NCBI GenBank assembly: GCA_025786725.1
Contig: JAHLTZ010000005.1
Span: 310,001 to 374,000 of the forward strand
From: Syncephalis fuscata
Taxonomy: Eukaryota; Zoopagomycota; Zoopagomycetes; Zoopagales; Piptocephalidaceae
Direction: 5' to 3'
Length of the DNA: 64,000 nucleotides
The notes beneath the pieces are model-generated. The model made no database searches and was not told the DNA's origin. It worked only from the letters and a program-made list of their open reading frames with translations. Positions 1-64,000 of the stretch are shown here, in pieces. The translations under genes were made by a program, and so were the position numbers. How positions within the stretch are numbered: the first letter of the stretch is position 1; each line of letters opens with the position of its first letter.

Positions 1-3000
1 ATGGTCGAGATTTACTAGCAGTTGAAAGAACAAGTAGTCGGTCCTCGTCTAACCACTCACGTTCTTCTTCATTTGATGGTTATACAACAACTACATCGTT
101 AGTTAATATCCATGAGAACTCTACTGCAGGAATAACTAATCCTACTACGACTAACAGTAATAACATTAACATTAACAACAACAATGGTAATACTGCACGT
201 GCTCGGGCTGTCACCTTAGCATCAGGTTTATCAGGTCGCACCGGTCATTCGTCATTCTCGGCGAACAATGAATCAAATTCATACTTTCCTCTACGTTCCA
301 GTATGCCACTATCATTTGCTCCCGAATTCCATAATGATCCATTTCGTAGTCAGCAACGACAAGAGGAACAGCGTAGCTTGTTAACACCATTATCAACGTC
401 GGTATCATCATCGTCAGCCTCTTCACCTATCCCCTATTCTGAACAAACGAATCGTGATCATAGCAGTAAACATCTTATTAACCAAACAGACGATATTGAA
501 CGACGTGGATCACCAGATTCTACCAGTAATTCTGAAACAGAAACTGATACTCTACGTCGACCACTTATTCCCGGTACTGAATCAGCTAAATCTCGTGGTG
601 ATTTCAATATGAATAATAGCAATAATAATAGGCTATCAACAGCTACGGTTAGCACAACGTCTAGAGTTATGATAGGACAGAAGACAGACCAACAACAACA
701 CAGCAACAACGTGATTCATTTGAAGCCATTGTAGTTGATTTCCATCAAAATGATGTACAAGAACCTGATGCCCATGATAAGAATAATGGCCGTACAGTTA
801 CTACTACTCGGACTGTAGATGTTTTACGTCAACAACATGTACTGCTATTAGAGGATGATCTTGATGTAATTAATAGAAAGTGTAACAGTAATAGATAGAT
901 AGCTAATAGGCGATTGATGACCTCTCTAGTTACTTATATCGGCCTATCGATATAATCGTCGTTGGCTATTCTTTTATCGTTGGCCTGTTGCTTCACAGGC
1001 GGTATCTTCTATCTAATTGTACGTTGGATACCTCGATTATGGATCTATTTGGTGGGACAGCCTTGTTTATTAGGTGACGCTGAATGGGCTGTTGTTGAGG
1101 TAGGTCATATGAAGGGTATATTACATGTTACATGAGTTGTTAACCACGTTAATTAATAGAACAATGGAAACAACTAACGGTTGAATCTATTCATCGAGTA
1201 AATTATGGTGGGAAAATGTCTAATGTATTTTCTAACCAAAAGAGTGGTGACAAGGTAAATAGGATTACATTAATACATTATATTAGAAATGTTACTAATA
1301 ATGTTATTATAGATGGGTAATGAAATATTGCATACTATTAATTACTTTGATCATCGGTATATGAGATTTATATATAACCCAAAGTGTCAATTATTTATTC
1401 AAACCAAGTAAGTAATTAGTACATATTAGTAATGTATCATAGCTAATCCTATTATAGCGCATGGACCGATGAGCATTGGACGGATATGAGTATTTGTCGA
1501 CGAGGCATTTCACGGGCAGTTTATCAAGAACGTAAAACTGTATTTGGTTCCAACCTAGTGAATATTGAACAGAAATCAATTATACAATTACTTGTTGATG
1601 AAGTAAGTAACGACTAGATGGCTTTGTAGTATAGCATTGATATTAATGTTGCTATTAGGTGCTACATCCATTTTATATATTCCAAATATTCAGTGTTGTT
1701 CTATGGGGATTTGACGAGTATTACTACTATGCCGCGTGTATTGTTATCATTTCAGCCTTCTCTATTGGTCAAACATTGATAGAGACCCGTCGTAATGTCA
1801 ATCGTATGCGAGATATGGCCCGTTTTGCCTGTGAATTACGTGTATTCCGTGATGGACAATGGTTACAACTCAGTTCAGAAGAGTTAGTGCCGGGTGATTT
1901 AATTGATATCAATGATGTACAAACATACCCGGCTGATTTAATTCTATTAACGGGCGACTGTATTGTTAATGAGAGCATGCTTACCGGTGAAAGTGTACCT
2001 GTATCAAAGACACCTTGTGAATCGAGTGCCATGTCAGGCTATGATCCTATTGCCTCGAATGTCTCTCCTGAACTAGCCCGTCACTTTCTATTTGGTGGTA
2101 CGAAGGCGGTTCGAGTAAGGCCTGGTACAGGCTGGAATAGTCAACCAATAGCAGCGGCCATGGTATTACGTACTGGATTCAATTCTACTAAAGGTGCACT
2201 CGTTCGATCTGTACTCTATCCACGTCCTAATCGATTCAAGTTTTATCGAGACTCTTTCCGCTTTATTGGTGTATTGTCGGCTATTGCGATGATTGGATTT
2301 GCCGCTAGTGTAGCGAATTTCATTCGACTTGGTCTAACCTTTCATCGTATTATTCTACGGGCCTTGGATTTAATCACGGTTGTTGTGCCGCCTGCCCTCC
2401 CTGCCACCCTTTCTATTGGTACCAACTTTGCCATTCATCGATTACGCAAGGCCAACATCTATTGCATTAGTCCACCTCGTGTTAATGTGGCCGGCAAGAT
2501 TAACATTATGTGCTTTGACAAGACGGGCACCCTTACCGAGGATGGATTAGATGTATTAGGGGCACGATCTGTTGATCGATCTACCGGTCAATTCGACTCA
2601 CTAATGGAACAAGCAAAAAAGCTCGTTTGTCCATCGAGTAAAGATGATGCCGCTGCTGATATGCATCTATCATTATTCCACGCTCTTGCCACTTGCCATT
2701 CATTGAAACTAGTTGACAATGAGCTGATTGGTGATCCGTTGGATTTAAAGATGTTTGACTTTACTGGTTGGACGCTTGAAGAAAGCGGTATGGCATCGGC
2801 TGGTGTACCTCGAGCACTGGCCAACAATGAGGCACCAGCAATGTTTGGTGGTATTGTACCAACGGTGGTACGGCCACCCGATACCCATGCTATGGATCTA
2901 TCGGATCTTATCCGTCACACCGATAGTACAACCGGTGAATTAATCGATGAATCAATGGTAGAATTGGGTATTCTACGCTGTTTTGAATTCTCTGCGGCCC

Positions 3001-4872
3001 TTCGACGTATGAGTGTGCTGATTAAACAGCTGGGTCAACACTCTACAGCCGCTTATGTTAAAGGGGCACCTGAAGTGATGAAGGATATTTGTCGACCTGC
3101 TTCTGTACCTAATAACTTTGATAAGTTATTGGCCGAGTATACACATCGTGGCTATCGTGTCATTGCCTGTGCCGGTAAAAGCATGGATCAACTAAGCTGG
3201 GTTAAATCACAGCGTATCAGTCGTGATCAAGTAGAAAGTGACCTTACTTTTCTCGGTTTTATTATCTTTGAAAACAAACTAAAGGCACCTACTGCTGGAG
3301 TAATTGAGACATTACATACCGCGAATATTCGTCAAGTTATGTGTACAGGTAAGCTGAATTTATTTACTAAATAGCGATAATAGATATACTAATGATATAT
3401 TAATGTAACAATATATAGGTGACAATGTATTGACAGCCATTAGTGTATCAAGAGAATGTGGATTAGTACGACCTGAATCGCAAGTTTATGTACCTCGATT
3501 AAACATTAGTAAACAAGGTAAATAATAATAATAACAATAGTATTTAATTAATTCATTAATTATGTTATTAGTTATGATAGAAAATGAACAAATTAATCAT
3601 GATAGTGAATCAGAACAACGAGAAGGTGAATCAACACTATCAACTGTGATTTGGGAGAATGTAGATTCACCTGAATATCGATTGGATCCCTACACATTAC
3701 AAGTACTTGATGTTAATCCGACATTAGTGTCATCACAACAACAACAACGACAACAAACAAATGCCACTGGACGACCACGTTTTAATCCAAGTCGTGATTA
3801 TGAATTGGCCATTACCGGTGAAGTATTCCGTTGGATGGTTGATCATGCACCACGTCAAGTACTGCATCGAATGCTGGTAAAGAGTCCCATCTTTGCTCGT
3901 ATGTCACCAGATGAGAAGCAAGAACTAGTAGAGAAGTTACAAGAACTTGGTTACTGTGTAGGATTCTGTGGTGATGGTGCCAATGACTGTGGTGCATTAA
4001 GAGCCGCAGATGTTGGTGTATCACTGTCAGAGGAAGAAGCCTCGGTGGCTGCACCGTTTACTAGTGCCACAACAGATGTTCGCTGTGTCATTAAAGTGAT
4101 TCGCGAAGGGCGTGCCGCATTGGTAACAAGCTTTAGCTGCTTTAAATTTATGGCACTTTATAGTATGATTCAATTTGTCACTGTTGGTCTGTTGTATACA
4201 TTTGCCTATCAAATGGCCGATCTACAATACCTGTTCATCGATTTGTTTATCATTATGCCCGTGGCCATTTCTATGGGTCGTACGGGTGCCTTCCCTCGTT
4301 TATCGACGCAACGACCAACGGCCAATCTTGTATCGCATAAGGTGTTAGCATCGATCTGTGGTCAGATTGCAGTACAGGCAGGCTTCCAGCTAATTGTCTA
4401 CTATCTTACCGCCAGTCAGCCGTGGTATGTACCGCCACCCACCCCCGATCCCGATGACCCAAATGTGCTATGCTATATCAACTCAACGCTATTTACCATT
4501 TCTTGTTTCCAATATATATTTGTGGCGGCCGTATTTAGTGTAGGGGCACCTTTCCGTCGTTCTATGTTTAGTAATGCATGGTTTATCGTCTCGATGGTCG
4601 CTCTATTTGGTATATCCGTCTATTTAACTGCCTTCCCTTCAGCTACGATTCGTGACTGGATGGAAATGATGCCTATTCCTCTTTCATTTGCGCGTATCCT
4701 ACTCGGTCTTATGGTAGGTATGCTGGCGGTTACTTTCCTCGTTGAATTGTTACTAGCACCGCGTATTGCCCAGCTATCAAAGAAGTGCAAGCTAGCTATT
4801 CGACGCTGGCGAGGTTTACCGGCTAAGGAAGCGCCTAAACCTTACAAAGTGGCCCTTAAATCATTCCGCTAA
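1..4872 (+). CDS. P5B-type cation-transporting P-type ATPase (ATP13A2/Ypk9-like), 5' partial
   Basis: Predicted endo-lysosomal/vacuolar P5B ATPase; characterised family members export polyamines from the lysosome. The Ser/Asn-rich N-terminus is already open at base 3. Clear exons are about 1160-1254, 1313-1407, 1458-1602, 1659-3348, 3419-3517 and 3572-4872, all with GT-AG borders. Visible motifs are PADLILL, LTGES (actuator), the P5B-type PPALP helix, the phosphorylation site DKTGT (about 2517-2531), KGAPE, and the hinge GDGAND near 3970. The C-terminal membrane helices are complete and TAA ends the gene at 4872. Two problems lie upstream: a reading-frame change near 670-700 and another near 970-980, inside the first membrane region (after the residues YNRRWLFFY). 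An intron at about 863-929 is likely. The rest of the pump is intact, so I read these as assembly indels, although a damaged N-terminus cannot be excluded. Confidence 0.92.
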
Positions 4873-5147
4873 ATGATGCCCTTAATGATTTTGTTACGTT
4901 ACATTTATTCTTTTTACAGTATGAATAGGATTATTAAATAAAATTTTATTTTTAACAACATTTAGTAATTAGTAATTAATGTTAGATGATTAGTGATCAA
5001 TATTAATTTTATGGGTCGGATCAGGTCGTTTTTATTGTCCGAGTTTTCTTTTTCTTTTCTATTGCACGCGGGCGATTTATGCAACAACACTAGATCGTTG
5101 TTAGGCGCTGTAGTAGATTGTTTTAGTTTTTAATAATCACAACAACG

Positions 5148-5653
5148 ATGTCTAATAATATAAACGCTGAGGCAACGCCTGTCGACCCAACCGTTGCTGC
5201 TCTGCTGCTGATACGACAACGGCAACTACTTCGTCCAAAGCGGAGTCTGCGTCGCAAGAGCAAGACACAAGCGCGGCCTATAATGAGGAGACCGGCGAGA
5301 TCAATTGGGATTGTCCTTGTCTCGGCGGTATGGCTGACGGGCCGTGTGGTGAGGAATTCAAAACAGCTTTTAGTTGTTTCGTCTATTCAGAAGCGGAACC
5401 AAAAGGTATGGATTGTGTAGACGCGTTCAAACTGATGCAAGATTGTTTCCGTCGTTACCCCGAAGCCTATGCTGACGAACTAGCCGACGTCGATGACGAG
5501 GAAAACAAAGAACTCGAAGGTCTTGAAGGTCTTGACGATGAGTTTTGGGATGGACCATTGTCGACAAGCGATAAGAATCAACGCTACCATAACGATAACC
5601 ACAACGACGAGGATAGTCTTCAATCGTTGTTGAATGAAACGGCACCGCGATAA
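5148..5653 (+). CDS. MIA40: Mitochondrial intermembrane-space import oxidoreductase Mia40/CHCHD4
   Basis: Mia40 oxidises cysteine-motif substrates entering the mitochondrial intermembrane space, working with Erv1. The redox CPC motif is visible (WDCPCLGG, about 5309-5332), followed by the twin CX9C CHCH fold: [11 protein letters not shown] and [11 protein letters not shown]. After that comes an acidic tail rich in D, E and N. The start at 5148 ([11 protein letters not shown]) and the CPC-containing part are in different frames; one base must be gained or lost in the repetitive GCTGCTCTGCTGCTG stretch at about 5195-5215. The CPC and CHCH part is uninterrupted to TAA at 5653. No transmembrane anchor is seen, so this is the short, animal-like form rather than the long yeast form. 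A single-base assembly error is the simplest reading. Confidence 0.88.
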
Positions 5654-5968
5654 TCCAATAGTTGAATCAAAAGAATGAGCAGTGCTGTTTTAGCATACAT
5701 GTTTTTATTAATTATAAGTAGCACTGAATAAATGTGCATGATAGCGTCTATATTGATTATTATTCTTTTTCTTCTTATTGTCATGAATAATGTAGCACGG
5801 ATGTAACATTAGTGCTTTTATTAACTAGTCATCATTTGTGTTTAAATAGTACGGTGTTGATTTGCAGGTTGAGTAAATAGTTGGCATGACAACTAGTATA
5901 ATGGTAAATTCAAGTATAGCGTGTAAAATATTAAATAAACTATTTAATATTCATTATTAATTATTAAG

Positions 5969-7888
5969 ATGGAGGATACTGCATTTGAGATAGAGGCAAG
6001 ACGGCAGCTTGCATTAGTGCGAAAGTCAAAATTAATTAATATTTATAAACATTAGAGAATGGAGAGTTGCCCAGTTATGCTCAACTAAATGATTTGTGCA
6101 TGAAATTGAAGATAATCAAACACTAAATGAAATAGCATCTAAATGTCTGTTACGGGCCAAACTCTTTTCGATCTAGTAAAGGTAGTATTTAAAGATACGC
6201 GCGATTATGCGGGAGAAACAAGCACAAGTAATCGTTGGAAGGATATATTAATACCAAATGAACAGCTGACTTCATTATCACAAAGTGAGTATGGGTATTT
6301 ATGTTGTAAATTAGTTGTGTGTTAATCAGCTATCTGAGCAAAGTTTGTGAAGAATATTCACTTAGCCAAACAGATACTGATGCTGATATTCAGACCGACA
6401 TTTCAAGGATACATTTTGTTAATGTGGTGGATCTGCTATTAACATCTATCCACTTTTGTGAATTACTTTTAGAGTTTTACTCTATTTTACATGAAGCTTT
6501 AGCGCTAGAGGGAAATAGACCAGCTAGCGTTAGTTTTACTCCATCCAGCATATGCGGAAATGATGCGGAAGATAGTATAGAAACAATAGCGGAAGATCTT
6601 GAATACCGTCGTTTAAATGTACAGTCTAATCAAGTCTATGATGGATTTTCACGCATTGAAAAAAAGCGAATGGAACTACGTTCGCGCTATAGAATCTTTT
6701 TAAGAAAATTTCAAGATCACCAACAATACCGCGACGCGTTTATCGACATAGTTAAAATTGTTCCAAAAATAGGCTATTGGAAAAAGTATAAAGCCAGTAT
6801 TACTAGCCAGTCAATTGACGACAATAGCGATATAAAGGCGTACCAACAAATATTCCAATTGCTGGAGGAACAAGCAAATAACTTATTGCTACCATTGCTT
6901 GATAGCTCTTCTAATTTATACACTAGAATTGCCAAGGATAAAAAGGCACGAAAATATTGCTGCCAGCTAAGTGAGTTTGTGTTAAGAACATTGCAAGAAC
7001 CAGATTATATGTTTTCAGAACAAGGTGCTCGTAAATACGATGGTTTAATATTTCAATGCTGTCAATATCTTACGTTGGTCATCAAGAATATGTAAAGCAA
7101 GTTGATAATAAGCTTTGGCTATTTATTAAAGCGTTGTTAAAGGATGAAATTGGCGAGAAGCTTTTTACGGATCTAGAGGAGATTATTCAAGTAGCAGTTT
7201 TGGATAGCGATGGACGACCCACCATTAAACTTGATTTAATGCGTGACATTTCATTCTTATTACATCAGTTTTTCTCGCATTTGGAGTTTCTACCACTACC
7301 TAATATTATAACTGATACAAAAAGCACGTATCTTAGTTTGCGAAATATAGTACTACACTGTCCGACTTTACTACCGGAACAACTTACGATACGAGCCGTG
7401 TCTCACGTCAACTTTTCTGGCGAAAATCCAGTAGTTCGTAATTCGGTACGGGTAGTGATTGAGCAGATTAAAGGCGAGGCCAGTGATATTGCATTTCAGT
7501 ATAGAAGTAGACGATTTTCTCGGATAAAACATGAAGGATTAGTAACTGTCAACTTGACGCAAGGAAACGGCATGAGAATTGAGCTTTTAATTACTACGCC
7601 TCAACCGGGCGATGAAGAGACAAAAATAAAATTAAGCTTAGTTTCTGTTAATATGGGACAGTTGAGATTAAGGTTTAAGGGTAAACACCGCTGGTAAGTA
7701 TAAAATAAATTGTATATATTAATGATATTGCATTTTATTAACATAGTTTGCTTTAAAGTTTTGTTTATAGATTAGTAGAACCAACAATTAATATTATTGC
7801 CCGTAAAATGATAGGCAAGTTGATGGCCGATACAATATATCAATGGGCGCGTACACTGGATGAAAAAATGAATCTGCCGGCACATTAA
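5969..7888 (+). CDS. HAM1-like fungal protein (putative BPI-like lipid-binding fold), frameshifted
   Basis: Resembles the fungus-specific HAM1-like family, large proteins with an alpha-helical N-part and a C-terminal barrel-like domain; the cellular role is not established. The segment LLPEQLTIRAVSHVNFSG followed by a run of beta-strands and the closing GKHRW / LVEPTINIIARKM resembles that C-terminal region. The N-terminal start is ATG 5969. Introns are likely at about 6284-6328 (GTGAGT...TCAG) and 7692-7770. The reading frame changes near 6110, 6170 and 7080, and the last splice junction does not keep phase. So many breaks in one gene fit either a decaying copy or clustered sequencing indels. 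The family assignment rests on remembered resemblance and needs a profile search. Confidence 0.48.
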
Positions 7889-10570
7889 GCGATATTTTAT
7901 GTAAATTAAAACTAGCTAAAGAGAATAATAAAAACAGAGAGTGAATTTAGATGCTGAACTAAATATTATTGTTATTATTGCTTTTATTCAAATATACTTG
8001 GCTAATATCTAAACTAATAGTGTATAGTTTTGTCATTAAATAAATGGTTTATACTAAATGAATATGCGATAGAAACTGTGTAATTAACAATGGCTGTGAT
8101 ACGTTAAAATGTCGTAAAACTAAAGCGTAGTATTATTATTTAACCAATTCGATACTTTGTATTCTGCTAACTTCGTACTACATTAAATATTTCTATTGCT
8201 ATTATTTGTAACCTTGCCGATCCAATTTTAGCTAAACAATTATAGCCAATATTAACTTTGTGCCGAATTGGAACAAGCATTTAATTCGAATTAAAGGTTT
8301 ATTAGTTTTTTATTAGACTATTAGCTTGGTTGCGTGAAGCAAATTAACGAACAATAATTAAACAAAAGCCTGATCAAAAGCAAAACATTGGCTAGACGAT
8401 GTTACAGAAAACATGCGCTGTTATATATTCCAAACACTGATGTAACTGAGTTGATATATTACAATATTAGACAGGCGTCTTCTTAATAAAAAGTTAGTAA
8501 TACCGTTTTGCGATATTCAAAGCAAAACAACCGGACTGCCTGGCAGCACGTTTAAATAAATCTTTGAAACATTGACACGAGATAGCACATGTTACTGGTT
8601 GCCTGATACATATAGCATGCTTGCCGATGTTTGAACACTACACCAATGACGTAAAGTGCCAATTTAAATCGCGCATTTGGATATTGATCAGATGTTTGTA
8701 TTTCTCTCATGCTCAATTATGGAATTTGATTGAGTATTATTGTTCTATAATTGTTCAGCCTATGTTTCTAGAGCTATTTTGACGAATTTAGTCTTTACTT
8801 GCCAATCAGGGACAACTCTAGCGCTGTAGTCCACTATTTACAACGTTTCAATAGCATTTGCTTTTAATACCGCTTTATTCTCCGCCAGTTAAATTTGGAC
8901 GTTTAAAATAGTAGAAAGAAAACTGCTACTTTGTTTATGCTCCCATATAACCCGTTAATGACGCCCCATTATTCATGAAGTTGTTTGTTGCAAACAAGGT
9001 TTCATTTTTAAATGGCACGTTTTTACTCCTATTCATGGTGCCCAAGCGGGTTTGTCATTCATCACTGTGTTGATACTTGCGAATATAAGACCATCCGTTC
9101 GGAGTCTCGTTACAGCCACTCCCCCTTTTACGGCTATCTTTCATGGAGACATTCAAACCACGACCCACCAATTCCATAAAAACTTCACTTAACGCACATT
9201 TACTTTTAAAAACTACTCATTCCTACGTCTGCCTGCCACTTTGCCACTTTACGTTTACACACTAAATAGAACTTCATCCTCCTGCTATTCCAGCCCTGGT
9301 GGCACAGGTAGACATCCATTTCTCTACGACACATTCCACGAGCCAAGTATCACAGAAACGTGCTACTTTGGTAGTTTGGCCGGCCAAATTGCCATTGCCC
9401 TATCGAATTATCAACGGACCTAAATACATCACACAACTACGAATAAACCATAAAAGCAGTGGCTACCATCACGAAACAAAGTAAGCGGAGCCACCTTGTT
9501 TTCATAAAAGCATCATTGGTAAGTAGAGGCGAGAGTAATACTACTGTATAGGCGAGAGTATGTGTGTGAAGGGTGATACACATCTGGTATTCAGCAGCGA
9601 ATTATTCGACAACTAGTATCAGTGTGGAGTACATACAGTTTGTCATATGATAATTGGCCTTATCTCTCCTCGCCTTTCGTAATTGTTTGATGTTCGTATT
9701 TTGTCAATTTATCCGTTAATTGTTGTTGGATTTCTATCGACTGCCAGTGGCGCAGTTGACAGCAGCTATGACCCAGCACAATGCTTAGAATTACTGGCGA
9801 TCTTAACACATCTGCACTTCTATTGTCCGACTATTTCCGTAATAGTCACGTAGTTTGCTGTTTAAAGATGGTTGCATTAACTTGCCACTTGAAACTTCTG
9901 AAAATGGCACGAGTTGTGGCAGTTCTCCTTTAATTGGCCTCGTGCGCTTGTAACACTCAAGCGGGTACTACACAATCGTTTTTTCGATTATTTTACATCG
10001 CCAACGGAGCTTTATGGCATGGTCATTTATCTATCATTTATCGCTTTTTTAAACGCTCAATTACGAACCAATTTTTTCTTAACGACTTTGATTTTTATTC
10101 AACAATTATTTCGCCTGTGGGTTTTTGTTTTCTAGCGTTCCTTCTCCATTATCAATTATCACACTATTTATAAGAATTGGCTTGGGCTTAATAAGCGGTA
10201 TTTCCCATTGTTATCGCGTATAAACTAGTGATTATCGGAGTGGCGATTATCGCTGATTTGCGCATATTGTGATTCGTAAGGTTTCACACCATTTTTTTTA
10301 CTTCAGACATTATTTATACACAGTGAGTGAGTACTTGTCAATGCGTTTTTACACATAGTTTTTATAATTGGTCATTTTTGCTGCACTCTATGATCTATTT
10401 TTGCTTTTGAATTCATCAAACCAGAACCTATTAGCTAATCAACCAGTATTGTCTTTTATTTGAATACCTGCCTACAGTTTAGTTATTTATCCGCAGGCCG
10501 GCATTAAATACTCTAAACGATTTAACGGACATTTCAGTATTAAAGAAAGCATTATTTTTAAATAGCAAAC
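7889..10570. other. Intergenic region, no supported gene
   Basis: About 2.7 kb with only short overlapping open frames (for example 9241-9484 and 9914-10173) that lack family resemblance, splice structure or codon bias. The part from about 9000 to 10500 is less AT-rich than other spacers and could hold the promoter or a long leader of the membrane protein at 10571. No RNA gene or repeat was recognised. Confidence 0.5.
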
Positions 10571-11975
10571 ATGAACAGATTAAACAGCAGCAAACTGAAT
10601 AGCAACAACAGTGCTAGCCGTGCAGGCTCACCATACAGGCTATGTGTGAAGCTTATGCTAATGGCTTATCTACTGGTTGTTTTCATTTATCCATTTTCGC
10701 CCGTTCATGCTCAAACTCAACGCATGCCAGCAAGACAGATGGCAGCATCAGATGATACCATTACTTCAGTAGAACGACAAACCTTTCTACGCTACGGAGT
10801 GCGATGGCTAGATAAGAGTCAAAAGTTTTTTGGTGCCACGCTAAATATCAGCATGGCCAATGCAATTGAAGCTCCTGGCTGGAAGTTTAATTTTCAGTTT
10901 AAGAACCAGGATGTAGGCCTTATGGAGTACTGGGGCAACTGGCAAGCTAACATGTTGACCTCTAACCAGTATGAAGTCTATCCAGAGAATCTGGAACCAG
11001 ACCAGGATGGTGTATACTACTTCAGCTTCAATGGTTACTTTGGCACCGACACAGTGTCAGATGAGCTACTTCGTGGTCTGCAAATTAGCGCATCAACCAT
11101 TTATCCCAAGACGAGTAATCCCATCAATATAACGTCGTTAGGAAGTGCCAACTTTTACAACGCCCCAATTGCTTCAGGCTTGCCAACTGGGCCGTTTGGC
11201 AACTTTTTACGCTCAGAAACCGACAGTTTACAACGAAAGTTTATCACAAGCAACAGAAGCGATGCCAATGGTCTTTCTGTCGAGTCTGCAACTCCCAAGC
11301 CAACAAACCTGCATCCAACACCGGTCTCTACGTCACGTCATCGCTTTTGGGCACATTTATGCTTATTATGGGCGTTGCGACGTTATGAGTTACCGTTCGC
11401 GCAAAACATACCGACATCAGCTTGAAGACAAAAGCAATGAGATGCGCAATCGTCCAGTTGATATCAAACAGCTACCACGATTGGATGCCGATGACAGCAT
11501 TGGCGGTGGCTATGCACCAGTAGTCACGACTCGGCCCACACGCGATCAGCTGTTAACAATTCCAACGAATCCAGATCGCATATCTCGTCGTATCCCGATG
11601 CAATCGATCGATATACAATCACCAATAACAAAGGAAAATCCAGTATTGTTCAATCATCAGCTTTCACCTTTTCCGAGGAAGCCATCTGCGATTAAATCTA
11701 GCTCTCCACTTAGTGCACATCATGTAATTAACGAATATGCGAATAACGGAAGTCATTCCGAGATGAGCGCAATTCTACCTGATGATTTGGAAGAGGTGAC
11801 GGTAGAAACACACTCGGATCGTATGACAATTCTTCCCAATTCACTAAACGGCTCAGCAAATTCTCGCCGTTTTCTAACTTCGGATAGTTATCCGCCACCA
11901 CCAACACTATCTGTTATTCATGATTCATATCATTTGGATAGTATATATGGTCGAAAAAGTAATGGAGAAAAATAA
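10571..11975 (+). CDS. Putative type I membrane protein with CBM2-like ectodomain
   Basis: Begins with a hydrophobic signal segment (LCVKLMLMAYLLVVFIYPF) ending near HAQ. An ectodomain of about 130 residues follows, with a beta-sandwich pattern: spaced tryptophans in GWKFNFQF and YWGNWQAN, then YYFSFNGYFG. This resembles CBM2-type carbohydrate-binding domains. After a Ser/Thr-rich stretch comes a hydrophobic helix (about 11330-11390, SLLGTFMLIMGVATL), a basic stop-transfer SYRSRKTYR, and a long polar tail ending TAA at 11975. The ectodomain, helix and tail lie in three different frames, so two indels are needed near 11290 and 11390. If they are assembly errors, the protein is a single-pass surface protein facing the wall, perhaps a glycan sensor. 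The CBM2 link is inference. Confidence 0.5.
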
Positions 11976-12718
11976 ATGAATATTATTTAGTTGTATGTAT
12001 GTGTGGACAATTGTCAAAAGTGCTAATTATGTTGTAATGAAGTGTATCAGGCAGCAAATAGCTGGTGCGACTTATTCAATTAATAAAACAGCAATATATT
12101 ATAACATTGCGATACAAAGCAAGTTACCAAATAACGTATTACAGCTAATAATACAATCTTTTTTGACATATTTGTTAGTATTATAATTAAATAGGTCCAG
12201 TACAATTGCGTTCACATTAGTCATTTTAACAATAACATTGATGATTTGTTTAAATTGTTTTATTTATGTTACTGTTGTTATTCCACCATATTAACTAATT
12301 TGTTACCGTTTGTTACGTTGAAATTAAATGATTGCATTTGCTAGTATCCGCACAGTTAAACTAAATATTCGCTTTATTAAATGTGAAACTGGACGATGAA
12401 TGGCATTATCATCAATATTAACAATGTATTGTTTTTTATCCATTCATCCGCTTTATAAATACTCTATGTTCTATAAACTATACTTTGTTAATAAAAGTTG
12501 TATCCTTGTTGCTAGTCACTTTGGTGTTTCATATGTATATATAAAATGTAACAAACAAGCGATAATTACCCATACGTTTAGTTGAAAATGTCTTTGTTCT
12601 TTTCCAATGCATTGTGTCTACGTTTTCAAATACACAGGATAATTGCATAGAGTTAGGTTACTTGAAACTTTTTAAATCTTTATTCTAAGAAATGCTTTAT
12701 TCCAGCATATTTCATTCA
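11976..12718. other. Intergenic spacer
   Basis: AT-rich spacer between the membrane protein and the secreted-protein pair. Open frames at 11995-12186 and 12400-12585 are low-complexity and unsupported. No gene is called. Confidence 0.5.
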
Positions 12719-12727
12719 TATAAATAG
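12719..12727 (+). promoter_or_regulatory. TATA box of CBM19 secreted-protein gene
   Basis: TATAAATAG lies 146 bp before ATG 12865. The following leader is similar to that of the paralogue at 14684 (both contain a CTGCTGG(A/C)CAGTA element about 45 bp before the start), which shows the promoters duplicated together with the genes. Confidence 0.55.
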
Positions 12728-12864
12728 ACCTCTGAATACACTAGAGTCGGTCTATCCTCATATCATTCATTCGTTTTCCCACTCAATTCAATTTTAACAC
12801 GCCTTTATAGAACTCTGCTGGACAGTAGTTTAACGATTATCAATCTGATTATCAATACATCGTC

Positions 12865-13377
12865 ATGCAATCGTCAATCATCGCCGCGTTGCTGCACTCG
12901 TGTTCGCCGCTGCCAATGTATCCGCAGAAGGAAAAGTGCCATGCATTTATCAGATTGGAAAGATACTTGTCAAGCAGAATGCTTAAAGATTGGGCCAAAT
13001 ATCCAATTCAATCGTTGCTACGACTTTAACGAGGCCAATGTGATGTGCAAGTGTAATGACCAAGATTTGACAAGCAAGATAATTGCTATGTTTAAGCCAC
13101 CACAAGCACCGCCACAAGTCCCCTCACAAACTCTCCCACAAGCTCCAATCATCCAGCTCCCCTGTTGTGGAACCCATCAATGAGCCAGTCAATGAACCTA
13201 AACCAATTCCAAAGGTTGATACCCCAGCTCTTCATCTGCTGGTGCAGCTTGTGTACATGGCGCATGGGATTGCGATGGCAATATGGCAAAACTATGCAGC
13301 AACAGCGCTTGGTTTAACATTGGTGCCCTCCAGGAACCCAGTGTGTTAAGTCGGGCACAGCAATTGTCTGCAAATAA
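12865..13377 (+). CDS. Small secreted cysteine-rich protein with C-terminal CBM19-type domain, frameshifted
   Basis: Secreted modular protein. The parts, in order, are a signal peptide (start MQSSIIA, about 12865-12930), a cysteine domain of the form C-X3-C-X11-C-X9-C-X-C (around DTCQAECLKIG and NRCYDFNEANVMCKC, about 12945-13050), a Pro/Gln-rich linker, and a C-terminal domain. That last domain reads ACVHGAWDCDGNMAKLC then AW and CPPGTQC, ending VCK and TAA at 13377. The spacing matches CBM19, the fungal chitin-binding module found on chitinases. The parts lie in different frames; at least three indels are required (near 12888, 12935 and 13295, with a further change in the linker). The cysteine pattern of the CBM19 part is complete, so either the gene is recently dead or the sequence has errors. 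Confidence 0.55.
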
Positions 13378-14539
13378 TTAAATGCAAATGTGATTTAATA
13401 AATAGTCGCTTATTTTTTGAATATATTTATAATTATTGTGCAAGTTAATCCAAGTCACAGCTAGCGTAAATAACCAACATATATGGCATAACTAATGCAA
13501 TTTTAAAATCGTGTTTAATTAGCAGTGCTAGCAAGCTTATTTAATGGTTGCTATTCAAATAGTTGACTTTTGAGCAGATATAAAAATAATATTTCTTGCA
13601 GCTGGCTTAGAAATAAAGCATAATATTAACAACTGTAAGTATTTAATTTAATAAAAAATTAAAATCAAATGTGGGCGTATTAAGGCATCATTTGCTTTGT
13701 AAGATGAGTGTTACGCACGGTGTATTTTATTAACAAGTTTAAGAAATTTTGTATTAATATCGTAGCCTGTACACTATTACTGTATTGCCCGGGAAACAAC
13801 ATACACTAACTTTAATATTTATCACGTTGATTAGTATCATATAATAACTTACTTTGGTAGATAGCTTGATAATACACTAATGGTTGTTGGAACCACTTTT
13901 TCTAATTAACCAATAATTGCCACAGCTTAATTAATAAGCTATATAGCTATTTTAACTACTAGTGGGAATGAGATAGTAATCATGTTGATTTAAATAATAG
14001 TTACATTAATGGTGATATATGGTTTACAAACTCTGTTGTGGAAAATAGTAACAGTACTGAGATGGATAAATTCAACACTGAATATTGCATAATATCAATG
14101 TAAAAGTGGTCATCCCTTTGAGTTACAAAATAGCACTTCTGAATCGCCATTGCTCATAGGGGCTGTGTTATATTACAATTCGTTGCTAACTCATCCTGCA
14201 ACCAATTATTATGCTTGCGTATTCAAATTTCAAACAAACGGGCTAATATCACGTCTATCTGTAGACTTTTTGCCGATGTCATGATTGTATTATATCTGTG
14301 CCCTCGTCACTAAAGCGTCATTGGTTATGTTACTGTTTCAAGTTGAAGTAAAGCAGTGTTTTGATCTATTTAACAATGATTCATAGTTGTTGGAAAATAT
14401 CATTCCTTCACGTCCCGAGATGCACGTTGCAATGGAAACTAATAGAAACTAGGTTTTGAGTATGCTCTGGGCCCTCGCAATTTTGATTTTACCACTTCAT
14501 CATTTCAAACGGTATATGTCAATTTATCTCGTTCATTTT
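13378..14539. other. Intergenic spacer
   Basis: About 1.2 kb of AT-rich DNA between the two paralogous secreted-protein genes. No supported coding frame, RNA gene or recognisable repeat. Confidence 0.5.
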
Positions 14540-14549
14540 AAATAAATAG
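14540..14549 (+). promoter_or_regulatory. Weak TATA-like element of secreted-protein paralogue
   Basis: TAAATAAATAG sits about 144 bp before ATG 14684, the same place as the TATAAATAG of the paralogue at 12865. It is a degraded match and may be weaker. Confidence 0.35.
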
Positions 14550-14683
14550 ACAGCAAAATGCTACTTGTTTAGCTATCTTCATAACATCCACTTGCTTTCC
14601 ACACTGACTACAATTCACGTTTACAAAATTCTGCTGGCCAGTACTTTTGATATATTACGAACGATATCATTTCATAAACTAAC

Positions 14684-15037
14684 ATGCAATATTCAATCAT
14701 AGCTGTTTTTGCTGCCGTTACATTTGCCGCTACTACTGCTTCTGCAGCCGCAGTGGTGCCATGTCTTCACTTAAAGTGGAAAGATACTTGTCAAGCAGAG
14801 TGCTTGAAGATTGGCCCGAATATCCAATTCAATCGTTGCTACGACTTTAACGAAGCCAATCTTCTGTGCCAGTGCAATGACCAGAACCTGACAAGCAAGA
14901 TACTTGCCATGTTTAAGACCCCACAAAGTTCACAACAGACTACTTCACAAAAGCCACCACAAGCTATTTCGCCTAAGAAAAACAATAGAAATCGTAAAAA
15001 CAAGCACACAGAAAGCGTTCATAGAGTGTGCCATTAG
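14684..15037 (+). CDS. Small secreted cysteine-rich protein, paralogue without the CBM19 domain
   Basis: Intact 117-residue protein with a classical signal peptide (about 23 residues, hydrophobic, ending SAAA). It carries the same six-cysteine domain as the gene at 12865: PC, DTCQAEC, NRC and LLCQC. DNA identity in this block is high, including the stretch encoding GPNIQFNRCYDFNEAN. The Pro/Gln linker follows, but the C-terminus is a short, strongly basic tail (KKNNRNRKNKH) ending VCH and TAG at 15037 instead of the chitin-binding module. The six-cysteine domain vaguely recalls CFEM spacing but lacks its full pattern, so I leave it unnamed. A secreted or wall-bound role is inferred. Confidence 0.78.
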   Translation: MQYSIIAVFAAVTFAATTASAAAVVPCLHLKWKDTCQAECLKIGPNIQFNRCYDFNEANLLCQCNDQNLTSKILAMFKTPQSSQQTTSQKPPQAISPKKNNRNRKNKHTESVHRVCH

Positions 15038-16381
15038 GAATTTGCATTATAATTTGGAAAATGAAATTGAATCAACGCGTCTTTAAAATAAATAAAACCA
15101 CAAATAACTAGTTATATTCATGTTGACAATTAGAGTATCTCATGGTCAGTATGAAAATTAAACATTTGTACACATTTAGCACATGATTTATTGCAATATT
15201 ACTTAATAGTAATATAAAGATATAACAATGTAGAAATAGTTCGTCCTTTTGTCATCATACTATCATTGCTATTTATATTCATATAAATAATCTACTTATC
15301 AAATTCATAATAATTTCTAATTATTCTTTTTAGTTCATTATAGCTAAACTGTGGTAATTAAATGCTATTAAAGAATAAGTTTATTTGTTGTCTTTTCGTG
15401 ATTTAAATCAATTGTATATTATTAATTTTAAATTGAAACTATGTTTTTTGTTCATCTACTAGTAAGTTGATACGATGTTTTTGCAGCAAGTGTTATACAT
15501 GCGCCATTATTTAGTTCATTTTAATACTAAAGTATGTTAGTCACATGATTTATCATACCAGTGTTATAAGAATTATAAATACAAATAGCCAAAATTATAG
15601 ATAATATTAAGAGTTTAAATTGTTTGTCATTTTATTTATTATTCCTAAAACTGAAGTATTAGCAATATTATCGTGTCTATGGCTATTTTTTCCAAAAATA
15701 ACATTATTATTATGATAAAACAGCAACTAACAGGCAAAACACATTTTAAGATTGTCACATGTTTATTAAGGTGTCTTGGTAAAGACTTTATCATCACTAA
15801 AAATGCTACTAATAACAATTTAAAAAAGAAATACTGTGTTGTTCATAAAATTTCATGATAGCCTAGAAATATTTCAAGTCTTTAGATGTTGCATTTTAAT
15901 TTTTTTATAAAGCCAAAATTTTATATAAACTTTAACACAGTTGTTTGTTAATTATTTTCATGTTATACTGCAACTTTATTGCTCACATTATAAAGCATCT
16001 AGAATTCAAATGCTAATGATCAATGACTGTTTTCCCGTAATCTATTAGTCAATTACGGCTAGGCTTTCATATTTATTTTTATAACCATTGTATTGGCAAA
16101 TCATGGCCTGAAATGCCTAGACAGTGGAAACCTAGCTGCGAATATTTGCCGAAAGGTACTGCGCGTAACTATGTCATAATCATTTGTCTGAGCCCTAGTT
16201 CTCTAAACCTTCTGTCTGTACTTTCTAGGCAATAAACATGCCGATTAATATATAGTCATGGATAAATTAAATACAAATTTATTAATTTTCAATTCATCGA
16301 CAGTATTTTCCAACTCTTTTGGCGACCTTAACACATTAAACACTGCACATCTGTTATATAAACCAACAACGTAAATAAAGA
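15038..16381. other. Intergenic spacer, AT-rich
   Basis: About 1.3 kb without a supported gene; the frame at 15673-15858 is lysine/asparagine-rich low-complexity. A TATA-like TATATAAA near 16353 is close to the aquaporin start. Confidence 0.45.
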
Positions 16382-17559
16382 ATGGCATTGGAACATTCTG
16401 CAGCAATTCACAGCCATTGCGGCAACAATCAAGTACCCGATATGTTACCTGAAGAACAGTCACTATTAGGCCATCGCATCTCTGCATCGCCAAAACCATT
16501 GGTGGCCTTTCTAAGTACGTCGTGGGCACCGTTTAGGATCATCCGCCGTATTCAAAGTCACTATCGAGACTATTTGGCCGAGTTTTTCGCCACTTACATT
16601 TTCTTGTTTATCGGCTTAAGTGTTAATGCACAATACAAGCTCAATGTGCCGGAAATGTCTCCAATTTTCCATCATATTTTACTTGGGGATTAGCACTTAT
16701 GTGCGGTATTTTTGTTGGCCGTAGTGTTTCGGTAAGTATTAAGTATAAGGCATTTGAAAAAATATTATTAATTGATAAAAGTCTGGACATGTTAATCCTG
16801 CTGTTACTTTGGGATTTGCTCTGTTTCGCAATTTTCCCAAGCGTAAGGTGCTTGGATATTGGCTTGCTCAAGGCTTAGGAGCATTTCTAGCCGCCGCCAC
16901 AGTTTATGGGCTTTTCCATTCTAGCATCGATCGTTTCGATGGTGGCAATCGACAAGTGACTGGCGACCAAGCCACCGGCGACATTTTCTACGTTGTTCCC
17001 CAAACTGGTACATCGCTCGGGAATCGCTTCTCTATAGAAGTGATAGGTACAATGCTGCTCATGATAGTGATATGCTGCACTACTGATCGTTACAACAATC
17101 GGGACATTGGTGCCCTTTTTCCTGTTACTGTCGGTTTGATATTAACAGCTATACTCATGAGTTTGGGTAAGTTACAAGAGTTTCGAATTAATAACCAGCT
17201 AACACTAAAGATATTTAGCATACGAAAAAGGTCTTTCGTTAAATCCAGCTCGTGATCTTGGCCCGCGTCTATTTACTTTAATCTTTTATGGCGCTGGAGC
17301 GTTTAGTAATAATGGCTACTATTTTTGGGTTGTTAGCATTGCCCCCTTAATCGGCGCATGCCTTGCCTGCTTCTGCTACGATATTCTAGTACCATCTACG
17401 CCGTTGGGTGCGGAATACAGCGTTGATACATTGCATTCCAACGAGCTATCCAATGCCGAGTCCGGTCGAAGACACTATTTGGCCACATCATCTCGTCTTC
17501 ATGAAAATGGAGAGGAATCTGCCTTGAGGAACGAAGAGAGTACTATCTATCCTGTGTGA
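16382..17559 (+). CDS. Aquaglyceroporin (MIP family), copy 1
   Basis: Membrane channel for glycerol and water. Exons are about 16382-16731, 16782-17166 and 17219-17559, with GTAAGT donors. The cytosolic N-terminus leads to YRDYLAEFFAT (helix 1, typical MIP start). The first pore motif is NPA in GHVNPAVT after the intron; the second is NPARD (17242-17253). The long loop after the first NPA and the D after the second NPA (NPARD) are aquaglyceroporin features. An indel near 16665 (CCAATTTTCCATCATATTTT) separates PEMSPIF from YFTWGLALMCG. Exon positions match those of the paralogue at 25200. Together with the glycerol kinase at 27083 it suggests glycerol uptake or osmotic handling. The C-terminal tail is polar with no recognised sorting signal. 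Confidence 0.88.
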
Positions 17560-18891
17560 ATAACATTCTAAAGTTTGGCAATAAAATTAACTGATTTTTT
17601 TCATTCGCTAAAATTGTAATAAATGTTTTCTTCGTATTTTGATGCTATTGCCTATTTAAATAAATATAGCTAGTTTTCTTGAATATTCTATGTATTATAT
17701 GTATTTGATACTTTGGCTGAGTGAAGTTTGTTATGTATTTTTTATTAAGCACAATACTTTATTGATGTGTTATATAAGTATACTTGATGTTATGCAATTG
17801 ATTATTATTATTTGTTTACTCTACTTCTTGAACAACTCTTTTATTTGTATTTCAATTTATCCATAATATTTTAATTCAAACTATTTTAAATTATTAATAT
17901 TAGTGTAGTAACAATAATAGTACTAAATCACTAATATTATTATTAAAATGAACAAAGGCAATGTAACTGTATTAAATGTAACTAACTGTAATATGTTTAT
18001 TTATTTTTATATTTAATTAATAAACTAAATAAAATATATGATGACATATTATTACTGTTCTACTTGAAGTAAACTAGCTTTAATAATTACTATAGTCTAT
18101 AGATCTAAACATTATTATTTATTACATAAAGGGTCATTTGTTACAAGTATAATAATACATTTGATCGGAATTAATGTTACCGAACTATTTACTATGCTAG
18201 CATGTGTTGAAAAAAGAACAATTTGTGTTACACCGAACAATAGCTTTGTAAAAGCTGAACTGATTGAAGGTATTGCCGAGTCCACCATTCCAACACTTTG
18301 TACTGTTTCAAAATTTTCTATTTAGTTATTTGTGTATCCAAAAAAATTGGAAAAACAGTATATTCACTCGCCATATATACATAGTACTATCGAGAAAAGG
18401 TAACTAACATTGATGACCTTGAGCATCTTGGGGCATTTGTCGTTTTACTGAAGTAGTCCACTTGTTATTGACAGTCACTATCACATCTGGTATCCGCTAA
18501 TCGATGAATAAATGGCTATTTAAATAGCAATGCTAGTTTAATATGACTTGTTTAATTATTACATACTTTATTCAGTCTCCCAATCAGTTGTCCTTTAACG
18601 AATTATTCTAATCGCTTCACCTGCAGATTTACTTGCTAACTAGCCATTAACAATATCGACGGTGGCTCACTTTGAATGATTTCAGCAACACGTTTTATTT
18701 TCACACACCTACACAAATCCACAGAAAATATTTGGACTGGTCCTTCTATACTTTTCTTCCCTTTGCTGCCTTGTCAACTTTTACGCTTTATTACTCTCGG
18801 GTTTGCCCACTTGACGTCTCTTAAACACCCGTGTCTACGCAGTTGTTACGCATCATTCTTGTCGAATCTTACAGCAGCCACCCTCTTAAAT
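17560..18891. other. Intergenic spacer
   Basis: About 1.3 kb, very AT-rich up to 18200. From about 18676 a frame is open without stop into the bHLH gene, but its composition is Leu/Phe/Thr-rich and the first glycine- and proline-rich protein-like stretch begins at ATG 18892. Confidence 0.4.
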
Positions 18892-20538
18892 ATGTCGGGG
18901 TATTCAATACCAATCGGATTCCCCTTTGATGGCGGCATTGGGCAATCAGGATCGTCATCGCCTCCTGGACCTCCTCCCGGACCTCCTCCTCCTCTTCCAA
19001 CCGGAACACTATCACTATTTGCTATGGACATGGACACGCCTACCGAGCAAGGTCAACTTCTGACTACGTCAGGTAGTCGCCAAGAGCGAGTCAGTCTGCC
19101 ATTCTCCAGTAAGTCTAATTGTCTTTAGACGAATAAGGAAGTGTTGTGGATTAACATGTGATAATTAATAGATGCTGAATCGATGTCTTTACTAAATCCA
19201 ACCAGTATGAATGGCCAGAATCAGCATTACGACAGCGGTGGTGGTGGCATGTCTACAGCATCGGCTGGTGCACTTTTATCGGATTTTGAACAGCAAGCGT
19301 TCAGCGAATTTTTAAATAGAATAAGTAGTACCGACGACTTTTCAATGCTAATGGACTCCAGTTGGTTTAGCAATGGCCCATTTGCTAGCTTGAACTCAGC
19401 TACTACAACACCGCCGACGACAAATAGCAATGACAACATTAATAATAGCTTGGATTTAAAGGCAATATCTATTGGCAGCTCAGCAATGCCGTCTACACCA
19501 AATGATATGCCAACATCCATGCACCCACTTACATATTCTGTAACATCGGCTGAACTGGCTCAATTGAATCTACCAATATCTTCTGCATTAACTACAAAGC
19601 CAGTGCCGACTCGCCTGATATTGGATTGATGACCAACATTGCTACGTCTAATTCAAATTGGTCACCAGCACATATGAATTCATTATCGCCTCAAACCTTT
19701 CCATCTATCACCATTGCGTCTTCTGTTGCCAATGACTCAACGACTAATCAAGTATTAAAATCTGTGCTGGCTGAGAAATCTGCCATTACAACTGCTATGC
19801 CGCAGCAGCCATTTCAACAGCCTAGCCAATCGGATCCAAACTCATTGGCTACAACCAACTATCCAGCTGTAACGTCAGAGTTGACGCCAACAAAGGATCA
19901 GCAAACATACAAAATCAAAACAAACAATGAAAAGTAATGGTAATAATAGTAGCGGTGGTATTCGAAAAGGTCGACGCAGCAGTTTACGACCTACATCACC
20001 ACTATTGTCACTAACCGTTGATACTCCGAGCAAGACTACGCGATTAGCTCCAGGACCGTCGCCAACATCACGGCCTGGTGCTACATTAGGCCGACCCAAA
20101 AAGCCAGCTCATGAACTCCTTACGGATTCTGAGAAAAAAGCGAATCACATTGCATCAGAACAGAAACGAAGACAGAATATCCGCGTCGGTTTTGCTAGTT
20201 TGACGACCATGGTACCCACACTGAGTCAATGTAGCCGTAGCGAGGCATTAATTTTACAGAAATCCGTCGAGTATATCCGACAACTAGTCCAGCAACGACG
20301 TGACATGGCTCAACGTATACACGAACTACGCAATAAACTGGGCGAACCTCAGATTGAACTGCCCGGCGATAACGAGGACTTTTTGCGTAATATGGGTTTA
20401 TCAGGTATAAGCGGTAGCAATAGCGGCAGTAACAGTAGTACAAGTAGCCACCATGGCCGTAGTCCAGTCATTAATAGCACCACGATTGGCCATCTTAATA
20501 TCCCCGCCTATTCAGACCACGATACAGCCAACCTATAG
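18892..20538 (+). CDS. bHLH transcription factor (MLX/fungal bHLH-zip-like)
   Basis: Nuclear DNA-binding regulator. ATG 18892 (MSGYSIPIGFPFDGG) starts exon 1, which ends at 19108; exon 2 begins at 19172. A long low-complexity region rich in Ser, Thr, Asn and Pro is followed by basic segments and a bHLH domain at about 20130-20320. The basic helix is NHIASEQKRRQNI, which has the H-E-R residues used for E-box contact. Helix 1 and the loop read GFASLTTMVPTLSQC, and helix 2 is SEALILQKSVEYIRQL, continuing into a short leucine-type coiled coil. Frame changes near 19610 and 19930 interrupt the disordered region; both are single-base and probably errors. The alternative upstream start at 18676 is less likely. 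The exact subfamily is uncertain; target genes are unknown. Confidence 0.8.
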
Positions 20539-20780
20539 CTCCACCATCTTTGTCAACTACATTTAAGCATTACCTTTGCATCACCACCATTGCATAGCAA
20601 TCATTTAAATCATTCTATTTCTCTGTTTCCGTCTACTAGATGAGATTTTGTTACATATCATTATTATATTAATAAAGTTTGTTTTTGTTATTATCATAAT
20701 TGATTAATGTATCAAATTAATGGATTAAAGTAACTTTATTCCATAGCGCATAGCGGTTAATGTCGCTTCAAGTTGCGTAT

Positions 20781-21098
20781 TTAACCGCAGTGTTGACGAA
20801 GTTTCGTCTCAACATCACGGGCATCATCGCCAATCACCGTGTCGATCTTTCGGCCATTCTTGATAAACGCCACTGATGGTACCGTTGTGATGTCAAGTAC
20901 TCGCGCCACGTCTTCAACCTTGCCTAGATCAACACGAACCAATGGGACATCGGCCGAGTTGACCACTTGCTGTAGATCTCGTGGTGCGTCGGCGTGATTA
21001 CTGGCGCTTTGAGCGTACACCTCAACAAGTACAAGCTTGTCTTGTCCAAGCGAAGTGGCCTCGGCAAACTCGCCCAATGAATTGACTTCACGAATCAT
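20781..21098 (-). CDS. Thioredoxin-fold protein lacking the CxxC active site
   Basis: About 105 residues with the thioredoxin pattern: an N-terminal helix (MIREVNSLGEFAEA), LVLVEVYA (the strand that normally leads into WCGPC), VPLVRVDLGKVEDVARVLDI, the cis-proline TVPSVAFIKNGRKID, and a C-terminal helix. The redox motif is replaced by AQSASNH, so no CxxC is present; the only cysteine is next to the last residue. It should not catalyse dithiol exchange and may act as a binding or scaffold member of the fold. I chose ATG 21098 because MIREVNSLGEF matches the usual thioredoxin N-terminus; an in-frame upstream ATG at 21173 would add 25 hydrophobic residues that could act as a signal anchor. Confidence 0.75.
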   Translation of the reverse strand: MIREVNSLGEFAEATSLGQDKLVLVEVYAQSASNHADAPRDLQQVVNSADVPLVRVDLGKVEDVARVLDITTVPSVAFIKNGRKIDTVIGDDARDVETKLRQHCG

Positions 21099-21577
21099 AA
21101 TGAAAGATAAACTTTGATAAGCGATGGAATCGACGACGATAAACACGAGTATATCAAACAATGTTCTGTGCAAATGTTGTAAATCGCCGTCAACTTTACC
21201 TATTTATTCTTCAGCTATTCTTGTTGGCAGTGTGTAGCATAACACCGACAAATACAAAACTGAAATTAATTGTGTGCACTTATTCATTTGTTTCAGTCAT
21301 CTGAATTTATTAAGTTAGTATCGACGATTACTATTGCTACTATTCAAATTAAAACAAAACACCACTAAACAACGGTTTCGTCTTGGATCGATAAACAGAT
21401 TTAATATAGTAAACAGCAGTAGACAAAAAAGTAGCAATGATGGCAATCAAAATGAAGATAGCTGCTGATTAATATGAAAATAAAGATACTGTTCTAGATG
21501 GCAACTCAATCGATAGACGTGAAACTAATCTTGTTGTAGGCTAAATATTGCAAATCAAATCAAGAGAAACCTCCGTT

Positions 21578-23561
21578 CTATTCTTCCAAAAGCTCTTGGC
21601 CTACTAAATAAGTTCGCAGATTATTGTACAATTCCAACTGATCCTTTGGTCTTAGTCCAGTTATAATCGATTGCAGTATCATGCCCACTTCCAAGGTTGA
21701 TATCTGCCAATAATAGTTAGTAAGGCCAATATATATATATATATATATGTTTATGTTTATAAGTAAATACCTTAATAAAGCTTTGGAAATAAATGTGTGC
21801 AAAGCTTCCCATAAGGAATTGGCAATCCATACGATCGGTTAAGCCGCCATGGCCAGGAATAGAGTCGCCAAAGTCCTGAATAAAGCAATAATGATTAGTA
21901 AAAATATTAGTATGAACATAGCTTTTTACCTTAATCTTTACAGCACGTTTTAATCCACTGGCAAAAAAGCCGCCAAATGGTGCTACAAATGAGGCAAAGC
22001 ACGAGAGCAACAAGACATGCCAGTGAATAGGTGCTACAGGTACCTCACGAATATTAATGAATAGCTAATAAATAATAGATTAATCAGTTGGATATTAACA
22101 TTTAAAATAACAATGACCTACCCAGCGTAATAAAGCCGATAGCCAAGGACCAGGATTGATTAGAACTGGCTCAAATATCGGATTCAACTCACAATCTGAT
22201 GGATCAAATGTCCATGCAGACGAGGTCAGTCCACCAGCCGGGCACAACATGTAGGGCATTCGGCGTGTCACTTCTGTGAAAATAATACCCCATATCATGG
22301 TGCAGATCCATCCACCTAGAAAGCCTTCGACCGTCTTCTTTGGACTCAGTTTGATAAGCGGCGTATGACCCCAGAAGAAGCCGCAGATATAAGCAAAAAT
22401 ATCATTAGTAATTACCAAGGCTACTGGAATAAAGAACCAAAACATGCCCTCGAAGATATTATTAATGATGAAATGACATTGAACAACGACCAATAATAGT
22501 GTCATATGTGTCCATGCAAATTGTGTAAACTGGAATGCATAGTGGCCCTTTTTAAGATTGGCCACAAAGAATACAAATCCTAAATATTGTATTGTGTTAA
22601 TTAGCTGATTAATTACAAACTGTAACTAAATAATAACAGTTTCTACCTACCGATACAGTAAAAGCTAAATGATATAAATCTATGATGTGTAGCCAATGGA
22701 AGCAGAAAAGCATCAACAAGCATATATGTACGGAAATAGTAGATGATGGATTCTCCGTAAAAGTAATAGTTTGTTGCCATTAAGAAATACCTATTATATG
22801 TATTCTTATTAGTTTATAGATGATTTGACACGCCAATGATTACTTACCAATTAAGTGTACGGAACCAAGGTAATTTTCGTTCTTTAGAAGGAACATGAGC
22901 AATAAAAATGACTTCTTTGTAAACGACCGTTTGAACGGCAATGACCATAGAAACTACCCAGAAATGGCCAGCTGCCATGATAAGGAAGAAGCTGCCAATC
23001 ATAATGAGTGTCCAAAGTGTACGTACAGAAAAGTTGCGCCATTTTGCTTCACTTGATTGATTGGCAAGTAATCGACTGGCCTTTAAGTTAAATTAATTGG
23101 TTAGTTAAACATCAACATATGTTGTTGATAATAAAAAAATATCTTACCGCGTATTCCTGCTTTTGTTGCTGTTTATGCTGTTGCATATGTTGTTGATGTC
23201 GAGCGTATAGACCGGATACGCGACTACTACTATGGGGTGACATGCTGCTGCTTGTACCACTCATATAGTGAGTACCTGTTGGTGTTGAGAGATCACTAGC
23301 CGATTGCGTCGTTGGACTATGACCGCTGTTGTTCTGAGTCGTGGCATGTCCTCGATTATCGCTAAAGTTAAACGAATGCGAGCGTTCTAGCTCAAGATCC
23401 GACGAGTTGTTACGGCTATGCTGTTGTGACCGAGACGTTGGCGTGGTTGGCATCGAGCTACTGCCATACAGCCCGGGACTACTTGCCGCACTTGACGAGC
23501 TGCTCACTGCCGACATTGGCATGTGTAGGCCAGCCTTATTCCGATTGCGCTTTTTTACCAT
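21578..23561 (-). CDS. CDS1: Phosphatidate cytidylyltransferase (CDP-diacylglycerol synthase)
   Basis: ER membrane enzyme making CDP-diacylglycerol from phosphatidic acid and CTP, the branch point to phosphatidylinositol and phosphatidylserine. Seven exons: 23148-23561, 22848-23080, 22651-22790, 22122-22579, 21930-22064, 21771-21875 and 21578-21703. The N-terminus is a long Ser/His/Gln-rich cytosolic tail; several membrane helices follow, with [15 protein letters not shown] and [13 protein letters not shown]. The family signature is split across exons 5 and 6: [10 protein letters not shown] joined to [17 protein letters not shown], with the catalytic K, D, HGG and DRxD residues present. No frameshift was found. 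Divergently oriented from the aquaglyceroporin at 25200. Confidence 0.94.
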
Positions 23562-25050
23562 ATTAAATTTAGATGTCTAAATAGACACAAACACACACAC
23601 GCGCGTAATAAACGATGGTAAAATACAAAAGTAAAAAAAGTAAAAGACGAGTAAGTGAGTAAGTGAGTGAGTGAGTAGGTGAGTAAAATCAACGTAGGCA
23701 GGTAAGAACGGCAACAGCAGCACGCTCAAGCAAGTGATCCGTTTGACAGGGCAGCCAATAAAGAAAAAGGCGTGCTAAGCAAGTGTGGACAAGAGTAAGC
23801 AAGACGCGAACACGATGTGGTTGGCTTTTAATAGTAACTACGACAACACTGTAAAAGCTGTGATGTGGCACCGTTAATCTTATCCTTTTTTTGTTTAATG
23901 TGCGCGTGCTTAGCTATTTTTTATTGGTAACGGGTCTGCTGTTGTTGTTGTTCTAGCCACAAATCAACAAGACAAAATGATGGATTATAGGCAAATTAAT
24001 GCACATAGCATGGTCGTACACGCCTATAAACTAGGATACGTGGGAAGAGATGCGCACAGCTGACGTGTACAGCACCTAACAGTTGGTCAATAAAAATCAA
24101 ATAAATAGCCAAAAAGTTAATCAAATGTACACTTTATTTATTGTCGTCATCGTGTAAATGAAACGAGTAGTTCTTTAGTAACAGCTAAATCAAATGGAAT
24201 AACCAATCATTAATCCACTGTTAATTAGTGGGTCTATTCAAATTAATGAATTGTCATTCGATAATGTCGTTAAAGACTAGTTTCCACTTTTGGTCTTTCA
24301 ATGGGACCTGCCAAGTAATGTTATTTTATAACAATAAATACAAAATCCTAATTATCTATGATTGTAGATCCGGATTTGGGTTTGCCCTTTTAATCAGCTA
24401 TTTTGATTGGTAGTCAAATAAAAAAGTACCAACAATTAGTGCTGTTTAACTGCATGTCTGTAAGTCCTTGGCATGGTGTATAAGACTAATGCCTTCGGCT
24501 TTTGTCTTTGTTTTTTCGCCTTTTCTTTCGGCACGCATGTGTACCGATGCTGCCTCGATAAATATCATTTCCATACAACCGGGATCTTTTACGTACTCTC
24601 ATCGGTTAAACAACGGAGACAATTACCGTGGGCAATCTGGTAAACAATGACGGTTTACGATGTGAACTCATATTGACACCGACCATTTGTGTAGCTACTT
24701 TTGGTAATTTTGTATGTTGCCACACGGCCATTTCTATATTGGTATTTTTACTTTGATGGCCTATTCTACAGGCAGTCCTATGCAGCAAGGCGAAAGTGCT
24801 TGTTGAATCACTTTGCGGCATAAAGACACAACACGGGGTCACACGGGTTAGCTGGATTGGAAAACTCGTTTGTTCTGGTAGCGAACTTTGAAAATAATTT
24901 ATTTATAGTGCCCATTAATTTATGAAGTTCCAATTGTTTTTATATATTTCCTTGACGATCCTTTTACGCACACGCCTACACCTACAAGTCTATCTCAATT
25001 CAAACTATTTGCACGATTTACTGGTAAGTGTAGCAGCATACTTGGATGGT
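23562..25050. other. Divergent intergenic region between CDS1 and aquaglyceroporin 2
   Basis: Contains a CA-rich stretch near 23586-23606 and a GAGT/GTAA short-repeat run at about 23648-23685 just upstream of CDS1. Several open frames (24228-24413, 24468-24650, 24606-24842 minus) lack any protein-like signature and are not called. Confidence 0.45.
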
Positions 25051-25058
25051 TATATAAG
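25051..25058 (+). promoter_or_regulatory. TATA box of aquaglyceroporin 2
   Basis: TATATAAG occurs 149 bp before ATG 25200, matching the spacing seen upstream of several secreted-protein genes in this window. Confidence 0.5.
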
Positions 25059-25199
25059 ACTTTGTCCAATTAAACAACCAACTGACCAACTATCTATCTA
25101 TTTATCATTTCTAGCAACTATTCACTAACACATAGCCAAACAAGAGGCAAACAAGGGGATAACCAACCAACGCAACTAACCTCTACATAGCTATTAGCC

Positions 25200-26316
25200 A
25201 TGCCTGAAAACAGCGCTAGCCCTTCTCTCCAACATGCGATCGATCTTGAATCTATTATGATTAATGAAAAGCCACAGACCACTGTTCCACTTAAACGAGT
25301 AGCATCAAAGCCATTTGTCGCTTTTATAAGTCGAAAAGGCACGCTACTTTATCGTTTTCGCCAATTCCAATATGCCTATCGCGACTATTTGGCCGAGTTT
25401 CTTGCCACGCTAGTATTTCTTATTCTTGGCCTTGGTGTCAACGCACAATATACCGTCGGTGTGAGTTCACCTGACTCGTTTTTTGCCGGCATCTTTACAT
25501 GGGGCCTGGCCGTAACATGCGGTGTGTATGTTGGTGGCAGTGTCTCGGTAAGTAGCTTGTTTATTACCCCACATTCTATATTTACCATGCTAATTACTCA
25601 TGTTCGGTTCGGTTAATTAGGGCGCTCATTTAAATCCAGCCGTTACTTTAGGATTATATTTATTCCGTGGATTTCCCAGACGCAAGGTACTCGGCTATAT
25701 GCTTACTCAGATCATCGCTGCATTCTTGGCAGCTGCGGTTGTTTATGCTTGCTTCCAATCTGAGTGGAATATGTACGACGGCGGTGTGCGACAATTGGGT
25801 GGCGATAAAGGAACTGCTGGTATTTTCTACGTCCGGCCTAAAGAGGGCGTAACTCTTGGGAATCACTTTTTATCAGAGCTAGTAGGCACACTAGTTTGCT
25901 GCTGGTTATTAGCGCCGTGACCGATCATCATAACAGTCCTAATGCCGGCCCTGTAATGCCTATTATATTTGGCTTTATGGTCACAGCCATTCTATTGGCG
26001 CTTGGTAAGTAGCCATCGACATCAATAGTAGCATATAAACATTTATTAATAACGTGTATTTATAGGCTACACCACGGGCCATGCAATCAATCCTTGCCGT
26101 GATTTTGGTCCACGTCTATTTGCAGCAACAATTTATGGCGCGGGTGTTTTCTCCTACGATAACTATTACTTTTGGGTACCGATTGTGGGGCCACTCATTG
26201 GTGGGCCACTAGGCTGCTTACTTTACGACCTTTTTGTAGCATCAACACCATTGGGCGAAGAATATACCATGGAGCCGGTTGAATATTCCGAACTATCTGA
26301 AGTCCGTGCACAATAA
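25200..26316 (+). CDS. Aquaglyceroporin (MIP family), copy 2, with NPC second motif
   Basis: Channel paralogous to the gene at 16382, with identical intron positions. Exons: 25200-25547, 25621-26004 and 26066-26316. YRDYLAEFLATLVF begins helix 1; the first pore motif is NPA (GAHLNPAVT, exon 2 start). The second motif reads NPCRD (26089-26103), replacing alanine by cysteine. A frame change near 25885-25895 separates SELVGTL from LLLVISAVTDHH; the flanking helix is intact in both frames, so an assembly indel is likely. Located 0.8 kb upstream of the glycerol kinase and in the same orientation. Confidence 0.88.
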
Positions 26317-29571
<3,255 letters not shown>

Positions 29572-29686
29572 TGTATTTGTTTTATTAAAGGCTACACTGT
29601 TAATAAATAAGTTAAAATATTAAAATTAATTTGATTAATTGGTTTATTTAAAGTGCTGTAATAATCTATTTTAAATAGCAATATCG

Positions 29687-31168
<1,482 letters not shown>

Positions 31169-31323
31169 TTAAAATTTTAGATTATTTACCAAATTCACTT
31201 TGTAATTAAACAAGCTGCCGATTACACTATGCGAATAAATAAATAAAATTTGTATATAAAAACACATTAAACGTAAAATAGTGTTTTATTTTGATTTATA
31301 AAATTGCTAAGTGATTAACTAGA

Positions 31324-32414
31324 TTATGATCGGCGAATTGGTTTAGGATCTAAGAAAAGGTTTAGATTAGCGGGAGGTTTTTTATCTGATTCAGCATTCT
31401 TTAAGAACCACGGCAAGTTAAGTAGTTCCATTGGCAGTGAACGGGTAAGCGGCGAAGGCTGTGTGGCTCTTAAAAGTACATCATTAGCAAATGTATTCCA
31501 GTAGCCATTCAGACGTAACGGATTTAAATATTATTATTCATATCATCTGGTAGGCTACTTTTGAGAAGGGAGTACAGTGCATGGCCCCAATTCATTACAT
31601 CGCCTTTAACAAGGTCATTCTTTGCTGCTTTCAAGTCAGCTTTGGGGCTTGCGGATATAGGTAGACGAGTTGCCTTGCCAAAATTGACCAGCACTACACA
31701 GAGTTGCTGCTTATGATTGCGATAATCAATAATCGGTAGCTTAAGGAAATGATTTGCTATTGGTTTAATGTTTTCTTGATTTTGGATCTCTACCATAATA
31801 TCAGCCTCTCTCAATCCACCGTGCGTCCAGCCAGCAGCATGGATTGCGTCGTAAGTCTTAAGAATTTGTCGAAATAGCTCACGGGCTACAGTATCTTTTT
31901 CATTAGCAGCTGCAGAATTATAAACATCTTTCAACGTATATCTAACCTGTGACATTCGTGTCACATGGCAGTAGTAGCTTTTCTCAGCATCACCAATTAG
32001 TGGTACCGTAAAAACACCCAGCAACTTGGGAATATGGAGTTGTTTTGCAGCGATGTGCAAAGGTACATCGATTTGTTCATTATGATTTAGCGAAGATAGT
32101 GCATCAACTTCGTTTCTATACTCTTTCATATGTTCAGAAGTTACGCACTTTAATAGAGCTTGTTCTGAATTATCATCTCCCTTTTTACTAAATTCTATAT
32201 AAGCTGTGTATGGAAATGTTGGATCTTTGTTTGGGAATTCATAATGTAAAACTATTGAGTAAGGGCTGGCTAAAATATTTGGCTTTTTTGAATAGGCCGA
32301 TAACCTAAGATTGCCTTTGTGAAAGAAACTAGCCCAAGCCGAGTTACACGTCAACAGTAGGATTGTGGCTGATAAAATAGTAAAAGGCGTAGATAAAATA
32401 CGTGAGAACATCAT
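31324..32414 (-). CDS. Signal-peptide-bearing pseudokinase
   Basis: Protein-kinase-like fold preceded by a hydrophobic signal segment (ILSATILLLTCNSAWA), so it should enter the secretory pathway. The beta-3 lysine region ALLKC and a later glutamate (YRNEVDAL) can be aligned. The catalytic loop reads HGGLREADIMV instead of HRDLKPENI, losing the catalytic aspartate, and the DFG position is NFG (VVLVNFGKA). Phosphotransfer is therefore unlikely. The main frame stops at 31524; the next frame continues NPLRLNGYW through a proline-rich end (SPLTRSLPMELLNLPWFL) to TAA at 31324-31326, so an indel in AATAATAATATTTAAATCC is probable. Possible roles are scaffold, decoy or secreted effector; none can be chosen from sequence. 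Confidence 0.7.
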
Positions 32415-33317
32415 TTTCTGTATAGTAAAAAAACACTATTATCAGCCGCGTGTTGTCGTAGAAATAAAAGATTTACGAAAATAAAGAATGTAGAAAAAGT
32501 GGGGTAGATAGCCATTGGTGTAACGGCCAGCTAATTAGTACTTTATATAGCATCTAAAAATTGCGGGGATGCAATCGCTATTTCTTTTAGGGACTATGGA
32601 ATAAAGCGATAGCGTGGTCATAGCTTAATATAGATGTCCAAAGACACATTATAGATAAGCCACGTCTAAAACTGCGATTGTGGAGTATCAATATCAATCT
32701 TGAATTGTAAATGGCAATAAGACAAACTTATTAGTATACCTTGTGCTCGTGGTAAATAGTGCTATCAATAGGGTGCATAAAACATGCATTGTGTATTTTA
32801 TTGATTGTCCTACAGAAGATATTTAAGAATGAAGTATTTGCCGAGCAAAATTCAACACTCAAGCTATTGGTATACTAGAGTTGCGCAATTATTCGGATCC
32901 AACGTACTGGTCGGTGGAGTAGTTCTTGAAGCGTTATACACTGTGATACGGTAGTGACCGACTGCACAATGAAATTTCGTCGAGTGAACATAAAAGTAGT
33001 TTTTACAAAGCATGAATGTACAAAAATGACACGCCGGAAACAGCCGGGTTGGGGGAATAGGCCATTAGTAGCATTAACAGTAACGGCAATAATAATATTC
33101 AGCATTGACCATGCTACATTTTTCCAATAGTTCACTATAGTCTTCGTACGACCATGACACTATATTAGGATTTTAACGGCAGATTTGAAGCAGGACAAAA
33201 AGTAGAAAGATGTAACATAAAGATCTCGTTTTTTCACCACGTGTTGGTGGAATGTGTGTATCACTATGAAATAAATATTTTTTCATATACTGGCCGCTAT
33301 TTGTAATACATCTAGAC
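32415..33317. other. Intergenic spacer
   Basis: Region upstream of the pseudokinase gene and of the divergent secreted-protein gene. A minus-strand frame at 32875-33135 begins with a hydrophobic stretch but has no further support. Confidence 0.4.
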
Positions 33318-33324
33318 TATAAAA
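33318..33324 (+). promoter_or_regulatory. TATA box of small secreted-protein gene
   Basis: TATAAAA, 129 bp before ATG 33447; one of several TATA boxes 129-149 bp before starts of secreted-protein or channel genes in this window. Confidence 0.5.
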
Positions 33325-33446
33325 CAACCCATTTGTTATCGATACTGTTAGCTACGATTCCTTAGTAGTAACGAGTTTATATCCACGCCTCTAGTACTTT
33401 TATTGGTATTGTTGTTCCTGCCAGTATCATCATCGTCATTATCATT

Positions 33447-33698
33447 ATGCACGCCGTGACCAAACTAGTACTTGTTATCACCATCGGTTGGTTTGCCGTC
33501 ATGAATCCCGCCATCGCCTATCCAGCAAACAATGCCGCTACTACTCTTGAAGTCACCCAGTTCCCTAATGCTCCATTTCCAGTCGCTACCGTATCGGATG
33601 CCGGATTTCCTATTACTCCTGCTGGTATCGAAATGCATCTCATTGAACTAAGTTCTACCGATCGTATCTGGCTTTCTGAGAAAGAATATGGCAGCTGA
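33447..33698 (+). CDS. Small secreted protein of unknown function
   Basis: 83-residue single-exon frame with a clear signal peptide (VTKLVLVITIGWFAVMNPAIA, cleavage near AIAYP) and a cysteine-free, Pro/Ala/Thr-rich mature part that ends in SEKEYGS. A TATA box lies 129 bp upstream, and the frame is richer in G+C than the flanking DNA. No family recognised. Absence of cysteines argues against a disulfide-stabilised effector; it could be a wall or surface peptide. Confidence 0.6.
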   Translation: MHAVTKLVLVITIGWFAVMNPAIAYPANNAATTLEVTQFPNAPFPVATVSDAGFPITPAGIEMHLIELSSTDRIWLSEKEYGS

Positions 33699-34438
33699 AG
33701 CGTGCTCGCATTCCTTTTATGGACGTGACCTTCCATCAGAACTAATACATGTCAAATACATTAAGGATATTTCGTGTATAATGTTAATAAACAATTTATT
33801 ATACATTTTTTATACGTTATTATCATTTATGTCATTCTTATTAAATATTTATTACAGTATCATATTGTAATTATTGGAATGAATATTGTCAGATAATTAT
33901 TGTTGTTAAAATGGCAATTGAACTATAAACATACTACTAGTATTAATAAACTAAAATCTAGATTATTATTATTATAGTGTATGTTATAATATATTGATAC
34001 AACCATTCATTGTCTATTGATCTGTATAAACGCTAAATGTTATTAAATATACTTATTTGACTTACAAAAAAATAAACTGTCTATTAATTTAAATTGGCCA
34101 TAAGTTCATAGCTTGTGTTGTTGTATCTTGTTGCCTAAATAAAATTATTTATAAGTTAGTATCTATATCAAATTACAATAATTATTAATAATTATAAACT
34201 GATTTATTGGTACAAAACATAAAAACAAATAAAGAACAACTTGAAGATCGGCAAATATCGGCTAGCCCATGGAACAAGCAGCCATTGTTCCCAGTCCCTA
34301 TTAAGTTCTATATTAGAACAACAGAGCCCGGTGTACATTGCTGCTTGTTTGTTGGTCCCGCCCGTGGTAGTAGCGACTAAATTAATATTAATATTAGTAT
34401 TTTTATATTTGATCTCTATATTTACTTACCTTAGTTTA
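33699..34438. other. Intergenic spacer, very AT-rich
   Basis: Mostly A/T with TTATTA runs; no gene or RNA recognised. A short less AT-rich patch around 34255-34380 has no supported frame. Confidence 0.45.
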
Positions 34439-35007
34439 TTATAGAGTAATATTTTCCCGTAATGAAAGGGGAATTCGTGACCGCCGGGGAGTCACCTCTT
34501 GAACAGCCGGTAATTCATCCGACTCACTACTAGTCGCAACCGCCTGTACCTCCTTGCTAATGTCGGGTACACCACCGCGACGGCGCGACTTTGGTGCGAC
34601 TACTTTGCGTGCCGCACCATCCTTGCTCGACTGTGCCTGTTCTGGTTGGCATCTGTCGGTGTACTCAACACCCTCCATTGGTACTGCCTCGCTGGGAGTA
34701 CCGCTGGGCGAGCTGTAGTACGATTCAAAGGTGAAGGCATCGGCTGCCTCAACACCTTCCATTGGGGCTGTCTCGTAGACACCCCAATTGAGCAAGTAGT
34801 AGTGAGTGGAAAAACTGAACGTGGTCCAGTAAAAATTGGCGTCGCCAAAGCCCGTATCGGACGCGATACGGACTTTGTTACGCGGACCTTTTTCAAGGCC
34901 ACTTTGTTACCTTGCGCGATGTACGTCTCAGAAAACGTACGCTTTTGCGCGCGCAAAGGTAAAGAGGCAGCACTAACGCTGCCACGGGTGTGACATGGTG
35001 TAGCCAT
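34439..35007 (-). CDS. Unrecognised basic, disordered protein (two-frame)
   Basis: A conspicuous GC-rich island in AT-rich surroundings, as expected of coding DNA. The start is ATG 35007 (MATPCHTRGSVSAAS), a basic part KVALKKVRVTKSVSRPIRALATP, then after a frame change near 34795 a part with two copies of the motif (A/V)PMEGVE separated by TFESYYSSPSGTPSE, and a tail with KSRRRGG and an acidic SSESDELP segment, ending TAA at 34439. The composition (basic, then Ser/Pro/Glu-rich) suggests a nuclear, cell-cycle-type or regulatory protein; I do not recognise the family. The alternative C-terminus of the first frame (QPQWKVLRQ / QYQWRVLST) is a shadow of the repeated motif. Confidence 0.45.
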
Positions 35008-37659
35008 AATAGCTGGCTATAACTATAGCAAGACGTACAAAACATATAATTAACACCCTGTAAACAGTATATAAAACGCAAGAGCAGACGCAATATAACC
35101 TGTCAGGCCAACCAGTCTAAGTGGATGGATGACTTTACGCAAGTGCCAAGGATGCACTACGTGGTTAATCAAGGCAAACAAGCAAAGCATGCATAACGCA
35201 AATTGCTGCGCAACATGACGACATGGCACAGCAGCTATAACACCATCCACTAATTAACGCAAACGCAACACTTGCTTACCTTTAAATAATTTGTTATAAC
35301 AAGAGAAAAAGAAAACTACAAGAACGTAGCAAAACGAATGTATGAACTTGTGGAAGAAAAACAAGACAGAAAACGTTATAGAACACTACAGATTGATCTT
35401 GCGCAGGCTTTTACACAGTAATCGCCACTCATAGCCACTCAACTATTTTTCACACACACACACACACACACACGCTAATACTTTGTATTATCTTTTATTT
35501 CTATTAAAGCGTTGTATATACAACTTGTAGCATCTTCCTGTACTCATGCAGCTCAATACGACCCCACTACCAAAACAGGCCTGCATCGGACATGAATATT
35601 AAACGGTCCGTGTACACCTTGCTAAACAGGTAAATAGTCCGATAAACTGGATGGTGTGATCACAGCAACAAATAGACACATAGCACGTGATCTTGTGTTT
35701 ACTTTTCATAAATACGCCACCACCATGATTGTCGCGTATTAATAACGCGTGTACACGACTGAAACAATAACAGACCATTTATACAATACACGTAGCTGTA
35801 ATAACATATAATGGTGTTTATTCAAGTCACTTGTATATATTCTAATATTCATAATATATGGTTATTTCATTTATACGATTGCTTTGTTACTTATTTGATT
35901 GATTATATTTCAGTATATCAGTATACTTTTAACAACCATAAATAATGCCAATTTTATACAGCACATTTATATTAAACTTGGTTTAAAGGTGGTTTGTTGG
36001 TAGTGGTTGTAATATCGTAGTTTTGTTACTGATGCAGATGCATATCATTTAGCTTATTGTAGCCAGTTCACTACTAAACAGTTTGTAATAGCTTGTTGTT
36101 TTGCAATATCAATAGATAATGGTTTCTATCACACTAAGAGCTATAGCATAAATATGTATATCAGTGTGCTTGGTAGTATAGCTGTAGTTTATTGATGTAT
36201 TATGTGTCAGATTGAACAGATGTTTAGCAAAGTAGTGATGCATATACAAATATTTGTATATCTATCAGTAGTAAAAGTATCGATTGTAGCTGTTTTACAT
36301 GCTATAATATAGATAACAAGCTGACTATCTATCAATATGATATGTTTCTAGCTAGTTAAATGATCCAGTATGTGGGTTGATCAATATTATACCAAAACAA
36401 TAAATATGTTGTAATATTCTAAAATGAACACGCATATTCAAGACTGGCTGATAATGCACTATAGACATCATGTACTTATTTTACTGTCGATATTGTAGCA
36501 ATATGTAAGAATGGCAATTGTTTGGTCATTATTGTGCTGTAGACATCGGCGATGGCACCACACTATGCCCAACAATACCTATAATACTACTGTTAGTATA
36601 CCTATAGTTTGTCGTTATGCTTGAGCAACTACAAAGCACTTTATAATCATTTTATAATAAATAATATGCATTACATGTATGACTAGTATTAGTCTTATAG
36701 TCATGGCCTTGGTGAAAGTGTACGAATAGCAATGCTGAAGTTATAGTGCATGCAGTTCAATAAAAGAATTAGGCTGAAATATATTACAGTATATAATAAG
36801 TACAATGTAGCTAGTATATGATAGTATAATATATAGTAATAAGTATACAGCTGAAATTATATGGATAAATAAAGTATATATGCGTACATGATAATAAATC
36901 TATGACGATGAGTATTTAATGACTAATGCCACTCACCACCCACCATCAGTTTATTAAAAAAAGTTTAGTTCGATTGCGCGAATGTTACTAGATGTAATCA
37001 TTTGGCCGTTAAATAATAGTGTGATTAGTTATCACCAATAGTTTATTAAAATCAGAAGTACTATACTTTAAGCCTCTAGGTTAAACTGGGACAAAAGATC
37101 AATAGCTCGAATATTAAATTGTCAATCAATTTTGGTCTTTTAATACTGAATCACATAAATCTATTTAATAATTATTAGTAAAGGAGCTATGTACTTTGAC
37201 TTCAATGTTTTTATTGACTCATTTCAACGTCTTTTTTATTGCTATTTATTGTTCTATTCACTAATATATTATACAATAATGGGATATAACAATATAAATA
37301 ACATGCGTATTTGAACATTAATAAATAGTATTATTCAATTCCTAGTCTTTATTTATCTTATTTACATCAACACGTGTTCAAGCAACCTCAACGGCATGTC
37401 ATATATTCTGGTTACAACTGTCGCCACAAGATATTCCTAGTAAAGACACTCAATCTATCATTATTGCATATGATGGAGGCCATTTGCTTTATCAATTATA
37501 GCAAAGAGTCTGCATCTACCAAGTTGCTACTAAAAATACTCAAGACAATGGTGAACATCAGAAACGCTAGTTGTCCTACCTTTTTGTCACCATAGACGGG
37601 TATCTTACATCGCAAATATGCCCAAATGCAACACTAGAATATTGAAAAATAGAAATATT
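35008..37659. other. Long gene-poor region
   Basis: About 2.65 kb of AT-rich DNA upstream of the unknown protein and downstream of PIG-O. It contains a CA microsatellite at 35451-35473 and no supported gene; the frame at 37374-37595 is unsupported. Confidence 0.5.
35451..35473. repeat. (CA)n microsatellite
   Basis: Uninterrupted CA dinucleotide run of about 23 nt. Confidence 0.9.
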
Positions 37660-37915
37660 ATTTAGATGCAATAATCCACACTGTACGTAGTAACAACAAT
37701 AACAACTGCGAAACGATATGGAATCACAATCAATGGCTTCTATTAATATTTGATCAATCTTTCTACACATAGCCAACAACAATAATAATTGGCTTCGTGA
37801 ATGTCAAAGTAATCAAATGAACATTATAGCTATGTTTGTTGTGCATAACAATACGACTTGAATTGAAACGAATTTTGCTTTGGGGCTCAAAACGTGGAAA
37901 TAAGGTAAAATAAAA
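37660..37915. repeat. Dispersed repeat, copy A
   Basis: Shares several blocks in order with copies near 45,868 and 50,940: ATGCAATAATCCACA, TTGATCAAT...TTCTA, GCCAACAACAATAAT, TGTTTGTTGTGCATAAC and a GACTT(G/T)...AACGAATTTT end. All three are in the same orientation. No open frame or clear terminal repeats, so it may be a short non-autonomous element or an old duplicated spacer. Confidence 0.6.
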
Positions 37916-38108
37916 TATAACGCAATAGGCAGACAAGTAATGTATGTTGAATTACATAATAAATAAAAGTGTTCAGCATATAATAGTAAGAGTTATCGCT
38001 TACTATTTTGCCCAAGAATATGCGTGAGCATAGAGAACATGTTATTCGTTATAATAGCGAGAATAATACCTAAACAATGATTTATTAAGGTTGTAATATT
38101 TTAACAAA

Positions 38109-41100
38109 TTAAAAGAAAATGAAATAAAAACGAAATTGATCAACATGAAAATGCCATCTTGCGCGTAGTTTTCTTCTTACAGTATGGATCAGTTCATTGC
38201 AACGAATGATAAATAGTTGGTGGTTCATCGGTAATGGTTGGTACCTGTTCGTCATCGATTCAGAATCGTCTTTTCGCTGTCCATTAATTGCATAATCAAC
38301 TGATTTAATTGTAGTTCCTACGCCGAATAACAAGGCAATCACCAATAGTACGACTTGGTTGATAAGTGTTGAAGCGGCCGCCAGCATAAATCGTGGCGCC
38401 CATACCTTCCAAACCATAAATGACGACGGAAATTCATACTCCACGCACAGACTGATACAATCAATACTGTCCATACAAACGACCATGCAAATGCACTCTT
38501 ACGTATCGCTGGCCATATCGATGACGTATAAGTTGGTGGAGTACCACGATTGGCTATAGAATTAGTTTGTGGTGATTGTTTACGGGCCGAAACACGCCAT
38601 AGGGCAAGTAAAGGAACAGCAATCGAAAATAGAATATATGATCCAAATGTGTTAGCTATAATAAGTAAAGGCGATACAACCCAATTCATTTCCTTTACTC
38701 CAATGAAGCTAACACGCCATTGAATCGAGGCGAGTGTTGCTTGATGACCAGTGGCAAAGTAATAGTGTTGGGCTAGTAATCCTAATATTACTGCTTGACC
38801 AAGTCGAGATACTGAGTAATTAGGATATATACTTTGATAGATTGTGTTCTGCGCATTAAATAACTCAATAATAACAATTAAATGGCAAATACCCATGGCA
38901 AATGACAATGCTCCACTAGGCTGTTGTGTCTGTGCTAATGCTGCATAGATCATAGTAACCAGTACTAGATAGGTAGCACCATAGGCATTGTTAATACCAA
39001 GAATAGCCCGTACTGATAGTCCATTGCGTGTTGTTGAGTAGGAGGGTTCATCTTCCTTTGCCACTGCCATACAAAGGGGATTGGATCGCCAGCCAACGAT
39101 GCCAACAATTAAGCTTAGTCCAAAGGCAAATTGAGCAATTGAACGCTTTATCATGCCCCAAGCACCATCTTCGGTCGAATGATCAGCCAAAGTACCGCTA
39201 TATAGATCAGCATCGGTAAGTGTAGGGAATGATGACGAATCATGACTGCCAGTTGATGTGGATGTCGCTGAAGATTTCTCCATAATCCAATAACAAGCTG
39301 ATAAAAGAAGTGTTGCACGTAGTCCCCAATCCACCCACAGTTGAGCCACACCATGAAGTGACTGTGTACTAATAAAGATGCGTCTAATGAGCCATGGCAC
39401 AATAATGGCTGATGCCACTAATTGAATTAATGTCGCATCTGATGCTGATGTCCCTGAGCCAGTATAGAAATTGGGCTTGCAGCGCTTTTGTTCCTCGCGG
39501 CAAATAGTCGTTTGACCGCTTAATCGAACTAATAGTAAAAATGCAACAGCCAATAAAATCCATCGTTTCCATACAGCCGCAAATTGACTAGTATTATTGC
39601 TGCTGCTGCTACTGCTGCTATTGTTCTTGCGTTTATGACAAACACGATAGCATGCAATGGCCCGTACTACAGAAAGGACGCCGTATGTTTGTAGCAATGC
39701 TTGATCAATACGGTCCTCAAAAACTGTAAAGCTATTAGAGGCAAACATAGAACATTGCGCACCAATCAAAGCTAACCAGCCAAATCCTTCATCTGGATTT
39801 GGAAGCCAGGCAACAAATTGATTCCAAAGCGGAGCAGTTGATACATCAATAGCTGCTGTAGTTTTTGTCAATGTAGGTTGATAACAGCTCAGTGTAAATG
39901 AATAGAGAAATCCCACTACGGCCGCCACAATAATTTGATCGAGTAGTTGCAGTGTATTCAGTCCAATTGCTTCGATAATAATTGGTGCTAATCGGATACG
40001 TTGAGCCAGAATCGTTAATACAACACCAGCAAGTACACCTTTATACCAGCCAATGACTGTATCGCGTGAAAGCGTGGATCGGCGCATAATTTGCAGCATA
40101 CATAGACAAGTAGCCACTAGAATAGCAATGCCTGTCTTCATTAATGGCAGATCAAACTGAGCCCATATTTTTCGACAGAAAGACAGTGCAGCTCGTAAAA
40201 AGCGTGCATAAGCTAAAAATACTTCATAGGCTTGTTCATCGTCCTTTTCCGGATTAACTGGCCTACCATTGCCGTCCTGTTGTATATAGCGCATATACAT
40301 ATCCTCTGCTGTCATAAACTTCTTGTTTAACGATACAAATAACTCGTCGGCCAATTCGCCTGATGGCTGTCGTGCTGTATAGGTAGACATGTAGCGAAGT
40401 ACCTGTTGGGCATTTAGTCGGGCCGAATTGGCAAGCCGTACACCTGGAGAATGCGTTGTATTGGATTCGCTATGGCTACTCGACATCGTAGATGTTAAGA
40501 ACAATTCTGGAATAACCATACCAAGACTGCTATAAGGAATTGGCATACCAAGCAGAAATGAAATAGTCGGTACTAGATCAATCTGCGGCACTGTACGATG
40601 CCGACCAACATCAGGCCGATCGATAAAGACCCGCATTGATGCGTCACTTGGCTCGTGGTCAGCCAGTCGATTAAGAACACCATTTAGTCGCCGTAGATCT
40701 TTTGGTATCATTTCCCGTGCACTATATACAAATAGCGCTGCTTGTACTTCAATCGCACTATCGCCGCCGTGGTCACCTTTGGTATCCATGCCATGATCGC
40801 CAAACACCATTAATACAGTGTCGTCATCCAGTTGACGCATTAGCTTGTCCAGCATCTTGTTCATCTGCAGTAGTTTATCTGCCATGTCTGGATGATCCGC
40901 ACTATTCAGATGACCACAATGATCCACGCCTAAATAATGCGTAATTAATATGTCCCATCCATCGGGATTCTCTTCGAGTGCTTCTGGTAATTTTCCTAGA
41001 ATACCATTGTCGACCGTATGCAAATCCCATACATTAAGCGATGGAAATGAATACGATTTGGTGAATGTCTTCGGATAAATGGCTTCCCACGTGTCATCGC

Positions 41101-41776
41101 CCATCTGCCAAATACGTAACCCATTAGCCTTTGCTTGTGCTAGCCAGTTATCCTCGGTAATTGCCGAACCAGCAAAATTACTGCCTGCATCAACAAAAGT
41201 GGGTAAAGTACCTGTGGTAAGTGCTTTTAACCGTTGCAATGTAGTAGTGGGTGGATCGGCAACAAATTCAAATAGAGCCGCTTGTGTTGGTCGATGGGTC
41301 AGTGCATCATCAATAGCCGTTAATTTATTACGATAATACTCGTTACGAGGCCGTGTTTTATCATAAGCGGCAAAATCAAAGCGTAGCGCATCTATAATGA
41401 CGACAATTGCTCGTTTAAAACTACGTGGTTGCCAGCAACCAAAACTGTCGTTTAATACAGTCTCATTAGCACTGGTTGGCAGTTGTGTACATTGACTTTT
41501 GTCTTCAATCGCCAAGCGGGTCAGTAGAAATCCACGCGTAAATATATAAATGCCAGCTAGTTGTAATAGAAAAAACAGTAGTACCGCCAATACAGTGGCC
41601 TGGCCAGCTTTTGGTACTCGTCGCGCCATCCAACGCGAAATACCACGTACTGGATGCAATAGATTGCCACTACCACTATTCGCTTTGATCGCCGCTCTGT
41701 TCGCTTTTAATAATCTTTGGGTAGGCTTGGTTGCCGTCACGTCCTCTTGACTTGATATAATGCTCGACAGGGTCAT
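38109..41776 (-). CDS. GPI13: GPI ethanolamine phosphate transferase 3 (PIG-O/Gpi13)
   Basis: ER membrane enzyme that adds ethanolamine phosphate to the third mannose of the GPI precursor, the group later joined to protein. The first 1100 residues are one uninterrupted exon from ATG 41776. After an N-terminal membrane helix comes the alkaline-phosphatase-like luminal domain: VVIIDALRFDFA (metal site and nucleophile region), then WLAQAKANGLRIWQMGDDTW, HYLGVDHCGH and VFGDHGMDTKGDHGG, which carry the His/Asp metal ligands. Many membrane helices follow. The frame shifts at about 38420, in a TTT run within RRHLMVWKVWAPRFM, and continues through the last helices to TAA at 38109. That single-base break is probably an assembly error. 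Length is about 1,220 residues, in the family range. Confidence 0.94.
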
Positions 41777-42562
41777 GACATACCTAGATCGCCGTCAGTA
41801 CTTTAACAGCCCTCCTTTTCCTAACTAAGGTACTTACCAGCAATTAGCGTGCCTTTTGTACGTAAAACGCTATTCTTTACAGTTGTGTCTAAGCGCTTTG
41901 TAAAAGAACAATTAAGAATAAGATGTGAACGAACAATGGTGGCAGGGGCCGATAAATAAACAACTAAACAATAGAATAGGGTGGTGTAACTGGCAATAAG
42001 TAATAATCTCCTAATAGACGTGCCAGTGTTATTCACACCGCGGCATAGAAGATCACTGTAGCTATTAGGATAAATATACTAAAGGCGTAGTACCAACAAA
42101 TCAACAATAAAAGCAATACAGGAGACAATATGAGAAAGAGTAGGCGTAGTGTGCGTGTGTGTGTGTGTGTGTGTCAATAATGGGTAGAATAACTAACCAA
42201 AAACTGATTAAAGGGTTTAAAGGGTTACTATGGTTAAGTACTGACTATTTATCCATTAATGATTATTTAAATGACAAACAAAAACTAAGGTGGGAATAAA
42301 AATAGTCGCGCGACACTGCTTGAATAGAAAGAGGTGTCGACCAGTGTAGATTCTATTAATATAAATACATTAACAAGATTTCTACACTTACTGTAGTTGT
42401 AGTAAAACAATAAACGTGAAATGAATGTTTATTATTGATTGGACATAGCCAGTGTTAGTAAGGCCTATTTTTTAGTACACTCATCACTTATAATTATAAA
42501 CGTGCTTCTATTTTAGTTGTTTATTTAATCAACAAAAATATTTACTATCTATTATTACTACG
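41777..42562. other. Divergent intergenic region between PIG-O and Cgi121
   Basis: Shared upstream region of two divergent genes. Contains a (TG)n run at 42151-42174. No other gene supported. Confidence 0.5.
42151..42174. repeat. (TG)n microsatellite
   Basis: GT dinucleotide run of about 24 nt with one C interruption near its start. Confidence 0.9.
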
Positions 42563-43383
42563 ATGCGTGGTGCAAGCTGCCCCTTATCGTTCGTGGTTGC
42601 GGCCAATAACGAGACAACTGATGCTGTGCCGTGTGCTCATCTATTCTACTTTAAAGACGTAACGAATGGAGAAGTATTACGCGAACGATTACAGACAGGC
42701 GATACGCGTCTTGCGTATGCTTTCGTCGATGGCCGAGTAGTAAGTATACTGTAAAGGGTATTCCTCACCTTTATTCACTGTTAGTGTTATGTATTGTAGG
42801 TACTAAGCTTGTTTCAACTACTTGTCGCAGCGGGACGCGCCTTAGCTGCCGCGAATGAAAACCGATTAAAAACATATAACATTCATTCAGAAGTGGTCTA
42901 TAATCTATCGCCTAATACTAATGTATGCTATACAGTTGAATATACAACTATTTATCATAATAGACTGACGCGTCTTATAGATTGGTGAGGCATTTCGACG
43001 ATTCGGTGTTAACAAGGACTCTACAAGTTTGGCTGTTGTTAAATTGGATGGCGATATTACAGAGGTAATCCGTGCATATAACATTATTGATGATTTGTAT
43101 TAATTAATGTATTTAAAGGCTGAGCGTGATTTAGTTGATTTAATTGATGGTACATTGGTTCAGGTGTCAGACATTGGTTCAGATGTTCAATTAGATAGTA
43201 TTCGCAAGGTAACATTACACTTAATCAATAATAATAGTAATATAATAATAATAATAATAATATGTAACTCAGTATTACAGGTTAAATGCCCGAGATCTAC
43301 TTGATACAGATGAATTAGTGAATACTGTGGTGACAGCAATGGCATTGAAAGGATTGGCATTGGGTGCAGTTGCAACATCATAG
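42563..43383 (+). CDS. CGI121: KEOPS complex subunit Cgi121 (TPRKB homologue)
   Basis: Small subunit of the KEOPS/EKC complex that makes t6A on tRNA and supports telomere maintenance; Cgi121 binds the Bud32 kinase and tRNA ends. Exons: 42563-42739, 42800-42922, 42981-43064, 43119-43208 and about 43281-43383. The diagnostic stretch is SLFQLLVAAGRALAAAN followed by LKTYNIHSEVVYNLSPNTN, then EAFRRFGVNKDSTSLAVV, which matches the family core. The last junction is out of phase by one or two bases (GTT AAA versus the expected TTA AAT GCC), so either a nearby splice site is used or one base is wrong. Convergent with Ost1, 187 bp apart. Confidence 0.88.
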
Positions 43384-43569
43384 TTGACAGTATAAATAAA
43401 TGGATTAAAATGATTAAGTGGATTGTATTTACAATATATTGCCATTATTACTACGACTATTATTGGTATGGTTATTGGAAATGCTTAATAAGCAATTTTT
43501 ATTCATTGGTTTGGATAAAATTACTAAATAAAATGACCATAGTATTACAATTAGCTATGTATATAATTA

Positions 43570-45326
43570 TTAATGATCGACTATTACCTTACGAGCAATG
43601 CTCAAGTCTAAACGTGAATAGAACATGGCAAATGTAAATACAGCCATAAATGCAGCAAATACGCCTAGCGGCTTACGCATCAAATCGAAAAAGCTGTACT
43701 CATACGTAATCTATTATCAAACAACATTAATAGCTATATTGGCATTTGAATGCTATTATCATCTACCTCAATAAATTGATCATGTTTATCGATTGCATTG
43801 TGTTTGGTAAGCCAAATGGCGGTACGGCCTGTAACATCCAAATAGGTGCGGAATTTACTAATACGCTTGGAATCAAGTGAAAATGGTACGTGTACTTGGA
43901 CATTGCTAATGAATATCATATTAATTATAATTAGCTATTATTAACGACCATTTATATCGCTTATTGTTGCTTATTTACCTAGCACCTTCTGGTAAAAGAA
44001 TACGTAGTTCAGATGTCTCGTATGTCCAGGTATTGATACAATTAATGAACGGAACACGTAGTACATAAGTATTGGTACCAGGTACTTGGGATAGCACTTC
44101 AAATAATGGCTGCTCAAAGCCATAATAGAAGCGATACTGCCATTCACCGTAAAGTGGAAAGCGTGGACGCATATCCAATTTGAGTTGTTTATCAGAATGG
44201 CCCTGGTTTGTTAATTCCATACTGGAGGTAGAAACATTGCCAATAGGATCACGGTAGTAGATACGTTCGGCTGATTTGGGCAGTTTAGCTGGGATAGAGT
44301 TAAGTACAGGAGTAATTTCTAGCATATGGCTTGTTTTTTGATATTTTATACGGCTGAATTCTCCATCCAATCTATATTCAATGTTAATACACTCAAGTAA
44401 TATTCAATTGATTCACTTACTGTGCGCCATCATGACGAATCTGATAATGTTCTTCTACCGATAGATATCCACCCCAGTGGCTTACTTCCAGTTGGCGTTT
44501 ATGATCAATTGCTGTAATAGGTGGCGTATTCTGTTCATAGTGTACGTAAATTGGCTTCTTTGCTGCTTTTGCCTGCACATCCGTGTAGGGGCCGTATGTA
44601 ACCTCTTTGTATTTCTTGTCGCGATTAACAGGCTCTGGCGCCTTACTGTAGCCTTCAATGTATTCCGATGGTACTTCAACCGATATCTTTTGGCTTTTCG
44701 AAAAATAAGGCGAATAAATGGTTGCACTCGATTCCCAGCGCAAATACTGTGATTTATCCTGAAGTACATGCTTTGGCTGCACAAGCAATGCTTTATTTGT
44801 GTGATAGAACTTAACAGATAAAGAAGTTTTATCATCTGAAGCAAGTGGTGGATCCAATGCTATACTATAGACAACCCATTTACTAACAGATACCATTATT
44901 AAATCAATACTGCGCTGTTAAGCGAAACAATCGCTATTTCACTTACTTGTCGCTGTATTTTGGTTCATGCTTTATTTTCTGTTCTCGAATAAGCTGTTTT
45001 TTATCCAGCTTATTCTTCAGTTCTGCCGCTTCGCCTTTCTTGTCATGCAAATTAATATCGCGCTTGGCTTCTTCGTAAGCAATTGTAATCGCTGTACGTC
45101 CCTCTATAGCAATATAATAGGTGTCTGCCGGTGTTTTGTCGTTGTTTTCGACGACGACATTGTATATATCGACCATTCCAGGAGTCTTTAGGTTAACACT
45201 GCGATGCAGTTCATAATTAGAAAGCTTTACTGGCATTGGATCGGCCAATGCTGCCTCTGCCAGTTTGATGATGCTAAGCACCGCAAAAGTGGTTAACGCG
45301 AACAAACGCGTAGAATTCGACCACAT
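43570..45326 (-). CDS. OST1: Oligosaccharyltransferase subunit Ost1 (ribophorin I)
   Basis: Component of the ER complex that transfers the oligosaccharide to Asn of nascent proteins. Five exons: 44947-45326, 44421-44914, 43979-44371, 43767-43905 and 43570-43710. Signal peptide LFALTTFAVLSIIKLAEA at the N-terminus. Conserved luminal landmarks include SNYELHRSVNLKTPG, SHWGGYLSVEEHYQIRHDGAQ followed by LDGEFSRIKYQ, RIYYRDPIGNVSTSS and RPRFPLYGEWQYRFYYGF. A single C-terminal membrane helix (LGVFAAFMAVFTFAMFY) is followed by the short cytosolic tail RLDLSIARK. The stretch DPIGN(I/V)S(T)S is a hallmark of the family. No frameshift needed. Confidence 0.95.
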
Positions 45327-47618
45327 GATGGTGATTAAAGTCTGTGCAGAAACCTAGCAGATAGACCAACGTGACTAAGTAGCAACAATATAGCTTTACA
45401 GGCAGTGAGAACAGGGCGAGATTTAAAGAGGTGAAGATTGACGACGTGGCACTGTCCATTGGTTATATTCAATGTCAATTAGATCAAGTCAAATATCCAA
45501 GTCTGGTCAAGTCCAATCTGGCTAGATTTTGTCAGCAAATAAATACGGGTCGGATTACTGACTGAGTATTAAATTCTAAATCCAAGTCAGCAAGTGAAGT
45601 TGCTAAAAACTGTTGGTACACAAGCCTGCTAATACTTCTATAATTTGTAAAAACATTTGCAGCTCCCACTCAAATAGTGTATAATGCTCGGTGTGCTGCT
45701 AATTAAATGGTTCTACTACGCCATAGGATAGCCCTTCTCTGCATTAATGTCTTTTTGTTTTAATGATTTTAAATACAATTAAACACTTGTTCATTACTAT
45801 ATGTATAATATTGCATCCAGCATTAATTGCTTCATGTGTAATTATCAATACAATAGAGGAAATTATTCAAATGCAATAATCCACATTGTACGCAGATGCA
45901 ACAACAGCGACTGCGGAATGCCATGAAATTGCAATTATATGACTTCTATTAATGTTTGATCAATATTTCTATACATGATTAACGACAATAATCAATATCA
46001 AATGTTTTAATAAATCAAATAGTATGTTACATTATTTATTTAAAACAATTTATTAACAATGTTTTAATAAAAAGTGACATAACCATGTTTGTTGTGCATA
46101 ACTGTGTGACTTTGATTGGAACGAATTTTATTTTGAAAACTCAAATGTGGGAGTCAGAGTAAAAATGATTTGATCCTATAAATATTACACGCTCAATCCA
46201 ATATTTTGTTTTATTTTAATATATAGCTATACAACTTTTATTAATAGTCAATAAATAAAATCAGTCTGTCTTTCTATTATTGCAATAATGTATAATATTA
46301 GTTGCTTACTCTGATAAGTAATTAGATTAAGCCTTATAATAGTTGGCTTAGTTGATGATCATGTAAATGTAAGTATATAAGAAGATACAATGTGATTGTA
46401 AATATTTATTCATTAAACAGCCTGAATTATAAATTATAGCAACCATAGTAAGCTATTTATTTACTAAAACTTATTTATTCAATTTTACTTACATCTCTCT
46501 GTTTTCTGTGTATTATCTCAGTTTAACATTGCTGCTGTTCTGGTTGCATCAGCAACAGCCAAATTTTTGATAAACACAGTCCAACTTAGCATAGCTATAA
46601 TGATTTGCCATAGGTCAAACCGGTAAGTCTTTGAGCTGTCAATTGTTTCTCCACTGGTTTCTGCTTTAATTTGTTTTTCTATATTCCATCTTGCTTAACT
46701 TGTCAAAATTGATTTTCAAAATGTGAGCAGAACTTAGGCCTTATATGATTACCGGCTGATATGCAATCCACAGCCACTATGCACTTGAAATTATTGGTAA
46801 TTGTTTAATGCTTTCTATTGGGTCTAGCTAGTGTCTGCATATTGCATTGCGTGTAGTTTAGCCGATGCAATTTAGTCTACACCTGAAAACTGGTGACGAA
46901 AATGACCTGTTGGAATGTTTCATTGCTCAAAATGCTGTGATGCATCACCCTACAAATAGTACTTATTGTATAGTCAATTGCAAATAATTTAGATGAGCCG
47001 CCATTTAAATGATGGTAGTTGCGCACATGTAGCATGATATGCCTGGATGTGATGCATTGTGAATTCAAAGCAATAATTACCCCTGTAACAATGGGCATAG
47101 TGTCGAATGAAATGTATACACGTACCAATCAACACACTTTATGATTTAAAAATTATGACTGGCCTATGTATGGCAGTAAAACCTGTATAAAATACCAGCT
47201 TGATATGTTAAACTTGTTTTTGCATCAGTGTTGTGTGCTATTCTGTATGCAACAGATATTGAGGACTGAGTCGGTAGAAATGGCAGCAAAGACATCATTA
47301 TTGTTTTTACAAAACCAAGCAATATACTTGTTTTACCAAATAGTTAGATCGTGTACCAGAAAATACAGAATGATGTACATGTCTCTATTGCATATGTACT
47401 GCTTATTGTAATTGCTGCATCATCTGTGTAAATGCCGAGAAAATTGAAGTAAAGGCTGGTCAGGTTGGAATCAAGGCTGAGATACATATTATCACGCCAT
47501 GAATCTATTGGTACATGTGCACCTCAACCACTGTTTGGATTATTTTATTGGTTCATATTACACATCAATGGTATATATCGTATACTGTAGTATACTAGCA
47601 TTTCAACAAGATCATAAG
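45327..47618. other. Gene-poor spacer upstream of the micro-exon gene
   Basis: About 2.3 kb, AT-rich, containing dispersed repeat copy B. Frames at 46877-47128 (minus) and 47166-47411 (plus) have no protein-like signature. Confidence 0.5.
45868..46175. repeat. Dispersed repeat, copy B
   Basis: Aligns with copy A over ATGCAATAATCCACA, ACTTCTATTAAT, TTGATCAAT and TGTTTGTTGTGCATAAC, and with copy C over GTTTTAATAAA and TTAATAAAAAGT. It carries an internal expansion of roughly 60 nt relative to copy A. Confidence 0.6.
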
Positions 47619-47627
47619 TATAAATAG
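47619..47627 (+). promoter_or_regulatory. TATA box of the micro-exon gene
   Basis: TATAAATAG at 145 bp before ATG 47764, the same word and nearly the same distance as at the CBM19 secreted-protein gene (146 bp). It supports the idea that the array is transcribed from a regular promoter. Confidence 0.6.
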
Positions 47628-47763
47628 CCCACAAAATATACACAACCAACTGCAATATCATCATTACGCTCTACTTCTTGCTAAACACGCACTATTCACC
47701 ACTTTACACCAACCACACTCTACTATCTCTTTTATTTGTTTGTCTTAACAAATCAATATTACC

Positions 47764-49934
47764 ATGAAGCTTTCTATTGCCGCCGTTTGCACCATTGTCG
47801 TGGCTATCATGGCCAGTACAGCCATGGTAGATGCTAAACCAGCCTTAGTTCGCCGTGGTGGTATGTTGCAATAACAATAAATATACCATAATATTTTGTT
47901 TACTAACATTGTTTTTAAATAATAATTATAATAGAATGTAAGCACTATTGTATATTAACTGACTATACATTAACTATGCCATTTATCAACTATACCGACT
48001 ATTTAATATTAATAGCTCGTAAGTCGTATTGTATGTTAATAGAGCATACAATAATTATATACTATGCATTACCTCCATCAATAACTTGATATTAGTAACA
48101 TGTAAGTTGTATTGTATAGCAATCACCTACTCGCTAATTGCATATTATGCATCATGTGCATCAATGATTTAATAATAATAGGCGGTAAGTAATACTGTAT
48201 ATTGATTAACTATTGACTAATTATATACCATGCATTGTGTGTACCAAAAAATTAATGCCATAGAGGGTAAGATGTATTATATGTTAATTAACTGTTCACT
48301 AACTTTATATTATACACCACGTATATAAAAAACTTAATATTAATAGAATGCAAGTTATATTATATATTAATAGAGGGTAAGTGGTATTGCATACTAATTA
48401 ACTATGCTATTCACTGATTGTACCAATTGTTTAATATTAATAGAATGTAAGTAATATTGTATGTTAATTAACTATACATTAACTATAATCTTTGTTAATT
48501 GTGCCAATTATTTAATATTAATAGGGAGTAAGTGATATTGTATATTACTTAATTGTACATTAATTGCTATTTACTGAATGTGCTAATTATTTGATATTAA
48601 TAGAGGGTAAGTGGTATTATATATTAACTGACTATACATTAACTATGCTATTTACTAATTGTGCTAATTATTTAATATTAATAAACTGTAAATGATATTA
48701 AATATTAATTAACTATACATTAACTATGCTATTTACTAATTGTGCCAATTATTTGATATTAATAGATAGTAAGTGATATTAAATATCAATTGACTATACA
48801 TTAACTATGCTATCTACTGATTGTACTGATTATTTAATCTTAATAGTTAGTAAGTTATACTGTATATTAACTATGCTATTTACTAATTGTGCTGTTTACT
48901 TGATATTAATAGAATGTAAGTAGCATTATATATCAATTGATTATACATTAACTATGCTATCTACTGATTGTGCTGATTATTTAATCTTAATAGTTAGTAA
49001 GTTATACTGTATATTAACATGCTATTTACTGATTGTATCAATTGTTTAACATTAATAGGTGGTAAGTTGTATTGCATATTAACAGACTATACATTAACTA
49101 CACTATTTGCTGATTGTGCCAATTGTTTAATATTAATAGCCTGTAAGTTGTATTGTATATTAACTGACTATACATTAACTATGCCATTTACTGATTGTAC
49201 TAATTATTTAATATTAATAGGTGGTAAGTTATATTGTATATTAACTGACTGCATTAATTTTACCAATTATTTAATATTAATAGTGTGTAAGTGATATTGT
49301 ATATTAATTGGTTATATAGCAACCATGGTATTTATTGATTGTATCAATTGTTTAATATTAATAGTTAGTAAGTGGTATTGTATATTAACTGATTATACAT
49401 TAAATATGCTATTTATTGATTGTACCGGCTATTTAATATTAATAGAATGTAAGTTGTATTGTTTATTAATTGATTATTCACTAATTACATGCCATTTACT
49501 GCGCATCAACAACTTAATATTAATAGGTAGTAAGTAAAGCTATGTATTAACTGAATATGCACTAACTACATGCCTTGTATTATGTACAAATAACTTAATA
49601 TAATAGGACGTAAGTTGCATTATGTGTCGATTAACTACTTGCTAATTATATGCCATGTATTATGCGTATAAATAACTTAATATAATAGAAAGTAAGTTGT
49701 ATTATATATTAATTAAATATCCACTAATTATGTGCCATGTGCTGTATCCATCAATAAATCAATATTAGCGGAATGTAATTTGTATAGTATATTAATTAAT
49801 TCCTCACTAATTACATGTTATGCACTATGTGTATCAACAACTTGATATTAATAGGCGGTAAGTAGCATTGTATATTGATAGATTATGTATTAGTTATGTG
49901 TAATATAATATATTTATTTGTAAATACAGAATAA
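47764..49934 (+). CDS. Micro-exon gene: secreted four-cysteine peptide encoded by about 24 exons of 3-6 nt
   Basis: Exon 1 (47764-47860) encodes MKLSIAAVCTIVV..., a signal peptide, then KPALVRR, a Kex2-like dibasic site, and ends in phase 1 at G|GTATGT. Next come 3-nt exons at 47935, 48016, 48182, 48264, 48374, 48444, 48525, 48604, 48766, 48847, 48913, 48994, 49059, 49140, 49221, 49284, 49365, 49446, 49527, 49607, 49689 and 49855, plus 6-nt exons at 48096 and 49769. Nearly all sit between (TTAATATTA)ATAG and GTAAGT. Joined, they give 27 residues with cysteines spaced C-X11-C-X3-C-X4-C, and TAA (49932-49934) follows two bases into the last exon. Total 180 nt coding, 59 residues. Units at 48347 and 48685 look non-functional. 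Splicing is inferred; no family recognised. Confidence 0.72.
47861..49929 (+). repeat. Tandem array of 81-nt intron-plus-codon units
   Basis: About 26 units, each an intron of usually 76-80 nt (shorter variants of 60-67 nt lack an internal block) plus a 3-nt remnant. Conserved within a unit: donor GTAAGT, a TTGTATTGTATATTAA block, ACATTAACTATG, a (T/A)TTTACTGATTGT block and the acceptor TTTAATATTAATAG. The introns are far more alike than the 3-nt exons between them. The last four units (about 49530-49857) form a diverged subgroup sharing TGCCATGTATTATG and AACTTAATA. Confidence 0.9.
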
Positions 49935-51696
49935 TCGATGGTTTCAAGACATCAGCATTGGTGGTGCAATCAAGCCACTATTCCAATACACTTTAGGTAT
50001 ATATTCGGTGAAAAGCAAGACCATTTGACAACTACGCCGTCCAGTCTATCTATATATCAAGTTTTGGCCAATGCTTTGGCTTATTCAGTCTTTAACCAAT
50101 GGAATCATTATTTTATCGACATGTTTGCATCTAGTTGTCCCTATTCAGCTGTGCAAGCTTATCGGAATAAACTTATGATTTCATTTTAACAAGATAATAA
50201 TAATAAATTGCCAATTGGATTTTAATACTGAGAAATAATTTATTGAAGCAGTGCTATATCATTTCCAATTAATTCAAGTGATAAGTCAGCCCGCATTATT
50301 TTTAATATCCAATATTAGTGTCAATAAATGTTAAATAATATTTTATATTGTTACTATATCGATTGTAAGGTACTGTAAAGTTTGTAAACAGCCAAAGTAG
50401 GAGGGAAAGCGGTAGGGATGGCTTAGCAAACTATAAATACTTAATTAATAAAATTGTTATTAAATATTTACGTAATGGACTTTGTTACCAACAAATAGCT
50501 TTGTTTAGCACTTTACACAGAAGTCACAGCTGTATAACCCTGAAATTTAAGCTAAAAGAAAACGTTGGGAGCAAAAAAGCTGTTTATTAACTGTTTGGCC
50601 GACAGTATTATAATACTTAATACTTTCGGCATTTAAAATGGTGTATACTGCAATGGGCCCTGACGGGAAAATCTTAATTAAAGTACGACAAAGCTTAAAT
50701 TGAACTTCGTTAAGTACGTAATTTAAGCATTGGTAACAATATTATATACAATAAAATATACCCACTTTAGCCACTGATCATAATAAATGGCTAACAAATT
50801 TAATTAAATTGTATAATAATGTTAAATGAAACACAACAGTTTACATAATTATCCCGTTTATTCAACTCAATTAACGCAATAATCATTGATATCATTACTA
50901 AAATAGCTAACATAAGTGTAATTGTAGTAAATGTACCTCATTGTAATATGCTAATATTCAATCAATCTTTTTACACATGGCCAACAACAATAATGATTAA
51001 CCTCAAATGTCTTAATGAAATCAAATACTATTAATAAAAAGTAATATAAATATATTGTGTATAATAATGGTATGACTTTAAACAAAATTTACTTTAAGGA
51101 CTCAAAATAGAGTGTGAAAAATAAATGTTAATCAACTTTAGTATATAATTAGATACTGTGTTTTACACAAAAAGACACAAGTAATGTAAATATAAAGGCG
51201 CATTTTACTTTGGATCAAATAAGTTAATAGGATAATGTACTTATTAAAATGCTAATAAATCTAAATATAAAGATTACATGTGTTTAATATGTGCAGTGTT
51301 AGCTTTTAGTCTTGCAATTTCAATCATATCGTATTAATCCATCTAATAATAATAGTGATTAAATGACATTAATTATTAATATTTCTACTAAATGCTGTTT
51401 ATAAAGTTATAATAAATTTACTTATTTTATTCAATCGATTTAAACAGGCAATAAAATACTGAATTGTTTATCATTTTATAAATATGATGTCTAACAAACG
51501 TCATCACATTTTCTTATTTCTTATTATTGACTGTGTACAAGTGCCGTCATTTCACCAATCAGCCATCTTTACGCATTCTCTTCCCAAACCAATTCCATCG
51601 CCTGTGTCTTTCATTTGCTAACAAGAGTATATTGGATTCTTGAGCCTATTCTCTAGTTTAATTGGCGTTTTAATCGCAAAACAGAACTATATTACA
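49935..51696. other. 3' region of micro-exon gene and spacer
   Basis: The first 250 bp may be 3' untranslated sequence; an 83-codon frame at 49938-50189 lacks support. Dispersed repeat copy C lies further down. Upstream of Upf2 the sequence becomes pyrimidine-rich (about 51540-51630). Confidence 0.4.
50940..51130. repeat. Dispersed repeat, copy C
   Basis: Shares ATTCAATCAATCTTT...ACACATGGCCAACAACAATAATGATT with copy A, TTAATAAAAAGT with copy B, and a GTATGACTTT...AAATTTACTTT end with both. The 5' third of the element is less well preserved. Confidence 0.55.
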
Positions 51697-54600
51697 ATGT
51701 CGGTTGCCAAGGATGCAGCAACTATCGAGCAGTTTCGAGCATTCCGTCGAATGAATCTCGATGCATGGCGAAGCAAGCCAGGTATGTTATACTCGGGCCA
51801 ACTAACAAGAATGACAGACTTATGCATGAATACTATACAGATCCAGAACAGTTTAAGAATCTAGATTCTAATCTAAAGAAAAATACCGCGTTTATTAAAA
51901 AATGCCGCGCCTCGTTAGGCCAAGATGCCTTAGCACAGTTGAAGCGTGATATCAAACAGCTTAAACTTGAAAAATATGTTAGTGAAATTGTTACCGCAAT
52001 ACCAGAGGGTCTACAGCGGTGTAAGCGAGAAGCAGACGTTACGGCAGCTGTAGAAGTAAGTACAACAATGAGTTTAATTCAATCGATATTTAAAGATTAA
52101 TGTGTGTATTTTAAGATTGTATCATTGCTACACCAGCGATTTGCTGATACGTTTTCCGTACCACTAGTCCAACAGCTACAACGGGCCATGGCGCCAACAC
52201 CCAAAGCACATCTTGCCTCATTATCGGCTGAACAACGAGAACGTGAAGAAACAGCCAGAGTATCAAAACAACGCATTCTTGGTCGAATCTTTGTTGATTT
52301 ATGGCTAGTGGGCATATTTGCGGGTATTGATGGTGGAAAAGAGAAAGAGCGTAATATTCGTATTGATGATCATGTTGTGTTCCAATGTTTCTACAATTTG
52401 GTAAGTTATTTAACTGATGTATACTGAGTTAATAGACTATAACTTAATGCATCTATATTTGCTATGCCTAGCTGAAGGACGATGCAGATCATATTAATCT
52501 TTTATTGGCAACGTCTTTTACTCGGTATTATGGCCTACAAATACTAAATATTGCGGCTCGTAAAGTGCGTAAAACAGCCGACGGTCAAGATGCTACTACA
52601 AACATAGAATCAAGTAAAGAAGAGAGCCTGAAACTATATCCCGATGATATTATATCCAACGAACTACGCCAGAAATACCTTAATCTATTCACTGAATATT
52701 ATCATTCAGTGGCCAAACATCTGGTTCGTGACTATCGTGTAAGTATAGTATGTATATAATCGATAGCGTTATTATTGATAGAATTGAAGTATATGAAACG
52801 ACTTGAACGAAGAAATAATGAATGGGCCATTGCTCGCGGTGAAATTACCGAAGAAACTCGACAAAACTTTGACCGTGTAGTGAAGAATTATGAAAAGTTA
52901 CAAAGTAGCACTCAAAGGTAAATAAATAGCAAATAAAAAGTAGAAATACTAATTACTATGTATATAATTGGTTTATTCGTAGTCTGGCCGATTATTTGGA
53001 CAAAGATTTGCCTGAATTACCTGTCGAAGAAGATACATCAGTTGGTGTATCTTTAGTTAAGGCAGGAGGCAGAGATGAAGATGAAACAGTTAGTATTTAT
53101 TAATAATATTGATATAATAATTAATTAATATATCAATCGTTATCAGGATATGGGAAATGGTGTATGGGAAGATGAAGATTCTAGACTATTTTATGAATCA
53201 ACATTAGATCTCAAAAATGCTGTACCAGCCATTCTGTTAGAAGGACGCAAGAATAAGAAAGAGTCAACGGCTAATACGGTAAATGACGAACCCGCTGAAT
53301 TGTCACAAGATACACAAGCAACAATCGATGAAGCATCTCAGCCATCATCAAAATTAACATCAACAGCAACAGCAGATGCTCATGAAGTAGAAGAAGCAAT
53401 GCGACAGATGATGGAGCGTATGGGTGTTGCCGAAGAAGGCGATGAAGATGAAGACAACGACGATGCCGATGATGCAGCCAATCCAGACTCGCTCTTTAAT
53501 CAACATTTAGATGAAGCAACAGCAACAACAGCAAATGATGAAGAGAAAACAGTCGATGAAGGTGGCATGGCCGCCAGTGGTAAGATTGGTACATCGGCTA
53601 AACTTGACAGTTTATTAGCACGATTACCAACTATGAACAACCGAGAGCTTATTGATAGAGCAGCCATAGACTTTTGTTTTCTTAATACAAAAGGATCTCG
53701 TAAACGATTAGCTCAGGTAAATTGTAGCAACTATATCATTTAATATTGATACTGATCAATATGATAGGCATTATACAATGTACCACGTACTCGGTTAGAT
53801 CTACTACCTTATTATGCTCGACTAGTAGCCACATTACACCCATATATGCCAGAAATTAGTGAACTTGTTTTAGGTGGATTAGAAAGTGAATTTCGCTATT
53901 TATCACATAGAAAGCGTCGACAATTACTTGAATCACGTATTAGGAACATTCGATTTATTGCTGAATTAGTGAAGTTTGATGTAACGCCACTACATGTGGC
54001 ATTCCATTGTTTTAAAGTGCTGCTTGATGATTTTTCATCAGAAAGTATTGAAATCTTATGCCATTTACTTGATAGTTGTGGTAGGTTCCTTTTTAGAACA
54101 CCGGCTACGCATGCTCGTACAAATACTATGGTAAGTTGTATTAGTGTATTATTAATGGACAATAAATGAACTAATAGTAATAACAATAATATACAATATA
54201 TAAAATACAATACAATTAGCTGGAAATTGTTATGAAGAAGAAACAGGCTCTACCATTGGATGCCCGTCTTACTATGATGATCGAGAATGCTTACTACCAA
54301 GTGAGTAAAATGACACTTGTAACAAGTCAAAGTAAAATAGCTATTAATAGTGTATATTTATTTATATTTATATATAGTGTAATCCACCCGAGGCAGTTGC
54401 TCGTGAAGAGAAAGAACGCACACCCATCGAGCAATATGCACGTAAATTGATATATATCGATTTAGGACCTCGTATAGTAGAAAAAGTATTGCGTAGTCTA
54501 CGTAAATTTGATTGGGATGATCCAGAAGTATGTCAATAGCTACAATTTTATTACCAATATTCTAATATTTTAATATTATTAGATTGTTACTATGATGGTT

Positions 54601-56442
54601 AGACTATTAACAAAGCCATGGAAGATTCAATACAGCCAATTACACTTATTAGCTGTATTGGCCAGTGGTCTCTATCGATACCATAGCGATTTAGGTGTTA
54701 TGGTAATTGATACGCTATTAGAAGAGATTCGTGTTGGTCTTGAGGTAAGTAGATGAAGTATAAGTATTCAATAATAAGCTAATTAATAAATGTAAATGAA
54801 CTATAAATAGAAAAATCTATTTAGACAAAATCAACGACGTGTATCAGTTGTTCGATATTTGGGAGAATTGTATAATTATCGAATGATTGATTCATCCATT
54901 GTATTTGAGACACTTTATACAATTATTACATTGGGCCATGGTAAGTATACTATTGATGTTAATGATACTATTCTTATTCAATATTCTATAGAAAATGGTA
55001 GACCGGCATGGGGTAGAATCTGTTGGTTAGATTTACCAAATGACTTTTTCCGTGTACGACTATGTTGTGTTCTACTTGATACATGTGGCATCTACTTTAA
55101 CAAAGGGCCATCTAAAGCACGATTAGATGCATTCCTTACCTTCTTCCAGGTAATGATAGCTATAATTGATGTTTATTACGACAACTAGACTATACTAACA
55201 CGAAATAATAGATGTATTGCCTTACTAAGAGTCAAATGCCTATGGATGCCGATTATATGGTGAAGGATCTATACGATGTAAGTTTACTAATATAATATTT
55301 ATTAATGAAATGACAATTAATAATCTACATATACGTCATTAGCTATTAAGGCCACACATGAAGCTACATGCAACCTATGAGGCTGCACAATTGGCAGTTG
55401 ATGAGCTGTTAATGGCAAATCTAAAGGCAGTACAAGGTATATTTATTGCATGTAGTATCTATAAACAACCACTAATCAATAAACTATAGAGGCTACAGGT
55501 GACACATCACAAGTTACCGGTCCTATGGCAGATCCAATTCAGTTGCCGGATAACGAAGAAGAGTATTTGGAAGACGAGGAGGAAGATGACGACGATGAAG
55601 ATGAGGAAGAGAGTGAGCGTTCAGATGAAGATGAAGATGAGGAGGACGATGAAGATGAGGAGGAAGAGGAGGATGAGGATGAGGATGAAGAAGAGCTACC
55701 ACCTGCTGACAATGATGAACATGGCACATTTGTTGATCCTGATGACGATAATGTTGTAGTAGTACTGGGTAGAAAGGATGAGACGAGTATTGATGAAGAG
55801 TTTGAAAAGGAATTCAGTCTTATGATGGCAGAAAGTTTGGAATCTCGTAAATTTGAACGTAAAGCGGGTACATTAGATGTGGCAATTCCCATGCATTTAC
55901 GTGGATGTAAGTGGTGTGACTAACATTTATTGTATACTATGTTAATATTTACTGTACAATTACTATAGCAAATCATGAACCCTTAACCGTTGATACAGTG
56001 ACGCCATCTGATGGACAACATGTATCATTTACGTTATTATTAAAGCGTGGTAATCGACAACAGGTGATTTAAACGAATAGACGGAGATGATGGTACTGAT
56101 TATGCAATTATTTAGACCAAGATAGTGGATGTGCCATCAGATTCAGCCCTAGCTGTTTCTACTCGTCAGAAACAGTCTGCAGAGAAAGAAGAGAAACAAC
56201 GACTAAAACAACTAGTGTTGAACTATGAAGAGAGGGAACAAGCTCAAGAGATGCAATGTAAGATAATTTAAATAGATCATTGTATTACATTTATGATACT
56301 AATACAATCAATATTGCTATTACCCTATGACTAATAACAGCTTTGAAGCGTTCACTGGCCCAACAAGGTGTACATCTAAAGCACTCGGGACATGGACGTA
56401 GCCAGCGTGGCCGATCAAACCCATCACTTTACGAACAATAAC
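51697..56442 (+). CDS. UPF2: Nonsense-mediated mRNA decay factor Upf2/Nmd2
   Basis: Scaffold joining Upf1 and Upf3 in mRNA surveillance. Nineteen exons are traceable, from 51697-51781, 51841-52055 and 52116-52399 to 55490-55906, 55969-56063, 56116-56257 and 56341-56442, all with GT-AG borders. Three MIF4G-type helical domains are recognisable: LDSNLKKNTAFIKKCRASLG (first), the WEDEDSRLFYESTLDLKNAVPAIL linker, the second near 53600-54600, and FFRVRLCCVLLDTCGIYFNKG (third). A highly acidic D/E run (about 55555-55700) precedes the C-terminal Upf1-binding segment FTLLLKRGNRQQ...KQRLKQLVLNYEEREQ. The exon 4/5 junction at 52738/52782 is one base out of phase, probably a lost G in CGTG(G)TAAGT. The start at 51697 follows the family; an in-frame ATG at 51640 exists. 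Confidence 0.95.
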
Positions 56443-56863
56443 CAACCAACCGACCAACCAACCATTTTATGGCTAGCTAGCCACTAGTATATTCTAGTAC
56501 AGCATTGACGTCTATTTAACGGACATAAAACTATTGATTAATTGGTTCAACATCACGCACTGCACTGGTTTGGTCAGAAAGAGTTATTTTTGCCGATGAA
56601 CAGCTATTGATCACTGGAAATTTGATTAGCTATACCAATTAGAAAGCTGTTACACATACATGCATACATATATATACATATATATTGTATTGTATATTAC
56701 ATATATTCGATGCTCAAAAGTGTTGTAGGTAACGATGGGTAAACAAGATTGATGCTATTAATAAATGTCGAGTCATTTTTTATTACAACTATATTGATAT
56801 GATTAATTTTGATTGATTAAGCAAAAGGTTATTGTTAATTATTTGCTATTTGTAAGGATATAT

Positions 56864-59366
56864 TTACTCATCAGTGACTGTAACTATTCTTGGTACTGGT
56901 TGTATTTGTTCAAATCGACTAAGTAGCGTGTTATTATACTATTTAGTAGATATTAATCAGCACAATACCTACCTATAACATTTACCGCACACTTTTCGAG
57001 TAATATCAAGTGATTTGGAGTGTCGCCCAATTCTATCAAATAATAGTTAGACTAATTAGTTACGGATATCATACTTGTAATTAATTAAAACTACAAACAT
57101 TATAGCGCAGCTTGTATTGGTGCATCGCCATTGATACTTGTAGTAAATGTCAAAGTTATGTGTCCGCGATGTCTTTAGTGTTGGATAGATCTTGTTAATA
57201 CGTTGACACCTATTTAATATTATAGAATAGCCATTAATACATGTTTGCCTTTATTTATAGTTACATTAAGTAATTTATATATTTTACTTACCATATACGA
57301 AATATTGGTCCATGATGTGCTTTACAAGTGTGATTAATAACAAAGGTGGCCGCGTGTGTCATCTCATGCACAAGTACTTCAGCAAGTCGTTCTATCATAA
57401 TGTACAACTAAGCAATAGGTTGCTATACCTACGCATAACCATGCCTTACCTGCACTATCAATTACTTTCTCAACTAAGCGAATATATGGTTTTGCCCGAA
57501 CACTGCCATCTTCTTGGGTTTGTCTATTGATAGTATCGTATTAGTTAAGTAATTATTTATAGCGTGTTACCGACGTTTCAAAATGACACCAACCACCGGT
57601 GCGTCGTCCTTTGTTATCCCAGTCAATTACCATGTCGTGCGGTAGTAATTGGTCAAAAATAGTTTGATTAAATATTCGATAAAACTCGCTAACCAAATTG
57701 TCGCGTCGACGTCGAAATTGTAGTCGCGTTAAATTTTGATAAGCCATTAACCAGGATAGATCGTGTTCTTGTGGACGTGATACACTACAAAGTACCCAGG
57801 TAGATGTGATTCGTTTTGGTAATGACTGGCAATAAGTTAAACAGCATCGATTAACGCGGCCATTTTTGGATGTTGTTTCTGTAATTTTTAATGAAATACT
57901 GAAATTTAATTCAATAAATTGATTGTAAGTAAAATGGTTTAAATTCAATTAGTGTCCGCGTTACCTTTCTTCTATTTCATCTTCAGATAGTACAATAGTG
58001 TTATTAAGCTGCTCAGTTACTGATAGTTTAACAGTTAATATCGATCATATAAGTAGATTACTTATGGCACTTACGTAAATCGACTTCTTCTATTTGCTTG
58101 GTTGCTAAAGATGGTGTTATGTTATTTGGCACTATTTCTAATTCCTTACTTGGCGTGGAGCTTGGCGTAAAAAAAGGTGTGGAGCTGGTGGATTCGCAAC
58201 CAGTCGGCACTTTTCCATTATTTTTCACTATTGGACTGTGCAAATGATATTGATCTAATAATTGCGATGGACTTGTTATTGGTGTTTGCCAAATATGCTG
58301 CGGCAGTATATCGTCAGTTATAGTATCTAACTCCGCAGCAAATGAATTGCCACTTTCATTATGGTGATGATGCTCTTGCAAATCCTCTTCATCTTCATCT
58401 TCATCGCTGTCATAGACAATATTTCGACGTCGATGTACAAGTTTTTGGTTATCGATAGGACGTCGTCGAAATACAATACTTGTATCAGATATATAGGTAG
58501 ATTCAAAATTTCCTATACTCAAATTGCTTGTATTATTAGCGATACCTGGCGAACAAATAGCTGGAATATTTGTAACATTGTTGCCAGCCTCTTTCTCAGC
58601 CTCTTCATCACTAGAAGTTATCTGAAGATTTCGTCTGTTTGCACGACCGCCACGTCGCCGTAATATCTGTATTGATTCTTCGTCGTCGCTCTGTTCTAAC
58701 TCCTGCGATGCCAGTATCATAATTTCATTATTACTTGTACATTTACGAATTTGCTTGATTGGAACTGAACAATCAATTGATTGTTGTCTTTCATCCTAAC
58801 AATAATAAAATTATTTTATATTCAATATTTAAATCAATTGCTTACTTGCTCATCATTAATACACAGTGAACGATTTATTAAATTGCAAATGCCACGATCC
58901 TCATTATCTTCACTTTCACTTAATAAAGCAGTTTGATCCACTACTACATTTGATTCGACGTTGGCTAAGGATGGCGCATCTAACAAGTTGGTTTGGCTGC
59001 TTTGCTGTATTAGATAGGCTGGTTGGTTTGTTATTTTGATGCTCAACTTACTTTACTATATCTTCTATTGTCTGCTTAGTCGAATTTTCAGAAATATTGC
59101 ATTGTTGCAAGGGAGGGTCAGAGGTATCTGCGCTATTTAAAGCTATTTCATGTTGGCTATCCTTGTCTTCTGACATACAAACGCGACGCGTTTTGCTCGC
59201 TACTATTTATGGCTTAGATTGAGGAATACGTGTTTATATTGTCATTACCTTCTTGCTGAGTCAAGGCTGTAGGCTTTTGAGATTGGCACAAAATGCCCAA
59301 GAGCTGCTTAGTGTCAGGAAGCTCATCTTCTGAACTTGAGCTTAGCACTATAGAAATGTCATTCAT
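56864..59366 (-). CDS. SprT-like zinc metalloprotease, GCNA/Spartan-type
   Basis: DNA-protein crosslink protease family. The first exon (59249-59366) starts MNDISIVLSSSSEDELPD; IVL followed by SSSSEDE is a SUMO-interacting-motif pattern, as in GCNA. Then comes a long acidic disordered region (exons about 58834-59046 and 58070-58720, with DSDEDEDEED). The SprT domain begins about 57900 (FYRIFNQTIFDQLLP and WDNKGRRTGGWC) and holds the HEMTH zinc site at 57354-57368 followed by HHGPIF. The zinc-ribbon is in later exons: YKYQWRCTNTSC (about 57115-57150), IGRHSKSLDITRKVCGKC (about 56985-57045), then a last exon ending TDE and TAA. Some exon borders in the disordered part are approximate. Convergent with Upf2. 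Confidence 0.85.
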
Positions 59367-59464
59367 TGGTCTGGTAGTAAAATAAAATGAAATGAAATTT
59401 TTGTTTACTTATATTTTTTATTAATAACTCAGTAAATTGTATTGACAAATAAAAATACAAAAAA

Positions 59465-60452
59465 TTACTCAAATATATAAGTTGTAGTTATTCCAGTCAC
59501 ACCGAATCTATTACGAGTAGTTGTTTGATCCTCGATCGATACTTTGGATGTTGTTGTTGGTTTAGTACGTGGTTTTGTTGCCGTATATGATTCAGGTAAC
59601 ATGTGTAGATTGTATATGTTGTTTACAAGTAATGTAGCCGCTATCGCCCTATACTTTTCAATTTAGTACTTTACACGTATGAAAAATTTTAATTTTTACT
59701 TACCAATCAACGATATACAGTAAATCACCATTTTCTTTAATTACCTCGGTTGCATTGATGATAAAACATAACATATTCGATGCAACTACTAATAGCATTG
59801 TAATCACACCGTCTTTTGCCAGTTTTTTCCAACATGCTTCTTGGTATCGTTTATAATGACGATAAATCACCATAAGGAATATTGCAGAAAATATAATATT
59901 GGATGGAAGGTCAAGGGCTATTCGGGCGTATGGAAGATATGATTTGTATTGAATATAGCATCCGTGGATTTCACTATATCGGGAAGTTGATGAATATTGT
60001 ACAATGGTAATGTATATGGGGCCAGGGACAATGATCAGTATAATGCCAATTATTAAAAACCATCTTGGACGGCCACATGCAAGGTAGGCACGTTCAAATA
60101 GTACAACATTTGTGAGTGCTAATGAAAATGTTGCCCCAACTATTATGGCCCAAATTAATATGTGGCAGGATAAGGAACCTAGTGCAAGAGATGGAAAGCC
60201 AATAAGCACAAACAGCATTATACCAGTCAGATTTATAGTTAAGCAGCACCATGGAGCGAGTTTACGCGGATAAGCAGATACTACAAATCCAGCGCGATAA
60301 GCATTTCTTAGGAAAATGGACAGCACTATTATACCAAATAATATTTGGAAATTGATTGCTAGATAGCGTCGCCTTAACGAATCTATTTCATCGCGTGCTT
60401 TCCATACAAAATCTATGCTGTTCAAATTTCCTGACAAATCACCTTCTATCAT
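59465..60452 (-). CDS. Seven-helix membrane protein, tandem family member 1
   Basis: Two exons: 59704-60452 and 59465-59648. Seven hydrophobic segments can be counted: YLAINFQILFGIIVLSIF, PWCCLTINLTGIMLF, WAIIVGATFSLALTNVVLF, WFLIIGIILIIVPGPIYI, a fifth ending YRHYKRY, ITMLLVVASNMLCFII, and a seventh split by the intron after Trp codon TG|G (LLYIVDW joined to RAIAATLLVNNIYNL). The extracellular loop has HGCYIQYKSY. Topology (short outer N-terminus, charged KRYQEACWKKLAKDG third inner loop) fits a GPCR-like receptor; no known class was recognised. The polar tail is Thr-rich. Paralogous to the genes at 61064 and 62719. Confidence 0.8.
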
Positions 60453-61063
60453 GTTATTAATATATGTATAAATTATCTTTGACTGGAAATTATGTATAAT
60501 ATGAGTGTAGACTACAAAAAGAAAGGCCTTGCAGGGCTATTGAAAGTGGGTGCAAGGATAGATTGATGGAAGCAACATGACGCGTGATTGGTATGTAAAC
60601 GGGTTAGGTGCATGCATATCATACAAGATAAATCAGAATGCTGCAAGCTTAGTGGTTAAATCTGACTTAAATACATGTACTAAACGTCTAGTAAAAATCG
60701 AGGCTTTGCATAAGCCGTCGTATTAAATTACAGCATAAACTGAATGCACTTAATATAGTCAAACAGTACAGTTTAAAGTAGATTTTTATTATAAAGATAA
60801 CCAACTAAAAGATTTATGTTTAGTTATGTCCGAATATTATTTTATATCTTGTAACTATTTAAAGCCTATGCTCTATGTATTGTGTAACCTCTGAGTATCA
60901 TTAAGTGCTGGATTTATGGTCTATTCATAACAATACAATTATAGTATTCATATTACATATTATATTTACAAGTGTTAATGAGGCCATGTCAGTATCATTT
61001 ATATAATATTGAAAACCTTTGCCATAGAATCAATGTATTTAATCAGCGTTTGTTGTTATCAAA
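60453..61063. other. Spacer between seven-helix genes 1 and 2
   Basis: Upstream of gene 1 a block with GTAAACGGGTTAGGTGCATGCAT and ACAGAATG-like words recurs upstream of gene 3 (about 63840-63895), showing the promoter was duplicated with the gene. No additional gene. Confidence 0.5.
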
Positions 61064-62050
61064 TCACTCAAACATATAAGTTGTAGTCATGCCTGTCACT
61101 CCAAATTTATTGCGAGTAGTTGTTTGGTTCTCGATCGATACACTGGATGTTGCTGTGGGTTTAGTACGTGATTTTGTAGCCGTGTATGATTCAGGTAACA
61201 TGTGTAGATTGTATGTATTATTTACAAGTAATGTGGCCGTTAATAACCTATACTCTTCGAGTTAATACTTAACACGTATAAAGTGTTTAAAGTTTACTTA
61301 CCAATCAGCAACATACGTTAGATCACTGGTTTCCTTAAATACATTGGTTGCATTGATAATAAAAGATGCTATATTTGATGCAATTATCAATAGCATTGTA
61401 AGCACGCCGTCTTTTGCCAGCTTTTTCCAACATGCTTCTTGGTATCGTTTATACTGACGATAAACCACCATACTAAATATTGCAGAAAATATAATATTAG
61501 GCGGAAGGTCGAGGGATAGCCGAACATATGGAAAATATGATTGATATTTAAAATAACATCCATGTGTTTCATTGTATCTGGGAGTTGATGAGTACCATAC
61601 ATTAATTACGTATGCGGGACCGGAACCACCAACCATTATAGCGCCTAATATTAAAAACCACATTGGACGATTATATGCAAGATAGGCACGTTCAAATAAT
61701 ATAACATTTGTAACTGATGATGAAATTGTCACTCCGGCTATTATAGCCCAACCTAACGTGTTGCAAGATGCGATACCCAGTGCAATAGATGGAAGGGTAA
61801 TAAATACCGACAGTAATACGCCAACTAAATTTATAACTAAACAGCACCATGGTGCGATTTTATGAGGATAATTAGCTACTATATATATAGCTCGATAAGT
61901 ATTTCTTAGAAAAATGACTGCTGCTATTATTGCAAATAATATCTGGTAATTAATTGCCAAATAGCGCCGCCGTAACGAAGCCGTTTCATTGCGTGCCATC
62001 CATACGAAGTCTGTGCTTCCCAAGCCTCCTGACAGGCTATCTTGTGTCAT
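61064..62050 (-). CDS. Seven-helix membrane protein, tandem family member 2
   Basis: Exons 61302-62050 and 61064-61247, with the intron at exactly the same TG|G position as its neighbours. Start MTQDSLSGGLGS; helices correspond one for one with gene 1, and the third inner loop KRYQEACWKKLAKDG is identical. The loop before helix 5 reads HGCYFKYQSYFPY. The tail ends TTTYMFE then TGA. Most different from the other two in helices 1-2 (AIYIVANYPHKIAPWCC). Confidence 0.8.
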
Positions 62051-62718
62051 GTTATTAATATATGAAAGCTAACTTTGAATAAGCAATTATGTATAGTATA
62101 AATACAAACTAATAGAGGAAAAGCATTACAAGGCCATGGAAAGTGGCTACAAAGGATGGGCTGATGGGGGATGACATGATGCATAATTGGCATGCAAACA
62201 GGTTTTAAATGAATTTACATTCTTTATATTAAGTAAAAGCGCCCGCAGACCAATGTTTAGTCTTTGGTTTAAAATATATGTGTTAGGCTTATAGTAAAAG
62301 TAATCACAGGTTTAATTAAATGTAAGTTAGATATTGGTTGCTATTTGTCGCTAACCGAACTAGTTATAAATTTGTTTTACTCACTAATCTATATGCACAA
62401 TAACCTCATATTGCTACTTATGTTTTCCCATTCTATATTAGCTTTAATGTATAATATTATCTTCTTGCAGAGTTGAAGCCACAGAAGTTCAAGATTGGCA
62501 CAAAATATTTAAGAGTTACTCGGTGTTTGGAAGCTCGTATTTTGAGCCTGCGCTTAGTATTATAAAAATATTGTTCGTTGGTTTGACAATAAAATAAAAT
62601 GCTTATAACGTTTTTGCTTATTTGCTTTTATATAAACAATTAATGTATTTCATTAAATAGCTATTCGTACATTTATTAATAGTTCGATAATTAAATTGAC
62701 AAATAAAGATGTAACAAA
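62051..62718. other. Spacer between seven-helix genes 2 and 3
   Basis: Contains the duplicated GCNA-like first-exon fragment described separately (62467-62600). Otherwise AT-rich and gene-free. Confidence 0.5.
62467..62600 (-). pseudogene. Copied fragment of the GCNA/SprT-like gene first exon
   Basis: Matches 59,260-59,395: GATTGGCACAAAAT, a GGAAGCTC...TTTTGAGC run, CTTAGTATTATA and the flanking TTGGT(T/C)TG and AATAAAATAAAATG words align in the same order. In this copy the start codon and SUMO-motif region have decayed and there is no downstream remainder of the gene. It sits downstream of seven-helix gene 3, just as the true exon sits downstream of gene 1. Confidence 0.75.
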
Positions 62719-63704
62719 CTATTCATAAATATAAGTTGTAGTTATTCCAGTCACACCAAATCTATTACGAGTGGTTGTTTGATCCTCGATCGATACCTTG
62801 GATGTTGTTGTTGGTTTATTACGCAGTTTTGTAGTCCCATATGATTGCGGCATCATATGTAAATTGTATATGTTGTTTACAAGTAATGTAGCTGTTATTA
62901 TCCTATATTCCTCGCTTTAGTATTTTACACATAAAGTGTTTCAATTTTTACTTACCAATCAGCAACATACAGTAGGTCACTTGCTTCTTCGAGCATTCTG
63001 GTTGCACCTACAATAAAGCATATTATATTCGATGCAACCACTAATAGCATTGTAAGCGCGCCGTCTTTTGCCAGCTTTTTCCAGCAGTCCTCTTGGTATC
63101 GCTTATAATGACGATAGATCACCATACTAAATATTACAGAAAATATAACATTAAATGGGAGGTCGAGGGATAATCGAACATATGGAAGATATGCTGGATA
63201 CTTAAGATAACATCCATGCATTTCATTGTATCTAGGAGTTGATGAGTACCATACAGTAATTACGTATGCAGGGCCGGAACCACCAATCATTATAATGCCT
63301 AATATTAAAAACCACATTGGGCGATTACATGCAAGATAGGCACGTTCGAATAATACAGCATTTGTAATTGCTGATGAAATTGTCACTCCGGCTATTACAG
63401 CCCAGGCTAACGTGTTGCAAGATGCGATACCCAGTGCAATAGATGGAATACTAATAAATACCGACAGTAGTACGCCAACTAAATTCATAGCTAAGCAGCA
63501 CCATGGAGCGAGTTTACGAGAATAAGCAAATACTACATATCCAGCGCGATAAGTATTTCGTAGTAAAATAAACACCATTATTACACCAAATAATATTTGA
63601 TAATTGATTGCTAGATAGCGTCGCCTTAACGAATCTATTTCATCGCGTGCTTCCCATACAAAGTCTATGCTTCCCAAATCTCCTGACAAATCATTTTTTA
63701 TCAT
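62719..63704 (-). CDS. Seven-helix membrane protein, tandem family member 3
   Basis: Exons 62956-63704 and 62719-62902, intron at the shared TG|G codon. I chose ATG 63704 (MIKNDLSGDLGS) because it aligns with the starts of the two paralogues; an in-frame ATG 45 bp upstream would add a hydrophobic stretch not present in them. The loop HGCYLKYPAYLPY and inner loop KRYQEDCWKKLAKDG are conserved. Closest to gene 1 in the N-terminal half and to gene 2 in helices 3-4, a mosaic that hints at gene conversion. Tail ends TTYIYE then TAG. Confidence 0.8.
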
Positions 63705-64000
63705 GTTATTGATATAGAAACTAACTTTGAATAAAACAGTAATAAACAATATGGATATAGATTAATAGAAGGAAAACGTTACAAGGTTACCGAAAACTGC
63801 CATAAAGGACAAGCTATCAAAAATCTACATGTCGCGTGATTGATATGTAAACAGGTTTAGGCGCATGCATATTATACAGGACAAACAGAATGTTGAAGCC
63901 TAGTGCATAAAATTTGACGTACGATATACATGCAATTTTATGACAAAAGCATAATTATCAATCTGGCTATATTTAATAGCATCCATGCACCTGGAATAGA
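63705..64000. other. Upstream region of seven-helix gene 3
   Basis: Contains the block TGATATGTAAACAGG...GCGCATGCATATTATACAGG shared with the region upstream of gene 1 (about 60,590-60,640). No gene. Confidence 0.5.

Follow-up and report, generated by a model that had tools for sequence, protein, structure and literature searches.

Architecture of the predicted split gene

The window, a stretch of 64,000 nucleotides of Syncephalis fuscata DNA, contains on its forward strand a gene that consists of exon 1 (47764–47860), an array of introns and very small exons (47861–49929) and a terminal exon (49930–50190). Exon 1 is 97 nt long, ends in phase 1 at a GTATGT donor and encodes a predicted signal peptide followed by an Arg-Arg processing site (MKLSIAAVCTIVVAIMASTAMVDAKPALVRRG). 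A TATA-like box (TATAAATA, 47619–47626, forward strand) stands 145 nt upstream of the ATG. The same motif is found at equal distance in the family members C1a, L043 and L046, and variants judged by eye (TTAAATAG) in L042, L045, L047, L049 and L050, with none seen in the examined upstream stretch of L044; both the box and the leader are common to several genes of the family.

The array comprises about 25 introns, most of 76–80 nt, separated by single-codon exons, and its units repeat with an 81-nt period. Between exon 1 and the terminal exon there are 24 micro-exons, 22 of 3 nt and two of 6 nt, exactly the composition proposed in the preliminary description. In the 5′ part of the array, the splice-signal model uses AAT (47935–47937, donor GTAAGC), CTC (48016–48018), the 6-nt TAACAT (48096–48101), GCG (48182–48184) and AGG (48264–48266, donor GTAAGA). 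The micro-exon AGG at 48374–48376 is followed in the model by AAT (48444–48446), GGA (48525–48527) and AGG (48604–48606), and then by ATA (48766–48768), TTA (48847–48849), AAT (48913–48915), TTA (48994–48996), GTG (49059–49061), CCT (49140–49142), GTG (49221–49223), TGT (49284–49286), TTA (49365–49367), AAT (49446–49448), GTA (49527–49529), GAC (49607–49609) and AAA (49689–49691). The last two micro-exons of the model are the 6-nt CGGAAT (49769–49774), with the weak donor GTAATT, and GCG (49855–49857), the final one ahead of the terminal exon. Of the 22 copies of the strict unit AGNNNGTAAGT in the window, 20 lie inside this array; the number expected for the window is 1.78, and none of 100 shuffles reached 22.

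Each micro-exon had been described as flanked by consensus AG and GTAAGT; this calls for qualification at two units. The unit AAT at 48347–48349 has a GCAAGT donor and forms the left end of a fused remnant together with the AGG at 48374–48376, 27 nt downstream; use of this left end is uncertain. Inclusion of both units gives a premature stop; the frame stays open with AGG alone, with neither unit, or with 48347–48376 taken as a single 30-nt exon. The splice-signal model of the window gene hits this premature stop because, blind to stops, it took the AAT at 48347. The second unit, ACT at 48685–48687, has an AA acceptor (48683–48684) and a GTAAAT donor and looks dead; its counterpart is a used ACT micro-exon in the model of the related gene L053.

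With units 48347 and 48685 omitted, joining of the exons yields a product of 59 residues, MKLSIAAVCTIVVAIMASTAMVDAKPALVRRGESLTCEEEWKDIKFSACVFKCRQTECE, with the cysteine pattern C-x11-C-x3-C-x4-C and the Arg-Arg site, identical to the sequence given before. The TAA stop (49932–49934) stands right at the start of the terminal exon, as previously noted, followed by a 3′ UTR with AATAAA at 50166–50171; the 3′ end is approximate. This exon shares homology with the 3′ part of an intronless family member.

A large family in the S. fuscata genome

Search of the S. fuscata genome (28.95 Mb, 299 contigs) revealed the strict unit AGNNNGTAAGT at 5490 places, compared to 1147 for a reversed control, and three consecutive units at 2273 places, compared to none in the control. 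If a gene has some 20 strict units, this excess suggests an estimated ~200 arrays. The exon 1 peptide gave 341 first-look candidates; all of the 150 that were scored match, with E of 3e-8 or better, and the other 191 were left unscored, which corresponds to at least 150 exon-1 copies. In addition, the start of the terminal exon is found, with up to three mismatches, at 56 places and at none in the control. A protein-database search returned 16 annotated proteins with the family leader, every one from S. fuscata. Compared to the exon-1 copies, this number indicates that annotation mostly misses or mis-models this effector-like family. The size of the family, the intronless sisters described below and the fused and dead units of the window copy are all additions to the preliminary description.

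Recent duplicates of a whole micro-exon gene were observed at C1:475-478k and C1:531-534k, in opposite orientation, and at C2:225k and 245k; C1a differs from C1b in whole blocks of units. A count of intronless genes, obtained by splitting the 150 exon-1 rows on open-frame length (75 and 75), was dropped because the micro-exon genes L043 and L046 sort with the long frames.

For 25 genes, all chosen for their exon 1, models were built with a dynamic-programming procedure that scored splice signals and lengths, rewarded the known terminal exon and allowed exon lengths of 3, 6, 9 and 12 nt; stops and the amino acids of the array had no role. As the loci had been selected via the unit pattern and exon 1 similarity, they are not a random sample. 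The models contain 622 micro-exons (593 of 3 nt, 27 of 6 nt and two of 9 nt), up to 41 per gene. Their introns are in phase 1 throughout, and 624 of 647 measure 50–100 nt, with a median of 78 nt. The donor is GTAAGT at 528 of the 622 micro-exons and, after exon 1, GTATGT in 23 of 25 genes. Fourteen of the 25 genes, among them the window gene, have a 6-nt exon as their third micro-exon, and in several of them it supplies the residue preceding the first cysteine. An earlier chain, in which exons of 1–30 nt were allowed with a penalty, lists 289 exons, 10 of which appear twice, and two of the 289 have a length that is not a multiple of three.

The terminal exon is recognisable in 14 of the 25 modelled genes; in eight the examined DNA ends first, and in three (L045, L050 and L051) it was not found though the DNA continues. 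In five of the 14 (the window gene, L039, L044, L060 and L063), the first model stop lies ahead of the terminal exon, which may reflect either mis-modelled units or decay.

Some arrays carry inserts. In C1a, L044, L059, L062 and L063, array introns of 450–502 nt contain a ~420-nt repeat, which by eye appears to have an antisense tRNA-like part, poly-T and a flanking duplication; it is probably a SINE, and the host intron is merely longer in the models. L044 and L062 have introns of 901 and 890 nt close to exon 1, with a second insert of ~0.8 kb in common.

The reading frame depends on exon order

Read across the introns in genomic order, the 25 genes contain six stops in 628 codons, compared to a mean of 37.8 and a minimum of 24 in 2000 within-gene shuffles of the exons. 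The same order gives 91 cysteines, compared to a shuffled mean of 51.4 and a maximum of 68. After removal of five close relatives, the remaining 20 genes have five stops in 478 codons (shuffled mean 26.6, minimum 14 of 5000) and 67 cysteines (shuffled mean 36.8, maximum 52), and reversal of the exon order in this set gives 32 stops.

An equal lack of stops is seen with strict AG-NNN-GTAAGT units, which were identified without any model. The 370 junctions between neighbouring strict units contain three stops in phase 1, compared to a mean of 17.2 on shuffling (minimum 8 of 5000), with no depletion in phase 2 (26 vs 28.6). Phase 1, which combines the last base of one exon with the first two of the next, is the very split of codons that had been proposed for the window gene. 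When each exon is read as its own codon, there are likewise few stops (5 of 653) yet only two cysteines, so that the shuffle rather than the bare stop count is the real test.

The cysteines also follow motifs. C-x3-C is present in 12 of the 20 genes (shuffled mean 2.2, maximum 9) and C-x2-C-x3-C in four (shuffled mean 0.17, maximum 3); at most one cysteine is present in six of the 25 modelled products. Without ordered splicing, it is difficult to account for a coding signal that spans introns and depends on exon order. This signal supports the original assignment of a secreted-peptide gene built from 3-nt exons, and we infer from it that the single-codon exons are spliced in order and translated, or were until recently.

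The exons might be real but variably used, with subsets of codons skipped and many peptides produced per gene. We regard this as a possibility of the lesser sort: skipping would be frame-neutral given the 3-, 6- and 9-nt exon lengths, and certain splice sites are weak, but the conserved cysteine spacing argues for a single main full product.

An intronless sister shares the cysteine framework of a micro-exon gene

The annotated proteins P0122, P0124 and P0129 have the family signal peptide, and each is contiguous in one open frame; P0124 and P0129 are each found at two places in the genome. The joined product of L061, assembled from 30 micro-exons (GLEECWACMDECTTIYTTAECRKNNYCAKQCRK), shows the framework C-x2-C-x3-C-x8-C-x5-C-x3-C. 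The intronless P0124 (...KCKECINECEGVPKPSMKEKCNKPGRCKAECA) has identical spacing but x11 as a spacer. None of 200000 shuffles of L061 gave its six-cysteine pattern, and in shuffles of all 20 genes the L061/P0124 pattern was reached by one gene in 1 of 5000. Moreover, 23 of the 150 exon-1 rows give a contiguous, stop-free alignment with the joined L061 precursor that covers 58 or more of its 64 residues, although the common signal peptide supplies much of the identity. A framework common to a joined product and an intronless paralogue, within a genome-wide family, further strengthens the assignment.

An intronless L048 gene (C278) is similar to the window gene in both the promoter-like region and the 3′ UTR, and is thus not a simple retrocopy; its own cysteines do not match the framework of L061. 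It may represent the unsplit ancestral form or a cDNA-mediated loss of introns. As intronless and one-intron-per-codon paralogues are present in one genome, massive intron gain or loss becomes testable.

Comparison by eye of the 16 annotated family proteins with the modelled joined products revealed no equal pair. P0121 consists of exon 1 of L044 and a piece within the modelled intron 1 that derives from the ~0.8 kb insert, whereas in P0123 and P0128 the signal peptide continues into array-intron-like sequence. These three models contradict the reading given here; they might be the output of a predictor unable to use 3-nt exons, and we do not count them as support. A Pfam search with eight family peptides gave nothing above the cut-off, the two sub-threshold matches being Gloverin (0.051) and ARC6 (0.084). 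Three mature peptides strung together as one query, which is uninformative, gave no match.

Turnover and origin of the array introns

The array introns form one sequence family, with a mean difference of 30% between genes, compared to 41% for shuffled controls. Close relatives are mosaics of units. The window gene and L053 are nearly unchanged in the first six and the last nine matched units; compared to L053, the window gene lacks a block of five micro-exons but has two extra units. Unit pairs between genes whose two flanking introns both lie within 5% carry identical exons in 68 of 72 cases, and those with flanking introns at most 2% different in 48 of 50. A faster mutation within micro-exons was rejected, as matching units keep the same exon in those 68 of 72 pairs; the 53–71% micro-exon difference in more distant pairs arises largely because non-matching units were aligned.

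For 366 of 502 introns, the closest relative belongs to a different gene, and for 136 to the same gene (26.9 expected), the latter excess pointing to some local copying; for 23 it is the adjacent intron (10.3 expected). Neighbouring introns (25.8%) are hardly nearer to each other than distant ones. The array ends are positionally homologous between genes (24.7 vs 37.4% difference for the first intron and 16.9 vs 35.4% for the last), and the interiors show hardly any positional homology. Among within-gene, non-neighbouring units with introns 5–10% apart, three of 39 exons are identical and 83 of 117 sites differ; 31 of these 39 pairs come from L044, and with neighbours included four of 43 are identical. 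The L044 introns look as if copying or homogenisation had affected them but not their exons; introner-like insertion or intron-limited gene conversion would produce this, and the pattern does not choose between them.

Introner elements comprise many introns of a single sequence family, and the arrays likewise hold many introns of one family. The arrays may conceivably have originated from an introner-like mobile intron that was inserted at every codon of an intronless ancestor, although we consider this rather unlikely. Consistent with it are the likeness of the intronless L048 to the window gene in the flanking regions, the weak kinship of neighbouring introns with most nearest relatives in other genes, and the similar introns flanking unrelated exons, chiefly in L044. 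However, the excess of same-gene and adjacent nearest relatives indicates local duplication, the homologous array ends fit one ancestral array, and the intronless genes are equally explicable as cDNA-mediated losses. Moreover, near-identical introns across unrelated genes, a feature of introners, are absent here: the ~270 kb examined, some of it overlapping, held no intron of the family beyond the arrays, all 743 profile hits lying in clusters of at least three that are arrays.

It is improbable that the arrays are mostly relics, with the intronless sisters at work and the micro-exon copies in decay. Certain observations are in line with such decay. Exon 1 appears frameshifted, without ATG or interrupted by a stop in L040, L041, the L048 array and the first L042 array, which are probably decayed copies; premature stops occur in some models, and inserts lie within array introns. 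The window gene itself is possibly decaying, given its fused and dead units. Nevertheless, stops in the 25 genes are about six-fold below the shuffled expectation, and micro-exons are conserved in the 48 of 50 unit pairs mentioned above. Exon 1 is identical in the window gene, L053, L054 and L055 despite a 27–28% difference between the introns of the window gene and those of L054 and L055. Dead and working copies may well coexist. Five arrays that have no intact exon 1 in the examined DNA (L040, L041, L052, the L048 array and the first L042 array) were left out of the exon-1 models; the neighbouring units on those strands contain no phase-1 stop (20 units in L040, 4 in L041, 16 in L052 and 12 in L048, the first L042 array not being counted apart).

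The idea that the array is one long intron or a non-coding minisatellite, in which AG-NNN-GTAAGT is a mere repeat motif and the product is exon 1 plus the last exon or a read-through into the first introns, can draw on the 81-nt period, on the immediate stop that also follows from joining exon 1 straight to the terminal exon, and on the annotated P0123 and P0128, but is very improbable because the open frame and the cysteine patterns depend on exon order and are lost on shuffling, and because a joined product carries the cysteine framework of an intronless sister.

A putative one-codon-one-exon pathway

We therefore favour, with a probability of roughly 0.88, a large S. fuscata family of small secreted, mostly cysteine-rich peptides whose mature part is encoded by one codon per exon. 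Exon 1 would provide the signal peptide and the Arg-Arg cleavage site, each codon of the mature peptide would be completed in phase 1 from two successive exons, and the terminal exon would open with the stop. The short introns would be removed by intron definition, probably 5′ to 3′ during transcription. With each ligation, the lengthened exon and the next GTAAGT would form a new 5′ splice site, so that isolated recognition of a 3-nt exon would never be needed, in keeping with the strong GTAAGT. Exon bases that are unable to aid pairing with U1 would be offset by the near-constant GTAAGT. As only 3 nt separate AG from GTAAGT, it appears unlikely that the two ends of an exon are recognised at the same time. 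Against the proposed pathway, dozens of splicing events for each short mRNA look costly.

After secretion, the peptides would undergo Kex2-type cleavage and disulfide folding and work extracellularly as effectors or antifungal peptides, with the fungal host as the most likely target. Syncephalis is listed among mycoparasites in PMC10386755. This lifestyle, together with the signal peptide, the Arg-Arg site, the small size, the many cysteines, the variable mature part and the copy number, suggests such a role. Exchange among the repeated introns could add, delete or swap whole codons with frame and splice sites intact, and in this way the array would let the peptide vary. The odds are about even that these genes represent a one-codon-one-exon class, in which each amino acid is a cassette that recombination adds, removes or swaps and that splicing may include or skip, as a modular means of effector diversification.

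Comparison with known systems

We know of no kind of gene that is more finely split. Alpha-hairpinin-type peptides are cysteine-rich and form a helical hairpin with C-x3-C ... C-x3-C. C-x3-C occurs in 12 of the 20 S. fuscata products, for which such a fold would be hypothetical; the structure model of an intronless member, P0124, is poor and of low confidence (pLDDT 60).

Bicycle proteins of aphids have paired CYC motifs, and to our knowledge no related intron array occurs in their genes. According to PMC9168663, bicycle genes encode putative effectors and have a mean of ~17 exons, and almost every internal exon begins at the second codon position, as in all 25 models here. One conserved relative is reported there to encode ~2000 residues in more than 100 microexons, and hence exons far beyond one codon.

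The family likewise resembles the micro-exon genes (MEGs) of schistosomes. PMC10526429 describes these as lineage-specific and difficult to annotate, encoding secreted proteins with a conserved signal peptide in short, mostly frame-preserving exons. In S. fuscata, the hydrophobic exon 1 leader with its Arg-Arg site predicts secretion, and the 622 micro-exons are short multiples of three, the only lengths that the models allowed. MEG exons measure up to 81 bp, most 15 bp and at minimum 3 (by the abstract) or 6 (by the text), and the genes have 10 to 20 exons and introns of 0.1–5 kb (PMC10526429). This predominance of long introns and 15-bp exons is not seen in the S. fuscata models, where 593 of 622 exons have 3 nt, a gene contains up to 41 micro-exons and the interrelated introns have a median of 78 nt; moreover, the hosts belong to different kingdoms. 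In kind, the family is similar to the MEGs of schistosomes and the bicycle genes of aphids, but it is far more extreme.

Isolated exons of 1 or 3 nt are documented for Arabidopsis APC11 (PMC4674806) and Fusarium CYP621A (PMC12940212), the latter backed by an intronless homologue and RNA reads, and two 3-nt exons for a Dactylellina lipS gene (PMC5639578). They show that such exons can be spliced, but with only one or two per gene, whereas the S. fuscata genes have their whole mature coding region in tiny exons. The abstract of a 2024 paper still terms functional microexons new for filamentous fungi (PMC11121469). Search of open-access full texts for microexons in fungi or effectors, for Syncephalis and for 3-nt exons yielded nothing comparable. 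No printed case of dozens of consecutive one-codon exons was found in them, in agreement with the preliminary description, which knew of none.

If the proposed reading is true, the spliceosome is forced through dozens of exons below recognition size. These arrays would represent a natural extreme for spliceosome biology, with splice sites 3 nt apart 20–40 consecutive times and order and frame kept. As the exons leave no room for exon definition, they offer a direct test bed for splicing that proceeds sequentially and rebuilds each 5′ splice site. In parasitology, they point to a large effector-like family largely overlooked by annotation.

Other features of the window

Rfam and tRNA scans of the window gave no matches. 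A short repeat of the octamer GAGTAAGT at 23649–23686 includes one AG-NNN-GTAAGT match. On the minus strand, 59700–63761 contains three similar open reading frames, apparently tandemly repeated multi-pass membrane proteins. The neighbouring PIG-O-like protein corresponds to S. fuscata BDF19DRAFT_463342, with identity across 1151 residues (99.9% by tblastn).
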